From Pseudorhodoferax sp. Leaf274 (GTDB taxonomy: Bacteria; Pseudomonadota; Gammaproteobacteria; Burkholderiales; Burkholderiaceae_C), in assembly GCF_001422445.1 (NCBI RefSeq), contig NZ_LMNA01000001.1, positions 1,162,735-1,226,734 on the forward strand: 64,000 nt of DNA. The letters run 5' to 3'. Both the position numbers and the translations under genes were made by a program. Of the stretch, positions 1-64,000 are shown one piece after another; positions within the stretch are counted from its first letter, which is position 1, and each line of letters opens with the position of its first letter. The notes below the pieces were generated by a model. The model did no database searches. It worked only from the letters and a program-made list of their open reading frames with translations, and had not been told where the DNA came from.

Positions 1-803
1 TCTCCATCGCCGACCGGCCCGGCATCGCGCCCGGCATGGTCGGCGGCATGCTGGCCGGCACCGTCGGCGCGGGCTTCCTGGGCGGCATCGCGGCCGGCTT
101 CATCGCGGGCTACGCCGTCAAGTGGCTGAACCAGTGGATCCGCCTGCCGCGCGGGCTGGAGGGGCTCAAGCCCGTGCTGCTGCTGCCATTGCTGGGCTCG
201 GCCATCGTCGGTCTGCTCATGCTGATGGTCATCGGCCACCCCGTGGCCGCGGCCATGACGGCGCTGACCGGGTTCCTCAAGGGCATGCAGAGTTCCAGCG
301 CCGTGCTGCTGGGCATCGTGCTGGGCGCCATGATGGCCGCCGACATGGGCGGCCCCATCAACAAGGCCGCCTACGTGTTCTCGACCTCGCTGATCGCCAG
401 CGGCGTGGCCACGCCCATGGCCGCCGCGATGGCCGCCGGCATGGTGCCGCCGCTGGGCATCGCGCTGGCCTGCAGGCTGTTCGCGAGCCGCTTCAATGCC
501 GAGGAGCGCGAGGCCAGCAAGGCCGCCGCCGTGCTGGGCCTGGCCTTCATCACCGAAGGCGCCATCCCGTATGTGGCGCGCGATCCGCTGCGCGTGATCC
601 CGGCCTGCGTGCTGGGCGCGGCCACGGCCGGCGCGCTGTCGATGTGGTGGGGCGTGGCGCTGCAGGCGCCGCACGGCGGCGTGTTCGTGCTGGCCATCCC
701 GAACGCGGTGAACCACGTGCTGCTGTACGGCGCGGCCATCGTCGCGGGCACGGTGGTGACGGCCTTGGCATTGGGGCTGTTCAAGAAGAAGATCGCGGCA
801 TGA
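1..803 (+). CDS. fruA: PTS fructose transporter EIIC component (3' part)
   Basis: This is the C-terminal membrane part of a fructose-specific phosphotransferase EII; the gene enters from the left edge and its reading frame is open from base 3. EIIC carries fructose across the inner membrane while EIIB phosphorylates it. The visible part is almost entirely hydrophobic helices and contains the conserved stretches [12 protein letters not shown] and FITEGAIPY that are typical of the fructose/mannitol EIIC family. It ends in a basic cytoplasmic tail (FKKKIAA). The EIIB domain and any fruB/fruK genes would lie outside the window. A phosphofructokinase gene follows two genes later, which fits sugar-phosphate metabolism. 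Confidence 0.9.
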
Positions 804-907
804 GCGCCATGGAGACGAGTCCCGCTTGCGGGGATCGGACCAGCGAATGCGGCAGGGCGCGCCGACAGCGCCACGCTGCAACACACACCGCCTGAAGGAG
901 GCGCCGC

Positions 908-1726
908 ATGAACATCAGCCGCGACACCCAGCTGTGCATGTCGCTGTCGGGCCGGCCCGGCAACTTCGGCACGCGTTTGCACAACCACCTGTACCAGGCC
1001 CTCGGCCTGGACTACGTCTACAAGGCCTTCACCACCACAGACCTGCCGGCCGCCATCGGCGGCGTGCGGGCCCTGGGCATCCGCGGCTGCGCCGTGTCGA
1101 TGCCGTTCAAGGAGGCCTGCATCCCGCTGCTGGACGAGCTGCGGCCCTCGGCCGCGCGGCTGCAGTCGGTCAACACCATCGTCAACGAGGGCGGGCGGCT
1201 GGTGGCCCACAACACCGACTACGTGGCCGTGGCCGCGCTGCTGAAGACCCATGCGGTGGACCCGGCCACGCGCTTCGTGCTGCGCGGCAGCGGTGGCATG
1301 GCGCGCGCCGTGCTGGCCGCGCTGGTGGACCATGGCCTGCAGGGCTGCGTGCTGGCGCGCAACGCGCAGGCCGGCCAGGCCGTGGCGGCGCTGCATGGCC
1401 TGCCATGGCAGGCCGATCTGGGCGACGCGCACCAGGCCGAAGGCGCGTTGCTGGTGAACGTGACGCCGCTGGGCATGGCGGGCGCCGACGCCGACGCGCA
1501 GGCCTTCCCGGACGCATGGATCGCGCGCGCCGCCGGTGTGTTCGACGTGGTGGCCCTGCCGCCCGAGACGCCGCTGCTGCGCGCCGCGCGCCGCCTGGGC
1601 AAGCCCGTGATCGGCGGCGACGAGGTCATCGTGCTGCAGGCGGTCGAGCAGTTCGTGCTGTACACCGGCGTGCGGCCCGGCGCGGAGCAGATCGCCGCGG
1701 CCGCGGCGCACGCGCGCGCCGTGTGA
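908..1726 (+). CDS. Shikimate 5-dehydrogenase-like protein (AroE family paralogue)
   Basis: A 272-residue member of the shikimate/quinate dehydrogenase family. The N-terminal substrate domain has the catalytic lysine in MPFKE (K68) and the paired aspartate in HNTDY (D104). The nucleotide-binding domain has a glycine-rich turn GSGGMA at 127-132. The SGRPGNFGTRLHN opening belongs to a subgroup distinct from housekeeping AroE, so the true substrate (shikimate, quinate or another hydroxy acid) is uncertain. A ribosome-binding site (gaaggag) lies just before the ATG. It sits between a fructose PTS gene and a phosphofructokinase gene, probably in one transcription unit, which is not the usual setting for aromatic biosynthesis. 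Confidence 0.8.
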   Translation: MNISRDTQLCMSLSGRPGNFGTRLHNHLYQALGLDYVYKAFTTTDLPAAIGGVRALGIRGCAVSMPFKEACIPLLDELRPSAARLQSVNTIVNEGGRLVAHNTDYVAVAALLKTHAVDPATRFVLRGSGGMARAVLAALVDHGLQGCVLARNAQAGQAVAALHGLPWQADLGDAHQAEGALLVNVTPLGMAGADADAQAFPDAWIARAAGVFDVVALPPETPLLRAARRLGKPVIGGDEVIVLQAVEQFVLYTGVRPGAEQIAAAAAHARAV

Positions 1727-1779
1727 GATGCTGCTGCATCCCGCGCTCGCCGGGATGCAGCAGAAACGGAGACAAGCCC

Positions 1780-2991
1780 ATGGACCCCATCAACATCCTC
1801 GTCGCCCAGGGCGGCGGCCCCACCGCCGTGATCAACCAGTCGCTCGTGGGCGTGGTGCGGGAGGCGCAACGCCACGCCGGCGTCGGCGCCGTGTACGGCG
1901 CGCGCCACGGCGTCAAGGGCATCGTGCGCGACGAACTCGTGGACCTGGGCAGCGCGAGCGCCGAACTGCTGGAGCAGGTGGCCGCCACGCCCGCCGCGGC
2001 GCTGGGTTCCACGCGCGACAAGCCCGACGCGGCCTACTGCGCGGCCATCTTCGAGGTGCTGCGCGCGCGCCAGATCGGCCAGTTCTTCTACATCGGCGGC
2101 AACGATTCGTCGGACACCGTGCGCATCGTCAGCGAGGCGGCGCAGTCCCACGGCCATCCGCTGCGCTGCATCCACATCCCCAAGACCATCGACAACGACC
2201 TGATGGGCAGCCACCACACGCCGGGCTACCCCTCGGCGGCGCGCTTCGTGGCCCAGGCCTTCGCCGGGGCCGACCTGGACAACGCGGCGCTGCCCGGCGT
2301 CTACATCGGCGTGGTGATGGGCCGCCATGCCGGCTTCCTGACGGCCGCTGCCGCCGCGGCGCGCCAGCATCCCGACGACGGCCCGCACCTGGTCTATTTG
2401 CCCGAACGCGTGTTCGACACCGAGCGCTTCCTGGCCGACGTGCAGGCCACGGTGCAGCGCCTGGGGCGCTGCGTGGTGGCGGTGTCCGAAGGCATCCACG
2501 GTGCCGACGGCCAGCCCGTGCTGGCGCAGCTGGGCAAGGCGCTGGCGCGCGATGCGCATGGCAACGTGCAGCTGTCGGGCACGGGCGCGCTGGCCGACCT
2601 GCTGTGCGAGCAGATCAAGGCGCGGCTTGGCCTGTCGCGCGTGCGCGGCGACACGCTGGGCTACCTGCAGCGTTCCTTCGTGGGCTGTGTGTCGGACGTG
2701 GACCAGCGCGAGGCCCGTGCCGTGGGCGAGCAGGCCGTGCGCTACGCCATGCAGGGCCATGTGGCCGGCTCGGTGGCGGTGCAGCGCCATGCGGGCCAGG
2801 AGGCGCACTACCCGCTCATCCCGCTGTCCGAGGTGGCCGCGCGCACGCGCACCATGGACGATGCCTTCATCGCCGCCAGCGGCAACGACGTGACGCCGGC
2901 CTTCCTCGACTACCTGCGGCCGCTGCTGGGCAGCCCCCTGGTGCAGCCGCAGCGGCTGCGCCTGCCGGTGGTGCCGCCGCGGGCCGGCTGA
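1780..2991 (+). CDS. 6-phosphofructokinase, probably pyrophosphate-dependent
   Basis: A 403-residue phosphofructokinase that phosphorylates fructose 6-phosphate. The start is the ATG at 1780 after a purine-rich leader (acggagacaag); the frame is open further upstream but that part overlaps the preceding gene. Visible motifs are an N-terminal QGGGPTAV loop, GGNDSSD at 106-112 in place of the ATP-type GGDGS, PKTIDND at 135-141 with the catalytic aspartate, and MGRHAGF from 180. The aspartate after GGN is the change that usually marks PPi-dependent enzymes, so PPi is the likely phosphoryl donor; this is inference. It follows a fructose PTS gene, although PTS fructose enters as fructose 1-phosphate, so the enzyme may work reversibly. 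Confidence 0.88.
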   Translation: MDPINILVAQGGGPTAVINQSLVGVVREAQRHAGVGAVYGARHGVKGIVRDELVDLGSASAELLEQVAATPAAALGSTRDKPDAAYCAAIFEVLRARQIGQFFYIGGNDSSDTVRIVSEAAQSHGHPLRCIHIPKTIDNDLMGSHHTPGYPSAARFVAQAFAGADLDNAALPGVYIGVVMGRHAGFLTAAAAAARQHPDDGPHLVYLPERVFDTERFLADVQATVQRLGRCVVAVSEGIHGADGQPVLAQLGKALARDAHGNVQLSGTGALADLLCEQIKARLGLSRVRGDTLGYLQRSFVGCVSDVDQREARAVGEQAVRYAMQGHVAGSVAVQRHAGQEAHYPLIPLSEVAARTRTMDDAFIAASGNDVTPAFLDYLRPLLGSPLVQPQRLRLPVVPPRAG

Positions 2992-3006
2992 CCGCCCAGG
3001 GGCGCT

Positions 3007-3681
3007 TCAGGCCGCCGGCAGCACCTGCCGCAGGAAGGCCGAGATGTCGGCGATCTCGCGCGGGTGCACGCTGTGCGGCATCGGGTAGGTGTGCCACTGC
3101 ACGGCGTAGCCCAACGCTTGGAGCGCCGCGCGCGACTCCTCGGCGCGCGGCAGCACCACCACCGGATCGGCCGTGCCGTGCGCCATGAAGATCGGCGTGC
3201 CGAAGTTGGCCGGGTGCCGCTCGGCCGCCAGGTTGCCGGCCAGCGGCAGGTAGCCCGACAGCGCCATCAGCCCGGCCAGGCGCTGGGGATGGCGCAGGCC
3301 GGTGTGCAGCGTCATGGCGCAGCCCTGCGAGAAGCCGGCGAGCACGATGCGGTTGGCCGGGATGCCGCGCGCCACCTCGTGCGCGATCAGCGCCTCGATG
3401 GCGAGCTCCGAGCGGGCGATGCCCGCGGCGTCCTCGCGGCGCACCAGGTCGGGCGCGAAGATGTCGTACCAGGCCGGCATCTCGAAGCCGTTGTTGATGG
3501 TCACCGGCATCACCGGTGCGTGCGGAAACACGAAGCGGATCGGCGCGCAGCCGGACAGGTCCAGCTCGGGCACGATGGCGGCGAAGTCGTCGCCGCTGGC
3601 GCCCAGGCCGTGCAGCCAGATGACGGCGGCGGTGGGCGAGGGGGCGGATTCGATCTGGATGGCGTCGAGCAGTGGGGACAT
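3007..3681 (-). CDS. Alpha/beta-hydrolase, carboxylesterase / acyl-protein thioesterase family
   Basis: A 224-residue serine hydrolase of the carboxylesterase/phospholipase family (acyl-protein thioesterase 1 type). The catalytic triad can be read directly: Ser118 in GFSQG, Asp172 in GTADPV and His203 in PHSVHP. The oxyanion region WLHGLGASGDDF lies near residues 22-33. No signal peptide is visible, so it is cytoplasmic, and it probably hydrolyses short acyl esters or thioesters. It converges on the phosphofructokinase gene with only 15 bases between the stops, and it is divergent from the TonB receptor downstream. Length is normal for the family. Confidence 0.88.
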   Translation of the reverse strand: MSPLLDAIQIESAPSPTAAVIWLHGLGASGDDFAAIVPELDLSGCAPIRFVFPHAPVMPVTINNGFEMPAWYDIFAPDLVRREDAAGIARSELAIEALIAHEVARGIPANRIVLAGFSQGCAMTLHTGLRHPQRLAGLMALSGYLPLAGNLAAERHPANFGTPIFMAHGTADPVVVLPRAEESRAALQALGYAVQWHTYPMPHSVHPREIADISAFLRQVLPAA

Positions 3682-3773
3682 GGCGGGGCCTCAAAAGGCG
3701 CGATGTTACGCAGCCGGTCCCGCCGCGGCAGCCGAAGGGCATCGCGTCGCGCGGGCGCAACGCGCGGCTCAAA

Positions 3774-3792
3774 CATGAGAATTGCTCTCATT
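3774..3792 (+). promoter_or_regulatory. Probable Fur box upstream of TonB receptor
   Basis: The inverted repeat ATGAGA-ATTGC-TCTCAT (3775-3791) closely resembles classical Fur boxes of the ATGAGAATnATTCTCAT type, differing mainly at the centre. It lies about 45 bases before the receptor start codon in an otherwise GC-rich gap, so iron-dependent repression of the receptor and its coupled reductase is expected. The identification is by eye. Confidence 0.7.
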
Positions 3793-3835
3793 CGGGAGGA
3801 GACAATCCGCGCCCCAGTCCTTTTGTTGATCCGCC

Positions 3836-5926
3836 ATGCGAAGAATCCTTCCTGCCCTGGCCGCGCTGGCGCTGCCCTGCGCCGTCCAGGCCCAGACCTC
3901 GGCCCTCGAGGCCGTGGACGTGCGCGCCGAGCGCAGCCGCGGCTTCGTGCCCAACACCGTGGAGGCGGGCACCTTCCGCGGCGCCGACATCATGGACGTG
4001 CCGGCCACGGTGAACGCCGTCACCAGCGCCGTGATCGAGCTGCAGGACGCCGACAGCCTCTACGACGTGGTGCGCAACACCGCCGGCGTGACGCGCCAGC
4101 AGAACGGCGGCGAGACCTTCGACCAGCTCGTGATCCGTGGCATCGGCGTGGAGAACCGCACCAACTACCGCCTCAACGGCTCGCTGGCGATCCCCAACAT
4201 CTCCGAGATCCCGATGGAGAACAAGGAGCGGGTGGAGGTGCTCAAGGGCGCCTCGGCGCTGTACTACGGCTTCACCTCGCCGGCCGGCGTGGTCAACTTC
4301 GTGACCAAGCGCGCCGGCGCCACGCCGGTGGCCACGGTCGGCATGCGGGCGGACAACCGCGGCGGCCTGCAGGGCCTGGTCGACGTGGGCCGCCAGTTCG
4401 GCGACCAGAACCAGTACGGCCTGCGCGTCAACGCGGCTGGCGGTCGGATCGGTTCGGCCATGGACGGCGTGGACGGCAACCGCCAGGCCTATGCGGCCGC
4501 GTTCGACTGGCGCGTCAATTCGCGGCTCGTGCTGAAGGCCGATCTCGAGCGCTACCACCGGTCCATCGTGGAGCAGGCCGGCATTGCGCGCCTGGCCGCG
4601 GTGGGCGGCGTGATCGCACTGCCGGCCTTGCCGGACCCGACCAGGCTGCTGGGCCCGACCTGGGCGAACTTCGACGCCACCGTCACCAACCTGCAGCTGC
4701 GCGCCGACTATTCGATCAGCGACAACTGGGCGCTGCTGCTGGAGGCCGGCCGCTCCGAGGGCGAACGCGACCGGCGCTTGGCCAGCTTCAGCAACTACAA
4801 CGTGGCGACCGGTGCCGGCCGCATCACCGGCAACGTGCAGCACCTGGAGCAGAGCTCGCAGCTGCTCCGCGGCGAACTGTTCGGCAGCTTCGCCGCGGGC
4901 GGCGTGCAGCACGAGCTGACGCTGGGCGTGGCGCAGAACCGCCGCACGCAGGACCCGGTCTACAGCCGCAACTACGGCGGCGCCAGCGTCACGCAGAACC
5001 TCTACAACCCGGTTGCGATCGGTGCGCTGGCCGTGGGCAACGTGCCGGCGCAGCCCACGGCCGGCAGCCAGGACACCACCGACCTGGGCCTGTACGCGCT
5101 GGACCGCATCGTGCTGTCGCCGCAGTGGCAAGTCGTCGCCGGCCTGCGCCACACGCGCTACGAGAGCACGCAGGGCGCGAGCAGCACGGTGCCGCAGATC
5201 GACTACGACGTGCGCAAGACCACGCCGCTGGCCGCCTTGACCTACAAGTTCACCCCGCAGCTGGCCGTCTATGTGTCGTACGCCAGGGGCGTGGAAGAGG
5301 GCGACGCAGCCCCCAACGGCACCACCAACCAGAACGAACGCCTGGCGCCCGGCGTCAGCAAGCAGAAGGAGCTCGGCATGCGCTGGCAGGTGCCGGGCGG
5401 CACGCTGCTGTCGGCCGCCGTGTTCGACCTGCAACGCCCGGGCGCCTACACCGACAGTGCCAACACCTTCGTCGGCAGCGGCCGCGTGGTGGTGCGCGGG
5501 CTCGAACTGTCGGCGCAAGGGCAGCTGACGCGGGCGCTGTCGTGGCAGGCCTCGGCCACGGCGCTCGATGCCGAGTTCCGCGATATCAACGCCCAGTACA
5601 ACGGCAAGACCCCTGAGAACACGGCCAAGCGCACCGCCAGCGCCTTCCTGGCCTACGACATCGCAGCGCTGCCCGGCCTGTCGGTCAACGGCGGCGCGTT
5701 CTACACGGGCCGGCGGCCGGTGGACGATCTCGACCAGGCCTTCATCGGCGGCGTCACCGTGTTCGACGCCGGCGTGCGCTACGTGGCGCGCGTGCTGGGC
5801 AAGCGCACGCAGTGGCAGCTCAACGTCGAGAACCTGGCCGACAAGCGCTACTGGGCCGCCGCCGGTACGCGGCTGGCCGTGGGCGCGCCGCGCACCGTGA
5901 AGGCCGTCGTCAAGGTCGACCTTTGA
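3836..5926 (+). CDS. TonB-dependent siderophore receptor
   Basis: A 696-residue outer-membrane receptor that imports a ferric siderophore using energy from TonB. It has a signal peptide ending in AVQAQ around residue 19, a plug domain (from about residue 40, with VPATVNAVTSAVIELQDA and VEVLKGASALYYGF) and a 22-strand barrel region to the C-terminus. There is no N-terminal STN signalling domain. The chosen ATG is the one that begins the signal peptide. The stop codon overlaps the start of the next gene (TTGA), so receptor and reductase are translationally coupled. A Fur-like box precedes it. The ligand cannot be told from sequence alone. Confidence 0.9.
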   Translation: MRRILPALAALALPCAVQAQTSALEAVDVRAERSRGFVPNTVEAGTFRGADIMDVPATVNAVTSAVIELQDADSLYDVVRNTAGVTRQQNGGETFDQLVIRGIGVENRTNYRLNGSLAIPNISEIPMENKERVEVLKGASALYYGFTSPAGVVNFVTKRAGATPVATVGMRADNRGGLQGLVDVGRQFGDQNQYGLRVNAAGGRIGSAMDGVDGNRQAYAAAFDWRVNSRLVLKADLERYHRSIVEQAGIARLAAVGGVIALPALPDPTRLLGPTWANFDATVTNLQLRADYSISDNWALLLEAGRSEGERDRRLASFSNYNVATGAGRITGNVQHLEQSSQLLRGELFGSFAAGGVQHELTLGVAQNRRTQDPVYSRNYGGASVTQNLYNPVAIGALAVGNVPAQPTAGSQDTTDLGLYALDRIVLSPQWQVVAGLRHTRYESTQGASSTVPQIDYDVRKTTPLAALTYKFTPQLAVYVSYARGVEEGDAAPNGTTNQNERLAPGVSKQKELGMRWQVPGGTLLSAAVFDLQRPGAYTDSANTFVGSGRVVVRGLELSAQGQLTRALSWQASATALDAEFRDINAQYNGKTPENTAKRTASAFLAYDIAALPGLSVNGGAFYTGRRPVDDLDQAFIGGVTVFDAGVRYVARVLGKRTQWQLNVENLADKRYWAAAGTRLAVGAPRTVKAVVKVDL

Positions 5927-8346
5927 CGCTGCACCCGCCGCGCTGGTGGCTGGCCCAGCTGCACTGGCTGCTGGGCATCACCGCCGGCACGGTGCTGGTG
6001 CTGGTCGGCCTGACGGGGGCGCTGATGGCCTTCCGCGCCGAGATCGTCGAGGCGCTGCATCCCCAGCTGTTCCAGCGCGCAGCGCCCACGCCGCAAGCGC
6101 AGCCGCTGGCACCCGCCGATCTGGTGGCGCGCCTGCAGGCGGCCGCTGGCGCGCGCGTGCAGACGCTCACCTTGCACGCCGCGCCTGGCCGGCCCGTGCG
6201 CGTGGGCTTTGCGCCCGCGCCCGGCGCGCGCCGTGGCGCGCAGCACTGGGCCGACCCGTGGACGGCCGAGCTGCTGCCCGAGCCGCGTGCCGATGCGCTG
6301 TTCGAGCCCGTCGAGGCGCTGCACCGCTGGCTGCTGCTGCCGCGCGAGGCCGGCAAGCTCGCCACCGGCACGCTGGCCGCGGCATTGCTGCTGCTGGCAC
6401 TGAGCGGCCTGGTCCTGCGCTGGCCGCGGCGCCCGCTGGACTGGCGTGCCTGGCTGCGGCTGGACTGGCGGCTGCGCGGCCGCGCCTTCCTGTGGAACCT
6501 GCACGCCGTGGCCGGCACGCTGGCCCTGCTGTGCTACCTGGTGTCGGGCCTGACGGGCGTGTACTGGGGCTTTACGGTGGTGCGCACGGCCATCGACGCG
6601 GCGGCCGGCGAAGGCCAGGCGGCACGCGCCGAGCGCACCGGGCGCGGCGCCGATGCCGCGGCGGCCGCAGCCGCAGCCGCGCAGCCGCCCGACCTCGGCC
6701 GGCTGTGGCAGGGCTTCCTGCAGGCCAGCGGCGGCGACTGGAGCCAGGTCACGCTGCGCCTGCCGGCACGCGCCGCGCCGCGCGTCGAACTCACCTACCT
6801 GCGCGCCGCGCCCGAGCACGACCGTGCCCGCAACCGCCTGTACCTGGACGCCGCCACCGGCGCGGTGGCCGAGCACCGACGCTATGCCGAGCTGCCGCTT
6901 GCCAACCGGCTGCTCAACAGCGTCTACCCGCTGCACACCGGCAGCTACTGGGGCTGGCCGGGCCGCGTGGCGATGGCGCTGGCCGCGGCCGCGCTGGCGC
7001 TGTTCGCGGCCACCGGCTGGTTGCTGTACCTGGACCGGCGCCGTGCCCAGGCGGCCGTGCGCGCCGAGCAGCAGCGCCTGGGCGCCGGGCCGACGGGGGG
7101 CGCTGGCGGCGGTGCCGATGGCGATGGCGATGGCGTGCTGGTGGCCTACGCCAGCCAGACCGGCCGGGCCGAGCGCATCGCCTGGCAGACGGCTGCGGCC
7201 CTGCGCGATGCGGGCCTGGCGGCCCAGGTCCGGTCCCTGGCCGGGCTGGCACCCGCCGAACTGCTCCGCCACCCGTGCGTGCTGCTGGTGGCCAGCAGCT
7301 TCGGCGAAGGCGAGGCGCCCGACGCCGTGCGCGGCTTCGCCCGGCGCCTGGCGCAACTGGCGGCGCCGCCGCAGGCCGCGCCGGCCTACGGCCTGCTGGC
7401 GCTGGGCAACCAGCAGTACCCCGCGTTCTGCGGCTTCGGCCGTGCGCTGGACGGGCAGTTGCGGCGGCTCGGCGCGCAGGCCCTGTTCGCGCCGGTGGAG
7501 ATGGACGATGGCGATGCCGGCGCGCTGGCCCGCTGGCGCCACAGCGTTGGCACCGCCTTCGGCCGCGCGCTGGGCGGCCTGGCCGCGCCGGACGAGGCGC
7601 CGTGGCTGGCCGCCACGCTGGCCGGCCGCCGGCTGCTCAACCCCGGCAGCCAGGGGGGGCCGCTGGTGGAGGTGGCGCTGGCGCTGCCACCCGGCACGCA
7701 CTGGGCGCCCGGGGCGCTGGCCGAGGTGCTGGTGGCCGACGGCACCGCGCCGCGCAGCTACTCGGTGGCCTCGCTGCCCGCCGATGGCCCGCTGCAACTG
7801 CTGGTGCGCCAGCAGCAGCGCGCCGACGGCAGCCTGGGCCTGGCCTCGGGCTGGCTGACGCAGGCCGCGCCCCTGGGGACGCCGGTGCGCCTGCGCCTGC
7901 TGGGCAACCCGGGCTTCGCGCTCGTGGACGACGCGCGGCCCTGCATCTTCATCGGCAACGGCTCGGGCTATGCCGGGCTGCGTGCGCACCTGCGCGAACG
8001 CGCGCGCCGCGGCCACGGCCGCAACTGGCTGCTCTACGGCGAGCGCCAGGCCGCGCACGACGCCTTCGTGCAGCACGACGTGCAGGCCTGGCAGGCGGCG
8101 GGCCTGCTGGCGCGCGCCGACCTGGCCTACTCGCGCGATGGGGCCGGGCCACGCTACGTGCAGCACAGCCTGCGCGCCGCGGCCGGCCTGCTGCGCCAGT
8201 GGATCGACGAGGGGGCGGTGCTCTATGTCTGCGGCAGCCTGGCCGGCATGGCACAGGGCGTGGACGAGGCGCTGTGCGAGATCCTGGGTCCGGACGCGCC
8301 GCAGACGCTGGCCGCGGAAGGGCGCTACCGGCGGGACGTCTACTGA
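5923..8346 (+). CDS. PepSY membrane domain fused to flavodoxin and FAD/NAD(P)H reductase (ferric-reductase-like)
   Basis: An 807-residue inner-membrane flavoprotein. The N-terminal half is a PepSY-associated helix domain with membrane segments near residues 16-38, 145-165, 190-215 and 345-367. A flavodoxin domain follows (YASQTGRAERIA from 408), then a sulfite-reductase-type FAD domain (PRSYSVAS near 610) and an NAD(P)H domain (FIGNGSGYAG near 675, CGSLAGMAQGV near 770). Electrons from NAD(P)H would pass through FAD and FMN across the membrane, plausibly to reduce siderophore-bound iron. I chose the TTG at 5923, which overlaps the receptor stop by four bases; no ATG fits. The role is inferred from pairing with the receptor. 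Confidence 0.85.
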   Translation: MTLHPPRWWLAQLHWLLGITAGTVLVLVGLTGALMAFRAEIVEALHPQLFQRAAPTPQAQPLAPADLVARLQAAAGARVQTLTLHAAPGRPVRVGFAPAPGARRGAQHWADPWTAELLPEPRADALFEPVEALHRWLLLPREAGKLATGTLAAALLLLALSGLVLRWPRRPLDWRAWLRLDWRLRGRAFLWNLHAVAGTLALLCYLVSGLTGVYWGFTVVRTAIDAAAGEGQAARAERTGRGADAAAAAAAAAQPPDLGRLWQGFLQASGGDWSQVTLRLPARAAPRVELTYLRAAPEHDRARNRLYLDAATGAVAEHRRYAELPLANRLLNSVYPLHTGSYWGWPGRVAMALAAAALALFAATGWLLYLDRRRAQAAVRAEQQRLGAGPTGGAGGGADGDGDGVLVAYASQTGRAERIAWQTAAALRDAGLAAQVRSLAGLAPAELLRHPCVLLVASSFGEGEAPDAVRGFARRLAQLAAPPQAAPAYGLLALGNQQYPAFCGFGRALDGQLRRLGAQALFAPVEMDDGDAGALARWRHSVGTAFGRALGGLAAPDEAPWLAATLAGRRLLNPGSQGGPLVEVALALPPGTHWAPGALAEVLVADGTAPRSYSVASLPADGPLQLLVRQQQRADGSLGLASGWLTQAAPLGTPVRLRLLGNPGFALVDDARPCIFIGNGSGYAGLRAHLRERARRGHGRNWLLYGERQAAHDAFVQHDVQAWQAAGLLARADLAYSRDGAGPRYVQHSLRAAAGLLRQWIDEGAVLYVCGSLAGMAQGVDEALCEILGPDAPQTLAAEGRYRRDVY

Positions 8347-8813
8347 GGCTGGCCGCTCGCCGCCTCCTTGGCGTGCAGCTTGGCCGCGATGTATTCGCCG
8401 TGCGTGACATGCAGCAGGTCGGCGATCTTGAGGATGGTGTGGTTCTCGTGCGCGGCCACGTGCAGATCGGCATAGGCCACCGTCCACAGGGCCTCGACCA
8501 GCGCGATCTTCTGCGCCTGCGTGAAGCGCTCGTTCAGCACGCTGGTGAAGCGGTGGTAGTCGTACAGCGCCTGGGCTTCGGCATCGGCCAGTTCCAGCAG
8601 CCGCTCGATCTCGTCGTCGGTCAATGCGAACTTGCGGCGCAGCGCTGTCAGCACCGCCGCGCGCTCGGCCGGGCCGGAACCGGGTTCAGCGCGCATGACC
8701 TCGACCAGCAGCACGGCTACGGCCAGCTGGTGGGTGTGCGCGCGCTGGGCCAGCGACTGGCCGGCGGCGGGGGCGGTGAAGGCGTCGAACAGGTCCTTGA
8801 GGTTGCGCAGCAT
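8340..8813 (-). CDS. TerB-family (tellurite-resistance-like) protein
   Basis: A 157-residue, mostly helical cytoplasmic protein matching the TerB fold: RAHTHQLAVAVLLVEVMRAE, then the acidic ALTDDEIERLLELADAE stretch, then ALWTVAYADLHVAAHENHTI. TerB-like proteins carry conserved acidic residues that bind metal ions; stand-alone members like this one are common in betaproteobacteria and their role is unknown, so tellurite resistance should not be assumed. Its 3' end overlaps the end of the reductase gene on the other strand by seven bases. It lies downstream of the LOG-like gene in the same direction with only 34 bases between. Confidence 0.8.
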   Translation of the reverse strand: MLRNLKDLFDAFTAPAAGQSLAQRAHTHQLAVAVLLVEVMRAEPGSGPAERAAVLTALRRKFALTDDEIERLLELADAEAQALYDYHRFTSVLNERFTQAQKIALVEALWTVAYADLHVAAHENHTILKIADLLHVTHGEYIAAKLHAKEAASGQPQ

Positions 8814-8847
8814 GCAAAGGCTTTCGGGGCGGCAATGGGGGGTGGAT

Positions 8848-9393
8848 TCACGCAGGCTGGCGCGGGTTCCCTGCGGGCGCCACCAGGCCGAGCGCGCGCA
8901 GCTGCGCCTCCAGCGCCTCCACCGAGTCCCAGGGCAGGATCGGCGCGTTCTGGCGTTCGTCCGGCGGGTTCTGCAGCAGCCCGTCGGACCAGCCGCCGCA
9001 GCCCGTCAGCGGCAGCAGCGGCCGGTGGTGCAGCCAGGCCAGGCAGACCTCGGAGATGGTGCCGGCGCGCCCGCCGATGACCAGGCAGGCATCGCCTGCC
9101 AGGGCCATCAGCAGGTTGCGCGCATCGCCCATGCCGCAGGGGATGACCACCGTGGCTGGCCAGTCGGGCGCCGGCATCTCGCCCGGCGGCACGATGCTGA
9201 CGACCAGGCCGCCCGCGGCCAGGGCCTGCTCGGCCGCCACGCGCGTGGCCGGGCTGCCGCAGCCGCTCACCAGGGTGATGCCGAGCCGCGCCAGCAGCCG
9301 GCCGGCCTCGGCGGCCAGGGCGTAGGCGGCGCTGCCGGGCTCGGCGCTGCCCAGCACGCAGACCTGTGGGCGGCGGTGTCCTGTGTGTTCCAA
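8848..9393 (-). CDS. LOG / TIGR00725-family Rossmann-fold protein
   Basis: A 181-residue protein of the lysine-decarboxylase-like (LOG) superfamily. It has a glycine-rich opening (VCVLGSAEPGS), the middle motif MGDARNLLMALAGDACLVIGG and the GRAGTISEV segment matching the PGGxGTxxE signature. Related enzymes release the base from nucleotide monophosphates, but many TIGR00725 members have no assigned substrate. The start is a TTG preceded by a good ribosome-binding site (aggag, six bases before), and no ATG is suitable upstream. It sits just downstream of the RpiR-type regulator gene on the same strand. Confidence 0.75.
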   Translation of the reverse strand: MEHTGHRRPQVCVLGSAEPGSAAYALAAEAGRLLARLGITLVSGCGSPATRVAAEQALAAGGLVVSIVPPGEMPAPDWPATVVIPCGMGDARNLLMALAGDACLVIGGRAGTISEVCLAWLHHRPLLPLTGCGGWSDGLLQNPPDERQNAPILPWDSVEALEAQLRALGLVAPAGNPRQPA

Positions 9394-9406
9394 GGGAGAC
9401 TCCTTT

Positions 9407-10261
9407 CTATCCGGGGTGTTGGCCCTTGTAGGCCAGTTCCATGCGCCAGGCCAGCCCCAGGAACAGCGACTGCGCCAGGCACAGCGTGCTGGTCAGCGAG
9501 CGGAAGCCGAAGGTCGCGCCGTCCTGCGCCAGCAGCACGGCGTGGGCGCGCTGGGCCAGCGGGCTCAGCCGGCTGTCCGTCAGCGCCAGCACCCTGGCAC
9601 CGCGCGCCGCGGCGGCCTCGACCACGTCGAGCGTCTCGCGCGCATAAGGTGCGAACGACACTGCCACCAGCACGTCGCCCGCGGCCAGCGCGCGCAGCTG
9701 GCCTTCCTGCATGTGGCCCAGGCCGTGCAGCCAGTGCACGGGCTTTTCGGTGTGCTGCAGCGCATAGGCCAGGTAGGCCCCGACCGGGAAGGCGCGGCGC
9801 GAGGCCACCAGCCACAGCGCGGGCGCCTGCGCCATGAGGTCCACGGCGGCATCGAAATCGCCCTCGGGCAGGGCCTGCTGCAGCGCCTGCAGGCTCGCGA
9901 TGCTGCCGCCGATGACCTCGTGCGCGATCTGCGCGGGCGAGCCGGCACCGGCCAGCGCGCGCACGCGCTGCTGGTAGCCGCCCTCGGGCGCGAGCTGGCG
10001 TGCCGCGCCGGCGCGGAACAGTGCCTGCATCTCCGAATAGCCGGCCAGCCCGAAGTGCTTGGCAAAGCGCACCACGGCCGAGGGCTGCACCTCGCACTGG
10101 CGCGCGGTGTCCTGGATGCCGTCCAGCGCGAGCCGGTCGCGCTGTGCCTCCACGTGCCGCGCGATGGCCTTCAGCTGGCGCGACAGCGGCTCGTAGCCGG
10201 CCCGCACGTCGGCCAGGAAGGCATCGGCATCGGCGTACGGCGCCTGCGTGGCCGCGGCCAT
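9407..10261 (-). CDS. MurR/RpiR-family transcriptional regulator (SIS domain)
   Basis: A 284-residue RpiR-type regulator. The N-terminal helix-turn-helix (about residues 20-80, with CEVQPSAVVRFAKHFGLAGYSEMQ) is followed by a SIS sugar-phosphate-binding domain (about 115-260, with LWLVASRRAFPVGAYLAYALQ, VAVSFAPYARETLDVVE and VLALTDS). Such proteins sense phosphorylated sugars and usually repress neighbouring catabolic genes. I prefer the ATG at 10261; a TTG at 10285 would add eight residues, and neither has a clear ribosome-binding site, so the mRNA may be leaderless. It is divergent from the IolC-DUF2090 operon, which it most likely controls and whose product it may sense. Confidence 0.87.
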   Translation of the reverse strand: MAAATQAPYADADAFLADVRAGYEPLSRQLKAIARHVEAQRDRLALDGIQDTARQCEVQPSAVVRFAKHFGLAGYSEMQALFRAGAARQLAPEGGYQQRVRALAGAGSPAQIAHEVIGGSIASLQALQQALPEGDFDAAVDLMAQAPALWLVASRRAFPVGAYLAYALQHTEKPVHWLHGLGHMQEGQLRALAAGDVLVAVSFAPYARETLDVVEAAAARGARVLALTDSRLSPLAQRAHAVLLAQDGATFGFRSLTSTLCLAQSLFLGLAWRMELAYKGQHPG

Positions 10262-10262
10262 C

Positions 10263-10305
10263 GGAATTGAATTTCTATTTTTCAAAGTAATGGAAATTAA
10301 TTTCT
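10263..10305. promoter_or_regulatory. Two GGAA-N6-TTCT operator-like sites in the divergent gap
   Basis: Two near-palindromes, GGAATTGAATTTCT (10263-10276) and GGAAATTAATTTCT (10292-10305), lie 29 bases apart in an AT-rich island between the RpiR gene and the IolC-type operon. The second contains the perfect palindrome GAAATTAATTTC. The pattern matches the GGAA-N6-TTCC motif reported for the RpiR-type IolR of Sinorhizobium, from memory. The first site abuts the preferred regulator start codon, so autoregulation is likely. Confidence 0.6.
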
Positions 10306-10352
10306 AATCACGATACCATGGCGGCCATTCCAACGACGCACCCTGGGTTCCG

Positions 10353-12290
10353 ATGCCGAGTTTGCACTTCCCCAGCGCCGCCGAGCGCGACTTCGACGTG
10401 GCCTGCCTGGGCCGCCTGGCCGTGGACCTCTACGCGCAGCAGATCGGCTGCGCGCTGGAGGACGCCCACAGCTTCAACAAGTACCTGGGCGGCTCGTCCG
10501 GCAACATGGCTTTCGGCACGGCGCGGCTGGGCCTGCGCTCAGCCATGCTCTCGCGCGTGGGCGACGAGCAGAACGGCCGCTTCCTGCTGCAGACGCTGCG
10601 ACGCGAAGGCTGCGACGTGAGCCAGGTGCAGATCGACCGCGAGCGCCTCACGGGCATGGTGCTGCTGGGCCTGCGCGACCAGCACAGCTTTCCGCTGCTG
10701 TTCGCCCGCGAGAACTGCGCCGACATGGCCATCGACGCGGCGGCGATCTCCGAGGACTTCCTCGCGCGCTGCCGCTGCCTGGTGGTCACGGGCACGCACC
10801 TGTCCACGCCCGGCACGCTGGCCGCCAGCCGGCGCGCGCTGGAGATCGCGGGCCGCCACGGCCTGGTGCGTGCGCTGGACATCGACTACCGCCCCGTGCT
10901 GTGGGGGCTGGCGGCCAAGGGCGACGGCGAGACGCGCTATGTGGGCAGCGACAGCGTCTCGGCGCATCTGCAGGCGCAGCTGGGCCGGTTCGAACTCATC
11001 ATCGGCACCGAAGAGGAATGGATGATCGCCGGTGGTGCCGAGGGGGATCTGATGGCCAGCCTGCGCCGCGCGCGCGAACACACGCAGGCCGTCTTCGTCG
11101 TCAAGCGCGGCCCGCTGGGTTGCAGCCTCATCGAAGGCGCGGTGCCCGCCGCCATCGACGACGCGCCCACCGTGCTGGGCGAGCGCATCGAGGTGCTCAA
11201 CGTGCTGGGCGCGGGCGATGCCTTCGCCTCGGGCCTGCTGGCCGGCCTGCTGCGCGGCAAGACGCTGGCCGAGTCGGCCGCCATCGCCAACGCCTGCGGC
11301 GCGATCGTGGTCTCGCGCCACGGCTGCGCGCCGGCCATGCCCACGCAGGCCGAGCTCGCGCACTGGTTCTCCGGGCACCGGCATCCCCAGCCCGACAAGG
11401 ACCCCGTGCTCTCGCACCTGCACCGCGTGTCGGCCCCGCGCGCGCAGTGGCCCGAGGTCTGCGTGCTGGCCTACGACCACCGCTCGCAGCTCGAAGACCT
11501 GGCGCGCGAGAGCGGTGCCGATGCCGCCCGCCTGCCCGCGCTCAAGCTGCTGCTCAATGAGGTGGTTGCAGAGGTCGAGCAGGACGCCGGCAACCGCGGC
11601 CGCATCGGCGTGCTGGTCGACGGGCGTATCGGCCAGGCTGCGCTGCACGCCGCCGCGGGCCGCGGCTGGTGGATCGGCCGGCCCGTTGAAAAGCCCGGCT
11701 CGCGCCCGCTGCGCTTCGACTGCACGGCCTCTCTGGCCACCGAGCTGGCGCACTGGCCGCGCGAGCACACCGTCAAGTGCCTGGCCTTCTACCACCCCGA
11801 CGATGCGCCGGCGCTGCGCACGGAGCAGGAGGAATGGCTGCAGCAGGTCTGGGAGGCCACGCGCGGCAGCGGGCACGAACTGCTGCTGGAAGTGATCCCT
11901 CCCGCCGACACGCTGGCAGCGGGCGACCAGGGCGAGGCCGTGGTGCGCGCCGTGCGCCGCTTCTACGACCTGGGCTTCAAGCCGGAATGGTGGAAGCTGC
12001 CGCCCATGGCCGCCGCGCAGTGGCAGGCGCTGGACGCGCTGGTGCGCGAGCGCGACCCCTGGTGCCGCGGTGCCGTGATCCTGGGCCTGTCGCAGCCCTT
12101 GCCCCAACTCATCGACAGCTTCCAGGCCGCGCAGGCGCCCATCGTGAAGGGCTTCATGGTCGGCCGCAGTTGCTGGACGGCGCCCGCCGCGGCCTGGCTG
12201 CGCGGCGAGATCGACGACGCCGGCTTCACCGCGCAGGTCGCGGCCCACTTCCGCCAGCTGATCGCCGGCTGGCGCGCGAGCCGCCGCTGA
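10353..12290 (+). CDS. iolC: Bifunctional 5-dehydro-2-deoxygluconokinase / DUF2090 aldolase-like protein
   Basis: A 645-residue fusion. Residues 1-330 are a PfkB-family sugar kinase (YLGGSSGNMAFGTARLG at the substrate site; LGAGDAFASG near 285-294 with the catalytic aspartate), matching IolC, which phosphorylates 5-dehydro-2-deoxygluconate in inositol breakdown. Residues about 345-645 are a DUF2090 domain (VCVLAYDHRSQLEDLA, GFKPEWWKLPP, IVKGFMVGRSCW), a TIM-barrel relative of the IolJ aldolase that would split the phosphorylated product. Fused IolC-DUF2090 proteins are standard in proteobacterial inositol loci, but no iolB, D, E or G is present here, so the natural substrate may be a related keto-deoxy sugar acid. 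Confidence 0.88.
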   Translation: MPSLHFPSAAERDFDVACLGRLAVDLYAQQIGCALEDAHSFNKYLGGSSGNMAFGTARLGLRSAMLSRVGDEQNGRFLLQTLRREGCDVSQVQIDRERLTGMVLLGLRDQHSFPLLFARENCADMAIDAAAISEDFLARCRCLVVTGTHLSTPGTLAASRRALEIAGRHGLVRALDIDYRPVLWGLAAKGDGETRYVGSDSVSAHLQAQLGRFELIIGTEEEWMIAGGAEGDLMASLRRAREHTQAVFVVKRGPLGCSLIEGAVPAAIDDAPTVLGERIEVLNVLGAGDAFASGLLAGLLRGKTLAESAAIANACGAIVVSRHGCAPAMPTQAELAHWFSGHRHPQPDKDPVLSHLHRVSAPRAQWPEVCVLAYDHRSQLEDLARESGADAARLPALKLLLNEVVAEVEQDAGNRGRIGVLVDGRIGQAALHAAAGRGWWIGRPVEKPGSRPLRFDCTASLATELAHWPREHTVKCLAFYHPDDAPALRTEQEEWLQQVWEATRGSGHELLLEVIPPADTLAAGDQGEAVVRAVRRFYDLGFKPEWWKLPPMAAAQWQALDALVRERDPWCRGAVILGLSQPLPQLIDSFQAAQAPIVKGFMVGRSCWTAPAAAWLRGEIDDAGFTAQVAAHFRQLIAGWRASRR

Positions 12291-12345
12291 CGCCTGCGCC
12301 GCCGCGGCGGCCCCCACCGTTTTCATTCCACAGGGAGACCCACCC

Positions 12346-13332
12346 ATGCCACAACTCCGCCCCGGCGCCACGCGCCGTTCCGTGCTGCTCGCCGGCGTTT
12401 CGGCCGCCACCGCCATCGCGGCCCCCAGCTTCGCGCAGGGCGCCTACCCGAACAAGCCCATCGAGTTCATCGTGCCCTTCCCGCCCGGCGGCGGCACCGA
12501 TGCGCTGGCCCGCACGCTGGCCGAGGCCTCGCGCAAGTACCTGCCGCAGAGCCTGGTCATCATCAACAAGGCCGGCGCGAGCGGCGGCGTGGGCTGGGCC
12601 GAGCTCGTGGCGGCGCGGCCCGACGGCTACAAGATCGGCATCATCACGGTGGAGATCACCATCATTCCGCACATGGGCGGCGTGCGCTTCACCTCCGACG
12701 ACGTGACGCCCATCGCGCGCCTGAACGCCGACCCGGCCACCATCGCCGTGCGCGCCGATTCGCCGATCCGCACCATCGAGGAACTGCTGGCCGCCAGCAG
12801 GAAGGCCGGTCCCGAGGGCCTGAAGGTCGGCAATGCCGGCCCGGGCTCGCTGGGCCACCTGGCGGCGGTGGTGCTGTCCGACAAGACCGGCGTGCCGTTC
12901 ACGCACGTGCCCTACCGCGGCGCCGGCCCCGGCCTGCTGGACCTGACGGGCGGCCATGTGGACGCGCTGTCGCTGACGCCGCCCGACATGGCCGCCTTCG
13001 TGGCCGACGGCAAGGTGCGGCCGCTCGCCGTGATGGGCGCGCAGCGCATCGCCTCCGGCTGGGAGCAGGTGCCCACGCTCAAGGAGCGCGGCATCGACGT
13101 GCTGGTCACCGGCTGGCGCGGCCTGGCAGCGCCCAAGGGCACGCCGCCCGAGGTCGTCGCCGTGCTGCGCCAGGCCTTCGCCAAGGCCATGCAGGAGCCC
13201 GCGCTGAAGGAAACCATGCTCAAGCTCAACCTGCGGGAGGGCTACCTGGACCAGCCCGAGTTCCGCGCCGTGATGGAGCAGGACAACGCGATGTACCGCG
13301 CGCTCATCAACAAGCTCAACCTCAAGGTGTGA
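12346..13332 (+). CDS. Bug-family tripartite tricarboxylate transporter substrate-binding protein
   Basis: A 328-residue periplasmic receptor of the Bug/TctC family. It has a twin-arginine-like, then hydrophobic signal region (ATRRSVLLAGVSAATAIAAP) and the family hallmarks YPNKPIEFIVPFPPGGGTD, NKAGASGGVGWAELV and HVPYRGAGPGLLDL. Bug proteins bind small organic acids or amino-acid-like solutes; no TctA/TctB membrane partners are encoded nearby, which is usual in Burkholderiales. A ribosome-binding site (agggaga) lies upstream. It is the second gene of the RpiR-linked operon, with a one-base gap to the following dehydrogenase, so its ligand is probably the substrate of that pathway. Confidence 0.92.
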   Translation: MPQLRPGATRRSVLLAGVSAATAIAAPSFAQGAYPNKPIEFIVPFPPGGGTDALARTLAEASRKYLPQSLVIINKAGASGGVGWAELVAARPDGYKIGIITVEITIIPHMGGVRFTSDDVTPIARLNADPATIAVRADSPIRTIEELLAASRKAGPEGLKVGNAGPGSLGHLAAVVLSDKTGVPFTHVPYRGAGPGLLDLTGGHVDALSLTPPDMAAFVADGKVRPLAVMGAQRIASGWEQVPTLKERGIDVLVTGWRGLAAPKGTPPEVVAVLRQAFAKAMQEPALKETMLKLNLREGYLDQPEFRAVMEQDNAMYRALINKLNLKV

Positions 13333-13333
13333 C

Positions 13334-14086
13334 ATGCCGGCTGCTCTCCCGCTCCAGGACAAGGTCGCCGTCGTCACCGGCGCGGCCGGCACCATGGGCC
13401 GCGCCACCGTCCAGGCGCTGCGCGCGGACGGCTGCCGCGTGGCCATGGTCGACCGGGCCGAGGCGCCGCTGCGCGAGCTCGAGGCCGCGCACGGCGCGCG
13501 CGTGGCCGGCTTCGCCTGCGACATCGCCGACCCGGAGGCCGTGGCCAGCACGCACGCGGCCGTGCGCGAGCGCTTCGGCGAGGTCGACATCCTCGTCAAC
13601 AACGCCGGCGTGCTGACCAACAACAAGCTCGAAGCCACCGCCGCCGCCGAATGGCGCCAGGTGCTGGCCGTGAACCTGGACGGCGCCTTCTACTGGGCCC
13701 AGGCCGTGGTGCCGGCCATGAAGGCGCGGCGCTGGGGCCGCATCGTCAACACCGGCTCGCTGGCCGCCAAGACCGGCGGGCTGACGGCCGGCACGGCCTA
13801 TTCGGTGTCCAAGGGCGCGATGGGCGCGCTGACCTTCTCGCTGGCGCGCGAGCTGGCCGGCCACGGCGTCACCTGCAACGCCATCGCGCCGGCCTATGTG
13901 CGCACGCCCATGGTCACGGCGCAGCTGTCGGCCGGGCAGCAGGCCGAGCTGCTGCGCCAGATCCCGGTGGGCCGCTGGTGCGAGCCCGAGGAGTTCGCGC
14001 ACGCCGTGCGCTTCCTGGCCTCGCCGCTGTCGGGCTTCATCACGGGCGAGATCCTCGACATGAACGGTGGTTTGCTGATGGATTGA
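13334..14086 (+). CDS. SDR-family oxidoreductase
   Basis: A 250-residue short-chain dehydrogenase. It shows the nucleotide-binding TGAAGTMG near residue 16, VNNAGVL near 90, the catalytic serine in TGSLAAKTGG near 140 and the active-site YSVSK near 156. FabG-like members oxidise or reduce a hydroxyl/keto group using NAD(P)H. It begins one base after the Bug receptor stop and is followed 40 bases later by a second SDR gene, so the pathway probably includes two successive alcohol/ketone conversions. The exact substrate cannot be read from the sequence. Confidence 0.9.
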   Translation: MPAALPLQDKVAVVTGAAGTMGRATVQALRADGCRVAMVDRAEAPLRELEAAHGARVAGFACDIADPEAVASTHAAVRERFGEVDILVNNAGVLTNNKLEATAAAEWRQVLAVNLDGAFYWAQAVVPAMKARRWGRIVNTGSLAAKTGGLTAGTAYSVSKGAMGALTFSLARELAGHGVTCNAIAPAYVRTPMVTAQLSAGQQAELLRQIPVGRWCEPEEFAHAVRFLASPLSGFITGEILDMNGGLLMD

Positions 14087-14126
14087 CGGCAGGCATCATG
14101 CGCAGGCGCGAACAACGGAGACAGCC

Positions 14127-14951
14127 ATGACCGCACCCACCCCCTCCGGCCACCTCGGCCACTTCGGCCGCTTTGCCGGCAAGACGGCCTTCATCACCGG
14201 CGGCGCCAGCGGCCTGGGCCTGGCCAGCGCGCGCCGGCTGCTGCGCGAGGGCGCCCGCGTGGCGCTGGCCGACGTCAACGCGCACGAGCTGCGCCGCGTG
14301 GCCGAGGAGCTGGCGCAGCCGGCCGGCCACGTGACGCAGCACGCGCTGGACGTGACCCACGCCGCCCAGGTCGAGGCCGCCGTGGGCGCCGCCTGGCAGG
14401 CGCATGGCGCCATCGACGTGCTCGTCAACAGCGCGGGCGTGAGCTTCCAGGGCTCGGTGCTGGACACGCCCATCGAGGCCTGGCGCCGCGTGCTGGACAT
14501 CAACCTGACCGGCTCCTACCTCACGACCCAGGCCGTGGCCCGGCGCATGGTCGAGCGGCGCCAGGGCCGCATCGTCATGATCGCGTCGATCTCGGGCCAG
14601 CAGGTCTGGTCCGGCCGCGTGGCGTATTGCGCGTCCAAGGGTGCGGTGCTGGCGCTGGCCAAGTCGTGCGCCATCGACCTGGCGCCCTACGGCATCACCG
14701 TCAACTCGGTCTCGCCCGGCCCCATCGAGACGGCGCAAACGGCCGCGCTGCACGGCCCCGTGATCCGCCAGGCCATCGTGCAGGCCACGCCCATGGCCCG
14801 CTACGGGCAGGCCGACGAGGTGGCCGACGCCATCGCCTTCCTGGCCAGCGACGATGCCCGCTTCGTCAACGGCCACGACCTCGTGGTCGATGGGGGACTC
14901 ACGAGCGCGGCTATCCTGTACGACCTCAAGCAGAACCCGCAGAACGCATGA
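14127..14951 (+). CDS. SDR-family oxidoreductase (second)
   Basis: A 274-residue short-chain dehydrogenase, slightly longer at the N-terminus than its neighbour. Motifs: ITGGASGLGLASA near residue 24, VNSAGVS (a NNAG variant) near 101, a serine in IASISGQQ near 155 and YCASK near 168. The end (ARFVNGHDLVVDGGL) is typical of classical SDRs. It has a ribosome-binding site (acggagaca) and lies in the same direction as the first SDR and the HAD gene. The two SDRs are clearly different in sequence, so they are unlikely to be a recent duplication and probably catalyse different steps. Confidence 0.9.
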   Translation: MTAPTPSGHLGHFGRFAGKTAFITGGASGLGLASARRLLREGARVALADVNAHELRRVAEELAQPAGHVTQHALDVTHAAQVEAAVGAAWQAHGAIDVLVNSAGVSFQGSVLDTPIEAWRRVLDINLTGSYLTTQAVARRMVERRQGRIVMIASISGQQVWSGRVAYCASKGAVLALAKSCAIDLAPYGITVNSVSPGPIETAQTAALHGPVIRQAIVQATPMARYGQADEVADAIAFLASDDARFVNGHDLVVDGGLTSAAILYDLKQNPQNA

Positions 14952-15009
14952 GCACCGCCGGGCCGCCCCAAGGGGCTCGGCACCGCAGTGCGCAGCACGA
15001 AGGCACCCA

Positions 15010-15645
15010 ATGAATTCCATCCGCGCCCTGATCTTCGACTGCGACGGCACGCTGGTCGACAGCGAGCCCTGGCTCGTGGAGGCCATGCTGGCCGAGGGCG
15101 CGTTGCACGGATTGCCTGGAGCGGCACGCGAAGTGCTGGACGCCCAGCGCGGCGCGCCCATGTCGCGCCAGATCGCCGTGGTGGCCGCGCGCAGCAGCCA
15201 GCCGCTGCCGGCCGACTTCGAAGACCGCGTGCGCGCGCGCATGGCCGGCTACTTCAAGGCCCACCTGCAACCCATCGAAGGTGCGCTGGAGCTCGTGCGC
15301 GGCCTGCAGCTGCCGTTCTGCGTGGCCTCCAACGGCCCGCGCCACAAGATCGAACTCGTGCTGGGCCTCACGGGCCTGCTGCCCTGGTTCGAGGGCCGCA
15401 TCTTCAGCGCCTACGACATCGGCGCCTGGAAGCCGGCACCCGACCTGTTCCTGCACGCCGCACGCGCGATCGGCTTCGCGCCCGCCGAATGCGCGGTGGT
15501 CGAGGACAGCGCCTCGGGCATCGCGGCGGGCATTGCCGCCGGCATGCGCGTGTTCGCGCTCGGCGAGCACCCGGCCGATCTGCCATCCTCGGTGCGGCGC
15601 ATCGCCAGCCTGTCGGCCCTGCAGGGCAGCCTGGCCGCGCACTGA
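15010..15645 (+). CDS. HAD-family phosphatase / phosphoglucomutase-like hydrolase
   Basis: A 211-residue HAD hydrolase of the beta-phosphoglucomutase/YfbT subgroup. Motif I is DCDGTLVDSE (residues 10-19, two nucleophile/acid aspartates), motif II is the CVASNGP segment, motif III the lysine in GAWKPAPD, and motif IV VVEDSASGI. Members remove phosphate from, or isomerise, sugar phosphates. The ATG at 15010 gives the normal family start; the frame extends upstream but into the previous gene. The 58-base gap before it contains a GC-rich sequence resembling the start of the 84-bp repeats found near 56700. It belongs to the RpiR-linked operon. Confidence 0.87.
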   Translation: MNSIRALIFDCDGTLVDSEPWLVEAMLAEGALHGLPGAAREVLDAQRGAPMSRQIAVVAARSSQPLPADFEDRVRARMAGYFKAHLQPIEGALELVRGLQLPFCVASNGPRHKIELVLGLTGLLPWFEGRIFSAYDIGAWKPAPDLFLHAARAIGFAPAECAVVEDSASGIAAGIAAGMRVFALGEHPADLPSSVRRIASLSALQGSLAAH

Positions 15646-15692
15646 GATCCGACGACCACGACGATTCCATCCACCCGACGAGGAGACAACCC

Positions 15693-16718
15693 ATGCGTCA
15701 CCACCCCTACCCCGCCGCCACGCGCCGCACCGTCCTGCAACAGGGCCTGGCCGGCGCCGCGGGCATCGCCGCGGCCATCGCCAGCCCGCAGGGCTTCGCC
15801 CAGGGCGCCGCCTGGCCCAACAGGCCCGTCACGCTGGTCGTGGGCTACCCGCCCGGCGGCCAGACCGACTTTGCCGGCCGCATGGTCACCACCGGCATGC
15901 AGACCGTGCTGGGACAGGGCGTGGTCATCGACAACAAGGCCGGCGCGGGCGGCAACATCGGCACCGACAACGTCGTGAAGGCCGCGCCCGACGGCTACCG
16001 CCTGCTGGTGGGCAACGGCAACATCACGCTGAACCCGCACACCTACCGCAACACGGCCATGGCCGACCCGCTCAAGCTGGTGCCCATCGGGCTGCTGCTG
16101 ACCTCCTCGCTGGTGCTGGCGGTGCCCAACACGGTGCCGGCCAAGAACGTCAAGGAGTTCATCGAGTGGGTGAAGGCGCAGGACAAGGCCGGCAAGGACA
16201 TCGACTACGCCAGCGCCGGCCCCGGCAGCCTCACGCACGCCAGCATGGAGCTGTTCCGCGACCGCATCGGCAAGCCCAAGATGAACCACGTGCCCTACAA
16301 GGGCAGCGGCCCGGCCATGACCGACCTGATCTCGGGCCGCGTGAGCGCCATGTTCGACGCCGCCTCGGTGGTCGCGCCCTTCATCAAGTCGGGCCAGCTG
16401 CGCCCGCTGCTGGTCACGGGCGCCAAGCGCGTGCCGGCCTTCCCCGACATCCCGACCGCGGCCGAGAGCGGCGTGAAGGACTTCGAGGTGATCTCCTTCA
16501 TCGGCCTTTATGGCCCGCCCGGCCTGCCGGCCGACATCGTGGCCAAGGCCAACGGCGCGATGAACACCGCGCTGAAGGACCCCAAGATCCAGGCCGGCAT
16601 CCTCGAACGCGGCGACGAGCCCGGCGGCGGCACGCCCGAGCAGCTGGCCAAGTTGACGCGCTACTACTTCGACCTGTGGCGCGACATCGTGAAGGCGAAC
16701 GACATCCGGGCGGAGTAG
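15693..16718 (+). CDS. Bug-family tripartite tricarboxylate transporter substrate-binding protein (second of operon)
   Basis: A 341-residue periplasmic Bug receptor. The N-terminus has a Tat-like TRRTVLQQGLAGAAGIAAAI signal region ending before QGAAWPNRP. Family marks are VTLVVGYPPGGQTDFAGRMV, IDNKAGAGGNIGTDNVVKA and HVPYKGSGPAMTDLISG. It is preceded by aggagacaac, a strong ribosome-binding site. It is the last gene of the operon and differs markedly from the first Bug gene, so the pathway may draw in two related solutes, or one receptor may act as a sensor. No membrane permease is adjacent. Confidence 0.92.
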   Translation: MRHHPYPAATRRTVLQQGLAGAAGIAAAIASPQGFAQGAAWPNRPVTLVVGYPPGGQTDFAGRMVTTGMQTVLGQGVVIDNKAGAGGNIGTDNVVKAAPDGYRLLVGNGNITLNPHTYRNTAMADPLKLVPIGLLLTSSLVLAVPNTVPAKNVKEFIEWVKAQDKAGKDIDYASAGPGSLTHASMELFRDRIGKPKMNHVPYKGSGPAMTDLISGRVSAMFDAASVVAPFIKSGQLRPLLVTGAKRVPAFPDIPTAAESGVKDFEVISFIGLYGPPGLPADIVAKANGAMNTALKDPKIQAGILERGDEPGGGTPEQLAKLTRYYFDLWRDIVKANDIRAE

Positions 16719-16888
16719 GGCGGAGTCCAGGCTTGCGACCTGCCTGCACACAGGGTGTGCGGGTTGGCGCGGGCGATGGCTCCGAACATGGGTCTCACGC
16801 TTCGGGCGGGCATCCAGGGCGACAGGCCATCGCGCCCGCCCAAACGGCGAGAATCGCGGCTCTTTTTGCCCTTTCTCCCAGCGCGCCC

Positions 16889-17386
16889 GTGTTCGAACAG
16901 ACCTTCAAAAACATCGACGACATCCTGCACAAGGATGCCGGCTGCACGAGTGAACTGGACTACACCGAGCAGTCGTCCTGGCTGCTCTTTCTGAAGTACC
17001 TGGACGCTCTGGAGCAGGACAAGGCGGCAGAGGCCGAACTGGAAGATCTGGTGGACGCACTGCGTTTCGGCTCGCAGACCGAGAAGCACGAGCTCTCGCA
17101 CCTGTACGAAGCCAAGATCAAGAATATGGGCAACGCCGGGCGCAACGGCGGCGAGTACTACACGCCCAGACCGCTGATCCGCGCCATGGTCAAGGTGCTG
17201 GACCCGAAGATCGGCGAGCGCATCTATGACGGTGCCCTCGACGGCACGGGCTTCGATTTGTCGGTGAAAAACCCGAATGGCGGCGGCGAAGTGGTGCTGC
17301 GCTCACCCGCTGAAATCCTGGATGGGATTGCGGCGCTGGATGCCGAGATCGCGAAGGTGCTGGCGGTGATCAGGGGCCTGGTATGA
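16889..17386 (+). pseudogene. hsdM: Internally deleted type I restriction methyltransferase subunit (mini-HsdM)
   Basis: A 165-residue open frame that begins at GTG (VFEQTFKNIDDIL) and matches three separated parts of type I HsdM: the extreme N-terminus (to about residue 53), a central piece (LVDALRFGSQTEKHELSHLY to GERIYDGA) and the last 50 residues (TGFDLSVKNPNGG to VLAVIRGLV). About 100 and about 270 residues are missing at the two joins, compared with my memory of intact HsdM proteins near 500 residues. The SAM-binding and NPPF catalytic motifs are gone, so it cannot methylate. Both deletions keep the frame. Its stop overlaps the YhcG start (ATGA). No hsdS or hsdR is seen. Confidence 0.8.
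17315..17383 (+). repeat. HsdM tail, copy A (direct repeat with 18522-18590)
   Basis: This segment encodes the last residues of mini-HsdM (ILDGIAALDAEIAKVLAVIR). A diverged copy lies just after the nuclease gene at 18522-18590. The two can be aligned without gaps over 23 codons and share GAT-N3-ATTGCGGCG and ATCAGGGG blocks. Confidence 0.75.
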
Positions 17387-18513
17387 CGCAAAAGCGTGCC
17401 ATCAAGCCGGCAGCGACGGCGGCCGCGCGGGGGGCAGGCGATGACCCTTTGTACGCCCGCATCCACGCGCTGGTGCTCGCGGCCCGGCAATCCGTGGCAC
17501 GCGGCGTCGACCTCGTCCAGGTGCGCACCTGCTTCGAGATCGGGCGCCACATCGTCGAGCACGAGCAAGGTGGGCAAGGGCGTGCCGCCTACGGGCAAGC
17601 CTTGCTCAAGGGCTTGGCCGAGCGCCTGACGCAGGCCTTCGGGCGCGGCTTTGCCAAGAGCAACCTTGAGTACATGCGGCGCTTCTACCTGGCCTATGCA
17701 AGCCGTGCAGACATCGCCCAGTCGCCAACTGGGCGATCGGGCGCCGCCGATTCCGCCACGGCAATTGCCCAGTTTTCAACTGGGCCATTGCAAGCTGCTG
17801 CCCCCTTCAGCCTGAGCTGGACGCACTACGTCTTTCTGCTGGGCATCAACAACCCGGACGAGCGCAGCTTCTACGAGATCGAGGCCAGCCAGCAGGGGTG
17901 GAGTCTGAAGCACCTGCGCCGGCAGTTCGACAGCGGGTTGTTCGAACGCCTGGCCCTGAGCCGCGACAAGGACGGGCTGCGCCAGCTGGCGCAACAAGGC
18001 CATGTCGTGGCCCGGCCGGAGGACATGCTCAAAGAGCCCCTGGTGCTGGAATTCCTGGGCCTGTCGGAACAGGCCGGCTACTCCGAATCCGACCTGGAGG
18101 CCGCCGTCATCAACCAGATCGGCCAGTTCCTGCTGGAACTCGGCAAGGGCTTCTTGTTCGAGGCGCGGCAAAAGCGCTTCAGCTTCGATGGCGACCACTT
18201 CTTCGTCGACCTGGTGTTCTACAACCGCCTGCTGCGCTGCTATGTGCTGATCGATCTGAAGCTGGGCAAGCTGACCCACCAGGACCTCGGGCAAATGCAG
18301 ATGTACGTGAACTACTTCGACCGCCACGTGAAGACCGAGGCCGAAAACGCCACCGTCGGCATCGTGCTGTGCAAGAAGAAGAACGAGGCCCTGGTGGAAA
18401 TCACCCTGCCCACCGACGCCAACATCCATGCGCGGGAGTACAGCTTGTACTTGCCGAGCAAGGAGGAATTGCGGGCGAAGTTGCGGGAGTGGACGGACGG
18501 GAGTGGCGAATGA
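17383..18513 (+). CDS. YhcG/DUF1016-family PD-(D/E)xK nuclease
   Basis: A 376-residue protein of the YhcG (DUF1016) family. The N-terminal DUF1016 domain (about residues 20-200) contains FEIGRHIVEHEQGGQGRAAYG and SWTHYVFLLGI; the C-terminal nuclease domain has the catalytic set D276 (FVDLVFYN) and D291-x-K293 (IDLKLGKL), followed by QMQMYVNYFD. These proteins sit in or near type I restriction loci and on mobile elements, and are thought to act on DNA in defence or repair; the reaction is not firmly known. It overlaps the mini-HsdM stop by four bases, so translation is coupled. Residues 107-130 form a low-complexity linker with a repeated IAQSPTG/IAQFSTG element. Confidence 0.9.
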   Translation: MTQKRAIKPAATAAARGAGDDPLYARIHALVLAARQSVARGVDLVQVRTCFEIGRHIVEHEQGGQGRAAYGQALLKGLAERLTQAFGRGFAKSNLEYMRRFYLAYASRADIAQSPTGRSGAADSATAIAQFSTGPLQAAAPFSLSWTHYVFLLGINNPDERSFYEIEASQQGWSLKHLRRQFDSGLFERLALSRDKDGLRQLAQQGHVVARPEDMLKEPLVLEFLGLSEQAGYSESDLEAAVINQIGQFLLELGKGFLFEARQKRFSFDGDHFFVDLVFYNRLLRCYVLIDLKLGKLTHQDLGQMQMYVNYFDRHVKTEAENATVGIVLCKKKNEALVEITLPTDANIHAREYSLYLPSKEELRAKLREWTDGSGE

Positions 18514-18596
18514 GCAGGCGCATGCGGGATGACATTGCGGCGCGGGATGGGCAGGGCGCTCAAGTGTTGGCGACGATCAGGGGAATCATGGCGTGA
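18510..18596 (+). CDS. 28-residue ORF homologous to the HsdM C-terminal tail
   Basis: A short frame that starts at an ATG overlapping the nuclease stop (ATGA) and ends RDGQGAQVLATIRGIMA. It aligns with the last residues of mini-HsdM (AALDAEIAKVLAVIRGLV), sharing DxxIAAxD and VLAxIRG. It is probably a fossil of a second hsdM 3' end rather than a functional peptide, although the overlap would permit translation. Confidence 0.45.
   Translation: MSRRMRDDIAARDGQGAQVLATIRGIMA
18522..18590 (+). repeat. HsdM tail, copy B (direct repeat with 17315-17383)
   Basis: The second, more diverged copy of the HsdM 3' end, immediately downstream of the YhcG nuclease gene. With copy A it brackets the nuclease gene, which suggests the nuclease arrived as a module or that one hsdM end was duplicated during rearrangement. 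The following 175 bases up to 18771 show no gene. Confidence 0.7.
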
Positions 18597-18771
18597 GAGC
18601 TGATGGGTCCATCGCGCCGCTGAGTGAGGTCTGCGCTATCAAGCCCCCCAAGGCTGAAGCACGAGCGGTGCTCGGTAGCGGCGACGCCGTTTCCAGCGCC
18701 ATCTGTGCGTGACCTGACGCAGGGGCAACTGAGCTTGCCTGCTGGGCGCCGATGTATTGACGCCAGGCCTT

Positions 18772-20136
18772 TCATGCCAGCGCTTCGCGCACGGCATGCA
18801 ACGCCCGCCCGCAGTCGTCGCGCGTGAGCCCGCCACCCAGGCACAGCCGCAGCGCTTCGGGCGGTTGCCGGTCGGTCGAGAAGGCCGTGCCGTCCACCGC
18901 GGCGATGCCCAGCGCGCGCAGCTCGGCCGCGATGCGCGTGGCCGGGCTGCTCTCGCTGTCCGAGGCCGGCACCGGCAGCCAGCCATGGAAGCCATGCGGC
19001 TGCGTGCGCACGCCGTGCGGGCCCAGCACCTGGCGCATCTGCGCGCTGCGCCAGGCGCATTCGGCGCGCACGGCCTGCAGCACGGCTTCGGCCTGGCCGC
19101 TCTCCATCCAGTTCGCCACGATGGCGTTGACCAGCGGCGAGGCCATCACGGTGGTCGCGCGCAACGCGCCGGCCAGGCGCAGGTGCGCCGCGGCGGAGGG
19201 CGCCTGCACGTAGGCCAGGCGCAGGCCCGCGCCCAGCCACTTGGACATGCCGCTCACGTAGTAGACGAGGTCGGGCGCGAACTCGGCCATGGACGGCGGG
19301 ATCGCGGCCGGCAGCATGCCGTAGGCATCGTCCTCGATGAGGGGGATGCTGTAGCGCAGCGCAATGTCGGCGATCTGCTCGCGCCGCTTGATCGGCAGCG
19401 TGGCCGTGGTCGGGTTGTGCAGGTTGGGGCACAGGTGCAGCGCGCCGATGGGCGTGCTCTTGCAGGCGGCCTCGAACTCGTCGGGCAAGAGGCCGTGTTC
19501 GTCCATGGCCAGCGGGTGCAGGCGCATGCCCAGCTGCGCGGCGATGGCCTTGATGCCCGGGTAGGTCAGCGCCTCCACGCACAGGCTCTGGCCCGGCTTG
19601 ACCAGCAGCGAGACCAGCGCCAGCAGCACGGCATGGATGCCGGGCGCCACCAGCACGCGCGCGGCATCGGCCTCGACCCACTGCGACATCCATTGCGCAC
19701 CGAGCGCGCGGTCGCGCGGCGTGCCGCCGAAGTCCTGGTAGCGCATGAGGTCGTGCAGCGGCACGGCCGCCAGGCCCGCATTGGCACCCTCCAGCAGCGC
19801 CTGCATGGCCGGGTGCTCCTCGATCTCGGGCGGCATGTTCATGGTCATCTCGGCGCCCGTGCCGGCGCGCAGCGGCAGGCCGATGAAGGAGCCGCGCACG
19901 AAGGAACCCATGCCGGGCCGCGAGGCGATCAGCCCGCGCTCGCGTGCCTCGGCAAAGCCGCGCACCACGGTCGTGTAGTTCAGCTGCAGCCGGGTGGCGA
20001 GCTCGCGCAGCGGCGGCAGCCGTTCGCGCGGGGCCAGGCGGCCCTGCTGCAGGTCCTCGGCGATGAGGTCGGGGATCAGCTGGTAGGCCGGCAGCGGGCT
20101 GGACTTGAGGCGGTGGACCCAGTGGGCGAAGGGCAT
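18772..20136 (-). CDS. MocR-family regulator (GntR wHTH fused to PLP aminotransferase domain)
   Basis: A 454-residue MocR/PdxR-type protein. The N-terminal GntR winged helix (residues 15-82) contains RLPPLRELATRLQLNYTTVVRGF and a RPGMGSFV wing. The aminotransferase-fold domain has N241 (HNPTT), the PLP-contacting aspartate in IEDDAYG near 270, and the PLP lysine K299 in SGMSKWLGAG, so PLP binding is expected. I chose the ATG at 20136, which starts the winged helix; the frame is open further upstream. It is divergent from the Nit1C cluster with 282 bases between, containing repeated TTGATYG elements, and is the obvious candidate regulator of that cluster. Confidence 0.87.
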   Translation of the reverse strand: MPFAHWVHRLKSSPLPAYQLIPDLIAEDLQQGRLAPRERLPPLRELATRLQLNYTTVVRGFAEARERGLIASRPGMGSFVRGSFIGLPLRAGTGAEMTMNMPPEIEEHPAMQALLEGANAGLAAVPLHDLMRYQDFGGTPRDRALGAQWMSQWVEADAARVLVAPGIHAVLLALVSLLVKPGQSLCVEALTYPGIKAIAAQLGMRLHPLAMDEHGLLPDEFEAACKSTPIGALHLCPNLHNPTTATLPIKRREQIADIALRYSIPLIEDDAYGMLPAAIPPSMAEFAPDLVYYVSGMSKWLGAGLRLAYVQAPSAAAHLRLAGALRATTVMASPLVNAIVANWMESGQAEAVLQAVRAECAWRSAQMRQVLGPHGVRTQPHGFHGWLPVPASDSESSPATRIAAELRALGIAAVDGTAFSTDRQPPEALRLCLGGGLTRDDCGRALHAVREALA

Positions 20137-20205
20137 GGGGCAAGTGTGCCTGCCGTGCGGCCTGGTTGCATGGCCGCCGCCGGCGTGTCGTGGTGCACGC
20201 GGGCC

Positions 20206-20330
20206 ATTGATCGGGTGCATTGATTGGATCGGCCGCGCGTTGTGCTGGTGCATGGGCCTGGTGTGCTGCGGCTGCCGTGGCGAAGCCGGGCAGGGCCGCT
20301 GTCGCTGGCTTGATCGGCACTTGATCGCAT
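20206..20330. promoter_or_regulatory. Four TTGATYG direct repeats between MocR gene and Nit1C cluster
   Basis: The motif TTGATCGG occurs at 20207, TTGATTGG at 20220, TTGATCGG at 20310 and TTGATCGC at 20321, that is, as two pairs of direct repeats with 13- and 11-base spacing. MocR-type regulators typically bind direct repeats near their own promoter. This makes the element a likely operator region for the divergent MocR and Nit1C promoters. The rest of the 282-base gap shows no gene. Confidence 0.45.
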
Positions 20331-20418
20331 GGCCCGCAAAGCCGGTGGTACGGCGTTCGCAAGAGGTCTGGCGTCCGGCCATCCCGCCGGCATCCACCGA
20401 ACCGCACGAGGAACCACC

Positions 20419-20901
20419 ATGCCCCAAGTCACGCACCCCGCCCACCGCAACGGCGACTTCCTGGTCGACTACGAAGAGAAGGTCTTCGAGGACGTGAAGG
20501 CCGATCCCGGCGAGAAGGCCCTGGTCACCTTCCACACCGTGGCTTTCGAAGGCTCGATCGGCTTCGTCAACCTGCTGCAGGCCACACGGCTGCAGCGCAA
20601 GGGCTACGACACCTCGGTGCTGCTGTACGGCCCCGGCGTCACGCTGGGTGTCAAGCGCGGCTTTCCGAAGATCGGCGACGAGGCCTTCCCGGGCCACCAG
20701 AACTTCAACAACCAGATCACCAAGTTCATCGCCGAGGGCGGCAAGGTCTACGCCTGCCGCTTCGCGCTGCAGGCGCTGTACGGCCATGGCGAGGGCTCGC
20801 TGATCGAGGGCGTGCGCCCGATCAACCCGCTGGATGTGCTGGACGTCGTGCTGCTCCATAAAAAGGCCGGCGCGGTGATCATCGACACCTGGACGCTGTG
20901 A
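20419..20901 (+). CDS. MSMEG_0572/Sll0783-family protein (Nit1C cluster, NitB)
   Basis: A 160-residue cytoplasmic protein of the family first noted in cyanobacterial sll0783 as a nitrogen-starvation gene. Features are [37 protein letters not shown] and [17 protein letters not shown], a DsrE/F-like alpha/beta pattern. Its biochemical role is unknown; it is always first in Nit1C clusters. The ATG follows a good ribosome-binding site (cgaggaa). It overlaps the nitrilase gene, so both are made together. It opens an eight-gene operon that runs to 27492. Confidence 0.9.
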
Positions 20902-21902
20902 TGGCCCAGCGCACCGTCCGCGCGGCCGCGGCGCAGATCGCGCCCGACCTCGCGAGTGCCGACGGCACGCTGGCGCGCGTGCTGGAAACCCTGCGCGAGG
21001 CCGCAAGGCAGGGCGTGGAGCTGATCGTCTTCCCCGAGACCTTTGTGCCCTACTACCCCTACTTCTCGTTCGTGCAGCCGCCCGTGCTGCAGGGCGCGGA
21101 CCACCTGCTGCTGATGCAGCGCGCGCCGACCGTGCCCGGCCCGATGACGGACGACGTGGCCGCTGCGGCGCGCGAGCACGGCATGGTGGTGGTGCTGGGT
21201 GTGAACGAGCGCGACCACAGCAGCCTGTACAACACCCAGCTCGTGTTCGACGCCGACGGCCGCCTGGTGCTCAAGCGCCGCAAGATCACGCCCACCTACC
21301 ACGAGCGCATGGTCTGGGGCCAGGGCGACGGCGCCGGCCTCACGGCCGTGGACACGCGCGCCGGCCGCGTCGGCGCACTGGCCTGCTGGGAGCACTACAA
21401 CCCGCTGGCGCGCTACGCGCTGATGGCCGAACACGAAGAGATCCACTGCGCGCAGTTCCCGGGCTCGCTGGTCGGGCCGATCTTCGCGGAGCAGATGGGC
21501 GTGACGATCCGCCACCATGCGCTGGAATCGGGCTGCTTCGTCGTCAACGCCACGGGCTGGCTGCACGACGCGCAGATCCGCGCCATCACGCCCGACGAGA
21601 AGCTGCAGGGCGCGCTGCGCGGTGGCTGCCACACAGCGATCATTTCGCCCGAAGGCAAGTATCTGGCCGAGCCCTTGACCGAGGGCGAGGGCTTGGTCGT
21701 CGCCGACCTGGACTTCGCGCTGATCGCCAAGCGCAAACGCATGATGGATGCGGTGGGCCACTACGCGCGCCCCGAGCTGCTGCGCCTGGCGATTCGGCGC
21801 GATGCGGCGCGCACCACCATGCCCTTGCCCGATGGCGAGCCGCTGCTCGACGAAACCGAGCTTCCCCTTGAAACCGACGCGCCGCTGCGCCGCGTCGCCT
21901 GA
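20901..21902 (+). CDS. Nit1-type nitrilase (Nit1C cluster)
   Basis: A 333-residue nitrilase that hydrolyses nitriles to the acid and ammonia. The catalytic triad is visible: E46 ([11 protein letters not shown]), K128 ([11 protein letters not shown]) and C162 ([14 protein letters not shown]). The [12 protein letters not shown] block is typical of true nitrilases rather than amidases. In Pseudomonas fluorescens NCIMB 11764 the homologous cluster was linked to growth on cyanide as nitrogen source, so cyanide or a cyanide-derived nitrile is the probable substrate. The ATG at 20901 overlaps the previous stop (TGATG); a GTG three bases earlier is the alternative. Confidence 0.93.
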
Positions 21903-21918
21903 CCCCGGAGCCACGTCC

Positions 21919-23067
21919 ATGACCACCGCCGTCCTCGAACCCGTCGCCACCTCCGCCGAGAGCGCACGCCAGCTCATGACCGAGCTGCAGAGCCAGGGCC
22001 TGCGCCTGGTCGACCCCAGCGCGGGCGCGGCCAGCCGGCGCGGCGGTGCCGGCCCCTCGGACCACAAGGCCGTGACCATGGACGGGCTCACGCTGATGGT
22101 GCCCGTGCACACGGCCACCGCCTTCAGTTCTCCCTTCGTGGCCGACGCACCGGGGCCGGACGGCCGCAGCCTGCTGAGGCGCAACAGCATCCCGATTGCC
22201 AGCATCGCCTTCCCGCGCGCGCCGCGCTTCCACGGCCTGCAGACGGCAGAGGGCGTGCCCTACCACCAGATCGCCACGCTGCACGGCGCCGACGTGCTGG
22301 CCACCACCGTGCTGCAGACCTGCATCCGCTACGAGAGCCGGCGCAAGGCCTGCAAGTTCTGCGCGATCGGCCAGTCGCTGGCGGCCGGCCGCACCATCGC
22401 ACGCAAGACGCCGGCGCAGCTGGCCGAGGTGGCCAAGGCGGCCGTGGAGCTCGACGGCGTCAAGCACATGGTCATGACCACCGGCACACCGCCCACGCCC
22501 GACCGCGGCGCGCTCGTCCTGTGCGAGAGCGCCCAGGCCATCCGCGCCGCCGTCGACCTGCCCCTGCAGGCCCAGTGCGAGCCACCCGACACCGACGCCT
22601 GGTTCCAGCGCCTGAAGGACGCTGGCGTGGACACGCTGGGCATGCACCTGGAAGTGGTGGGCGACGACCTGCGCCGCCGGATCCTGCCCGGCAAGGCCGA
22701 GGTGCCGATGGCGCGCTACTGGGATGCGTTCGAAGCCGCCGTCGAAGTGTTCGGCCGTGGCCAGGTCAGCACCTATCTGCTGGCCGGCCTGGGCGACAGC
22801 GCCGAGACGCTGCTGGCCACCAGCCGCCGCCTGCTGGACCTGGGCGTCTACCCCTTCGTCGTGCCCTTCGTGCCGATCAGCGGCACGCCGCTGGAAGACC
22901 ACCCCGCGCCCAGCCCAGAGTTCATGCGCAACGTGCTGGAGCCGCTGGGCGCGCTGGTGGCCGCGGCGGGCGTGCGCGCCTCCGACATCAAGGCCGGCTG
23001 CGGGCGCTGCGCCGCGTGCTCCACCTTGTCCCGCTACGAAGTGACCGAAGCGCCCCTGGCCGCCTGA
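21919..23067 (+). CDS. MSMEG_0568-family radical SAM protein (Nit1C cluster)
   Basis: A 382-residue radical SAM enzyme. The iron-sulfur ligands appear to be C135, C145 and C148 (Cx9Cx2C), a wider spacing than the usual Cx3Cx2C; the motif reads [29 protein letters not shown] matches the SAM-binding strand, and a C-terminal cluster CGRCAAC may bind a second cluster. It may be related to the biotin-synthase-like group. The reaction is unknown but is always linked to the nitrilase, so it may make or modify the nitrile substrate. The frame is open upstream, but the ATG at 21919 after ggagccacgtcc is the best start. Confidence 0.9.
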
Positions 23068-23079
23068 AGGAGTTCCGCC

Positions 23080-23658
23080 ATGCTGACCGCCCACGCCATC
23101 CCCTGGTGCGAACTCGCCACCGACTACCGGCCGCAGGCCTTCCGCGTGCAATGGGCCAGCGACGGCTGGATGCTGCGCGAGGCGGCCGCGCTGCGCCGCC
23201 AGGTGTTCTGCGTGGAGCAGGGCCTGTTCGGCGGACGCGCTGGCGACGACCGCGATGCCATCGACGCCGACCCCAGCCTGCACACGTTGGTCGCCTCGTC
23301 CGTGCTGGCCGGCGAGGCCGACCAGATGGTGGGCACCGTGCGCATCCATGCGGCCTCGCCGGGCCTGTGGTGGGGCTCGCGCCTGGCCGTGCGGCGCGCG
23401 TTCCGGCAGAGTGGCGCGCTCGGCACCGAACTGATCCGCCTGGCCGTCAGCAGCGCGCATGCGCTGGGCTGCCGCGAGTTCCTGGCCCATGTGCAGGCGC
23501 AGAACGTGCCGCTGTTCGAACGCCTGCATTGGCAGGTGCTGGACGAGATGGTGCTGCACGGCCGCATGCACGCGCTGATGCGGGCGGACCTCGCCCACTA
23601 CCCGCCGTGCGAGACGCCGTACGCGGGATTCGTCGTCTCGCCGCGGAGGCCGTCATGA
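23080..23658 (+). CDS. MSMEG_0567-family GNAT N-acetyltransferase (Nit1C cluster)
   Basis: A 192-residue acetyltransferase of the GNAT fold. It contains REAAALRRQVFCVEQGLF near the N-terminus, the acetyl-CoA pyrophosphate loop region RRAFRQSGALGTELI, and SSAHALGCREFLAHVQAQNVPLFERL. It would transfer an acetyl group to an amine of an unknown intermediate. The ribosome-binding site aaggag lies seven bases before the ATG. Its stop overlaps the next gene start (ATGA), showing tight coupling with the AIR-synthase-like protein. Confidence 0.88.
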   Translation: MLTAHAIPWCELATDYRPQAFRVQWASDGWMLREAAALRRQVFCVEQGLFGGRAGDDRDAIDADPSLHTLVASSVLAGEADQMVGTVRIHAASPGLWWGSRLAVRRAFRQSGALGTELIRLAVSSAHALGCREFLAHVQAQNVPLFERLHWQVLDEMVLHGRMHALMRADLAHYPPCETPYAGFVVSPRRPS

Positions 23659-24692
23659 GCGCCGTGTTCGACGTCGACATGCTGCAAGGCCTGGCCACGG
23701 CGCTGCGCGCCAGCCGTGGCTTCGCGCACAAGCGCGACATCGCGGCCGTGCTGCCGCAGCTGGGGCCCTCTTCCTTCGCCACGGCCGTGCCCAACGGCGA
23801 CGACTGCGCCGTGCTGCCCGACGCGGACGGTCAAGGCCACCTGCTGCTGGCCATCGAAGGCCTGGTGCAGGACTTCGTCGAGCAGCAGCCCTGGTTCGCG
23901 GGCTACAGCGCGGTGATGGTCAACCTGTCCGACATCGCCGCCATGGGCGGCCGCGCGCTGGCCGTGGTCGATGCGCTGTGGGCCGGCAGTGCGGCGCAGG
24001 GCCGCGACGTGCTGGCCGGCATGCGCGCCGCGTCGGAGCGCTATGGCGTGCCGCTGGTCGGCGGCCACACCAACCTGCGCAGCGCGAGCGGCCAGCTGGC
24101 CGTGGCGGTGCTGGGCCGGGCGCAGCGCCTGATCAGCAGCTTCGCCGCGCAGCCCGGCGACAGAGTGCTCGTGGCGGTGGACCTGCGGGGCCAGTGGCAG
24201 GGCGATGCGCCGTTCTGGAACGCATCGACCACGGCACCGGCCGAGCGCCTGCGTGGCGACATGGCACTGCTGCCTGCGCTGGCCGAGGCAGGACTGGTGG
24301 ATGCCGGCAAGGACATCAGCATGGCCGGCATGCTCGGCACCGCGCTGATGCTGCTGGAATGCTCGGGCGTGGGCGCCACCGTGGACCTGGCAAGGCTGCC
24401 GCGCCCGGCCAGCGTGCCCGACTGGTCGGCGCCGGGCGACGCGGCCGCGGCGCAGCGGCTGCGCTGGCTCAACGCGTTCCCGAGCTTCGGCTACGTGCTG
24501 AGCGTGCGGCCGGCGCAGGCCGACGACACCATCGCGCGCTTCGCCCAGCGCGGCATCGCCTGCGCCGACGTGGGCACCGTGCACCGCGGCAGCGTGCTGG
24601 CCCTGCAGCTCGGCGACGCCCGTGTGCCTCTATGGGACCTGGCGGCCCAGCCCTTCATCGCACCGGCCGTCGAGCCGCGGAGAGCGGCATGA
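23655..24692 (+). CDS. Sll0787-family AIR-synthase-related protein (Nit1C cluster)
   Basis: A 345-residue protein of the PurM/ThiL/HypE superfamily. It has the ATP-binding N-terminal half (VPNGDDCAVLPDADGQGHLL; MVNLSDIAAMGGRALAVVDAL; VGGHTNLRSASGQLAVAVLG) and an AIRS C-terminal domain with DISMAGMLGTALMLLE. These enzymes activate amides or carboxylates with ATP. It overlaps the preceding GNAT stop and the following glycosyltransferase start by four bases each. The substrate is unknown; the family occurs almost only in Nit1C clusters. Confidence 0.88.
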   Translation: MSAVFDVDMLQGLATALRASRGFAHKRDIAAVLPQLGPSSFATAVPNGDDCAVLPDADGQGHLLLAIEGLVQDFVEQQPWFAGYSAVMVNLSDIAAMGGRALAVVDALWAGSAAQGRDVLAGMRAASERYGVPLVGGHTNLRSASGQLAVAVLGRAQRLISSFAAQPGDRVLVAVDLRGQWQGDAPFWNASTTAPAERLRGDMALLPALAEAGLVDAGKDISMAGMLGTALMLLECSGVGATVDLARLPRPASVPDWSAPGDAAAAQRLRWLNAFPSFGYVLSVRPAQADDTIARFAQRGIACADVGTVHRGSVLALQLGDARVPLWDLAAQPFIAPAVEPRRAA

Positions 24693-25861
24693 AGATCGGC
24701 CTGTTCACGCACTCGCTGCGCCCGCGCGGCGGCGTCGTCCACACGCTGGAACTGGCGCGTGCGCTCGTTCGGCGCGGCCATGCCGTGACCGTGCTCGCCG
24801 CCGCAGAGCCTGGCGAGCGGCTGTTCCGCACGGTGGGTTTTCCGGTCGAGACCATCGCGCTGCCGCCGATGCAGGGCGATCTCGTCGCCCAGGTGGCGCA
24901 GCGCATCGACACGCTGGTGGCGGCCCTGCCGCCGCTGCTGGCGCGCGGCGGCCATGACCTGCTGCACGCGCAGGACAGCCTCTCGGGCAACGCGCTCGCG
25001 CTGCTGCGCGAGGCCGGCCACGTGCTGCCGCCCTGGCTGCGCACCGTGCACCACCTGGACGATTTCAGCCAACCGGTGCTCAACCGCTGGCAGGAGCGCG
25101 CCTGGCGCGCGGCCGACGGCGTGGCCTGCGTCAGCGACTTCTGGTGCCAGCACTTGCGCGTGCAGTGGAACCAGCCGGCCGAGCGCATGTTCAACGGTGT
25201 CGATCTGGCCCGCTACCGGCCTGGTGCAGAGCCTGGCGATGCCGCCGCCGTCGCGGCCCTGGGCCTGCCCGAACGCACGGGCCCCGTGCTGCTGCTGGTC
25301 GGCGGCGTGGAGGAACGCAAGAACAGCGTGCGGCTGCTGCAGGCCTTCGCGCAGTTGCGCGCTGCCGATGCGGCCTGGGCCGACGCGCGCCTGGTCGTGG
25401 CCGGTGGTGCCAGCATGCTGGACCATGGCGCCGCGCGCCGCGACTGGCTGGCCGTGCTGGCCGCAACCGGCCTGGCCGAAGGGCCGCAACAGCCCGTGCT
25501 GCGCACCGGCCCGCTGCCCGACGCGCTGCTGCCGGCGCTGATGCGCCGCGCCGACGTGCTGGCCATGCCCTCGCTGGTCGAAGGCTTCGGCCTGGCCGCG
25601 CTGGAGGCGCTGGCCTGCGGCACGCCGGTGCTGGTGTCGCGCCGGCCCCCCTTCACCGAAACGCTGCACGGCACGCCGGCCGTGGCCTGGTGCGAACCCG
25701 AGCACGTGGCCTCCATCGCCACCGGCCTGCAGCAGGCACTGGCCCTGCCGCGCCTGCCCGCGCCGCCGCCCGTCTGCGTGGCCCACAGCTGGGCCCGCAG
25801 CGCCGCGCTGCACGAAGACTGGTACCGGCGCGTGCTGGCGGTTGAACCCGCCATCGCCTGA
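24689..25861 (+). CDS. MSMEG_0565-family glycosyltransferase (Nit1C cluster)
   Basis: A 390-residue GT-B glycosyltransferase of family 4 type. The N-terminal FTHSLRPRGGVVHTLELARALVRRGH binds the acceptor region; the C-terminal donor domain has LLLVGGVEERKNSVRLLQAF and the E-x7-E segment MPSLVEGFGLAALEALACGTPVLV. It transfers a sugar from a nucleotide sugar to an unknown acceptor. Its occurrence in a nitrilase cluster suggests the pathway product or intermediate is glycosylated; that is inference. The start ATG overlaps the previous stop. Confidence 0.9.
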   Translation: MKIGLFTHSLRPRGGVVHTLELARALVRRGHAVTVLAAAEPGERLFRTVGFPVETIALPPMQGDLVAQVAQRIDTLVAALPPLLARGGHDLLHAQDSLSGNALALLREAGHVLPPWLRTVHHLDDFSQPVLNRWQERAWRAADGVACVSDFWCQHLRVQWNQPAERMFNGVDLARYRPGAEPGDAAAVAALGLPERTGPVLLLVGGVEERKNSVRLLQAFAQLRAADAAWADARLVVAGGASMLDHGAARRDWLAVLAATGLAEGPQQPVLRTGPLPDALLPALMRRADVLAMPSLVEGFGLAALEALACGTPVLVSRRPPFTETLHGTPAVAWCEPEHVASIATGLQQALALPRLPAPPPVCVAHSWARSAALHEDWYRRVLAVEPAIA

Positions 25862-25870
25862 AGGAAGCCC

Positions 25871-26161
25871 ATGCCCGCCATGCACTACCGCCTGCGCTGG
25901 CCCGACGCCAGCGAGAGCCTGGCCTACTCGCCCTCGCTGGTCATCGAAGACTTCTTCACGCCCGGCCAGGACTACCCGCTCGCCGACTTCTTGCGCCGCG
26001 TGCGCGAAGCCACGGCGATCGCCAGCGCGCGCGTCGAAGCCAGGTACGGCTTCGCCTGCTCGCGCGCGCACGACCAGCTGGCCGACACCGAGGCGCGCGC
26101 CGCGCCCTTCGCAGGCCTGCCCGACGCACGCGTGCACGTCATCGCCTTCCTCCCCGCCTGA
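25871..26161 (+). CDS. MSMEG_0570-family small protein (Nit1C cluster)
   Basis: A 96-residue cytoplasmic protein characteristic of Nit1C clusters, with MHYRLRWPDASESLAYSPS, IEDFFTPGQDYPLADFLRRV and DARVHVIAFLP. No known domain or catalytic motif can be assigned. The start ATG follows aaggaagcc. It lies between the glycosyltransferase and the flavoprotein with short gaps, so it is co-transcribed. Its constant presence suggests a small partner or carrier, but this is not shown. Confidence 0.85.
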   Translation: MPAMHYRLRWPDASESLAYSPSLVIEDFFTPGQDYPLADFLRRVREATAIASARVEARYGFACSRAHDQLADTEARAAPFAGLPDARVHVIAFLPA

Positions 26162-26181
26162 ACACTCCAGGAGATGCCACC

Positions 26182-27492
26182 ATGACCACTTCCACCATCC
26201 CCCGCCACAGCGTCGTCGTCGTCGGCGGCGGCCAGGCCGGCCTGTCGCTCAGCCACCACCTGCAGGCCCGGGGCCTGGACCACATCGTGTTCGAGAAGCA
26301 CCGCGCGCTGCACGCCTGGAGCACGCAGCGCTGGGACAACTTCTGCCTCGTCACGCCCAACTGGCAGTGCGCGCTGCCGGGCCATCCCTACGCGGGCGAC
26401 GACCCGCACGGCTTCATGAAGAAGGCGCAGATCGTCGAGTACCTCGCGGCCTTCAAGGCGGCCGTGGACGCGCCGTTGCGCGAGGGCGTGGCGGTGCAGC
26501 AGGTCCGGCCCGCGCCTGGCGGCTTCCTGGTGCGCAGCAGCGAGGGCGAATGCTTCGCCGAGCAGGTGGTGGTGGCCTCGGGCGGCTACCACACCCCCAT
26601 CGTGCCGCGCCTGGCGGAACGCCTGCCGGCGTCCGTCCGCCAGATCCACTCGGCCGACTACCGCAACGCCGAACAGCTGCCGCCCGGCAAGGTGCTGGTG
26701 GTGGGCTCGGGCCAGAGCGGCGCGCAGATCGCCGAAGACCTGCACCTGGCCGGCCGCCAGGTCGTGCTGGCCGTAGGCGACGCACCGCGCTGCGCGCGCT
26801 TTTACCGCGGGCGCGACGTGGTCGACTGGCTGGCCGACATGCAGTACTACGACATGCCCGTCACCCAGCACCCGCTGCGCGAAGGCGTGCGCGACAACAC
26901 CAACCACTACGTGACCGGCCGCGACGGTGGGCGCGACATCGACCTGCGCCGCTTCGCGCTGGAGGGCATGGACCTGTTCGGCGTGCTCCAGGGGCTGGAC
27001 GCCGACGGCGACACCCTGCGCTTCGCACCACGCCTGGCCGAGGTGCTGGACCAGGCCGACCGCACCTACAACGGCATCAACGCGTCCATCGACAAGTACA
27101 TCGCCGAACGCGGCATCGATGCGCCGGCCGGCGCGCCTTACGAGCCGGTCTGGCGGCCGGGCGAGGAGCGGGCCACGCTGTCGCTGGCGCAGTCCGGCAT
27201 CGCGGCGGTGGTGTGGTGCATCGGCTTCGCGCCGGACTTCGGCTGGCTCGACGCGCCGGTGTTCAACGGCCGCGGCCACCCGGTGCACGAGCGCGGCGTG
27301 ACGGCCGTGCCCGGCCTGTACTTCCTGGGCCTGCCCTGGCTGCACACCTGGGGCTCGGGGCGCTTCAGCGGCGTGGCGCGCGATGCGGCCTACCTGGCCG
27401 AGCGCATCGCGCAGCGCAGGCTGGCACCGGGTGCCGCGCCCGCGGTGCCGGCCAAGCCGGCGCAGGGGCCGCGCCAGGCCGCGCTTGCCTGA
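26182..27492 (+). CDS. MSMEG_0569-family flavin-dependent oxidoreductase (Nit1C cluster)
   Basis: A 436-residue flavoprotein monooxygenase-like enzyme. The FAD site is VVVVGGGQAGLSLSHHL near residues 11-27, the NAD(P)H site VLVVGSGQSGAQIAEDL near 172-188, and CIGFAPDFGWLD the second FAD contact. It resembles the CzcO/YUCCA group. It probably oxidises an amine or N-hydroxylates an intermediate in the nitrile pathway. A ribosome-binding site (caggaga) precedes the ATG. It is the last gene of the cluster and converges on the next membrane protein gene. Confidence 0.9.
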   Translation: MTTSTIPRHSVVVVGGGQAGLSLSHHLQARGLDHIVFEKHRALHAWSTQRWDNFCLVTPNWQCALPGHPYAGDDPHGFMKKAQIVEYLAAFKAAVDAPLREGVAVQQVRPAPGGFLVRSSEGECFAEQVVVASGGYHTPIVPRLAERLPASVRQIHSADYRNAEQLPPGKVLVVGSGQSGAQIAEDLHLAGRQVVLAVGDAPRCARFYRGRDVVDWLADMQYYDMPVTQHPLREGVRDNTNHYVTGRDGGRDIDLRRFALEGMDLFGVLQGLDADGDTLRFAPRLAEVLDQADRTYNGINASIDKYIAERGIDAPAGAPYEPVWRPGEERATLSLAQSGIAAVVWCIGFAPDFGWLDAPVFNGRGHPVHERGVTAVPGLYFLGLPWLHTWGSGRFSGVARDAAYLAERIAQRRLAPGAAPAVPAKPAQGPRQAALA

Positions 27493-27507
27493 GCCACGCG
27501 CGGGCGG

Positions 27508-27999
27508 TCAGCGCCTGGTGCGTGCGGCGAGCCGCGCGTAGAGCCAGCCGCCCAGGGCAGCGCCCGCAGCCATGCCCAGCAGGCCGGGCCAGCCACGGGT
27601 GGCGTCGATGAACACCGGCATGGGGGCGAACGCGTCCACCGCACGCACCGCCGCCACCATGCCGGCGCCGGCGGCCACGGTGAACAGGGCCGTGCGCAGC
27701 GCCGGCCAGCGGCGCGCCAGCCAGGCCGCCAGGCCCAGTGCCGGCAGCCAGCCGGCGGCCAGGATGCCGGCGTAGACCGGCGCGAAGCCGGCCAGGTCCT
27801 GCAGCGTGGTGCGCGCGCGCAGGCCCGGCGGCACCGGCACGTCGAGCGCCACCAGCGCCTGCAGGTTGAACTGCGTCTGCACCACGGAACCCCAGGCCGC
27901 AGCCAGCAGCCAAGCCGCGACCAAGGCCAGCAGGTGCGCCGGCAAGGGAAGGGGCCGCCGCGCGCTACCCGCAGCCATCGAAGGGTTTGGTGACGTCAT
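27508..27999 (-). CDS. Hypothetical inner-membrane protein
   Basis: A 163-residue protein with about four membrane helices: LLALVAAWLLAAAWGSV, TLQDLAGFAPVYAGILAAGWLPALGLAAWLA, ALFTVAAGAGMVAAVRAV and WPGLLGMAAGAALGGWLYA. I do not recognise the family. It is divergent from the PQQ sugar dehydrogenase gene with only 29 bases between the start codons; a second ATG at 27978 would leave more promoter room and is an equally good start. Such membrane proteins may be paired with secreted dehydrogenases, but no function can be assigned. Confidence 0.65.
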   Translation of the reverse strand: MTSPNPSMAAGSARRPLPLPAHLLALVAAWLLAAAWGSVVQTQFNLQALVALDVPVPPGLRARTTLQDLAGFAPVYAGILAAGWLPALGLAAWLARRWPALRTALFTVAAGAGMVAAVRAVDAFAPMPVFIDATRGWPGLLGMAAGAALGGWLYARLAARTRR

Positions 28000-28028
28000 G
28001 CGAAGGGACGGTGTTCCATACTGCCCCG

Positions 28029-29132
28029 ATGATGCGACATGGATGGATGGGCCTGCTGTTGGCCATGGTGTTCCTGGGCAAGGCGCTGGCCGCCGACTAC
28101 CGCGTGGACACCGTGGCCGCCGGCCTCGTCCACCCCTGGGCGCTGGCCTTCCTGCCGGACGGGCGCATGCTGGTCACCGAAAGGCCGGGCCGGCTGCGCG
28201 TGATCGAACCCGGTGCCGATGGCCGGCTGGCCCTGCGCAGCGCGCCCGTGCCAGGCCTGCCGGCGGTGATGGCGGTGGGCCAGGCCGGGCTGTTCGACCT
28301 GCTGCTGCATCCGCGCTTTGCCGACAACGGGCTGCTGTACCTCTCGTTCGCCCACGGCACGCCGCAGGCCAACCATCTGCGGGTGGTGCGCGCACGCTTC
28401 GACGGTGCGCAGCTGCACGAGGTGACGCCCGTGTTCACCTCGCAGCCGGCGAAGAAGGCGACGCAGCATTTCGGTGGCCGCCTGGCCTGGCTGCCCGACG
28501 GCACGCTGGTGCTGGGCATGGGCGACGGCAACCTGGAGCGCACCGACGCGCAGCGCCTGCACACCCACCTGGGCAAGCTGCTGCGCATCGACGCCGATGG
28601 CCGCGTGCCGGGCGACAACCCCTTCATCGGCACCGCGGGCGCGCTGCCCGAGATCTACAGCCGCGGCCACCGCAACCCGCAGGGCCTGGTGGTGGTGGAC
28701 GGGGTGCTCTATGCGCACGAGCACGGCTCGCGCGGCGGCGATGAGCTCAACCGCATCGCGCCGGGTGCGAACTACGGCTGGCCGCTCACCACGGGCGGCA
28801 TCGACTACACCCATGCCCGCATCACGCCCTACCGCGCGCTGCCGGGCATCACGCCGCCGTTGCTGGAGTGGACGCCCTCGGTCGCGCCGGCCGGGCTCGC
28901 CTGGTACGACGGCGCGCTGTTTCCGCAATGGCGCGGCAGCCTGTTCGTCGCCACGCTGAAGGAGCGCAGCGTGCGGCGCGTGCCCCTGCGCGGCGGCGTG
29001 CCGGGCGCACAGGAGGTGCTGTTCCAGGAGTTGGGCGAGCGCCTGCGCGACGTGCGCGCCGGGCCGGACGGCGCGCTCTACCTGCTCAGCGACAGCGCCG
29101 AGGGCCGGGTGCTGCGCGTGCGCCCGAAGTGA
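28029..29132 (+). CDS. PQQ-dependent sugar dehydrogenase (soluble aldose dehydrogenase type)
   Basis: A 367-residue periplasmic beta-propeller enzyme of the YliI/glucose-sorbosone dehydrogenase family. A signal peptide ends at KALAADYR. Typical repeats are HPWALAFLPDGRMLVTERPGRL, the catalytic-histidine region FGGRLAWLPDGTLVLGMGDGN, YSRGHRNPQGL and HEHGSRGGDELN. It oxidises aldose sugars using PQQ and passes electrons to the respiratory chain. The first of two adjacent ATGs (28029) was chosen. It converges on tag; a GC hairpin lies in the gap. Confidence 0.88.
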   Translation: MMRHGWMGLLLAMVFLGKALAADYRVDTVAAGLVHPWALAFLPDGRMLVTERPGRLRVIEPGADGRLALRSAPVPGLPAVMAVGQAGLFDLLLHPRFADNGLLYLSFAHGTPQANHLRVVRARFDGAQLHEVTPVFTSQPAKKATQHFGGRLAWLPDGTLVLGMGDGNLERTDAQRLHTHLGKLLRIDADGRVPGDNPFIGTAGALPEIYSRGHRNPQGLVVVDGVLYAHEHGSRGGDELNRIAPGANYGWPLTTGGIDYTHARITPYRALPGITPPLLEWTPSVAPAGLAWYDGALFPQWRGSLFVATLKERSVRRVPLRGGVPGAQEVLFQELGERLRDVRAGPDGALYLLSDSAEGRVLRVRPK

Positions 29133-29152
29133 GTGCGGCCTGGCGGCCGCAC
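29133..29152. terminator. Hairpin between convergent genes
   Basis: GTGCGGCC-TGGC-GGCCGCAC forms a perfect 8-bp stem with a four-base loop directly after the dehydrogenase stop and before the end of tag. There is no T-run, so intrinsic termination is uncertain, but its position between convergent genes suits a two-way terminator. Confidence 0.4.
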
Positions 29153-29166
29153 GGGCGGGCAGGGCC

Positions 29167-29754
29167 TCAGCGGGCCTGCTGCGCGCGCCGGAAACAGTGC
29201 GCGGCGTGGTCGTCCACCATGCCGATGGCCTGCATCCAGGCGTAGACGATGGTCGGGCCCACGAACTTGAAGCCGCGCTTCTTGAGGTCCTTGGAGATGG
29301 CTTCGGACAGCGGCGTCGAGGTGGCGAAGTGCACGCCGTCGCCGCGCAGCACCTGGCCGCCGCTGAAGGCCCAGCAGTACGCGGCGAAGTCCTCTCCGGC
29401 CGACTGCATGGCGTTGTAGATCCGCGCGCCCGCGATGGTGGCCTCGATCTTGGCGCGTGCGCGCACGATGCCGGGATCGGCCATCAGGCGCTCGACATCG
29501 GCGGCGCCGAAGCGCGCCACCTGCTGCGGGTCGAAGCCCGCGAAGGCCCGGCGAAAGCCTTCGCGCTTGCGCAGGATCGTGATCCACGACAGCCCGGCCT
29601 GGAAGCCCTCCAGCATCAGCATCTCCCAGAGCATGCGGGCATCGTGCTGCGGCACGCCCCACTCGGTGTCGTGGTAGTGCCGGTACAGCGCGTCGGTGCC
29701 GCACCAGGTGCAGCGGGGCAGGTCGGTGGCGGGGGGCGTCGGGACGGGGGTCAT
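29167..29754 (-). CDS. tag: DNA-3-methyladenine glycosylase I
   Basis: A 195-residue DNA repair enzyme that removes 3-methyladenine from alkylated DNA. It has the zinc-binding ends (RCTWC and YHDTEWG at the N-terminus; DDHAAHCF at the C-terminus), the catalytic glutamate in LMLEGFQAGLSW and the lesion-site region RKREGFRRAF. The ATG at 29754 gives the usual start; the frame continues upstream, antisense to the next genes, without support. Length and motif order are normal. It is divergent from the universal stress protein gene. Confidence 0.93.
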   Translation of the reverse strand: MTPVPTPPATDLPRCTWCGTDALYRHYHDTEWGVPQHDARMLWEMLMLEGFQAGLSWITILRKREGFRRAFAGFDPQQVARFGAADVERLMADPGIVRARAKIEATIAGARIYNAMQSAGEDFAAYCWAFSGGQVLRGDGVHFATSTPLSEAISKDLKKRGFKFVGPTIVYAWMQAIGMVDDHAAHCFRRAQQAR

Positions 29755-29800
29755 CGGGGCGGGATTTTGCCTTGCGCGCCGGCTGCTTTCGCCTGCTGGC

Positions 29801-29842
29801 TTGAGGGAGATCAGGGCCTGCGCGCAGCCTTGGGCAGATACT
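29801..29842 (+). promoter_or_regulatory. FNR-like box and -10 element of the universal stress protein gene
   Basis: TTGAG-GGAG-ATCAG (29801-29814) matches 8 of 10 specific bases of the FNR/ANR consensus TTGAT-N4-ATCAA. A -10-like GATACT lies at 29837-29842. If transcription starts at 29849, the box is centred at -41.5, the classical class II activation position. Low-oxygen induction of the stress protein is therefore likely. Confidence 0.5.
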
Positions 29843-29874
29843 GGATTCATCAAAACCAACCCAGGAGATGGACC

Positions 29875-30294
29875 ATGAAGATCCTGATCGCCGTCGACGG
29901 CAGCGAACAGACCCAGCGCATGCTGGCCTACCTGGCCCAGCACCAGCTGCTGGCCGCAGGCAACACCTACACCGTGCTCACCGTGGTGCTCGAGCTGCCC
30001 AAGCGCGCGGCCTCGTATGTCAATCCAGACACGGTCAAGGGCTACTACCAGGAAGAGGCCGACAAGGTGCTCGAGCCCGTGAAGGCGTTCTTCGCGCAGA
30101 AGGGCGTGGACGCGCAGTTCGAGTTCAAGGTGGGCCACCCGGCGCACGAACTCGCGCAGGCCGCCGAGCAGGGCGGCTACGACCTGCTGGCCCTGGGCAG
30201 CCACGGCCATGGCGCGCTGGGCAACCTGCTCATGGGGTCGGTCGCCACCAAGGTGGTCAGCCAGAGCAAGGTGCCGGTGCTGCTGCTGCGTTGA
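29875..30294 (+). CDS. Universal stress protein, ATP-binding type
   Basis: A 139-residue single-domain UspA-family protein. The N-terminal MKILIAVDGSEQ strand carries the ATP-binding aspartate, and the C-terminal GSHGHGALGNLLMGSVATKVV matches the G-x2-G-x9-G-S nucleotide loop, so it belongs to the ATP-binding subgroup. Such proteins help survival in starvation or oxygen limitation. The ATG follows caggagatggacc. An FNR-type box upstream suggests anaerobic control. It is a separate unit from tag, which is divergent. Confidence 0.92.
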   Translation: MKILIAVDGSEQTQRMLAYLAQHQLLAAGNTYTVLTVVLELPKRAASYVNPDTVKGYYQEEADKVLEPVKAFFAQKGVDAQFEFKVGHPAHELAQAAEQGGYDLLALGSHGHGALGNLLMGSVATKVVSQSKVPVLLLR

Positions 30295-30320
30295 AACGGT
30301 TCTTGCAAGCGCCCGGGGCG

Positions 30321-30334
30321 TTGCCGATGCGCAA
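30321..30334 (+). promoter_or_regulatory. Possible Crp/Fnr-type site ahead of TonB receptor operon
   Basis: TTGCC-GATG-CGCAA has the 5-4-5 layout of Crp/Fnr-family sites and differs in one arm base from the perfect palindrome TTGCG-CTAG-CGCAA found upstream of the Crp/Fnr gene at 41165. It lies 123 bases before the receptor start, just upstream of a long hairpin. The link to that regulator is inference. Confidence 0.35.
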
Positions 30335-30349
30335 CGTTTCGGTCCATTT

Positions 30350-30387
30350 CTGGCAGGGGCAGGCGTAAACTCGCCGTCCCCTGCCAG
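30350..30387 (+). promoter_or_regulatory. Long hairpin in TonB receptor leader
   Basis: CTGGCAGGGG and its exact complement CCCCTGCCAG (10 bp) enclose a second GGCG/CGCC stem around the loop TAAACT, with a two-base internal bulge on each side. No T-run follows. The loop resembles a -10 hexamer, so it may be an operator overlapping a promoter, or an RNA element. It sits between the stress protein gene and the TonB receptor. Confidence 0.35.
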
Positions 30388-30456
30388 CCAGGCACGCGTC
30401 TTCCCGACGCCATCTGCCGAGCCAGCCAACCAAACCCCCATTTGGGTGAGCTCGCC

Positions 30457-32679
30457 ATGCCTGTCCGTTCCTCTTCCTTCCGCGCCGCCGCCGGCTGCGC
30501 GCTGACGCCCCTGGCCCTGTGCCTGTCGCATGCCGTGTGGGCGCAGGCTGCGCCGGCTGCCGGGGAGAAGTCGCTGTCCACCGTGACCGTGACCGTCAAC
30601 GCCAGCGCCGACGCGTCGGCCGAGGGCTTGTCTCCTCCCTACGCGGGCGGGCAGGTGGCGCGCGGCGGGCGTGCAGGCATCCTGGGCACCCGCGACAACA
30701 TGGAGACGCCGTTCTCCATCACCAGCTACACCAACGAGTTGATCCAGGACCGCCAGGCCAAGAGCGTGGGCGAGGTGCTGCTGAACGATCCGAGCGTGCG
30801 CACGGCACGCGGTTTTGGCAACTTCCAGGAAGCCTACTTCGTGCGCGGCTTCATCCTGAACTCTGACGACACGGCCTACAACGGCCTGTACAGCCTGCTG
30901 CCGCGCCAGTACATCGCCACCGAACTGTTCGAACGCGTCGAGGTGCTGCGCGGCGCTTCGGCCTTCCTGACGGGCGCTTCGCCCAACGGCAGCCTGGGTG
31001 GTGCGATCAACCTGCTGCCCAAGCGCGCGCCCAACGAAGCGCTGAGCCGCGTCACGCTGGGCGTGGGCAGTGGCGGTGCGGTCAATGCGGCGGCCGACAT
31101 CGCGCGCCGCTTCGGCCCGGATGGCAGCACCGGCGTGCGCCTGAATGTCGCGCGCCGCGACGGCGGCACCGCGGTCAGTGGCGAGGACGCCGAGCTGAGC
31201 CTGGCCGCCATCGGCCTGGACTGGCGCAGCCGCAACGTGCGCCTGTCCGGCGACCTGGGCTGGCAGGAGAACAAGCTGCAGCAAACTCGACCCAACGTCT
31301 CGCTGGGCGGCGTGACCGCCGTGCCGGCCGCGCCGGACGGCAGCAAGAACTTCGCCCAGCCCTGGTCGTTCTCGAACGAACGCGACGTGTTCGGCACGTT
31401 GCGCGGCGAGTGGGACATCAACGACAGCCTGACGGCTTACGCTGCCTACGGCATGCGCCGCAGCCGCGAACTCAACTCGCTGGCCAACCTGCAGGTGAAC
31501 GACGCCACGACCGGCGCCGGCACCACCTACCGCTTCGACAACGGCCGCCGTGACCGTGTGGACACCGGGGAAATCGGCCTGCGCGGCAAGCTCAAGACTG
31601 GCAGCGTGGGCCACGAGTGGGTGGTCTCGGCCTCGCACTTCTCGCTGGAAAAGGACAACGCCTACGGCTTCGACTTCCTGAACTCGCTGGCGACCGGGCT
31701 GTACCGGCCGACGTCGTACGCGCAGCCGGCCTGGAGCGCCAACGCCTTCTTCGGCGGCACGGTCGCATCGCCGCAGCTGCAGGGCGAGGTCAAGCTGACC
31801 AGCTATGCGATCGGCGACACGCTGTCGCTCCTCGACGACCAGTTGTTGATCACGCTGGGCGTGCGCCACCAGAAGCTCGAATCCACCGATTACGAATACG
31901 GCGGCACCGGCGTGGTGACCGGCAGCTACGACAAGAGCCGCAACACGCCGGTGGCCGGCGTGCTGTTCAAGGCCAGCAAGCAACTGTCCGTCTACGCCAA
32001 CTACATCGAATCGCTGATCCAGGGCGGCACCGCGCCTGCCACGGCCAACAACCAGCCGGTGGTGAACATCGGCACAACCTTGTCGCCCTACGTCTCCAGG
32101 CAGAAGGAGATCGGCCTCAAGTACGACGCTGGCCGCCTGGGCGCCAGCGCCGCGCTGTTCAGCATCACCAAGCCGAGCGCCTTCACCGGCACCGACCAGA
32201 TCTTCCGTGCATCGGGTGAGGACGAGCACCGCGGCCTGGAGCTGGCCACCTGGGGCGAGGCGGCCCGCGGCGTCAAGCTGCTGGGTGGCTTGACCTGGCT
32301 GGACGCGGAGCAGAAGACCACCGGCGATGCCGCCACGCAAGGCAAGCGCGTGATCGGCGTGCCGCGCGTGCTCGCCAACCTGGGCGCCGAGTGGGAGCTT
32401 TCCGCCGTGCGCGGCTTGGCGCTGGACGGCCGCGTGCTCTACACGGGTGCCAGCTACGTGGACGCCGCCAACACGCTGCGCGTGCCGGGCTGGACGCGCT
32501 TCGATGCCGGTGTGCGCTATCTGATGGAAGTGCAGGGCAAGGCCGTGACGCTGCGTGCCCGCGTGGACAACCTGTTCGACCGCAAGTACTGGGCTTCCAG
32601 CGGCGGCTATCCGAACTCTGGTTACCTGGTCGTCGGCGGCCCGCGCACCTTCTCGCTCAGCGCGTCGGTCGACTTCTGA
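30457..32679 (+). CDS. TonB-dependent siderophore receptor
   Basis: A 740-residue outer-membrane receptor. The signal peptide (from the ATG at 30457) ends in HAVWAQA; a TTG five codons earlier is the alternative start. The plug domain has NMETPFSITSYTNELIQDRQ and FERVEVLRGASAFLTGASPNG. The barrel ends in the aromatic SASVDF. No STN domain is present. It leads a string of six same-direction genes (receptor, PepSY protein, small membrane protein, three receptors). The leader carries a long hairpin and a Crp/Fnr-like site but no evident Fur box. The ligand is unknown. Confidence 0.9.
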   Translation: MPVRSSSFRAAAGCALTPLALCLSHAVWAQAAPAAGEKSLSTVTVTVNASADASAEGLSPPYAGGQVARGGRAGILGTRDNMETPFSITSYTNELIQDRQAKSVGEVLLNDPSVRTARGFGNFQEAYFVRGFILNSDDTAYNGLYSLLPRQYIATELFERVEVLRGASAFLTGASPNGSLGGAINLLPKRAPNEALSRVTLGVGSGGAVNAAADIARRFGPDGSTGVRLNVARRDGGTAVSGEDAELSLAAIGLDWRSRNVRLSGDLGWQENKLQQTRPNVSLGGVTAVPAAPDGSKNFAQPWSFSNERDVFGTLRGEWDINDSLTAYAAYGMRRSRELNSLANLQVNDATTGAGTTYRFDNGRRDRVDTGEIGLRGKLKTGSVGHEWVVSASHFSLEKDNAYGFDFLNSLATGLYRPTSYAQPAWSANAFFGGTVASPQLQGEVKLTSYAIGDTLSLLDDQLLITLGVRHQKLESTDYEYGGTGVVTGSYDKSRNTPVAGVLFKASKQLSVYANYIESLIQGGTAPATANNQPVVNIGTTLSPYVSRQKEIGLKYDAGRLGASAALFSITKPSAFTGTDQIFRASGEDEHRGLELATWGEAARGVKLLGGLTWLDAEQKTTGDAATQGKRVIGVPRVLANLGAEWELSAVRGLALDGRVLYTGASYVDAANTLRVPGWTRFDAGVRYLMEVQGKAVTLRARVDNLFDRKYWASSGGYPNSGYLVVGGPRTFSLSASVDF

Positions 32680-32690
32680 TCCCGGAGAAG

Positions 32691-33824
32691 ATGCTCAGCA
32701 CCCGCGCCATCCGCACCTGGACCTGGACCCACAAGTGGTCCAGCCTGGTCTGCACGGTGTTCATGCTGCTGCTGTGCATCACCGGCCTGCCGCTGATCTT
32801 CCACCACGAGATCGGCCATCTCCTGGGAACGGAGATCGAGGCGGCAGACATGCCCGCCAACACCCCGCGCGCCGACCTCGACGCCGTGATGCGCACGGCC
32901 ATCGCGCGCCACCCCACGCTGCAGGGCATGTTCGCCTCGCAGGAGGAGGACGACGACCGCGTCTGGTACGTGACGCTGGCGCCCACGCCGGACGCCACGG
33001 CGGGCTTCAAGCAGGTGGCCGTCGACGCGCGCACCGGCCAGGCGCTGGGCGAGCCCTCGCTCGACAGCGGCTTCATGTACATCATGCGGTCGCTGCACAT
33101 CGACCTGTTCATGGGCTTGCCGGGCATGCTGTTCCTGGGCCTCATGGGCGTGCTGCTGCTGGCCTCGCTGGTCTCGGGCGCGGTGCTGTACGCGCCCTTC
33201 ATGCGCAAGCTGCGCTTCGGCGAGATCCGGCGCGAACGCAGCGCGCGCGCCAAGTGGCTGGACCTGCACAACCTGGTCGGCATCGTCACGCTGGTCTGGT
33301 TCACCGTGGTGGGCGCTACGGGCGTCATCAACGCCTGGGCCGACCTCCTGGTCAAGTACTACCAGTCCACCGAGGTCGCGGCCATGCTCGCGCCGTACAA
33401 GGACAAGCCGCCGCTGGCCTCGCCCGGCTCGCTGCAGGGCGCGGTGGCCGCCGCGCTGGCGCACGAGCGCGGCATGAAGGTGGCGTTCGTCGCGTTCCCG
33501 GGCACCAGCTTCGCGAGCCCGCACCACTACGGCGTGTTCCTGCGCGGCGGCGAGCATGTCACGGCCAAGCTGCTCAAGCCGGTGCTGGTCGACGCCGCCA
33601 CCAGCCAGGTGACCGACAGCCGCGAACTGCCCTGGTACCTCAAGACACTGCTGGTCTCGCAGCCGCTGCATTTCGGCGACTACGGCGGCCTGCCCATGCA
33701 GATCCTGTGGGCGCTGCTGGACCTCGCGACCATCGTGGTGCTGGCGACGGGCCTTGTGCTGTGGTGGCGCAAGCGCGCGCCGGCGCGCCAGGCCGGCACG
33801 GCCCCCGCCAGGGCCCGCGCCTGA
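32691..33824 (+). CDS. PepSY-associated transmembrane protein
   Basis: A 377-residue inner-membrane protein of the PepSY_TM family (DUF3526/PiuB-like). Membrane helices lie near residues 15-37 (WSSLVCTVFMLLLCITGLPL), 140-165 (GLPGMLFLGLMGVLLLASLV), 195-215 and 340-360 (MQILWALLDLATIVVLATGL). Periplasmic PepSY domains lie between them. Proteins of this kind accompany siderophore receptors and are thought to help reduce or release iron. It begins 12 bases after the receptor stop with ribosome-binding site cggag and overlaps the next gene. It lacks the flavodoxin part seen in the protein at 5923. Confidence 0.88.
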   Translation: MLSTRAIRTWTWTHKWSSLVCTVFMLLLCITGLPLIFHHEIGHLLGTEIEAADMPANTPRADLDAVMRTAIARHPTLQGMFASQEEDDDRVWYVTLAPTPDATAGFKQVAVDARTGQALGEPSLDSGFMYIMRSLHIDLFMGLPGMLFLGLMGVLLLASLVSGAVLYAPFMRKLRFGEIRRERSARAKWLDLHNLVGIVTLVWFTVVGATGVINAWADLLVKYYQSTEVAAMLAPYKDKPPLASPGSLQGAVAAALAHERGMKVAFVAFPGTSFASPHHYGVFLRGGEHVTAKLLKPVLVDAATSQVTDSRELPWYLKTLLVSQPLHFGDYGGLPMQILWALLDLATIVVLATGLVLWWRKRAPARQAGTAPARARA

Positions 33825-34009
33825 TGCGCCGCCCGTTCTGGCGCCTGTGGGGCTGGCCGCTCGCCGTCGGCCTGGCCAGCGGCACGGGCCTGGTCACCGC
33901 GCTGCTGGCCGATGGCTGGGGCGACTGGTGGTCCTGGATCGGCCTGGGCATGCCGCTGTTGCTGGCGGCCTGGCACTGGTGGGGCCCGCCGAAGGAACCG
34001 CAGCCCTAG
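33824..34009 (+). CDS. Small hypothetical membrane protein
   Basis: A 61-residue protein with two membrane segments (LWGWPLAVGLASGTGLVTALLA and WWSWIGLGMPLLLAAWHWW) rich in tryptophan. Its ATG overlaps the PepSY protein stop (TGATG), so the two are coupled and it may be a small subunit of a PepSY membrane complex. Small proteins of this shape after PepSY genes occur in other betaproteobacteria; no function is established. It ends shortly before the next TonB receptor. Confidence 0.7.
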   Translation: MRRPFWRLWGWPLAVGLASGTGLVTALLADGWGDWWSWIGLGMPLLLAAWHWWGPPKEPQP

Positions 34010-34083
34010 TTTTTCATCGCAACGCAAGCCCGCAGCCGCCGCCACGTGTCTTGCTCCAAACCCAGTATTGGAGGGAGCTTTTC

Positions 34084-36189
34084 ATGTCGCACGACATCGC
34101 CGGCCCGCGGGCCGTCACTGCACTGGCCTTGCTGGCCTGGTGCGCAACCGCCGCCGCGCAGGCGCTGCCCGAGGTGCGCGTCACCGACAGTGGCACGACC
34201 ACCGAGGGCACCTACACCGCGCGCGAGCTGGACATCGGCAAGACCGGCTTGTCGCCGCGCGAGACGCCGCAGTCCGTCAGCGTCATCACGCGCCAGCAGC
34301 TGGACGACCGCAACCTCACCAAGCTGGAGGACGCGCTCAAGTCCACGGTCGGCGTCAACATCACCCGGCTGGACGGCGCCGGCAACTACAACAGCATCCA
34401 GGCGCGCGGCTTCGACATCGGTGCCGTGCTGCTGGACGGCCTGCCCATCGCGCAGGGCCCCAACTACGCCACGGCGCTGGACCTGGCGCTGTATGACCGC
34501 GTGGAAGTGCTGCGCGGACCGGCCGGCCTGCTGCAAGGCGCTGGCGAGCCCGGCGGCGCGGTCAACCTGGTGCGCAAGCGCGCGCTGGGCACGCTGCGGG
34601 TCGGCGGTGGTGCGCAGCTGGGCTCGTTCGGCCTGCGTCGCGTGGACGCCGACATCACCGGCCCGCTGAACGCCGCCGGCACGCTGCGCGGCCGTGTGGT
34701 GGTGGTGGAAGACCGGCGCGACAGCTTCGTCGACCTGCTGTTCTCCAACAAGCACGCGGCCTACGGCACGCTGGAACTGGACCTTGCGCCTTCGACCACG
34801 CTGTCGGTCGGTGCCACGCGCCAGCGCGTGCGCTCCATGGTCGACCAGGGCCTGCCGGCCTATGCCACCGGCGAGCTGCTCGACGTGCCGCGCAGCACCG
34901 TCGTGGGCACGCGTTCCAACCGGCAGGACATGGACACGCGCGACGTGTTCGCCGAACTCGAACATCGGCTGGGCAACGGCGGCACCGTCAAGGCTGCGCT
35001 GCGCGACGTGCGGCGCGACAACTTCTACCGCTCGGGCCGCGCCAACGGCGCGGTTGCCGCCAATGGCAACTTCGCCTTCGAGACGGTGGACCTCAAGGGC
35101 CAGCTCAAGGACCGCAGCGCCGACCTGTACCTGGCCACGCCGTTCACGCTGGCCGGGCGCGAGCACCGGCTGCTGCTGGGCCTGAACCGCAACGAGCGCG
35201 AGAGCGGCGAGGGCAACTTCGCCTACGGCCCGCGCTCGATCTTCAACATCTTCGCGCCGGCCTACATCGACATGGCCTATCCGCAGATCACTCTTCCCGG
35301 CTTCACGAGCACCACCACGCGCAGCAAGACGGCGCTTTACGGCCAGGCGCAGTTCAGCGTGACCGAGCGGCTGCGCCTGCTGGCAGGCGGCCGCATGAGC
35401 TGGGCCGAAGTCGAAGTGCAGCGCAACAGCGATGGCCAGGTCACCGCGCGCAGCAAGCCCGGACGCCAATTCACGCCCAACCTGGCGGCACTGTTCGACC
35501 TCACGCCGCAACTGACGGCCTACACCAGCTACGCCGAGAGCTTCGTCGTGCAGAGCCAGCTCGACAGCCGCAACCAGTTGCTGCCAGCGCGCAGCGCCAA
35601 GCAGGTGGAAGTCGGCATGAAAGGCGAGTTCCTGAACAAGCGGCTGCAGGCCCAGGCGGCGCTGTTCCGCATCGACGATGCCAACCGCGCCATGGCCGAT
35701 CCCGTGGTCAGCACCGCCTACATCCCCGGCGGCGAGGTGCGCAGCGAAGGGCTGGAGCTGGAAGCCAGCGGCCAGATCGCGCCCGGCTGGGACGTGCTGG
35801 CCGGCTACGCGTACACGAAGACCGAATACCTGAAGGCCCCTGCCGCGCAGCTGGGCCTGGCGTTCGCACCTGCCACGCCCAAGCACGTGGTCAACCTGTC
35901 GAGCCGCTACGCCTTCCGCGATGGCGCGCTGCGTGGCTTCAGCGTCGGCGGCGGCGTCTCATGGCGCAGCAGCTTCTACGCGCAGGCCGGCAGCCTGCGC
36001 CTGGTGTCGGGCAACTACGCCCTGGCCAACCTGCAGCTGGGATACGCCTTCAATGACCACGTCGAGCTGGGCCTGACGGTCGACAACCTGTTCGACAAGA
36101 CCTACTACGAAAAGGTCGCCGGCCTGGGCCGGCAGAACTTCTACGGCACGCCGCGCAGCGCGGTGCTGGCACTGAAGCTTCGCTACTGA
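34084..36189 (+). CDS. TonB-dependent siderophore receptor
   Basis: A 701-residue outer-membrane receptor. The signal peptide ends at TAAAQALPEV. The plug has ETPQSVSVITRQQLDDRN and YDRVEVLRGPAGLLQGAGEPGG, typical of TIGR01783 siderophore receptors, and the barrel ends VLALKLRY. The ATG at 34084 begins a short hydrophobic signal; ggaggg lies upstream. It follows the small PepSY-linked membrane protein and is 12 bases before the next receptor. The siderophore is unknown; the family includes hydroxamate and catecholate receptors. Confidence 0.9.
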   Translation: MSHDIAGPRAVTALALLAWCATAAAQALPEVRVTDSGTTTEGTYTARELDIGKTGLSPRETPQSVSVITRQQLDDRNLTKLEDALKSTVGVNITRLDGAGNYNSIQARGFDIGAVLLDGLPIAQGPNYATALDLALYDRVEVLRGPAGLLQGAGEPGGAVNLVRKRALGTLRVGGGAQLGSFGLRRVDADITGPLNAAGTLRGRVVVVEDRRDSFVDLLFSNKHAAYGTLELDLAPSTTLSVGATRQRVRSMVDQGLPAYATGELLDVPRSTVVGTRSNRQDMDTRDVFAELEHRLGNGGTVKAALRDVRRDNFYRSGRANGAVAANGNFAFETVDLKGQLKDRSADLYLATPFTLAGREHRLLLGLNRNERESGEGNFAYGPRSIFNIFAPAYIDMAYPQITLPGFTSTTTRSKTALYGQAQFSVTERLRLLAGGRMSWAEVEVQRNSDGQVTARSKPGRQFTPNLAALFDLTPQLTAYTSYAESFVVQSQLDSRNQLLPARSAKQVEVGMKGEFLNKRLQAQAALFRIDDANRAMADPVVSTAYIPGGEVRSEGLELEASGQIAPGWDVLAGYAYTKTEYLKAPAAQLGLAFAPATPKHVVNLSSRYAFRDGALRGFSVGGGVSWRSSFYAQAGSLRLVSGNYALANLQLGYAFNDHVELGLTVDNLFDKTYYEKVAGLGRQNFYGTPRSAVLALKLRY

Positions 36190-36201
36190 GAGGAGAGAGG
36201 G

Positions 36202-38316
36202 ATGAGAGGAACCACCGCAACGCCAGTGCTGCTGGCCGCGGCGCTGGCGGGGCCAGCCGCCTGGGCCCAGGCTAGCGCCACGCTGCCCGAGGTCAAGGTC
36301 ACGGCCGAGGGCGAGACCGCCAGCGGCCCGGCCAGGGGCTTCGTCGCCAAGCGCAGCGCCACCGGCACCAAGACCGATACGGCCCTCGTCGAGACGCCGC
36401 AGTCCATCACCGTCGTCACGCGCGAGCAGGTCGAAGCCCAGGCTGCCGACTCGCTGGACCAGGCCTTCGGCTACTCGGCCGGCATCACGCCGCTGTCGGG
36501 CGGCTCGCAGCGCCGCATCTCGACCAGCTTCACGGTGCGCGGCTTCAACGTGACGGGTTCGGCGCCGCTGTATGTGAACGGCAGCAAGTTCCCGATCAAC
36601 TCGCTGTCGGGCGCGATGGAGCTGTACGCGTTCGAGCGCATCGAGCTGCTCAAGGGCCCGGCGTCCATCCTGTACGGCCAGGCCGCGCCGGGCGGCATCA
36701 TCAACCTCGTCAGCAAGCGGCCCACGGCCACGCCGCTGCGCGAGGTCGAGCTGCAGGTGGGCAGCTGGGACCGGCGCCAGGCCGCCGTCGACCTGGCCGG
36801 CCCGCTGAGCGAGGACGGCCGCGTGAGCTACCGCATCACGGCGCTGGCGCGCAGTGCCGATGCCATGGTGTCGCAGATCGCCGACGACCGGCGGCTGCTG
36901 AATGCGGCCCTGGCGTGGAAGCTCACGCCCGACACCGACCTCCTGCTCCTGGCGGGCTACAACAAGGGCAAGAGCAACTACGACTACGGCAAGCCGTACG
37001 ACGGCACGCTGCTGCCCAACCCCAACGGCCGCATCGCACGCGAACTGTTCGTCGGCGAACCGGGCTTCGACAAGTTCGACACCGAAGGCAGGACCGCTGG
37101 CTGGCTGCTGGAGCACCGGTTGAACGCGGACTGGACGCTCAAGCAGAACCTGCTGGTGTTCGACTACACCTCGGACAACGCCTACGCCTCCATCGACAGC
37201 CGGGCCGACGCCCGGACCGGCTTGCGCACGGTGATCCGCACGCCGTACGCGCGCTACGACACCGACGACGGCTGGAGCCTGGACCACCAGGTGCAGGGCC
37301 GGTTCGCGACCGGATCGTTCCAACACCTGCTGGTGGCGGGGCTGGACTTCAGCGACCGCGACTTCACGCGCGCGCAGCGCACCGGCACGGCGGCCGCGCT
37401 CGACTTGTACAACCCGTTCTACGGCAGCGGCGTGAACCTGGATGCCGCGGGCTCGCAGTCGTCGACGTCGGCGCGGCAACTGGGCCTGTACCTGCAGGAC
37501 CAGATCAAGCTCGGCGCGGGCTGGGTCGCGCTGCTCGGGGCGCGTTACGACAAGGCACGCAACGACGGCCGCTCCGTTTCGGCCACTGGCGCATCCTCGT
37601 CCACGGACGCGCGTTCGCACGCCTTCACGCCGCGCGCAGGCCTGCTGTACCACTTCGACAACGGCCTGGCGCCCTACTACAGCTACACGCGCTCGTTCCA
37701 GCCGTCATCGGGCACGGACTTCTTCGGCACACCGTTCAAGCCGACCGAAGGCACGCAGCACGAGCTGGGCCTCAAGTACGAACCGTCGGGCACCAACCTG
37801 CTGGTCACCGCCGCGGTCTACGAGCTCACGCAGACCAACGTCTCCACACGCGACCCGGACCATGCGGGCTTCTCGGTCCAGACCGGCGAGATCCGCTCCA
37901 GGGGCTTCGAGCTGGAAGCGCGCGCCAGCCTGGACCGGCAGTGGGACGTCACGGCCGCACTGGGCGCGATCGATGCGCGCGTCACCAAGAGCAACACCGC
38001 CAACCTGGGCACGCGGCCGACCTCGGTGCCGCGCAACACGGCCTCGGTCTGGGTCGACCACCGCTTCGCGGCGGTGCCAGGCCTGTCGGCCGGCCTGGGC
38101 GTGCGGCGCGTGGGCGCGCAGGCCACCGCGGTGGCGGGCCTGAACGTGCCGTCGTTCACGTTGGTCGATGCGGCGCTGCGCTACGAGACCGGGCCGTGGC
38201 GCTTCGCGCTCAACGTGAAGAACCTGGCCGACAGGAACTACGTGGCCGACTGCACCTATGCCTGCTTCTACGGCGACGAGCGCAACGCCACGCTGACGGC
38301 GCGCTACAGCTGGTGA
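36202..38316 (+). CDS. TonB-dependent siderophore receptor
   Basis: A 704-residue outer-membrane receptor. It has a signal peptide ending AAWAQA, plug segments VETPQSITVVTREQVEAQA and FERIELLKGPASILYGQAAPGG, and a barrel that ends LTARYSW. Near the C-terminus a cysteine pair (VADCTYACFYGD) lies in the last loop, a feature shared with FhuA/FoxA-like hydroxamate receptors. A ribosome-binding site (gagaggagag) lies just before the ATG. It is the second of three consecutive receptors and is clearly diverged from both neighbours, so each probably serves a different ligand. Confidence 0.9.
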   Translation: MRGTTATPVLLAAALAGPAAWAQASATLPEVKVTAEGETASGPARGFVAKRSATGTKTDTALVETPQSITVVTREQVEAQAADSLDQAFGYSAGITPLSGGSQRRISTSFTVRGFNVTGSAPLYVNGSKFPINSLSGAMELYAFERIELLKGPASILYGQAAPGGIINLVSKRPTATPLREVELQVGSWDRRQAAVDLAGPLSEDGRVSYRITALARSADAMVSQIADDRRLLNAALAWKLTPDTDLLLLAGYNKGKSNYDYGKPYDGTLLPNPNGRIARELFVGEPGFDKFDTEGRTAGWLLEHRLNADWTLKQNLLVFDYTSDNAYASIDSRADARTGLRTVIRTPYARYDTDDGWSLDHQVQGRFATGSFQHLLVAGLDFSDRDFTRAQRTGTAAALDLYNPFYGSGVNLDAAGSQSSTSARQLGLYLQDQIKLGAGWVALLGARYDKARNDGRSVSATGASSSTDARSHAFTPRAGLLYHFDNGLAPYYSYTRSFQPSSGTDFFGTPFKPTEGTQHELGLKYEPSGTNLLVTAAVYELTQTNVSTRDPDHAGFSVQTGEIRSRGFELEARASLDRQWDVTAALGAIDARVTKSNTANLGTRPTSVPRNTASVWVDHRFAAVPGLSAGLGVRRVGAQATAVAGLNVPSFTLVDAALRYETGPWRFALNVKNLADRNYVADCTYACFYGDERNATLTARYSW

Positions 38317-38348
38317 CACCCCTTTCCTCATCGACGTTCTGCAACACC

Positions 38349-40493
38349 ATGACCATTGCACAAGCTCCCTTCGCACGCCGCGCCGCCACCCTGGCAGCAT
38401 TGGCCTTCGCCAACACCATGCCGGCGTTCGCGCAGCAGGCTGCGCCCGCCACGGCCGGCACGCTCGGCGAGATCCGCGTCAACGCCAACGCCGAGCGCGA
38501 GACCGCCACGTCGCCCGTCGTCGGCTACCGCGCCAAGCGCGCGGTGACCGCCACCAAGACCGACACCCCGCTGGCCGAGACGCCGCAGTCCGTCACCGTG
38601 GTCACGCGCGAGCAACTGATCGACCAAGGCGCCACCAACCTGCAGGACGCGCTGGCGTATGCGGCCGGCGTGCGCTCGGACGCCTACGGCCTGGACTCTC
38701 GCGCCGACTCGGTGAAGATCCGCGGCACCGAGCCGAGCATCTACCTGGACGGGCTGCAGCAGAACTCGGCCGGCTGGTACACCAGCACCACGCGGCCCGA
38801 CCCCTACACCATGGAACGCATCGAAGTCCTGCGCGGGCCGGCCGGCATGCTGTTCGGCGCCGGCACGGCGGCCGGCGTGGTGAACATGGTGAGCAAACGG
38901 CCTTTGCAGGAAGCGCAGCGCGAAGTGGGCGTGCAGTTCGGCAGCTGGAACCGCAAGCAGGTACAGGCCGACCTGACGGGGCCGTTGTCGGAGCAGTGGT
39001 CCTACCGCCTGGTCGCGCTGCACCGCAAGGCCGACACCCAGGTCGACCATGTGCCCGACGACCGCACGGTGATCGCGCCTTCGCTCGCCTGGCGGCCGGA
39101 CGGGGCCACGTCGCTGATCCTGCAGGGCTTCTGGCAGAAGGACCAAACGGGCAGCACCTCGCAGTTCTTCCCCTGGGCCGGCACGCTGCTGTCCAACCCG
39201 AACGGCCAGCTGCCGACCAGCCGGTTCATCGGCGAGCCCGGCGACCGCTATGACAGCGACCGCAAGTCCTTCGGCTGGCAGTTCGAGCACAGGTTCAACG
39301 ACCAGTGGACGCTGCGCCAGAACCTGCGCACCTCGCGCAACGAGAACGACTCGGACTACTTCTACGCGAACTTCTTCGGCAATGGCGCCGACGTGGCCGC
39401 CGGCGGCTGGAGCGTGGACCCGGTCAACCAGCGGCTCATCCAGCGCATCTACGGCCGCGGCATCACGCGCACCCGCATGACGGGCGCGGACACGCATGCC
39501 GAAGGCCGGCTGCAGACCGGCGCAATGCAGCACACGCTGCTGACCGGGCTGGACTATTCGCGCCAGCGCGAGCACGTGCGCGAGAGCGATGCCCAGTTCA
39601 GCGTGATCGACGCCTATGCGCCGGTCTATGGCGTGGCTTTGCCCGATCGCGGCGATCTGCCGAACACGCGCAGCACCACGCAGCGCAACGTCGGCATCTA
39701 CCTGCAGGACCAGATGAAGCTGGACCGCTGGATCTTCGTCGCCGGCCTGCGGCACGACCGCGCCACGGCCAGCACCGATGGCGGCGACAGCGAAACCACC
39801 ACTGCCACGACCAAGCGCCTGGGCCTGATGTACGCGCTGCCGGCGGGCTGGTCGCCCTACCTGAGCTACACCGAGTCGTTCACGCCGCAGGGCGGGCGCA
39901 CGATCACCGGCGGGCTGTTCAAGCCCCTGCGCGGCGAGCAGGTCGAGGCGGGCGTGAAGTACCTGCCCGACGGTGTGCCCGTGGCGTTCACCGCGTCGGT
40001 CTACCGGCTCAAGGAGAAGAACCGCACCGTCTCCGACACGACCGACCCGGTGCGCTTCGGCCGGCAACTCGACCAGACGCTCAACAAGGGCGTGGAGCTT
40101 GAACTGAAGTCGACCGTGGGCAAGAACACGGACGTCATCGCGCACTACAACTACCTCGACGCCGACCGCAAGCTGGAAGGCACGCCGCGCCACCAGGCCT
40201 CCGTCTGGGCCAAGCATCGCTTCGCCATCGCGGGCGTCACGGGCTTTTCCGTCGGCGCCGGCCTGCGCTACATGGGCGACTTCGTCGATGCGCAGGGGGG
40301 CCCGCCCGGCCCGCGCGTGCCCTCGGTCACGCTGCTCGACCTGATGCTGGCCTACGACACGGACACCTGGCGCTTCGCGCTGAACGCGAACAACGCGACC
40401 GACAAGACCTATGTGAGCACCTGCCTGGCGCGTGGCGATTGCTGGTGGGGCGCGCGCCGCAACATCGTGGCCAGCGCGACCTACCGGTTCTGA
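38349..40493 (+). CDS. TonB-dependent siderophore receptor
   Basis: A 714-residue outer-membrane receptor closely related in layout to the preceding one. The signal peptide ends AFAQQA. Plug segments are AETPQSVTVVTREQLIDQG and MERIEVLRGPAGMLFGAGTAAG. The barrel ends SATYRF with a cysteine pair (STCLARGDCWWG) in the last loop, again as in FhuA-like receptors. The chosen ATG begins the signal peptide; the open frame extends far upstream through the previous gene and that part is ignored. It is the last gene in the receptor string and converges on the Crp/Fnr gene with 13 bases between. Confidence 0.9.
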   Translation: MTIAQAPFARRAATLAALAFANTMPAFAQQAAPATAGTLGEIRVNANAERETATSPVVGYRAKRAVTATKTDTPLAETPQSVTVVTREQLIDQGATNLQDALAYAAGVRSDAYGLDSRADSVKIRGTEPSIYLDGLQQNSAGWYTSTTRPDPYTMERIEVLRGPAGMLFGAGTAAGVVNMVSKRPLQEAQREVGVQFGSWNRKQVQADLTGPLSEQWSYRLVALHRKADTQVDHVPDDRTVIAPSLAWRPDGATSLILQGFWQKDQTGSTSQFFPWAGTLLSNPNGQLPTSRFIGEPGDRYDSDRKSFGWQFEHRFNDQWTLRQNLRTSRNENDSDYFYANFFGNGADVAAGGWSVDPVNQRLIQRIYGRGITRTRMTGADTHAEGRLQTGAMQHTLLTGLDYSRQREHVRESDAQFSVIDAYAPVYGVALPDRGDLPNTRSTTQRNVGIYLQDQMKLDRWIFVAGLRHDRATASTDGGDSETTTATTKRLGLMYALPAGWSPYLSYTESFTPQGGRTITGGLFKPLRGEQVEAGVKYLPDGVPVAFTASVYRLKEKNRTVSDTTDPVRFGRQLDQTLNKGVELELKSTVGKNTDVIAHYNYLDADRKLEGTPRHQASVWAKHRFAIAGVTGFSVGAGLRYMGDFVDAQGGPPGPRVPSVTLLDLMLAYDTDTWRFALNANNATDKTYVSTCLARGDCWWGARRNIVASATYRF

Positions 40494-40506
40494 CGCGCGC
40501 TGCGCT

Positions 40507-41130
40507 TCAGCCCGCGGCGATCTGCTGCAGCCCGTCCGGATCGGGCAGCAGCAGCAGCGCACCGCTCTGCAGCACCAGCCCGCGTTCGCGCAGGTTGCGC
40601 AGCACGCGCGAGAAGGTCTCGGGCGCCATGCCCAGTTGGGCCGCGATGGAGCGCTTGCGCTGCTGCAGCGCGATGCCCACGCGGCCGTCGTCGGCGCGCC
40701 GGGCATGCTGCAGCAGCCATTGGGCGCAGCGTGCCTCGGCGTCCTGCACCAGCAGGGCCAGCGTGGCCTCGGCCTGGCGGCGCTGGGCCCGGGCCAGGTC
40801 GGTCAGCATGCGGGCTGCGGCTTCGGGCAGCGTGGCGTGCCATCGGCGCAGCGTGGCCGCGGGCAGGGCGCGCAGGGCCACCTGCGTCTCGGCCACCCAG
40901 TCGCAGGGCGAGGGCAGCTCCAGCAAGGCGGAGGCCGCATCGAGCCAGCACGGCGCCTCGAACGCCACCAGCCGGTGGCGCAGCACGCCGCGCTGCAGCA
41001 GGCCGGCGACCACCCGGCCGCTGTGCAGGTACAGCGCCGTGCTGGGCACGGCGAAGCGGGCGGCCAGCAGTTCGCCGGGCGCCGCGCTGCGGGGCGATGC
41101 GTCGGGCAACAGGGCTGCGGACAAGGGCAT
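40507..41130 (-). CDS. Crp/Fnr-family transcriptional regulator
   Basis: A 207-residue regulator with a degenerate cyclic-nucleotide-binding-like N-terminal domain (residues 15-95) and a C-terminal winged helix (about 130-200). The recognition helix reads APETFSRVLRNLR with E171, S174 and R175, the residues that in FNR contact TTGAT/ATCAA sites. No FNR-type cysteine cluster is present at the N-terminus, so it does not sense oxygen through [4Fe-4S]. The ATG at 41130 is preferred; a GTG at 41148 would add six residues. A perfect palindrome lies 35 bases upstream and is probably its own operator. The signal is unknown. Confidence 0.85.
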   Translation of the reverse strand: MPLSAALLPDASPRSAAPGELLAARFAVPSTALYLHSGRVVAGLLQRGVLRHRLVAFEAPCWLDAASALLELPSPCDWVAETQVALRALPAATLRRWHATLPEAAARMLTDLARAQRRQAEATLALLVQDAEARCAQWLLQHARRADDGRVGIALQQRKRSIAAQLGMAPETFSRVLRNLRERGLVLQSGALLLLPDPDGLQQIAAG

Positions 41131-41164
41131 GGCGGCACTGTGGACCACGGCGGCGTCGCGGCAT

Positions 41165-41178
41165 TTGCGCTAGCGCAA
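41165..41178. promoter_or_regulatory. Perfect palindrome, probable Crp/Fnr operator
   Basis: TTGCGCTAGCGCAA is a perfect 14-base palindrome with the TTG-N8-CAA outline of Crp/Fnr sites. It lies 35 bases before the preferred start of the divergently read Crp/Fnr gene, so autoregulation is likely. A further TTGCGC half-site follows at 41182. The rest of the 150-base gap holds no gene. Confidence 0.6.
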
Positions 41179-41283
41179 GACTTGCGCATTCAGCGGTGTG
41201 CGCATCCGGTGGCGTGCGCTGTGGAAGGGCTGCGCGGCCAGGGGATTGCGCGGTCGCAGGCTGGCGCGTTCAGGCTGGCGCGG

Positions 41284-41886
41284 TCAGAGGCTCGCGCGTC
41301 GGGTGTCGGGCCAGCCGATGCGGCCCTGGCCCAGCTGGTCCAGCCGCTCGCGCAACGCGGTTTCGGCGTCGCCCGCCACCTCGAAGCGCATGTGCACCAG
41401 CGGCCCGTGCTCCACCGCCAGGCTGCGCGCACCGGCCGCCTCGAGCGCACGGCGCACGCCACCCTCCAGCGCATAGGGCAGCACGCAGGCCAGCGGCTGC
41501 CAGCGCACCAGCGCCACCTTGTCGGCCAGCAGCAGCGCCTGCGCCACGGCATCGGTGTAGGCGCGCACCAGGCCGCCGGCACCCAGCTTCACGCCGCCGA
41601 AGTAGCGCACCACCGTGGCCAGGACGCCGTCCAGGTCCTGCTGGCGCAGCACGTGCAACATGGGGCGGCCGGCGGTGCCGCCGGGCTCGCCGTCGTCCAC
41701 CGCGGCAGAGTCGCCGCCGGCCAGCAGCGCCCAGCAGACATGGGCGGCGCCAGGGTGCTCGCTGCGCAGCCCCGCGACCACCCGCAGCGCCTCGGCGCGG
41801 TCGGCCACCGGCTGCACCTGCCCGAGGAAACGGCTCTTCTTGATGACGAGTTCGTGCTGGGCGGGGCGGGCGATCGACTGCGGCAT
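41284..41886 (-). CDS. YigZ/IMPACT-family protein
   Basis: A 200-residue member of the YigZ (IMPACT) family. The N-terminal UPF0029 domain includes IKKSRFLGQVQPVADRAEAL, the DDGEPGGTAGRPML signature and RYFGGVKLGAGGLVRAY; a smaller ferredoxin-like domain (about 130-200) follows. Bacterial YigZ has no firm function; eukaryotic IMPACT acts in translation control. Length and motif order are normal. It lies downstream of the Crp/Fnr gene on the same strand and is divergent from the XRE-cupin regulator. Confidence 0.92.
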   Translation of the reverse strand: MPQSIARPAQHELVIKKSRFLGQVQPVADRAEALRVVAGLRSEHPGAAHVCWALLAGGDSAAVDDGEPGGTAGRPMLHVLRQQDLDGVLATVVRYFGGVKLGAGGLVRAYTDAVAQALLLADKVALVRWQPLACVLPYALEGGVRRALEAAGARSLAVEHGPLVHMRFEVAGDAETALRERLDQLGQGRIGWPDTRRASL

Positions 41887-41989
41887 GGGCCGAGCTTACC
41901 CAGCCGCTGCCATCCAGTACCGTCGAGCACCTGCGGCGCGCGGGCGGGCCTGCGCGGCGCGGGCCCGCCACTACACTGGCCGCTTCCGA

Positions 41990-42003
41990 TTCACTCCCGT
42001 GAA
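41990..42003 (+). promoter_or_regulatory. Inverted repeat ahead of XRE-cupin gene
   Basis: TTCAC-TCCC-GTGAA, an inverted repeat with a GTGAAATT core, lies 33 bases before the regulator start. The same GTGAAATT core appears twice upstream of the RidA gene (42741 and 42754), so these may be operators of the XRE-cupin regulator. Confidence 0.4.
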
Positions 42004-42035
42004 ATTCCGGTGACCCGCATTCACGCCTTCGCCGC

Positions 42036-42653
42036 ATGAGCACGCCCCGCCCACCGCGCAGGCGGGTGGCCGCCGCAGCGGCCCCGGCCGCACCGCCGGA
42101 TCCGATGGGCTGGATCGGCCCGGAGATCAAGAGCCTGCGCAAGGCCAAGGGCCTGTCGCTGCAGGCGCTGGCGCAGGCCTGCGGCAAGTCCATCGGCTTC
42201 CTGAGCCAGGTCGAGCGCGGCATCAGCCAGGCCACCATCAGCGACCTGCACGCGATCGCGCAGGCGCTGGGCGTGCAGATCAACTGGTTCTTTCCGCCGG
42301 GCGACGCGGCACCCTCCGACGGCGGCACCGTGGTGCGCAAGGCCCAGCGCCGCCAACTGCCTTTTGCCAGCGGCATCGCCGATTTCCTGCTCTCGCCCAA
42401 CCTGGACGGACCGCTGGAGCTGCTGTGGTCCGTCATGGAGCCCGGCGCCGACAGCGGCGAGGCCTACCGCCATGCCGGCGACGAGGCCGGTGTCGTGATC
42501 CGCGGCCGGCTCGAGCTGTGGGTGGGCACGCAGTTCTTCGCGCTGGCCGAGGGCGACAGCTTCAGCTTTGCCAGCACGCTGCCGCACCGCTACCGCAACC
42601 CGGGCGACACCCGCACCGAACTGGTCTGGGTCGTCACGCCGCCGTCCTACTGA
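42036..42653 (+). CDS. XRE-family regulator with C-terminal cupin domain
   Basis: A 205-residue XRE-cupin regulator. The helix-turn-helix (residues 24-82) contains IKSLRKAKGLSLQALAQACG and SIGFLSQVERGISQATISDL; the cupin domain (120-200) has WSVMEPGADSGEAYRHAGDEAG and VWVGTQFFALAEGDSF. Such regulators often sense small amines or acids. A GC-rich N-terminal extension precedes the helix-turn-helix. It lies upstream of RidA and Bug genes in the same direction, and probably controls them and itself. Confidence 0.88.
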   Translation: MSTPRPPRRRVAAAAAPAAPPDPMGWIGPEIKSLRKAKGLSLQALAQACGKSIGFLSQVERGISQATISDLHAIAQALGVQINWFFPPGDAAPSDGGTVVRKAQRRQLPFASGIADFLLSPNLDGPLELLWSVMEPGADSGEAYRHAGDEAGVVIRGRLELWVGTQFFALAEGDSFSFASTLPHRYRNPGDTRTELVWVVTPPSY

Positions 42654-42740
42654 TCCCTTTTGCGGTGCAGGTCGGGCGCCGGGGGCACGCCAGTCCAGGG
42701 CTTGCGCGCTGGCGCGAAACCCGCGCCTGGATTAGGTTGC

Positions 42741-42765
42741 GTGAAATTTCTGAGTGAAATTTTCA
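42741..42765 (+). promoter_or_regulatory. Repeated GTGAAATT operator ahead of RidA gene
   Basis: GTGAAATTTCTGA and GTGAAATTTTCA follow one another (42741 and 42754), forming the inverted repeat ATTTC-N5-GAAAT and the small palindrome TGAAA-T-TTTCA. The block is AT-rich in GC-rich surroundings, about 110 bases before the RidA start. The rest of the 218-base gap holds no gene. Possible binding site of the XRE-cupin protein. Confidence 0.4.
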
Positions 42766-42871
42766 TGTTCGTGTAAGTCTGGCGCGGAACCTGCTTGGTC
42801 GGTGGCGCCGCTGTGCACCGAACATGACGCCTGCCCTGTTCCAACTGTTCAACGCCTGAAAGCCCCTTGCC

Positions 42872-43258
42872 ATGCCCAAGCGCGCCATTGCCTCCGACCG
42901 TGTCTTCAAACCCTCGCTGCCTTTCGCGCAGGCCACGCTCGCGGGCGGTTTCCTGTTCGTCTGCTGCACCGGCCGCGACCTGCAGGGGCAGTTCGCCGTG
43001 GGCGACGTGCAGGCGCAGACCCAGCAGGCCATCGACAACATCCGCGTGCTGGTCGAGCAGGCCGGCGGCAGCCTGCGCGACGTGGTCAAGTGCACGGTCT
43101 ACGTGACCGACCGCGCCAACTGGGCGCCCATGAACGCGGTGTACTTCGCCAACTTCGCCGAAGACCCGCCGCACCGCGTCTCCGCCATCGTCAGCGGCCT
43201 CGGTTCGCCCGACTGCCTGGTGGAGATCGATGCGACCGCCTACCTGGGCACCGACTGA
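42872..43258 (+). CDS. RidA-family reactive imine/enamine deaminase
   Basis: A 128-residue RidA (YjgF/YER057c/UK114) protein. Marks are FVCCTGRDLQGQFAVGDVQAQTQ, AIDNIRVLVEQAGGSLRDVVKCTVYVTDR and HRVSAIVSGLGSPDCLVEIDATA. The conserved arginine of true RidA deaminases (usually in RxxV near residue 105) is plausibly the R in PPHRVSAIV, while the G-S-P-D-C-L-V-E-I-D-A end fits the family. It may remove imines or act in a catabolic step for the solute bound by the adjacent Bug receptor. It is co-directional with both neighbours. Confidence 0.88.
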   Translation: MPKRAIASDRVFKPSLPFAQATLAGGFLFVCCTGRDLQGQFAVGDVQAQTQQAIDNIRVLVEQAGGSLRDVVKCTVYVTDRANWAPMNAVYFANFAEDPPHRVSAIVSGLGSPDCLVEIDATAYLGTD

Positions 43259-43318
43259 GCCGCCGCGTCCCGCGCGTGCGGCGTTGCTGATTTCCCCACC
43301 ACCCTTGCAGGACCTACC

Positions 43319-44305
43319 ATGCTGAGCCGCCGTTCCTTTCTGCCCCTCATGCTTGCCTTGCCCGCTGCCCTGCAGGCGCAGATCCTGCCGGGAGGCCGGC
43401 CGATGCGCTGGGTCGTGCCGTATCCGGCCGGCGGCGCGGCCGACGCCATCGGCCGCAACTGGGCCACGGCCTACACCGCGGCCACGGGCCAGCCGGTCGT
43501 CATCGACAACCGCGGCGGTGCCAACGGCGCGATCGGCATGCAGGCCGTGAAGGACGGCGCGCCCGACGGCAGCGTGCTGGGCGTGCTGAACGTCTCGCTG
43601 TTCACGGCCCTGCCGCTCATGATGGCCAAGCCGCCCTACGACGGCATGCGCGACTTCACGCCGATCGCGCGCCTGGTCACCTCCACCGTGGTGTGCTGCG
43701 TGACGCCCGAACGCGCGAAGAAGAACGGCTGGACCGATTTCCGCAGCCTGCTGCAATGGGCGAAGAAGCCCGGCAACCAGCTGACCAAGGGCTCGGCCGG
43801 CAACGGCTCGCCGGCGCACCTGCTGATCGCCACCGTGGCCAGGCGTTCGGGCGCCAACATCCTGCACGTGCCCTACCGCGGCGGCGCGCCGGCCCTGACC
43901 GACCTGCTGGGCGGACAGATCGACATGGTGTTCGACTTCATGCCGGCGCTGATGCCGCACATCGCCTCGGGCAAGCTCATCGCGCTGGCCGTCGGCAGCC
44001 GCGAGCGCAGCCCCATCATGCCGGAGGTGCCGGGCCTGGGCGAGTTCGCCGACCTGGGGCTGGGCGACCTCGACCTGCAGTCCTGGAATGCATTGACCGG
44101 GCCGGCCCGCATGGACCCGGCCGTCGTGCAGGCCATCTTCGAGGGCGTGCAGCAGGCCGCCACGCCCGAGCTCGCGGCCCGGCTCAAGACGGCTGGCCTG
44201 GTGCTGGCCACCACCGCCAGCGTGGACGCCACGCGCGCGCTGCTCGCGGCGGACGCACCGCGCTGGAAGGAGATGGTGCAGACCTCGGGCGCCGTCATCG
44301 ACTAG
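43319..44305 (+). CDS. Bug-family tripartite tricarboxylate transporter substrate-binding protein
   Basis: A 328-residue periplasmic Bug receptor. The N-terminus (MLSRRSFLPLMLALPAALQA) is a short Tat/Sec-type signal; then MRWVVPYPAGGAADAIGRN, VIDNRGGANGAIGMQAVKDG and HVPYRGGAPALTDLLGG mark the family. The ATG follows gcaggacctacc. It belongs with the RidA gene 60 bases upstream and the XRE-cupin regulator, suggesting uptake of a nitrogen-containing organic acid whose breakdown yields reactive enamines; this is inference. No permease genes are adjacent. Confidence 0.92.
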   Translation: MLSRRSFLPLMLALPAALQAQILPGGRPMRWVVPYPAGGAADAIGRNWATAYTAATGQPVVIDNRGGANGAIGMQAVKDGAPDGSVLGVLNVSLFTALPLMMAKPPYDGMRDFTPIARLVTSTVVCCVTPERAKKNGWTDFRSLLQWAKKPGNQLTKGSAGNGSPAHLLIATVARRSGANILHVPYRGGAPALTDLLGGQIDMVFDFMPALMPHIASGKLIALAVGSRERSPIMPEVPGLGEFADLGLGDLDLQSWNALTGPARMDPAVVQAIFEGVQQAATPELAARLKTAGLVLATTASVDATRALLAADAPRWKEMVQTSGAVID

Positions 44306-44378
44306 GCGCAGCGCGGCAGCCCCAGGCGGCGTACGGGTGGGCGCCGGGTGCGCAGACCCCGCTCGCTATCATCGTCCG

Positions 44379-45179
44379 ATGCCCGCCAGCCTTCCGTTTC
44401 CGCCAGCGCACATGCCATCGGGCGGGCGCGTCCGGCGCACGTTCGCGCAGTGGGGGGCCGTGCTGCTGTTCGGTGCCGTGGCGGCGGTCTATGCGCTGTC
44501 GCCGTCCAGCCACGACGCGCGCAGCCGCGCCGCCACCGCCCGCCTGCTGCATGCCACGACCTGGCTGGCGCTGCCCTGGTTCGCGCTGCTGAGCGCCCTG
44601 ATCAGCCTGGCGCTGATCCGCACGCTGGTGGTCACGGCGCAGAGCTACGGCCTGTCGCAGTTCGCGCTGGAGATGGTGGTGCGCGTGCTGGTGCTCGAGT
44701 TCGTGCCGCTGGGCGCGGCGCTGTTCGTGCTGCTGCGCGTGGCGCTGGCCGGCGACCTGCTGCCCACGCCCGACGCGGCGGGCGGCCTGGCGCCGCAGGC
44801 CATCGCGGCCGCGCGCTGGCGGCTGGAGCTGGTGCCGCGCGTGCTGGCGCTCGGCTTCGCGGTGCTGGCCCTGGCGATCGCCAGCGGCGTGCTGGCACTG
44901 CTGCTGGCCTACACCGTGGTGTATGGCGTCTCGCCCTGGGGTTTCGAGGCCTACACGCGCATGGTGGGCCGGGTGTTCGATCCGGCCGTGGGCCTGGCGC
45001 TGGCGCTCAAGACCGCGCTGTTCGCGCTCACCGTGGCCGTGGTGCCGCTGGCCAGTGCGCTGCAGGAACCGATGGCGCAACGCCGCGCCGGCGGCTTCGC
45101 GGTGCGCAGCGGCACGCGGCGCGTGCTGGCGGTGCTGGTGCTGCTGCAGGCGGCCTCGCTGGCGCTGAAGTTCCTGTAG
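44379..45179 (+). CDS. Divergent MlaE-family permease
   Basis: A 266-residue inner-membrane protein with five or six hydrophobic segments. Its order of segments (SYGLSQFALEMVVRVLVLEFVPLGAALFVLLRVA, then VPRVLALGFAVLALAIASGVL, then LKTALFALTVAVVPL) follows MlaE-type permeases of MCE lipid transporters, although the EQIDAL-type coupling helix is not obvious, so it is a distant member. A -10-like TATCAT lies just before the gene. It is followed three bases later by an MCE-domain gene. No ATPase gene is adjacent; the partner may be encoded elsewhere. Identity is inferred from pattern and neighbours. Confidence 0.65.
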   Translation: MPASLPFPPAHMPSGGRVRRTFAQWGAVLLFGAVAAVYALSPSSHDARSRAATARLLHATTWLALPWFALLSALISLALIRTLVVTAQSYGLSQFALEMVVRVLVLEFVPLGAALFVLLRVALAGDLLPTPDAAGGLAPQAIAAARWRLELVPRVLALGFAVLALAIASGVLALLLAYTVVYGVSPWGFEAYTRMVGRVFDPAVGLALALKTALFALTVAVVPLASALQEPMAQRRAGGFAVRSGTRRVLAVLVLLQAASLALKFL

Positions 45180-45181
45180 CC

Positions 45182-46135
45182 ATGGACGACCTGCAGGACG
45201 CTCCGCCGCCGCGCAACGTGGGCTTCAAGGCCGGCGTGCTGCTGGCCCTGGTGCTGGTGCTGCTGTGCGGCGCCGTGGCCTATCTGCTCTATGCGCGCGG
45301 CGTGTTCGAGGAGACACAGGAGCTGCGGCTGCTGGCCGACGATTCCGAGGGCGTGAGCGTGGGCATGGACCTGACCTTCGCCGGATTTCCGGTGGGCCGC
45401 GTGCGCCGCATCGAGCTGGCCGATGACGCCAAGGTGCGCATCGTGGTGGCCGTGGCGACCAAGGACGTCGGCTGGCTGCGCAGCTCCAGCATCTACACGC
45501 TGGAGCGCGGCCTGGTCGGCGAAGCCCGGCTGCGGGCCTTCACCGGTGTGCTGGGCGATCCGCCGCTGCCGCCGGATGCCGAACGCCCCGTGCTGCGCGG
45601 CGACGTGAGCGCCGAGATCCCGCGCCTGGTGGCCACCATGCAGACGCTGGTGGGCAACCTCGAACGGCTGACGCAGGAGGGTAGCCATGTGGACGCCAGC
45701 CTGGCCAACCTGCGCCATTTGAGCGAAGGCCTCAACGGCCGCTACGGCGTGCTGGGCGCCGCCCTGGGCGGCGAGGACAACGCGAAGAAGCTGGTCACGG
45801 CGCTGGACCGCGCCAACGCGCTGCTGGGCCGCACCGACCAGCTGGTGGGCAACGCCGACCGGCGCCTGTTCGGCGAGAAGGGCATGGCCGACGACGCCCA
45901 GGCCACGCTGCGCCAGGCCAGCGCCTTGCTGGCCGATGCGCGCGCGAGCCTGCAGAAGCTCGACGCCGTGCTGGTCGAGGCGCAGGCCGTGGGCGCCAAT
46001 GCCCGCGTGGCCACGGCCGACCTGGCGCCGCTGCGCGCCGAGGTCGAACGCAGCCTGCGGCGCGTGGATGCGCTGCTGGGCGAGGTCAACCGCAAGTGGC
46101 CGTTCGCGCGCGACACGGAGATCAAGTTGCCATGA
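45182..46135 (+). CDS. MCE/MlaD-family lipid transport protein
   Basis: A 317-residue inner-membrane-anchored protein. One N-terminal membrane helix (VGFKAGVLLALVLVLLCGAVAYLLYA, about residues 14-38) precedes the MCE domain (about 45-125, with GVSVGMDLTFAGFPVGRVRRIEL) and a long helical region (140-310) rich in A and L that may form a coiled coil. MCE proteins bind phospholipids in the periplasm and pass them between membranes. The ATG lies two bases after the previous stop. It overlaps the following lipoprotein by four bases. Confidence 0.87.
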   Translation: MDDLQDAPPPRNVGFKAGVLLALVLVLLCGAVAYLLYARGVFEETQELRLLADDSEGVSVGMDLTFAGFPVGRVRRIELADDAKVRIVVAVATKDVGWLRSSSIYTLERGLVGEARLRAFTGVLGDPPLPPDAERPVLRGDVSAEIPRLVATMQTLVGNLERLTQEGSHVDASLANLRHLSEGLNGRYGVLGAALGGEDNAKKLVTALDRANALLGRTDQLVGNADRRLFGEKGMADDAQATLRQASALLADARASLQKLDAVLVEAQAVGANARVATADLAPLRAEVERSLRRVDALLGEVNRKWPFARDTEIKLP

Positions 46136-46764
46136 GGGCGGCGCTGCCCGTCGCCTGCCTGGCCGCCCTGGTGCTGGCAGGCTGTGCGGCGCGCCCGCCC
46201 GTGCCCGACTGGCAGGCCAACGCGCAGGGCGCGCTGCAGGCCGCCGTGGCCGCCACGCTGAATGGCGAGGCGCGTGTGGCCCAGGCCGAGATGGCCCGCG
46301 CACGCAGCGAGATCGCGCGCACCGGCCAGCCGGCCCTGCTGGCGCGGGCCGAACTGGTGCTGTGCGCCGCGCGCGTGGCCAGCCTGGACCTGGACGGCTG
46401 CCCGGCCTACGCGGCGCTGGCCCAGGACGCCGAGGCGCCCGAGCAGGCCTATGCGGCCTTCCTGTACGGCACCGCCACGCCCGCGCAGATGGCGCTGCTG
46501 CCGGCCCAGCACCGGGCCGTGGCGGCCGGCGGCCCCGTGGCGCCGGACGCCGAGCCGCTGGCCCGGCTGGTCGGCACCGCTGTGCGGCTGCGCCAGGGCC
46601 GGGCCACGCCGGCCGATGTCGCGTCCGCCGTCCAGGCCGCCACCGCCCAAGGCTGGCGCCGGCCGCTGCTGGCCTGGCTGGGCGCGCAGCTGCGCGGGGC
46701 GCAGGCGGCTGGCGATGCGGGGGCGGCCGAGCGCATCCGCAGGCGCATCCAGCTGGTCGATTGA
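46132..46764 (+). CDS. Hypothetical lipoprotein of the MCE operon
   Basis: A 210-residue predicted lipoprotein: the signal MRAALPVACLAALVLAGC carries the lipobox LAGC with Cys18. The remainder is alanine-rich and helical, with no family I recognise; it may play the role of the ABC auxiliary lipoprotein usually found with MCE transporters, though the sequence does not resemble that family. The start overlaps the MCE gene stop (ATGA), so it belongs to the same operon. Anchoring is probably in the outer membrane. Confidence 0.7.
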   Translation: MRAALPVACLAALVLAGCAARPPVPDWQANAQGALQAAVAATLNGEARVAQAEMARARSEIARTGQPALLARAELVLCAARVASLDLDGCPAYAALAQDAEAPEQAYAAFLYGTATPAQMALLPAQHRAVAAGGPVAPDAEPLARLVGTAVRLRQGRATPADVASAVQAATAQGWRRPLLAWLGAQLRGAQAAGDAGAAERIRRRIQLVD

Positions 46765-46891
46765 CCGTTGGGCAAGGCGCGCGGCCTGAGTCCGCGCATT
46801 GCATTCGATGCGACGAACCACGGCCCCTGTCTACAATCGCGCGCCCGGCCGCAATGGACGGTCCCTTTCCCCCTGAACCGGAGTTTTTCCC

Positions 46892-47566
46892 ATGCAACGA
46901 CGCCTGGCCGTCTCTCTGGCCGCATTGGCCACGCTCGCCCTGGTGGGCTGCGCCACCGAAAGTTCGCGCACCGTCGCGGTGGCGCAGGTCGCTTCCGCCG
47001 CCACGCCCTACAGCGGCCCGCGCTTGCCGGTCGCGGTCGGCAAGTTCGACAACCGTTCCAGCTTCATGCGCGGCGTGTTCTCCGATGGCGTGGACCGGCT
47101 CGGCAGCCAGGCCAAGACCACGCTGATCGCGCACCTGCAGCAGTCGCAGCGCTTCTCGGTGCTGGACCGCGACAACATGGCCGAAGCCGCGCAGGAGGCC
47201 CGGCTGCAGGGCCAGGCGCAGCAGCTGCGCGGTGCCTCCTACGTGGTCACCGGCGACATCACCGAGTTCGGCCGCAAGGACGTGGGCGACCGCCAGCTGT
47301 TCGGCATCCTGGGCCGCGGCAAGGAGCAGGTGGCCTACGCCAAGATCACGCTCAACGTGGTCAACACGCTGACCTCCGAAGTGGTGTTCTCGGCCGGCGG
47401 CGCCGGCGAGTACGCGCTGTCGAACCGCGAAGTGCTGGGCTTCGGCGGCACCGCCGGCTACGACGCCACGCTCAACGGCAAGGTGCTGGACCTCGCCATG
47501 CGCGAGGCCGTGGACGCGCTCGTGGCCGGCCGCGATGCCGGCCGTTGGGGCCAGGAGCGCAAGTGA
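46892..47566 (+). CDS. CsgG/HfaB-family lipoprotein
   Basis: A 224-residue lipoprotein with the lipobox ALVGC (Cys20). The body matches CsgG/HfaB: LPVAVGKFDNRS, DRLGSQAKTTLIAHLQQSQRFSVLDR, GASYVVTGDITEFGRK and AYAKITLNVVNTLTSEVVFSAGGAGEYALSNREVLGFGG. CsgG forms outer-membrane secretion pores, but this shorter member belongs with DUF4810 and DUF799 lipoproteins in a conserved trio whose function is unknown. A TACAAT -10-like sequence at 46832 precedes it. Curli genes are not present, so a curli role is unlikely. Confidence 0.88.
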   Translation: MQRRLAVSLAALATLALVGCATESSRTVAVAQVASAATPYSGPRLPVAVGKFDNRSSFMRGVFSDGVDRLGSQAKTTLIAHLQQSQRFSVLDRDNMAEAAQEARLQGQAQQLRGASYVVTGDITEFGRKDVGDRQLFGILGRGKEQVAYAKITLNVVNTLTSEVVFSAGGAGEYALSNREVLGFGGTAGYDATLNGKVLDLAMREAVDALVAGRDAGRWGQERK

Positions 47567-47958
47567 GCCGCACGTCCTCGATGTGGCGGGCGCTGCCGCT
47601 CGCCGGTGCGCTGCTGCTGTCGGCCTGCGCGGCGCCGAACAAGCCGCTGTACCTTTGGGACGGCTTCCCGCGCCAGCAGTACGAGGTGCTGCAGCGCACG
47701 GGTGCCGACGCCAATGCGCAGATCCAGGCCATGCAGGCCCAGGCCGAGAAGGCGCGCGCCGCGGGCGCCGCGCTGCCGCCGGGCTTCCGTGCGCACCTGG
47801 GCATGCTGCAGCTGTCGGTCGGCGCGGCCGACCAGGCGCGTGCCAGCTGGCAGGCCGAGAAGGTGGCCTTCCCCGAGTCGGCGCCCTACATGAACCAACT
47901 GCTCAGGCGGCTCGACGGCGGCGCCGTGGCCCCACCGACCAACGGAAACCCGTCATGA
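47563..47958 (+). CDS. DUF4810 lipoprotein
   Basis: A 131-residue lipoprotein (GTG start overlapping the CsgG stop; an ATG at 47581 is the alternative). The lipobox LLSAC is followed by AAPNKPLYLWDGFPRQQYEVLQ, the mark of DUF4810, and a helical tetratricopeptide-like region. It is the middle gene of the CsgG-DUF4810-DUF799 trio, with four-base overlaps on both sides. The proteins probably form an outer-membrane-linked complex; this is inferred from their constant association. Confidence 0.85.
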   Translation: MSRTSSMWRALPLAGALLLSACAAPNKPLYLWDGFPRQQYEVLQRTGADANAQIQAMQAQAEKARAAGAALPPGFRAHLGMLQLSVGAADQARASWQAEKVAFPESAPYMNQLLRRLDGGAVAPPTNGNPS

Positions 47959-48626
47959 AGATCCGCCTTGCCAGCCTGGCCGCCGCTGCCGGCCTGTTGC
48001 TGCTGACCGGCTGCGCCAGCCAGCGCGCGCCCTACGACTACAGCGCCTTCCAGCAGGCCAAGCCGGCCACGCTGCTGGTGCTGCCACCGCTCAACGATTC
48101 GCCCGACATCAACGCCACGGCCGGCCTGTGGTCGCACACCACGCTGCCGCTGGCCGAGGCGGGCTACTACGTGCTGCCGGTCGCGCTGGTGAACGAGACC
48201 TTCCACCAGAACGGCGTGCAGACGGCGCAGGACGCGCAGGCGATTGCGCCGGCGAAGCTGCGCGAGTTCTTCGGTGCCGACGCGGCCGTGTATCTGCGCA
48301 TCACGCAGTACGGCACCAGCTACCAGGTGCTGGCCAGCGACACGCGCGTGACGGCCGAGGCCCGCATCGTCGACCTGCGCACGGGCACCCAGCTGTGGGC
48401 CGGCAAGGCCACGGCTTCGTCGGCCGAGCAGCAGCAATCGCAGGGCGGCCTCATCGGCCTGCTGGTCACGGCCATCGTGCACCAGATCATCAACACCAGC
48501 ACCGACGCCGCGTACAACTACGCCGGCATCGCGGGCCAGCGCCTGCTGGGCGCGCCCCGGCTCGATGGTGTGCTGCCCGGCCCGCGCTCGCCGCTGTACG
48601 GGCAGGTGCCCGGCAACGCGCGCTGA
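47955..48626 (+). CDS. DUF799 / GNA1162-family lipoprotein
   Basis: A 223-residue lipoprotein: MKIRLASLAAAAGLLLLTGC carries the lipobox LTGC (Cys20). The body (KPATLLVLPPLNDSPDINAT, LREFFGADAAVYLRITQYG, VDLRTGTQLWAGKATA) matches DUF799, whose Neisseria member GNA1162 is a surface lipoprotein with a fold like periplasmic transport components. Third gene of the trio. The ATG overlaps the DUF4810 stop. It converges on the next gene. Function in this organism is unknown. Confidence 0.88.
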   Translation: MKIRLASLAAAAGLLLLTGCASQRAPYDYSAFQQAKPATLLVLPPLNDSPDINATAGLWSHTTLPLAEAGYYVLPVALVNETFHQNGVQTAQDAQAIAPAKLREFFGADAAVYLRITQYGTSYQVLASDTRVTAEARIVDLRTGTQLWAGKATASSAEQQQSQGGLIGLLVTAIVHQIINTSTDAAYNYAGIAGQRLLGAPRLDGVLPGPRSPLYGQVPGNAR

Positions 48627-48630
48627 GGTC

Positions 48631-49377
48631 TCAACCCGCGTTGCGGTAGGCCGCCAGGGCCATCGCGCTCAGGCTGCTGCTGGCGCTGTTGACCTGCGAG
48701 AGCTTGGTCGCCGTGCTGAGCACGGCGGCCTGCTGGTCCTTGAGCGCCTGCGAGCGCTTGCCCAGCCGGTCCAGGTAGTTGTTCAGGCGGCCGTCGTCGG
48801 CCAGTGCCTCGGTGCTGGCCTTGGCGAGGCTGTCGCCCAGGCGTGAGAAGGCTTGCGCGACGCCGGCCGCATCGCCGGACCGGGCCTTGCCGAGCGCGCC
48901 GTTGTCCAGCGCCAGCGTGCCGTCCGCCTGGCGGGCGATGCCCAGCCTGGCCAGGTTGCCGCGCGGCATGTCGAGTGCGTCGACCGCGCTGTCCAGCGCG
49001 CGCTGGGTGCGGGCGGTCGCATCGCTGCCCGCGGCGGCGGCGCCCTTGAGCGTCGCGTTGTAGGCCGTGACCAGCTTGGCCAGCGCCGCCTGGACCGCCT
49101 CGGGCGTGCTCGAGGCCGACAGTGCGCCGAGCCCCTTGGCGGCCGTGCCCAGGTCGGCCAGGCCGGACTTGAAGCTGCCCAGCGCCGACAGCGAGGCCGT
49201 CACGGTCTGCGACTGCGCCGTGATGCGTTCCTGCACCTGGGCCAGCACCGGCGAGATCTTGCCGAGCGCCTCGGTGTCGGCGGACTTGCCGCCCGATGCG
49301 GTCTGCTGCGTGCTGCTGGCCAGCTTGGCCTGGGCCTGGGCGAGCACGCTGTCGACGGAGATGGTGCCGGTGCGCAT
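48631..49377 (-). CDS. Hypothetical FliD-like helical protein
   Basis: A 248-residue protein without a signal peptide or membrane helix, rich in A, S and L. The C-terminal part (DGRLNNYLDRLGKRSQALKDQ, then SQVNSASSSLSAMALAAY) resembles the end of flagellar hook-associated protein FliD, and the middle (VQAALAKLVTAYNATLKGAA) resembles FliD segments as well, but no flagellar genes are near. I treat the likeness as tentative. The ATG at 49377 begins MRTGTISVDSVLAQAQAKL; the open frame reaches further upstream. It converges on the DUF799 gene, leaving four bases between. Confidence 0.55.
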   Translation of the reverse strand: MRTGTISVDSVLAQAQAKLASSTQQTASGGKSADTEALGKISPVLAQVQERITAQSQTVTASLSALGSFKSGLADLGTAAKGLGALSASSTPEAVQAALAKLVTAYNATLKGAAAAGSDATARTQRALDSAVDALDMPRGNLARLGIARQADGTLALDNGALGKARSGDAAGVAQAFSRLGDSLAKASTEALADDGRLNNYLDRLGKRSQALKDQQAAVLSTATKLSQVNSASSSLSAMALAAYRNAG

Positions 49378-49523
49378 GGCCACGAGGATAGCCAGCCATG
49401 CGCGCCGGCAGGGCCGGAAATGGCGGGCGAATGCGGGCCAGTTCGGCGCGTGTCGAAACGGCGGGCCGCCGTGCGTCGTGCAGGCGCAAGAGAATGTTTT
49501 GCGCAACTTCCAAGGAGAGACAC

Positions 49524-49949
49524 ATGCGATTCATGGTCATCGTCAAGGCCACGGCCGACAGCGAGGCAGGCGTCATGCCCAGCACGGAACTGCTGGCCGC
49601 GATGGGCCGCTACAACGAGGAGCTCGTCCAGGCCGGCGTGATGCAGGCCGGCGAGGGCCTGCACCCCAGTTCGCGCGGTGCGCGCGTGCGCTTCTCGGGG
49701 CCGCAGCGCACGGTGGTCGACGGCCCGTTCGCCGAGACCAAGGAGCTCGTCGCCGGCTTCTGGCTCTGGAAGTGCGCCTCGCTGCAGGAGGCCATCGGGT
49801 GGGCCAAGCGCTGCCCCAACCCGATGCCGGGCGACTCCGAACTGGAGATCCGCCAGGTGTTCGACGCCGAGGACTTCGGCGAGGCGCTGACGCCCGCGCT
49901 GCGCGCGCAGGAAGAACGGCTGCGCGCGCAGGCCTCCACGCAGCGCTGA
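49524..49949 (+). CDS. YciI-like (DGPF-domain) protein
   Basis: A 141-residue YciI-superfamily protein with the DGPF signature (VVDGPFAETKELVAGFWLWK, residues about 66-85) and EIRQVFDAEDFGE at the end. The family has a ferredoxin-like fold; DGPF members often partner with ECF sigma factors, but none is fused or directly adjacent here (a sigma gene lies at 52627 on the opposite strand). The ATG follows ggagagacac. It is divergent from the FliD-like gene and converges on the TonB receptor. No catalytic activity is established. Confidence 0.9.
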   Translation: MRFMVIVKATADSEAGVMPSTELLAAMGRYNEELVQAGVMQAGEGLHPSSRGARVRFSGPQRTVVDGPFAETKELVAGFWLWKCASLQEAIGWAKRCPNPMPGDSELEIRQVFDAEDFGEALTPALRAQEERLRAQASTQR

Positions 49950-49952
49950 CCG

Positions 49953-52456
49953 TCAGAACCCGGCCGTCATCGTCACGTAGAACGCGCGCCCGGGCTCGTT
50001 GTAGGTCTGCGCACCGGCCGCGCTGTTGTTGGAGCGGCGCTGGATGCGCTTGTCCAGCAGGTTGCTGACGCCGGCGCCCAGGCGCAGGTTCCTGTCGTAC
50101 TGGTAGGTCGCGCCGATGCCGAACAGCGCGTAGCTGCCCACCTCGTCCAGCTGGGCGCCGGTCGCGTCCGTGCCCGTGCTGGTCACCGTGCGCGGCTTCT
50201 GGCGGCCGTACAGCGTGGAGGTGAACTGCGCCGACACCTTCTCGCCCACGCGCCAGTCCAGCGTGCTGTTCAGCGTGTACTTCGGGATCACGGTCACGGG
50301 CTGGCCGGTCTCCCTGGTCTTGTTGCTGAACATCCAGGTGAAGTTGTTGATGAGCTTGAGCGTGCGGCCCGCGCTGCCCAGCAGCGGCACGTTGAAATTG
50401 CCCTCCAGCCCGTGGATCAGCGCCGGGCCGCCGTTGTGCCACTGGAAGTAGCGGTAGGTGCCGGCGTCGACCACGGTCTGGCCGGGCATGTCCGAGACGA
50501 TCTTGTTCTGGTAGTCGTTGCGGAAGTAGGCCAGGCTCGCGTCCCAGCCGGCGTGGTTGTTCCAGGCCAGGCCGAGTTCCTGGTTCACGCTGATCTCGGG
50601 CTGGAGGTCCGGGTTGCCCTGGATGTAGCAGGGCCCCGCCACGCCGCTGGGGCAGCCGTTGCCGCGCGTGGTGTACCAGTAGTCGGGGTTGGTCTGGTAC
50701 AGGTTGGGAGCCTTGAACACGCGCGCCACGCCGCCCTTGAGCGTGAACGCGTCCGACAGTTCGTAGGTGGCGTTCAGGCTGGGGCTCCAGTTGCTGCCGA
50801 ACTGGTCGTGGTAGTCCAGGCGCAGGCCGGGCGTCAGCATCAGCCGGTCGGCCACGGCGATGTTGTCTTCCAGGTACATCGCGTAGGACCTGGCCTCCAT
50901 GGTGCTTCCGGTGGCCGTGCTGCCCGTGGGCGAGGCCTGCTGCGTGGCGTTGGGGTCGTCCAGCTTCTGGTGGCGCACCTCGAAGCCGCTGGTCAGCGTC
51001 TGCGACAGGCCGGCGATCTTGAGCGGCGTGTTCAGTTCGCCGTTCAGGTAGACGGTGCTGAGGTCGGCCTGCGTGAACGACAGCGGCGCAGAGCAGCTGC
51101 CCTCCGGCCCGCCGGCCGTGGCCTTGGTGCAGTTGACGTTGCGCGTGTCCTCCAGCTGCAGCGTCAGGCGCGACCTGCCGAGCGTGCCCCAGTTGCCGCG
51201 GTGCGTGGCCGAGGCCGTCTGGCGGTAGGTGCGGCGCACCTCGGCGCCGGCGTTGGCCAGCTCCTGCGCGATGGCGGCGCCGTCGGCGCTGGTGCTGACC
51301 GGGTATTCGCCCGTGTAGATGTTGCCCTGGCGGCTGATGCCGGCCTCGAACTCCAGCAACTGGTCGGGCGTCAGCTGCCAGCGCAGCAGGCCGTCGACGT
51401 CGCGGTTGCGCGTGCCCTCGATGCCGGCGGCGGTGGAGCCGGCCGCCGCGTTGATGCCGGGCGCGTTGGCGTCCGTCTTGGCCACGTTGCCGTAGAGGCG
51501 GAACGAGAGCCTGTCCGACAGCGGGCCCGCGAGGTTGAAGCCCAAGCGCTGCGTGCCGTTGCCCTCGTCGCCGTGCTGCGGCGTGCCGAGGTAGGTGGTG
51601 ACCGAACCGGTCAGCTGGTCGGCCGGCTTCTTGGTGACGATGTTGACCACGCCGCCGGCCGCGCCGGAGCCGTAGCGCGCCGCCGCCGGGCCGCGGATGA
51701 TCTCCACGCTCTCGATGGCGTCGGCCGGCACCCAGTTGGTGTCGCCGTGCGTGTCGCGCTCGCCGCTGCGCCGCATCATGGCCGCGTCGCGCGAGTTCAC
51801 GGGCTTGCCGTCGATCAGGATCAGCGTGTTCTCCGGCCCCATGCCGCGCAGGTCGATCTGGCGGTTGTTGCCGTAGGCGCCCGTGGAGCTGGCGCCGGTC
51901 AGGTTCACGCCGGGCTGGGTGCGCAGGATCTCCGCCAGGTCGTTGGCGGGCGGGCGGCGTTGCAGGTCTTCCTGGGTGATGCGCGAGGAGCCCAGTGCCT
52001 GGCGCAACGCCTGCTCGGCCGTGGCGACCACGCGCACCTCGCCCAGCGTGCCGGCGCTGGTGGCGTTGGTGGTGCCGGCCGCGCGCAGCGTGAGCGCGCC
52101 GTCGGCGGTTTCCTCGGTCTCCAGGCCGGAGCCGTCCAGCAGGCGGGCCAGCGCCTGCTGCGGATGCAGGCTGCCATACACGGCCGGCGCGTTGCGGCCG
52201 CGCACCAGGGCCTCGCTGAACACGATCTTGCGGCCGGTCTGCTCGGTGTAGCGGGCCAGCGCCGCGGCCAGCGGCTGCGCCGGGATCGCGAAGGCGATGC
52301 GGCGCACGTCGGCGCGGCAGCGGCCTGGGCCTGGGCCGCCAGCGGCAGGGCCAGGGACAGGCAGGCCGCGAGCAGGGCGCGCTGCAGGGTGGAGAGGCGG
52401 CGGGCGGCAGGGGCTGCGGTGTGGTGGGCGGTGTGGTCGGCCGGTGAGGGGCGCAT
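49953..52456 (-). CDS. STN-type TonB-dependent receptor (FecA-like), frameshifted near the signal peptide
   Basis: A receptor of about 830 residues with an N-terminal STN signalling domain (RRIAFAIPAQPLAAALARYTE, then LDGSGLETEETADGALTL), a plug (DLAEILRTQPGVNLTG; IESVEIIRGPAAARYGSGAAGG) and a barrel ending YVTMTAGF. The signal peptide (from the ATG at 52456: LQRALLAACLSLALPLAAQAQA) lies in another frame from the STN domain. Adding one base within 52311-52318 would join them as AAAADVRRIAF. This is a real frameshift or an assembly error in a GC run. A FecI-like sigma gene lies directly upstream, but no FecR. Confidence 0.75.
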
Positions 52457-52626
52457 GGGGATGGGTGTCCTTCGGGAGCAGCGGGCGCCGCGACAGTGCG
52501 GCGTGGTCGTTCACAAGACGTTCGGCGCCGCAGGGTGGGAACCTGTCTTTACGGCCTCTTTACCCAAACATGGCCCAGCGGGCACCGGCGTGACGCCGTG
52601 TCACGCGGCGTGCGGCGCCTGCAGGT

Positions 52627-53184
52627 TCAGAACGCCGGCGCGCAGTCCTGTGCGCCGCGCACGGGGTAGTCCGCGCGGCTGGCGCAGTGGGCCAGCGCCA
52701 GGTTCAGGTGCCGCACCACCATGCGCCGCGAGATGCCCATGCGCGCGGCAATGGCGTCCTGCGTCAGGCCTTCGAAGCGGCTCATCACGAGCGCCTCGCG
52801 CTGGCGCTGCGGCAGTTCCGCGATGGCCCGCTCCAGCAGCGCGAGCAGCTGGCGGTGCTCGGCCCGCGCGGCCGGGTTGGCGGCCGTCGGTGCCGCCGCG
52901 GCATGGACCGTTGCATCCACGTCGGCGCCGAACAGGCCCTGGTTGCGCGCCGCGTGGCGCAGGTGGTCGCAGGCCAGGTTGGCCGCGATGCGGAACACGA
53001 ACTGCCGCGGCCTCTCGACCACGGTGCCGCCGCGCTCGGCCGCTGCCAGCCGGACGAAGGACTCCTGCACCACGTCTTCGGCGTCGCTGGCATTGCCGAG
53101 CTTGCGCTGCAGGAACCGCAGCAGCGGCAGCCGCCACGAGGCGAAGGCGCCTTGCAGCGAAATGGGGGCGTCGGGGTCGTGCAC
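52627..53184 (-). CDS. ECF sigma factor, FecI-like
   Basis: A 185-residue extracytoplasmic-function sigma factor. Region 2 (about residues 18-80) contains LLRFLQRKLGNASDAEDVVQESFVRLA; region 4 (about 115-165) contains IAELPQRQREALVMSRFEGLTQDAIAARMGISRRMVVRHL. The GTG at 53184 was chosen because it starts the sigma domain; the frame runs further upstream without homology. FecI-like sigmas are switched on by FecA-type receptors through FecR. Here the STN receptor follows on the same strand with 170 bases between, and no FecR gene intervenes. Confidence 0.85.
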   Translation of the reverse strand: MHDPDAPISLQGAFASWRLPLLRFLQRKLGNASDAEDVVQESFVRLAAAERGGTVVERPRQFVFRIAANLACDHLRHAARNQGLFGADVDATVHAAAAPTAANPAARAEHRQLLALLERAIAELPQRQREALVMSRFEGLTQDAIAARMGISRRMVVRHLNLALAHCASRADYPVRGAQDCAPAF

Positions 53185-53254
53185 GGGCAGGGAAATCGGG
53201 CGGCGAAAACGGCGGCGGGAGGGCGGAGGGCGAGGGCCGCGGAACAAGGCGGCG

Positions 53255-53290
53255 CAAGTATATAGATGACAATAGTTCTTGTTTGGAAGG
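53255..53290 (-). promoter_or_regulatory. AT-rich promoter island upstream of sigma gene
   Basis: A rare AT-rich stretch in GC-rich DNA. On the minus strand it contains TATACT (-10-like) near 53257-53262. A Fur-type match is weak (9 of 19 bases by eye). It probably holds the sigma gene promoter. Confidence 0.3.
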
Positions 53291-53380
53291 GTGTGGTCGC
53301 GCGCCCTGCCTGCGGGAACCGCCCATGCGGCGGCCGTGCGCCAGGCGTAAGCTGCGCCGTTTTGCTGCACAGGAATGCCC

Positions 53381-54007
53381 ATGTCCTTCGAACTCTGGCT
53401 CGCCTTCGTCGCCGCGTCCGCGGTGCTGCTCGTCATCCCGGGCCCGACCATCCTGACCGTGATCAGCTACTCGGTCGCGCATGGCCGGCGCGCCAACGTG
53501 CCGCTGGTGGCAGCCGTCGCGCTCGGCGACTCCACGGCCCTCGTGGTCTCGTTGCTGGGGCTGGGCACGCTGCTGGCCGCGTCGGCGTTCTGGTTCACGG
53601 CGGTGAAGCTGGCCGGCGGGCTGTACCTGCTCTACCTGGGGATCAAGCTGCTGCGCGCGGGCGTGTCGGCCACCGAACTGGCGGCGCCGGCCGTGCCGCA
53701 GTCGCGCTGGCGGTTGTTCGCCAACACCTACCTGGTGACTGCGCTGAACCCCAAGGGCATCGTGTTCTTCGTCGCCTTCCTGCCGCAATTCCTCGATGCG
53801 CGGGCCGACGTGGCGCCGCAGCTGTGGGTGCTGGGCACCACCTTCGTGGCGCTGGCCACGCTGAACGCCACGCTCTACGCGGTGTTCGCAGGCGCGGCGC
53901 GCCGGCTGCTGGCCTCGCCACGCGCGCAGCGGCGCTTCCACCTGGGCGGCGGCGCGCTGCTGTCGGCCGCTGGCGTCTGGGCCCTGCTGGCGCGCCGGCC
54001 GGCCTGA
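53381..54007 (+). CDS. LysE/RhtB-family amino-acid exporter
   Basis: A 208-residue inner-membrane exporter. The first helix contains VLLVIPGPTILTVISYSVAHG, the LysE signature; further segments are STALVVSLLGLGTLLAASAF, GGLYLLYLGIKLLRAG and ALNPKGIVFFVAFLPQFLD. Members export amino acids or derivatives. Two in-frame ATGs exist; the second (53381) sits six bases after the purine-rich agga and is preferred over 53375. It is divergent from the sigma gene and followed by the convergent TauD gene. Confidence 0.9.
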   Translation: MSFELWLAFVAASAVLLVIPGPTILTVISYSVAHGRRANVPLVAAVALGDSTALVVSLLGLGTLLAASAFWFTAVKLAGGLYLLYLGIKLLRAGVSATELAAPAVPQSRWRLFANTYLVTALNPKGIVFFVAFLPQFLDARADVAPQLWVLGTTFVALATLNATLYAVFAGAARRLLASPRAQRRFHLGGGALLSAAGVWALLARRPA

Positions 54008-54013
54008 ACGGGC

Positions 54014-54991
54014 TCAGTAGGCCGCGCCGTGCGCGGCCAGCATCGGGTCGCCCGCGATGGCGGTGGATGCCCGGCCGTCCGCACCCACGGGCACCTGCCC
54101 GACCAGCGTGGTGCGGTACAGCTGGCGGTCGAAGTCCAGCGCGAAGATGTCGCTGGGCGCCACGTGCGCGGTGGCGCGGTTGTCCCAGAAGGCGATGGAG
54201 CCGGGCTCCCACTTGAAGCGCACCGTGAACTCGCTGCGCACCGCGTGTTCCCACAGGAACTCCAGCAGCACGCGGCCTTCGCGCGGGTGCAGGCCGAGGA
54301 TGCGCTTGAGGAAGCCCGGGCTCACGTAGAGCACCTTCTCGCCGGTCTCGGGGTGCACGGTCACGAGCGGGTGCTCGCTCACGAGTTCGTGCTGCCGCAC
54401 CGCCTGCAGGTACTCGGCCGTGGCCTGGGTGCCCGCTGGCGGCGCGAAGCGGTGCTCGCCGCGCAGGCCGTCCAGGAAGCCCTGCAGCGGCGCCGACAGC
54501 GCGGCGTAGGCCGCGGCCAGGTTGGTCCATTGCGTGTCGCCGCCATAGGGCGGGATCGTCACGCCGCGCAGGACCGAGGCGGCCGGCGGGTTGTGCGCGG
54601 CCGTCACGTCGGCATGCCAGCCCGTCCAGGGCCGCTGCTCGGCCTGGCCGGCGTGGCGGTTGGCCTTGCGGTGCTTGGCGATGCTGTAGAGCTCGGGGTG
54701 GCCTTCGACATGGCCGAACACCGGGTGGCCCAGCGTGAGCTCGCCGAACTGGCGCGCGAACGCGATGTGCTGGCCGTGCTCCAGCGGCTGGTCGCGGAAG
54801 AACACCACCTTCCACTGCAGCAGCGCGGCGCGCACGGTGGCGATCTCCTCGGCGCGCAGCGGCTGGCGCAGGTCCAGGCCCGTGATCAGCGCGCCGATGT
54901 GGGCCGATTGCGGCAGCACCTGGACGTGCGGCGTGGCGTGCAGCGCCTGTTCGAGCTGGCGTTGCAGGGGGTGGGGCAGGGGCATGTTCAT
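54014..54991 (-). CDS. TauD/TfdA-family alpha-ketoglutarate dioxygenase
   Basis: A 325-residue non-haem Fe(II) dioxygenase. Iron ligands are H126 and D128 (WHADVT) and H276 (NRATAHVAPSD); R293 (LYRTTL) should bind alpha-ketoglutarate. Family members cleave taurine, other sulfonates or phenoxyacetates. The Bug receptor gene ends 19 bases upstream in the same direction, so the substrate probably enters via that receptor and is an organic acid or sulfonate. Two Met codons (54991 and 54985) are possible starts. Confidence 0.92.
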   Translation of the reverse strand: MNMPLPHPLQRQLEQALHATPHVQVLPQSAHIGALITGLDLRQPLRAEEIATVRAALLQWKVVFFRDQPLEHGQHIAFARQFGELTLGHPVFGHVEGHPELYSIAKHRKANRHAGQAEQRPWTGWHADVTAAHNPPAASVLRGVTIPPYGGDTQWTNLAAAYAALSAPLQGFLDGLRGEHRFAPPAGTQATAEYLQAVRQHELVSEHPLVTVHPETGEKVLYVSPGFLKRILGLHPREGRVLLEFLWEHAVRSEFTVRFKWEPGSIAFWDNRATAHVAPSDIFALDFDRQLYRTTLVGQVPVGADGRASTAIAGDPMLAAHGAAY

Positions 54992-55010
54992 GGCGGTCTC
55001 CTCGGGGTTG

Positions 55011-56039
55011 TCAGCGGGCGGCGGCCTGCACCTGGGTGGCGGCGTCGGACGGCTGCAGGTTCAGCTCGCCCAGCAGGGCCTGGGTCTGCGCGATCTGCTT
55101 GCGCAGCGCGGCCTGCGTGTCCTGCGGCCCCAGGAAATGCGGCTTCCACTGGTTCAGCGCGACGAAGGCCTGCCAGTCGGCGGTCTGCGTCACGCGCTGC
55201 AGCGCCTGCACCCAGAACTGCTGCTGGGCCGGCGTGATGCGGGCCGTGGTCATCACGCCCTGGAACGAATCGCTGACGTAGTCCACGCCTTGCTCCTTCC
55301 AGGTCGGCGCGTCGGCGAAGGCGCCGGCCAGGCGCTGTTCGGCTGCGATGGCGATCACGCGCACACGCTTGGCCTGCAGGTAGGGCAGGAGGTTGGGCGT
55401 GGTGGCCGAGACCACGTCCAGGTGGCCGCCGGCCAGCGCCGTCATCGACTCGGCCGAGGACTTGTACGGCACCACGCGCAGTTCGCGCACCGGCACGCCG
55501 GCCTGCTTGAGCGGCTGGGCGATGCCCAGATGGATGTGGTTGCCCAGCGTCGTGGCGATGCCGATGGACAGGCCGGCCGGGTCGCGGCGCAGCGTGGCGA
55601 CGAGGTCCTGCACGTTCTGCACCGGCGAATCGGCGCGCACCACCACGGTGGTGAACTCGCGCACCAGCGTGGCCAGCGGCGTGAACTCCTGCAGCCGCGG
55701 CGGCAGCGCGCCCTGGGCCACGCTGGTCACGTAGCCGCTGGACAGCGTCATGAGCACGTTGGCGTTGCCGGCCTGGCGCTGCAGGATCTCCAGCGCCTGG
55801 ATGGAGTGCGCGCCCGAGCGGTTGCTGACGACGAAGCTCTCGGTCAGGCCCTCGCGGGCGAGCAGTTCCGTGAGCTTGCGCGCGGCCGAGTCCAGCGCGG
55901 CGCCGGCACCGCTGGGCACGATGAATTCGGGCTTGGACGGGGCCCAGGGGGCATCGGCCGCGAAGGCTGGCAGCGCACGGGCGGCCAGCAAGGCGAGCGC
56001 TGCGCGCCGTGTGGGCGTGGCGTGGGGAAGGGCGTGCAT
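55011..56039 (-). CDS. Bug-family tripartite tricarboxylate transporter substrate-binding protein
   Basis: A 342-residue periplasmic receptor with a TPTRRAALALLAARALPAFAA signal region. It is a diverged Bug protein: KPEFIVPSGAGAALDSAARKL replaces the usual PPGGxxD, followed by VVSNRSGAHSIQALEILQ and RVVPYKSSAESMTALAGGHLD. The variant loop suggests a ligand different from the other three Bug proteins of the window. It is the first gene of a two-gene unit with the TauD dioxygenase and is divergent from the phosphodiesterase. Confidence 0.85.
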   Translation of the reverse strand: MHALPHATPTRRAALALLAARALPAFAADAPWAPSKPEFIVPSGAGAALDSAARKLTELLAREGLTESFVVSNRSGAHSIQALEILQRQAGNANVLMTLSSGYVTSVAQGALPPRLQEFTPLATLVREFTTVVVRADSPVQNVQDLVATLRRDPAGLSIGIATTLGNHIHLGIAQPLKQAGVPVRELRVVPYKSSAESMTALAGGHLDVVSATTPNLLPYLQAKRVRVIAIAAEQRLAGAFADAPTWKEQGVDYVSDSFQGVMTTARITPAQQQFWVQALQRVTQTADWQAFVALNQWKPHFLGPQDTQAALRKQIAQTQALLGELNLQPSDAATQVQAAAR

Positions 56040-56201
56040 GGGGGAGGTCTCCGGGTGGGCATGCGGCGCCGCGTGGGGCTGCGGCGCCGGCCTTGCACTC
56101 TAGGAAGGCCCCCCGGTGGCGGGAACGAAGATTTCCGCATGACCTCATGCGCAAAGCGAGCAAGGCGCCCGTGCCCGTGCGCACCTGGGCATACTGCGGC
56201 G

Positions 56202-56657
56202 ATGTTCCGCATCGGCCTGCTTTCCGACACCCACGGCCTGCTGCGCCCGGAGGCCCTGGCCTTCCTGCGCGGCAGCGACCACATCGTGCACGCGGGCGAC
56301 ATCTGCGATGCGTCCATCCTCGACCAGCTGGCGGCCATCGCGCCGCTGACCGCCGTGCGCGGCAACAACGACGTCGGGCCCTGGGCCGAGCGCCTGCCCG
56401 AGACCTGCGTGGTGGACGTCGGCGGCCTGCGCCTGTGCGTGCTGCACGACATCGCGCAGCTGCGGCTGGACCCGGCCGACGGCGTGCAGGCGGTCGTCAC
56501 GGGCCACTCGCACAAGCCGCGTATCGCGCGCGAGGGCGGCGTGCTCTACGTGAACCCCGGCAGCTGCGGACCGCGCCGCTTCACCCTGCCGGTCGCGGCG
56601 GCCGAACTGCTGGTCGACGGGGGCGAGGCGACGGCGCGCATCCAGGAGCTGGTGTGA
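56202..56657 (+). CDS. Metallophosphoesterase, YfcE/MJ0936 family
   Basis: A 151-residue calcineurin-like phosphodiesterase with all metal-binding motifs: LLSDTHG (D9, H11), HAGDI (D35), RGNND (N57), and GHSHK near the C-terminus, followed by NPGSCGPRR. It hydrolyses phosphodiesters in the cytoplasm; the true substrate is not known. The ATG lies 162 bases from the divergent Bug gene. The stop overlaps a possible GTG start of the following GNAT frame, directly ahead of 84-base repeats. Confidence 0.9.
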   Translation: MFRIGLLSDTHGLLRPEALAFLRGSDHIVHAGDICDASILDQLAAIAPLTAVRGNNDVGPWAERLPETCVVDVGGLRLCVLHDIAQLRLDPADGVQAVVTGHSHKPRIAREGGVLYVNPGSCGPRRFTLPVAAAELLVDGGEATARIQELV

Positions 56658-56666
56658 GCGCAGTGT

Positions 56667-56880
56667 CGGGCCGCCCCAAGCAAGCGGGCACCCCCTCGGG
56701 GGGCAGCGAACCACGCGCAGCGGGGAGCGTGGGGGCCACACGCGCAGCGCCGGGCCGCCCCAAGCAAGCGGGCACCCCCTCGGGGGGCAGCGAACCACGC
56801 GCAGCGGGGAGCGTGGGGGCCACATCCGCAGTGCCGGGCCGCAGCAAGCAAGCGCGCGCTCCTTCGGGGGGCAACGTCGC
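56667..56880 (+). repeat. 84-bp tandem repeat, two full copies plus a degraded third
   Basis: Units start with CGGGCCGCCCC at 56667 and 56751, and a diverged unit at 56835 (CGGGCCGCAGC). Copies 1 and 2 are almost identical; the third fades after about 46 bases. Each holds the CCCCCTCGGGGGG hairpin and a GAACCACGCGCAGCGGGGAGCG block. I associate such sequences with intergenic repeats of Comamonadaceae. The period is 28 codons and the array keeps the reading frame open into the GNAT gene. Confidence 0.9.
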
Positions 56881-57376
56881 CGAGACCCCGCGCCTCGCGC
56901 TGCGACGGCTGACGCTCGACGACGCGCCGTTCTACCTGCAGCTGCTCAACGGGCCGACCTGGCTGGCCCACATCGGCGACCGCGAGGTGCGCACGCTGCA
57001 GGACGCGCAGGCCCACATCGCCGCCCACATCCTCGTGCCCTATGCCGCGCAGGGCTTCGGCATGTACCTGGTGCTGCGCCGCAGCGACGGCGCGCCGCTG
57101 GGCCTGTGCGGCCTGGTGCAGCGCGAGGCGCTGCCCGCGCCCGACATCGGCTTCGCGGTGCTGCAAGCGCATGAAGGCCTGGGCTACGCACGCGAGGCCG
57201 CGCAGGCCGTGCTGTGGCATGCCTTCGAGGTCTTGCAGCTGCCGCGGCTGCTGGCCATCACGGCGCCGACCAACCTGCGCTCCACCAAGCTGCTGAGCGC
57301 GCTGGGCTTCGACTTCCAGGGCATGGTGCCGGTCGGCGACCGGTCGCTGCGCCTGTATGCGCTGGCGCGCGGCTGA
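56831..57376 (+). CDS. GNAT N-acetyltransferase behind a repeat array
   Basis: A RimJ/RimL-like acetyltransferase of about 181 residues (ETPRLALRRLTLDDAPFYLQ; GLCGLVQREALPAPDIGFAVL; GLGYAREAAQAVLWHAFE for acetyl-CoA binding; TNLRSTKLLSALGFDFQG). No ATG precedes the domain. I chose the GTG at 56831 inside the degraded repeat; the frame stays open to a GTG at 56654 that overlaps the previous stop, which would add 59 residues made of translated repeats. The repeat array has probably displaced the native start. Substrate unknown. Confidence 0.8.
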   Translation: MPGRSKQARAPSGGNVAETPRLALRRLTLDDAPFYLQLLNGPTWLAHIGDREVRTLQDAQAHIAAHILVPYAAQGFGMYLVLRRSDGAPLGLCGLVQREALPAPDIGFAVLQAHEGLGYAREAAQAVLWHAFEVLQLPRLLAITAPTNLRSTKLLSALGFDFQGMVPVGDRSLRLYALARG

Positions 57377-57377
57377 C

Positions 57378-57743
57378 ATGCGTCGTGCCCTGCTCGGCGT
57401 GCTGCTCTGCTCTTGCGCACTGGCGCAGGCCGCGCCGCCACCCGCGCCCGTGCAGGCCGAGATCGACGCGCTGATCTCTCGCCTGCAGGCCTCGGGCTGC
57501 GAGTTCCAGCGCAACGGCCGCTGGCATGCGGGCGCGGAGGCCGTCGCCCACTTGCAGAAGAAGCGCGACTACCTGGAGGGCCGCGATGCCATCCGCAGCG
57601 CCGAGGATTTCGTCAACCTGGCGGCATCCGAAAGCAGCCTGAGCGGCGAGCCTTACCGTGTACGCTGCGCCGGTGCCGAGCCGGTCGACAGCCGGGCCTG
57701 GCTGCAGCAGCGGCTGCAGGAGCTGCGGCGCAAGAAACCCTGA
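57378..57743 (+). CDS. DUF5329 family periplasmic protein
   Basis: A 121-residue secreted protein with a short signal peptide (RRALLGVLLCSCALAQAA) and the DUF5329/YfeK pattern: EIDALISRLQASGCEFQRNG, WHAGAEAVAHLQKKRDYL and AEDFVNLAASESSLSGEPY. The two cysteines (C41 region and C99 region) could form a disulfide. Function unknown. Its ATG lies one base after the GNAT stop, so the genes are probably co-transcribed. Confidence 0.82.
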   Translation: MRRALLGVLLCSCALAQAAPPPAPVQAEIDALISRLQASGCEFQRNGRWHAGAEAVAHLQKKRDYLEGRDAIRSAEDFVNLAASESSLSGEPYRVRCAGAEPVDSRAWLQQRLQELRRKKP

Positions 57744-57754
57744 AGGAGACCCCT

Positions 57755-58384
57755 GTGTTCCCCACCGACATCCTGATCGCCTACCTGCTCGCCACGCTGC
57801 TCGTGGTGCTGGCCCCCGGGCCGGACAACATCCTCGCGCTGAGCCGCGGCCTGGGCCAGGGCCGGGCGGCGGCGGTGGCTTCCTCGGTCGGTGCCGGGCT
57901 GGGCATCATGGTCCACACGCTGGCCGCCACGCTGGGGCTCACGCTGGTGCTGCAGGCCTCGCCGCTCGCGTTCTGGGCCGTCAAGATCGCCGGCGCCGGC
58001 TACCTGCTGTGGCTGGGCGTCAAGGCGCTGCGATCGCGCAACCTGATCTCCTTCGCGCCGGCGGCGCACCAGAGCCTGCCACGCGTGTTCTACACGGGGC
58101 TGCTGTCCAATGTGCTGAACCCCAAGCCGGGCCTGTTCGTGCTGGCCTTCATCCCGCAGTTCGTGCGTGCAGAGCGTGGCTCTGTGCCGCTGCAGATGCT
58201 GGTCTACGGTGCCATCTTCGCGGTGCTGACCGCCGTGATCTTCTCGCTGCTGGGCGCCTCGGCCGCGCGGCTGTCGGGCTGGCTGTCACGCCGGCCGCGC
58301 GCCACGGCCTGGCTCAACCTCGGCGCCGGTGCCACCTTCGTGCTGTCCGGCCTGTCCATCCTCGCCCTGGGCAACCGACGCTGA
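57755..58384 (+). CDS. LysE/RhtB-family amino-acid exporter (second)
   Basis: A 209-residue exporter starting at GTG after gaaggagac. The first helix reads LVVLAPGPDNILALSRGLGQG, with the APGPDN form usual in RhtB-type threonine/homoserine exporters; further segments are GLGIMVHTLAATLGLTLVL, GAGYLLWLGVKALRS and SNVLNPKPGLFVLAFIPQF. Its last 99 bases overlap the 3' end of the CNMP-patatin gene on the other strand. It is only distantly similar to the exporter at 53381. Confidence 0.9.
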   Translation: MFPTDILIAYLLATLLVVLAPGPDNILALSRGLGQGRAAAVASSVGAGLGIMVHTLAATLGLTLVLQASPLAFWAVKIAGAGYLLWLGVKALRSRNLISFAPAAHQSLPRVFYTGLLSNVLNPKPGLFVLAFIPQFVRAERGSVPLQMLVYGAIFAVLTAVIFSLLGASAARLSGWLSRRPRATAWLNLGAGATFVLSGLSILALGNRR

Positions 58385-60289
58385 GGCCATGCCCAGCTGC
58401 TGGCGCTGGCGCGCGTCGAGCGCGGCCACCACGGTCTTGCCGTGCGTGTAGCCACGCGCCACGATCTGGTCGATGCTCTTCCACTGCAGCATGCCCACGC
58501 GCTCCAGCGCCGGGTGGAAGTACAGGTCGCAGCCCTGCTGCGCCTGGGTCTGGCGCGACATGCTGTACAGCCCGGTCACCGTCATCAGGTAGGTGGGCAG
58601 CGAGGGCAGGCGGTAGCGCCGCTGGGCCGGCGGGCGCAGCCGGTCGCGCCACAGGCTGATGTTGCCGGGCATCTCGCCGGCCGGCACCTGCGTGGGGCCG
58701 CGCGTGTTCAGGTTCACGCCGATCACATGGCCCACGCCGCGCATGCTGCGCATCTGGTCCACCGGGAAGTTGTTGAAGGTGCCGCCGTCGCAGAGCAGCT
58801 CGCCGTCGCGCACCACGGGCGGCAGCGCGCCCGGGATGGAGATGCTGGCCAGCAGCGCCTGCACGAGGTTGCCGTGCGCGATGCGCTGCTCGCAGGCGCG
58901 CGAGTAGTTGGTGGCCACGCAGTGGTAGTTCTTCCAGAGGTCCTCGATGTCGGCATCGAAGCCCACCAGCGCCTGCACGGCGTTGCGCAGCACGCCGCGC
59001 AGCCGCACGCCCTTGAACAGCGAGAGCAGCGGGAACAGGTTCATGTCGCCCGTGGGGTTCACCGCGAAGGCGCTGCGCGCGTTGGCCATCACCGTGTCCA
59101 GCGACTGGTCGGAGGCCACGTAGGCCGCCATCACCGCGCCGATGCTGGTGCCGCCGACCCAGTCGATCTCCACCCCCTGCTCGCGCAGCACGCGGTACAC
59201 GCCCAGGTGGGCGAAGCCGCGCGCGCCGCCGCCGGCCAGCACCAGGCCGACCGCGGTGCGCGTGAGCAGCCGCGCCATGCGCGCCATGTCGCGCGCCAGG
59301 CCGGGGCGCAGGTGCACATGGCCGGCCAGCGGCCGGCGGCTCAGCCAGGCCGCCGTGCCCTGGGGCGAACGCAGCGCGGCCGGGTGCAGCAGCACGAGCA
59401 GCTCGGCCACCTCGGTGCGCGGCGGGCGGTGCATGAGGAACTGCTGCTCCACCGGGTGCAGCGCGGCCGGTTGCGTGGCGTCGGCCAGCAGCAGCAGCTC
59501 GTCGCAATGGCGGCAGCAGCGCTGCGTCCAGGCGGTGGGGCCGGCATCGGCCAGCAGCAGCACGGCGTCGTGCGTGGCCTCGATCTCGTCCAGCAGCAGC
59601 GCCACGCGGCGGCTGGCATCGGCCCGGGCCTCGGGGTCGGCGTCGTCGAGCGACACGCCGGCATCGGCCAGGGCCTGGCGCACCTGCGCCGCATCGACGA
59701 TGCGCACGCGGCCCTGGCCGTGCCCATGGGCCTGGGCCAGCCGCTCGCCGATCTGCAGCGCCAGGCCGGCGGCGAAGGCTGCCGCGTCCACGCCGGCGGT
59801 GATGGGCACCAGGCCGATGGCCACCGGCCGCTCGTGCGTCTGCTGGCGCTGCTCGCCCTTCAGGCGCTGCACGATCTGGCGCGTGAGCGCAATCGACACC
59901 TGGGCGCTGCTTTCCAGCAAGGGCACGAATTCCGACTTGGCCAGGCGCACCAGCACCGAATCGCGCACCGCCACGACGGTGGCCGCGCGCGGCTCGCCGG
60001 TGTACAGGCTCATCTCGCCCACGGTCTGGCCGCGCGCCATCTCGCCGACCATGCGCTCGTGGCCGTCGGCCGCGCGCACGTAGGCGCGCAGGCGGCCGCT
60101 GACGATGAGGTACATGGAATCGCCCTGTTCGCCCTGGTGCATGAGCGTCTCGCCGCCGGCGATCTCGACCCAGCGCAGGTGGCGGCGCAGGTGGGCCAGG
60201 GCGCTGGCCTCGACCTCTCCGAAGATGGTCTTGAGGTGCCGTGCGAGCAGTTCGTCGTGAAAGCGCTGGCGGGCCGTCGAGGAGTCCAT
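58286..60289 (-). CDS. Patatin-like phospholipase with cyclic-nucleotide-binding domain
   Basis: A 667-residue protein of the neuropathy-target-esterase type. Residues 15-145 are a cyclic-nucleotide-binding-like domain (GGETLMHQGEQGDSMYLIVSG; GQTVGEMSLYTGEPRAATV); 155-330 a linker; 340-560 a patatin domain with the oxyanion loop GGGARG at 353-358, nucleophile S382 in GGTSIG and D501 in DGG. It would deacylate phospholipids or lysophospholipids, perhaps under nucleotide control. The ATG at 60289 starts the sensor domain. Its C-terminal 30 residues lie over the LysE 3' end and are probably an extension. Confidence 0.9.
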   Translation of the reverse strand: MDSSTARQRFHDELLARHLKTIFGEVEASALAHLRRHLRWVEIAGGETLMHQGEQGDSMYLIVSGRLRAYVRAADGHERMVGEMARGQTVGEMSLYTGEPRAATVVAVRDSVLVRLAKSEFVPLLESSAQVSIALTRQIVQRLKGEQRQQTHERPVAIGLVPITAGVDAAAFAAGLALQIGERLAQAHGHGQGRVRIVDAAQVRQALADAGVSLDDADPEARADASRRVALLLDEIEATHDAVLLLADAGPTAWTQRCCRHCDELLLLADATQPAALHPVEQQFLMHRPPRTEVAELLVLLHPAALRSPQGTAAWLSRRPLAGHVHLRPGLARDMARMARLLTRTAVGLVLAGGGARGFAHLGVYRVLREQGVEIDWVGGTSIGAVMAAYVASDQSLDTVMANARSAFAVNPTGDMNLFPLLSLFKGVRLRGVLRNAVQALVGFDADIEDLWKNYHCVATNYSRACEQRIAHGNLVQALLASISIPGALPPVVRDGELLCDGGTFNNFPVDQMRSMRGVGHVIGVNLNTRGPTQVPAGEMPGNISLWRDRLRPPAQRRYRLPSLPTYLMTVTGLYSMSRQTQAQQGCDLYFHPALERVGMLQWKSIDQIVARGYTHGKTVVAALDARQRQQLGMASASVAQGEDGQAGQHEGGTGAEVEPGRGARPA

Positions 60290-60435
60290 GGGCCGGGGGC
60301 GGGCTGGGTGGTCGCGGATTGTAGGTGGCCGCCTGCGTGGCTCGGCCCGGTCGACAATGGCACGATGGGCTCTTTGCAGCAGGCCGGCACGCAGCTCGCC
60401 TCGGCCGCTGTCTTCTTCACGGGAACCGGACCACC

Positions 60436-61608
60436 ATGACCCAGCGCGCGAATGCCTTCGACCAACCCATCGGTGCCGCCGTGCCGGACTGGACGCCACG
60501 CCCGCGGCCGCAGCGCGTCACGCTCGCCGGCCGCCTGTGCCGGCTGGAGCCGCTGGACCCCGCACGCCACGCGGCCGACCTGTACGCCGCCTATGCCGAC
60601 GCGGCCGACGGGCGCGACTGGACCTACATGGCCAGCGAGCCCTTCGCCGATGCGGGCGCCTACCTGCGCCACGCGCAGGCCATGGCCGAGAGCGCCGACC
60701 CGCTGCACTTCGCCGTCGTCGACCTGGCCAGCGGCCGCGCCGTCGGCACGCTGGCGCTCATGCGCATCGACGCGGCCAACGGCGTGGTCGAGGTCGGCCA
60801 TGTGACGTTCTCGCCGCACCTGCAGCGCACGCCCGTGTCCACCGAGGCGCAGTACCTGCTCATGCGCCATGTGTTCGACGACCTGGGCTACCGCCGCTAC
60901 GAGTGGAAGTGCGACAGCCTGAACGCGCCCTCGCGTCGCACGGCGCAGCGCCTGGGCTTCACCTTCGAGGGCGTGTTCCGCCAGGCCATCGTGACCAAGG
61001 GCCGCAACCGCGACACGGCCTGGTTCTCCATCATCGACAGCGACTGGCCGGCCGTGCGGACGGGCTTGCAGGCCTGGCTGGCACCCGGCAACTTCGATGC
61101 CGACGGCCACCAGCGCCAGGGCCTGGCCGCGCTGCGCGCCGCGCACAGCGGCGAGGCCCGGGCCGATGTGCAGCTGCGCCCGCTGGTGGCTGGTGACCAT
61201 GCCGCCTGGCTGCCGCTGTGGCAGGGCTACCAGCGCTTCTACCAGGTGGCGCTGGGCGCGGCGCTCGATGCGCGCACCTGGCAGCGCCTGCTCGACCCGG
61301 CCGAGCCCATGCACGCCATCGGCGCCTTCGACGAGGCGGGCCAGTTGCTGGGCATCGTGCACTGCATCTTCCACCGCTCGACCTGGACAGAGGGCCCGTA
61401 CTGCTATTTGCAGGACCTGTTCACCGCGCCGGCCGCGCGCGGCCGTGGCGTGGGCCGTGCGCTGATCGAGGCCGTCTATGCGCGCGCCGCCGAGGAAGGT
61501 GCCAGCCGCGTCTGGTGGCTCACGCACGAAAGCAATGCGCCGGGACGGCTGCTGTACGACCGGGTGGCGCAGAACGCTGGTTTCATCCAGTACCGCAAGA
61601 GTCTGTAA
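60436..61608 (+). CDS. Double GNAT acetyltransferase fusion
   Basis: A 390-residue protein with two acetyltransferase domains. The first (about residues 25-225) is RimJ/RimL-like (VTLAGRLCRLEPLDPARHAADL; STEAQYLLMRHVFDDLGYRRYEWKCD; NAPSRRTAQRLGFTFEG). The second (about 245-390) carries a clear acetyl-CoA loop AARGRGVGRALIEAVY and NAPGRLLYDRVAQNAGF. The domains differ and probably act on different amines, or one is regulatory. The ATG follows accggaccacc. It is divergent from the patatin gene. Confidence 0.88.
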   Translation: MTQRANAFDQPIGAAVPDWTPRPRPQRVTLAGRLCRLEPLDPARHAADLYAAYADAADGRDWTYMASEPFADAGAYLRHAQAMAESADPLHFAVVDLASGRAVGTLALMRIDAANGVVEVGHVTFSPHLQRTPVSTEAQYLLMRHVFDDLGYRRYEWKCDSLNAPSRRTAQRLGFTFEGVFRQAIVTKGRNRDTAWFSIIDSDWPAVRTGLQAWLAPGNFDADGHQRQGLAALRAAHSGEARADVQLRPLVAGDHAAWLPLWQGYQRFYQVALGAALDARTWQRLLDPAEPMHAIGAFDEAGQLLGIVHCIFHRSTWTEGPYCYLQDLFTAPAARGRGVGRALIEAVYARAAEEGASRVWWLTHESNAPGRLLYDRVAQNAGFIQYRKSL

Positions 61609-61704
61609 GCATTTGTCGCTGCGGTCCTACGGCGCCGGGTGTGGGGCGCTTGGTACGATGCCTGCTCCACCACTGGCCCGCCGTACCCCGCCCTTCCCGT
61701 CTGC

Positions 61705-62832
61705 ATGGACGCTGCTTCCCCGTCAACTCCGCACATCGAAGCCTCAGGGCAGGGCGACGACCGCAAGGCCGTGCTGACAGGCCGCTGGACCGCTTCCGAC
61801 CTGGCCGGCGGCGACCACCTCGGCCGGGTGCGCCAGGCCCTCGCGTCCCTGCCGGCCGCCGCCGGCTGGGATCTGCAGCAGGTGGAGCGGCTGGACCACC
61901 TGGGCGCGCAGCTGCTGTGGAACCACTGGGGCCGCGAGTGGCCGGCCCAGCTGGCGCTGCTGCCCGAGCAGCGCAGCATGCTGGAGCGCGTGGCCGAGTT
62001 CAGCTGCACGCGCAAGCCAGAGCCCGATGGCGGCTTTGCGCAGTCTTTCGACGCGCTGGGCGCCAGCGTGCTGCGCCGCCTGGGCCAGCTCAAGAGCGGC
62101 GTGCGGCTGATCGGCCAGTTGGCGCTGGACAGCCTGCGCTTCGCGCGCCGGCCGCAGTTCGGCCCGTGGCGCGACATCTCGGGCCACCTCTACCAGATGG
62201 GTGCCATGGCGCTGCCCATCACCGCGCTGGTCGGCGCGCTGATCGGCGTGGTGCTCGCCTATCTGACGGCGTTGCAGCTGCGCCAGTTCGGCGCCGAGTC
62301 GTTCATCGTCAACATCCTGGGCGTCTCGCTGGTGCGTGAGCTCGGGCCCATGCTGGCCGCCATCCTCGTGGCCGGGCGGTCCGGCTCGGCCATCACGGCG
62401 CAGATCGGCGTGATGCGCGTGACCGAGGAGCTCGACGCCATGCGCGTGATGGGCATCGCCCACGGCTTCCGGCTGGTGATGCCGCGTGCCATCGCGCTGG
62501 CCATCGCCATGCCGCTGATCGCCACCTGGACCACGCTGTCGGGCCTGGCCGGCGGCATGCTGGCGGCCGACCTGGCGCTGGGCATCACCCCGGCCTATTT
62601 CCTGGGCGCGCTGCCGGACGCCGTGAGCGCGGCCAACCTGAGCCTGGCGATCGGCAAGTCGGCCGTGTTCGGCATCCTGATCGCCTTGATCGGCTGCCAC
62701 TACGGCCTGCGCGTCAAGCCCAACACCGAGAGCCTGGGGCAGGGCACGACGGCCTCGGTGGTCTCGGCCATCACGGCCGTGATCCTGGTCGACGCGCTGT
62801 TCGCGGTCGCCTTCCGCAGCATCGGCATATGA
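61705..62832 (+). CDS. MlaE-family ABC permease with N-terminal STAS-like domain
   Basis: A 375-residue inner-membrane permease of an MCE lipid transporter. The N-terminal 100 residues resemble an STAS/MlaB-like domain (LTGRWTASDLAGGDHLGRV; LQQVERLDHLGAQLLWNHWG). The membrane part has the MlaE blocks ESFIVNILGVSLVRELGPML, AGRSGSAITAQIGVMRVTEE and LDAMRVMGIAHGFRLVMPR. It transports phospholipids between membranes. It overlaps the ATPase gene (ATGA), so the operon is tightly coupled. Confidence 0.92.
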   Translation: MDAASPSTPHIEASGQGDDRKAVLTGRWTASDLAGGDHLGRVRQALASLPAAAGWDLQQVERLDHLGAQLLWNHWGREWPAQLALLPEQRSMLERVAEFSCTRKPEPDGGFAQSFDALGASVLRRLGQLKSGVRLIGQLALDSLRFARRPQFGPWRDISGHLYQMGAMALPITALVGALIGVVLAYLTALQLRQFGAESFIVNILGVSLVRELGPMLAAILVAGRSGSAITAQIGVMRVTEELDAMRVMGIAHGFRLVMPRAIALAIAMPLIATWTTLSGLAGGMLAADLALGITPAYFLGALPDAVSAANLSLAIGKSAVFGILIALIGCHYGLRVKPNTESLGQGTTASVVSAITAVILVDALFAVAFRSIGI

Positions 62833-63647
62833 CGGACGAAGTCGTTTCCATCCGCGGCCTGTGGACCGCCTTCGGCGAAGGCCGCGACCAGGTCGTGATC
62901 CACAAGGACCTGGAGCTGTCGATCCGCGCCGGCGAGGTGGTCTCGCTGGTCGGCGGCTCGGGCACGGGCAAGACCGTGCTGCTGCGCCAGATGCTGGGCC
63001 TGGAGAAGCCCTACCGCGGCGATGTCACGGTGCTGGGCGAGCCTGCCGCGCAGCTGGGCCGGCGTGGCGCGGCCAGCCGCGTGGGCATGCTGTTCCAGCA
63101 GGGCGCGCTGTTCTCGGCGTTCAGCGTGCTCGACAACATCGCCTTTCCGCTGCGCGAGCTGCGCCGCCTGCCCGACGAGCTGGTCTACGACACCGCGCTG
63201 GTCAAGCTGCAGATGGTCGGCCTGGGCCCGCAGCACGCCAGCAAGATGCCGGCCGACCTGTCGGGCGGCATGGTCAAGCGCGTGGCGCTCGCGCGCGCGC
63301 TGGCCATGGACCCGCCGCTGCTGCTGCTGGACGAACCCACGGCCGGGCTGGACCCGCACGGCTCGGACGAGTTCGTGGAGCTGCTGCGCTCGCTGCACCG
63401 CGAGCTGGACCTGACCGTGGTGATGGTCACGCACGACCTGGACACGCTGTTCGCGCTGTCCAGCCGCGTGCTGGTGCTGGCCGAGAAGCGCGTGCTGGTG
63501 CACGGCACGCCGCAGGAGGTCGCGGCCTACGACCACCCCTTCGTGCGCGATTTCTTCCAGGGCGAGCGCGGCCGCCGCGCCATGACGCCCATCGACCACA
63601 TCGTCGCCGCACCCGCACCTGCGCCCGTGCCTCCGAAAAAGGACTGA
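62829..63647 (+). CDS. MlaF-family ABC transporter ATP-binding protein
   Basis: A 272-residue ABC ATPase of the MCE/Mla type. Walker A is GGSGTGKT at 42-49 (K48), the signature LSGGM starts at 144, and Walker B ends LLLLDEPTAG with D168-E169; the H-loop lies in VTHDLDTL. It powers phospholipid movement with the upstream permease and downstream MCE protein. The C-terminus ends in a proline-rich tail (APAPAPVPPKKD), as in related proteins. The start ATG overlaps the permease stop and the next gene follows one base after its stop. Confidence 0.94.
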   Translation: MTDEVVSIRGLWTAFGEGRDQVVIHKDLELSIRAGEVVSLVGGSGTGKTVLLRQMLGLEKPYRGDVTVLGEPAAQLGRRGAASRVGMLFQQGALFSAFSVLDNIAFPLRELRRLPDELVYDTALVKLQMVGLGPQHASKMPADLSGGMVKRVALARALAMDPPLLLLDEPTAGLDPHGSDEFVELLRSLHRELDLTVVMVTHDLDTLFALSSRVLVLAEKRVLVHGTPQEVAAYDHPFVRDFFQGERGRRAMTPIDHIVAAPAPAPVPPKKD

Positions 63648-63648
63648 G

Positions 63649-64000
63649 ATGGAAAACAAAGCCCATGCCATGGCCGCCGGCACCTTCGTGCTGGTGGTCA
63701 CCGCGCTGCTGATCACGCTGGCCGTCTGGCTCGGCCGCGAGAGCGGCAGCACCCACACCTACGAGCTGTCCACCAGCGACACCGTGACCGGCCTGCAGCC
63801 GCAGGCGCCGGTGCGCTTCAAGGGCGTGTCTGTGGGCAAGGTCACGTTCATCGGCTTCGATCCCGATGTGCCCGGCAACATCGTGATCCGCCTGACGGTG
63901 GACGACACCACGCCCCTGTCGCCCAGCACCTTCGCCACGCTGAGCTACCAGGGCATCACGGGCCTGGCCTTCGTGCAGCTGGACGACGCAGGCGATGCGC
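63649..64000 (+). CDS. MCE/MlaD-family protein (5' part, runs off window)
   Basis: The first 117 residues of an MCE-domain protein. An N-terminal membrane helix (AMAAGTFVLVVTALLITLAVWLG) is followed by the MCE domain (YELSTSDTVTGLQPQAPVRF; KGVSVGKVTFIGF; LSYQGITGLAFVQLDD). It should form the periplasmic lipid-binding ring of this transporter. It is the third gene of a permease-ATPase-MCE operon, and a lipoprotein gene may follow outside the window. Confidence 0.92.
   Translation, partial: MENKAHAMAAGTFVLVVTALLITLAVWLGRESGSTHTYELSTSDTVTGLQPQAPVRFKGVSVGKVTFIGFDPDVPGNIVIRLTVDDTTPLSPSTFATLSYQGITGLAFVQLDDAGDA

What the first reader, a model, noticed from the sequence alone, without database searches (positions are those of the whole stretch)
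16889..18596. Mini-HsdM with two in-frame deletions coupled to a YhcG nuclease and flanked by a duplicated HsdM tail
Seen: an open frame joins three separate HsdM segments, losing the catalytic motifs without a frameshift, and overlaps the YhcG gene. A diverged copy of the HsdM 3' end lies just after YhcG, in a 28-residue frame that also overlaps. Two in-frame deletions plus preserved coupling suggest either retention of a non-catalytic HsdM (for example as a structural partner) or a staged decay. The direct repeats give a footprint of how the nuclease entered the locus.
Basis: partly seen in the sequence, partly recalled or inferred. Interest (0 to 1): 0.65.

Follow-up and report, generated by a model that had tools for sequence, protein, structure and literature searches.

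The report
Eroded restriction locus keeping YhcG nuclease
A bacterial immunity operon has decayed around one gene, the nuclease YhcG, which stays intact behind a shrinking, still-readable stub of its old partner gene, and YhcG-type genes (including that of E. coli) turn out to carry hidden DNA palindromes inside their coding sequence.

Summary
16889-17386 is HsdM cut from about 484 to 165 codons by two in-frame deletions; it overlaps yhcG (17383-18513), and a diverged HsdM tail follows (18510-18596). An hsdS start remnant at 18593-18706 was missed. Of five congeners held, three have the site empty, one is too diverged to judge, and Pseudorhodoferax aquiterrae has yhcG at the same site but only a 37-codon in-frame hsdM stub. 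yhcG is under purifying selection (dN/dS 0.10). So this is staged decay around a kept nuclease; a structural-partner HsdM is not supported. The stub may be a translated leader: inferred, not shown. The tail duplication recurs: 5 of 36 hsdM-yhcG loci against 1 of 164 other yhcG loci; insertion with long target duplication is known for restriction systems.

Unexpected: yhcG's linker holds 25-nt palindromes whose arms vary but stay complementary. They occur in 182 of 195 genes sampled, and three times in E. coli K-12 yhcG. Covariation is 0.459 against 0.114 shuffled. The pattern has 91 sites inside yhcG and none in 1.13 Mb around it. Three literature searches showed no mention.

The parts
16717..18777 (.). 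whole insert between tctC and a MocR-type regulator gene; absent from congeners G002, G003 and G004
   Evidence: in G002, G003, G004 the left flank (ends at about 16717) and right flank (starts at about 18777) lie 11-18 bp apart; sequences
16889..17386 (+). mini-hsdM (165 codons), HsdM with two in-frame deletions
17315..17376 (+). first copy of the duplicated HsdM 3' end; ends in AGGGG, 6 nt before the yhcG ATG
   Evidence: D1; ribosome-site reading is by eye
17383..18513 (+). yhcG (DUF1016_N + YhcG_C, PD-(D/E)XK nuclease family), intact, dN/dS 0.10 against P. aquiterrae
17713..17737 (.). intragenic palindromic unit 1 (10 of 11 pairs)
   Evidence: (D2)
17764..17788 (.). intragenic palindromic unit 2 (10 of 11 pairs)
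   Evidence: (D2)
18510..18596 (+). 28-codon frame holding the second, displaced HsdM tail; ATGA overlap with yhcG, GTGA overlap with the hsdS remnant
   Evidence: (score 55)
18522..18583 (+). second copy of the 62-nt direct repeat
   Evidence: D1
18593..18706 (+). hsdS 5' remnant (38 codons; residues 10-34 colinear with HsdS of Methylomagnum)
   Evidence: E 9e-5; no Pfam match
15693..16718 (+). left neighbour: TctC-type binding protein gene
18772..20136 (-). right neighbour: MocR/GntR-aminotransferase type regulator (name by eye)

Best explanation
A type I restriction-modification operon of the order hsdM-yhcG-hsdS-hsdR inserted between tctC and a MocR gene in an ancestor of two Pseudorhodoferax species (shown: same site in two species, empty in three). 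Earlier, yhcG had entered that operon at the 3' end of hsdM, which left two copies of the hsdM tail: one finishes hsdM and carries the stop/start overlap for yhcG, the other carries the overlap for hsdS (anatomy shown, history inferred). hsdR and nearly all of hsdS were lost, hsdM is eroding, and yhcG is kept by purifying selection as a stand-alone nuclease (selection shown, activity inferred). Each hsdM deletion in these two species keeps the frame into the ATGA overlap. I infer that the hsdM stub persists as a translated leader that delivers ribosomes to yhcG by translational coupling, as hsdM does for hsdS in EcoKI. The polypeptide made from the stub probably has no function.
For: Congener at the same site: flanks 89-92%, yhcG 89.5% identical, hsdM reduced to an in-frame 37-codon stub ending in the same GTATGA. 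Empty site in G002, G003, G004. yhcG dN 0.039, dS 0.403, ratio 0.097 over 367 codons. hsdM-yhcG-hsdS-hsdR order with the same HsdM type in L070 and L075, a tail copy after yhcG in both (weak in L070). Third eroded case: L083 keeps about 22 HsdM codons and a GTGA overlap before yhcG, with no other convincing HsdM match. No HsdS or HsdR of this system elsewhere: Methylase_S and HSDR_N hits lie only on contig C12, beside an unrelated HsdM. EcoKI hsdM-hsdS coupling through an overlap: PMC3510504 (abstract and passages).
Against: Coupling was not tested, and yhcG has its own AGGGG upstream. In-frame deletions happen one time in three by chance; the unbiased cases (P. aquiterrae, G062) are only two. 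L070 and L081 carry an in-frame stop in hsdM although yhcG is intact, so an unbroken hsdM frame is not always needed. In P. aquiterrae a one-base length difference in a G run shifts the frame just after the yhcG ATG, so there yhcG must start downstream or the assembly is wrong. Other remnants of this hsdM type are frameshifted or truncated (G863, G924, G791, G848, G208). Complete conservation of 72 invariant positions leaves room for a function of the mini-protein.
Confidence: 0.75

Rival explanations
1. Mini-HsdM is a functional non-catalytic partner (scaffold or antitoxin-like) of YhcG and is kept by selection.
For: No deviation at 72 positions that are invariant in 26 full-length HsdMs (two of which, L070 and L081, contain one in-frame stop), outside the deletion junction. 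Both deletions in frame and coupling preserved.
Against: Missing from the sister species at the same locus. No HsdM-like gene recognised directly upstream of yhcG in 164 of 200 loci. Domain broken, low predicted fold confidence (only 7 sequences).
Confidence: 0.1
2. The whole locus, yhcG included, is a decaying relic with no present function.
For: hsdM, hsdS and hsdR are lost or broken; the P. aquiterrae yhcG start region is frameshifted.
Against: yhcG dN/dS 0.097 between two species with dS 0.40; the conserved E..D..DxK residues are present; a long open frame in both.
Confidence: 0.12
3. The tail duplication arose when a donor hsdM-yhcG segment replaced part of a resident hsdM, by homology on the left and an illegitimate join on the right, and not by insertion of yhcG with a target duplication.
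For: Tail copies differ in length (about 14 to 56 residues) between loci. The window's second tail scores higher with other HsdMs (65) than with its own first tail (54).
Against: In 4 of 5 loci the second tail is closest to its own first tail. In the window the first tail may simply have drifted.
Confidence: 0.4

Closest known systems
Type I restriction-modification hsd operons (hsdM-hsdS overlap, EcoKI)
   Same: HsdM of this type at 63-84% identity over the kept parts; stop/start overlaps; hsdS remnant in the original position.
   Different: M is non-catalytic, S is a 38-codon stub, R is absent; only an accessory nuclease is kept.
YhcG / DUF1016 nucleases (PF06250 + PF17761; PADLOC candidate PDC-S02)
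   Same: Full-length member (E 7e-51 and 2e-36; PDC-S02 E 3e-134).
   Different: Ordinary member; the 2005 survey (PMC1189080, passages) reported type I linkage only in Methanosarcina acetivorans, here 36 of 200 sampled genes follow an HsdM-like gene.
Insertion with long, variable target duplication by restriction systems (Nobusato 2000, not read; described in PMC3031569 and PMC1643837, passages)
   Same: An inserted gene flanked by direct copies of a piece of the target gene.
   Different: Here an accessory gene inside the operon, with the duplicated piece at the 3' end of hsdM.
PARCELs (PMC2996958, abstract) and Rickettsia palindromic elements (PMC10969869, passages)
   Same: Palindromic DNA inside coding sequence, in variable copy number.
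   Different: The yhcG units are 25 nt, most often at 39-nt spacing, confined to one gene family as far as looked, with arms that covary; PARCELs are 25-residue amphipathic repeats in many ORFs, RPEs are about 150 bp and dispersed.

Membership tests
functional type I methyltransferase (HsdM) | complete N6_Mtase domain with SAM and NPPF motifs | tested here: not met
   N6_Mtase matches only model positions 3-60 of 311; NPPF region deleted
functional type I methyltransferase (HsdM) | cognate HsdS | tested here: not met
   38-codon remnant only; the genome's Methylase_S hits lie on contig C12
type I restriction system | HsdR in the locus | tested here: not met
   single HSDR_N hit on contig C12; empty-site comparison leaves no room
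YhcG/DUF1016 | DUF1016_N plus YhcG_C domains | tested here: met
YhcG/DUF1016 | PD-(D/E)XK residues (E, D, D/E-x-K) | tested here: met
   E252/E260, D276, D291-x-K293 invariant in 20 sequences; which E is catalytic not tested
YhcG/DUF1016 | PD-(D/E)XK fold | tested here: inconclusive
   model pLDDT 66.7; best PDB neighbours EndoMS and RecE at E 0.02-0.03, none at 0.001; no PDB sequence match
YhcG/DUF1016 | nuclease activity, phage defence | not testable with these tools
   -
insertion with long target duplication | direct repeats of target sequence flank the insert | tested here: met
   recurrence
insertion with long target duplication | single copy of the repeat in the allele without the insert | tested here: inconclusive
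   yhcG-less hsdM-hsdS operons of other species have one tail (0 of 29 adjacent pairs with a second copy scoring 50 or more); no allele of the same locus available
PARCEL / RPE | dispersed in many unrelated genes | tested here: not met
   91 pattern sites inside yhcG, 0 in 1.13 Mb of flanks; window stem occurs nowhere else in the genome

The most novel reading that the evidence does not exclude
The yhcG gene itself is a nucleic-acid device. Its linker encodes one to seven 25-nt inverted repeats (ATT-NNN-CAGAC-NNN-GTCTG-N'N'N'-AAT, most often 39 nt apart) whose middle letters are free to change as long as both arms change together, so the encoded residues covary only because the DNA strand must pair with itself. 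These hairpins or cruciforms are kept because YhcG, a nuclease predicted to resemble Holliday-junction resolvases, recognises them in its own gene (autoregulation, self-cleavage, or mobility and reshuffling of the units).
Probability: 0.3. Interest if true: 0.85.

Novelty: new variant of a known kind. Interest (0 to 1): 0.6.

Why it matters
The decay series shows how an accessory nuclease outlives the restriction system that carried it, and gives a testable idea of why the dying gene in front stays in frame. The tail duplication gives a recognisable scar of how accessory genes enter hsd operons. The palindrome array matters more if it holds up: a widespread gene family of unknown function, present in E. 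coli K-12, has coding sequence shaped by pairing of its own strand, with arms that differ between strains of one species. That gives an uncharacterised nuclease a concrete candidate substrate or operator that can be tested at once in a laboratory strain.

Tried and rejected
Dispersed-repeat origin of the palindromes: rejected, no site of the pattern outside yhcG in the loci and only the two window units in the genome. Codon-level chance: rejected, 231 hairpins in 195 yhcG genes against 26.9 from codon shuffles, while 84 hsdM genes gave 16 against 13.9 and 187 other ORFs gave 44 against 37.5. Selection of units on pairing itself (circular): avoided by choosing 159 units on peptide only. Sense-mRNA hairpin: not favoured, because at the variable positions of single-mismatch units A.C (19) exceeds G.T (4); codon preferences may explain this, so I do not rely on it. 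Known RNA family: none, best Rfam matches far below gathering score.

'yhcG-linked hsdM decays more often': 4 of 7 against 6 of 30 defective by my hand count (contig-edge copies dropped), p 0.07, with unequal ways of finding the two sets; not claimed. Flanking-repeat hits L092 and L282, and tail hit L252, judged unrelated to the insertion pattern by their sequence and position; L288 is flanked by copies of what I recall as a dispersed family repeat; L271 not resolved. One gene in the dN/dS run (HAD, 15039-15645) was taken in a wrong frame and is ignored. L144 shows a tail copy, but one search took another upstream frame for it, so it stands among the 164 as a missed case.
Full report
What is in the sequence. 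The frame 16889-17386 encodes 165 residues that match full-length HsdM of an Aquincola plasmid (NZ_CP097637) in three colinear pieces, residues 1-52, 141 to about 210 and about 442-484. Its stop overlaps the start of yhcG by ATGA. yhcG (376 aa) has both Pfam domains of its family. Its stop overlaps by ATGA a 28-codon frame, and nucleotides 18522-18583 repeat 17315-17376 at 74%. The repeat scores 44, against at most 33 in 934 placements elsewhere in the window. Beyond it, in a frame that overlaps the 28-codon frame by GTGA, lies the start of an HsdS: 25 residues colinear with residues 10-34 of the HsdS of Methylomagnum (E 9e-5 in a small set; no Pfam match; E 0.4 in the whole plasmid collection).

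The locus in relatives. Of the five other species held, G002, G003 and G004 have the left and right flanks 11-18 bp apart, so the 2.06-kb insert is absent. In G005 the flanks were too diverged to judge. G001 has the insert at the same place. There hsdM runs for 37 codons: the first 22 or so and the last few remain, the frame is open and ends in the same GTATGA before yhcG; the second tail and the hsdS remnant are gone. Over the 22 shared hsdM codons there are 8 non-synonymous and 4 synonymous differences. For yhcG, dN is 0.039 and dS 0.403 (ratio 0.097, 367 codons). Flanking tctC and MocR genes have dS 0.22 and the next gene 0.15, so yhcG is older or faster at silent sites than its neighbours, which I cannot explain. 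A one-base length difference in a run of G shifts the yhcG frame just after its ATG in G001; a GTG lies downstream in the good frame. Sequencing error is possible.

Age of the window's deletions. At 75 of 165 mini-HsdM positions all 26 full-length HsdMs of this type agree (two of the 26, L070 and L081, contain one in-frame stop); the window differs at 3, all inside the second deletion junction. Neutral drift since the split from P. aquiterrae should have produced many changes (about 16, a rough estimate from half the flank dS). So the deletions are recent, or the stub is constrained. If recent, the two species lost hsdM independently.

Source operon. Loci with HsdM of this type directly followed by a YhcG of 65-72% identity, then HsdS and HsdR, are L070 (betaproteobacterial MAG) and L075 (Lindowbacteria MAG); L077 and L081 are similar, L081 without HsdR in the fetched stretch. 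L070 and L081 have one in-frame stop in hsdM. L070 and L075 also have an HsdM-like tail between yhcG and hsdS: clear in L075 (score 58), weak in L070 (38); I saw none in L077 or L081. The second tail therefore predates the decay.

How general is the tail duplication? I collected 223 yhcG ORFs, 201 unique, 198 with usable flanks. Direct repeats across yhcG scored 40 or more in 12 of 198, against 0 of 2,961 mismatched pairs. Not all 12 are hsdM tails: L092 and L282 look unrelated, L133 and L140 repeat the start of another methyltransferase (gene name by eye), L288 is flanked by what looks like a dispersed repeat, L271 and L142 are unresolved. At protein level, 36 of 200 yhcG genes have an HsdM-like gene recognised directly upstream. 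A second tail scores 55 or more in 5 of these 36 (L084, L266, L253, L075 and the window) and in 1 of 164 others (L092). The control 99.5% level is 44; 3 of 1,992 controls reach 55, the highest 77 (Fisher p 0.0008). The 164 are not free of HsdM traces: at least five have an HsdM-type tail upstream, and one of them, L144, has a tail copy after yhcG that one search missed. Among 84 HsdM genes sorted by what follows, scores of 50 or more occur in 5 of 39 with yhcG (one of them, L252, judged spurious; the window is not in this set), 0 of 16 with another insert and 0 of 29 with hsdS adjacent; controls reach 50 in 5 of 663. One non-yhcG insert (L293) shows a short exact tail copy scoring 43, so the scar may not be special to yhcG. 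In 4 of 5 loci the second tail is closest to its own first tail; in the window it is not. Insertion with long and variable target duplication is described for restriction systems (passages of PMC3031569 and PMC1643837).

Why the stub stays in frame. In EcoKI, hsdS translation is coupled to hsdM through an overlap (PMC3510504, abstract and passages). In the window each gene-to-gene step has such an overlap, and each HsdM tail carries AGGGG shortly before the next start (6 nt before yhcG, 9 nt before the hsdS GTG, by eye). A third eroded locus, L083 (Acidobacteriaceae MAG), keeps only about 22 HsdM residues and a GTGA overlap before yhcG. A fourth, G062, has an in-frame 44-codon hsdM stub 3 nt before an unrelated gene. 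Other remnants of this hsdM type are out of frame or truncated: G863, G924, G791, G848, G208. The leader idea explains why hsdM 3' ends persist, but the number of independent unbiased cases is small and no expression was measured.

The nuclease. The E, D and D-x-K residues expected of the PD-(D/E)XK superfamily are invariant in 20 aligned sequences. The AlphaFold model (pLDDT 66.7) has a helical N-domain, a disordered linker at residues 110-138 and a mixed sheet C-domain. Its top PDB neighbours include PD-(D/E)XK enzymes (EndoMS, RecE; class recalled), but none is significant at 0.001. The 2005 survey assigned YhcG to the superfamily, near Holliday-junction resolvases (PMC1189080, passages). 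PADLOC lists the family as defence candidate PDC-S02.

An unexpected feature of yhcG. The linker of the window gene holds two near-perfect inverted repeats, 17713-17737 and 17764-17788. As single-stranded DNA this stretch folds at z -4.5. Across 195 yhcG genes, perfect hairpins (stem 8 or more) number 231 against 26.9 expected from codon shuffles; 84 hsdM genes give 16 against 13.9 and 187 other ORFs 44 against 37.5. Units of the form 11-3-11 with at least 9 pairs, in frame and at 0.2-0.5 of the gene, number 274: 106 perfect, 100 with one and 68 with two mismatches. They lie in 182 of the 195 genes (recounted per gene; one search had counted 180 loci). Copies per gene are 1 (117 genes), 2 (50), 3 (8), 4 (5), 6 (1) and 7 (1). 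The commonest spacing is 39 nt (38 of 92 intervals), then 48 nt (16). The consensus is ATTNNNCAGAC-NNN-GTCTGN'N'N'AAT.

Pairing, not protein, explains the variation. I chose 159 distinct units by peptide motif only. Their outer arms, not used for the choice, pair at 3.96 of 6 positions, against 2.34 (sd 0.084, maximum 2.58 in 1,000) when right arms are dealt out among units. Eighteen different middle codons occur with perfect arms. On 52 units, one for each of 52 of the 80 named loci, the covariation score is 0.459 against 0.114 (sd 0.015; 0 of 500 shuffles), and 0.112 or less when the partner is slid by 1-3 columns; 104 cells have a change on both sides against 34.5 (0 of 500). Two weaker measures: pairs with a change on both sides 9 against 7.0 (8 of 500 shuffles reach it), further pair types 23 against 20.9 (69 of 500). 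Sites of this pattern: 91 inside yhcG, 0 in 1.13 Mb around it. The window's stem GCCCAGTN5ACTGGGC occurs in the 6.7-Mb genome only at these two places. Two units of one gene share the middle triplet more often (24% of 147 pairs) than units of different genes (8%).

E. coli. yhcG of MG1655 has three units 39 nt apart with 10, 10 and 11 of 11 pairs; as RNA the stretch folds at z -9.85. In E. coli, 4,417 of 5,426 genomes match yhcG and 3,310 cover at least 80%. In 11 alleles that I read, of 13 loci fetched, the first unit is perfect in 9, with two unrelated arm sets (CGCC/GGCG in 7, GTGC/GCAC in 2). The second unit differs between two otherwise similar alleles by changes on both arms. Two alleles lack units two and three (78-80 nt shorter; the 1,048-nt one is annotated as frameshifted). 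In one strain an IS1 copy abuts yhcG inside the third unit; in two others yhcG homology ends at its last base. These are few, so a breakage hot spot is only a suggestion.

What the palindromes could be. Free but complementary arms mean that a strand pairs with itself, or that one arm is copied onto the other by template switching (a mutational process recalled for E. coli quasipalindromes). The first suggests cruciform or hairpin recognition, perhaps by YhcG itself; the second needs no function, though presence in 182 of 195 genes, archaeal ones included, argues for one. I cannot separate these here. The sample was gathered by similarity to the window's YhcG and by one Pfam search, so it is not a random sample of DUF1016. 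I searched the paper library for YhcG with palindrom (4 papers; passages read in 3; none describes intragenic units; PMC4316617 seen in the listing only), DUF1016 with inverted repeat (0) and intragenic palindromic repeats with nuclease family (1 unrelated paper, listing only). PARCELs and Rickettsia palindromic elements are the nearest precedents.

Verdict. As posed, the finding is a well-observed but ordinary case of restriction-locus decay with a useful scar; alone I would give it about 0.35. The palindrome array in yhcG lifts the whole to 0.6.

Noticed in passing
17713-17737 and 17764-17788; L352 (E. coli K-12 yhcG) 6131-6155, 6170-6194, 6209-6233: Intragenic palindromic units with covarying arms in the yhcG linker, found across the family; treated at length in the report.
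   Followed up: yes
L053 (P. aquiterrae), yhcG start: A G-run length difference shifts the frame just after the yhcG ATG; sequencing error, or a new start downstream.
   Followed up: partly
window yhcG against P. aquiterrae: Silent divergence of yhcG (dS 0.40) is about twice that of both flanking genes (0.22) although the site is shared.
   Followed up: no
L133 5874-5940 and about 7117-7183; L140: yhcG flanked by two copies of the start of another DNA-modification gene (name by eye), a mirror image of the hsdM-tail case.
   Followed up: no
L288, L276, L071, L072, L025: yhcG of several relatives is bordered by what looks like one dispersed family repeat (ATAGCTGCTTGCGCA / TGCTATCAAATT); function and link to yhcG unknown.
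   Followed up: no
L186 3696-3830 (G062): Another hsdM shrunk in frame to 44 codons, 3 nt before a putative ATPase gene (name by eye), with no yhcG recognised there: the stub-before-accessory-gene pattern may be wider.
   Followed up: partly
G000:C12:409839-415347: An unrelated type I system (HsdM, HsdS, HsdR hits) is present elsewhere in the genome; a second yhcG lies at C1:422987.
   Followed up: no
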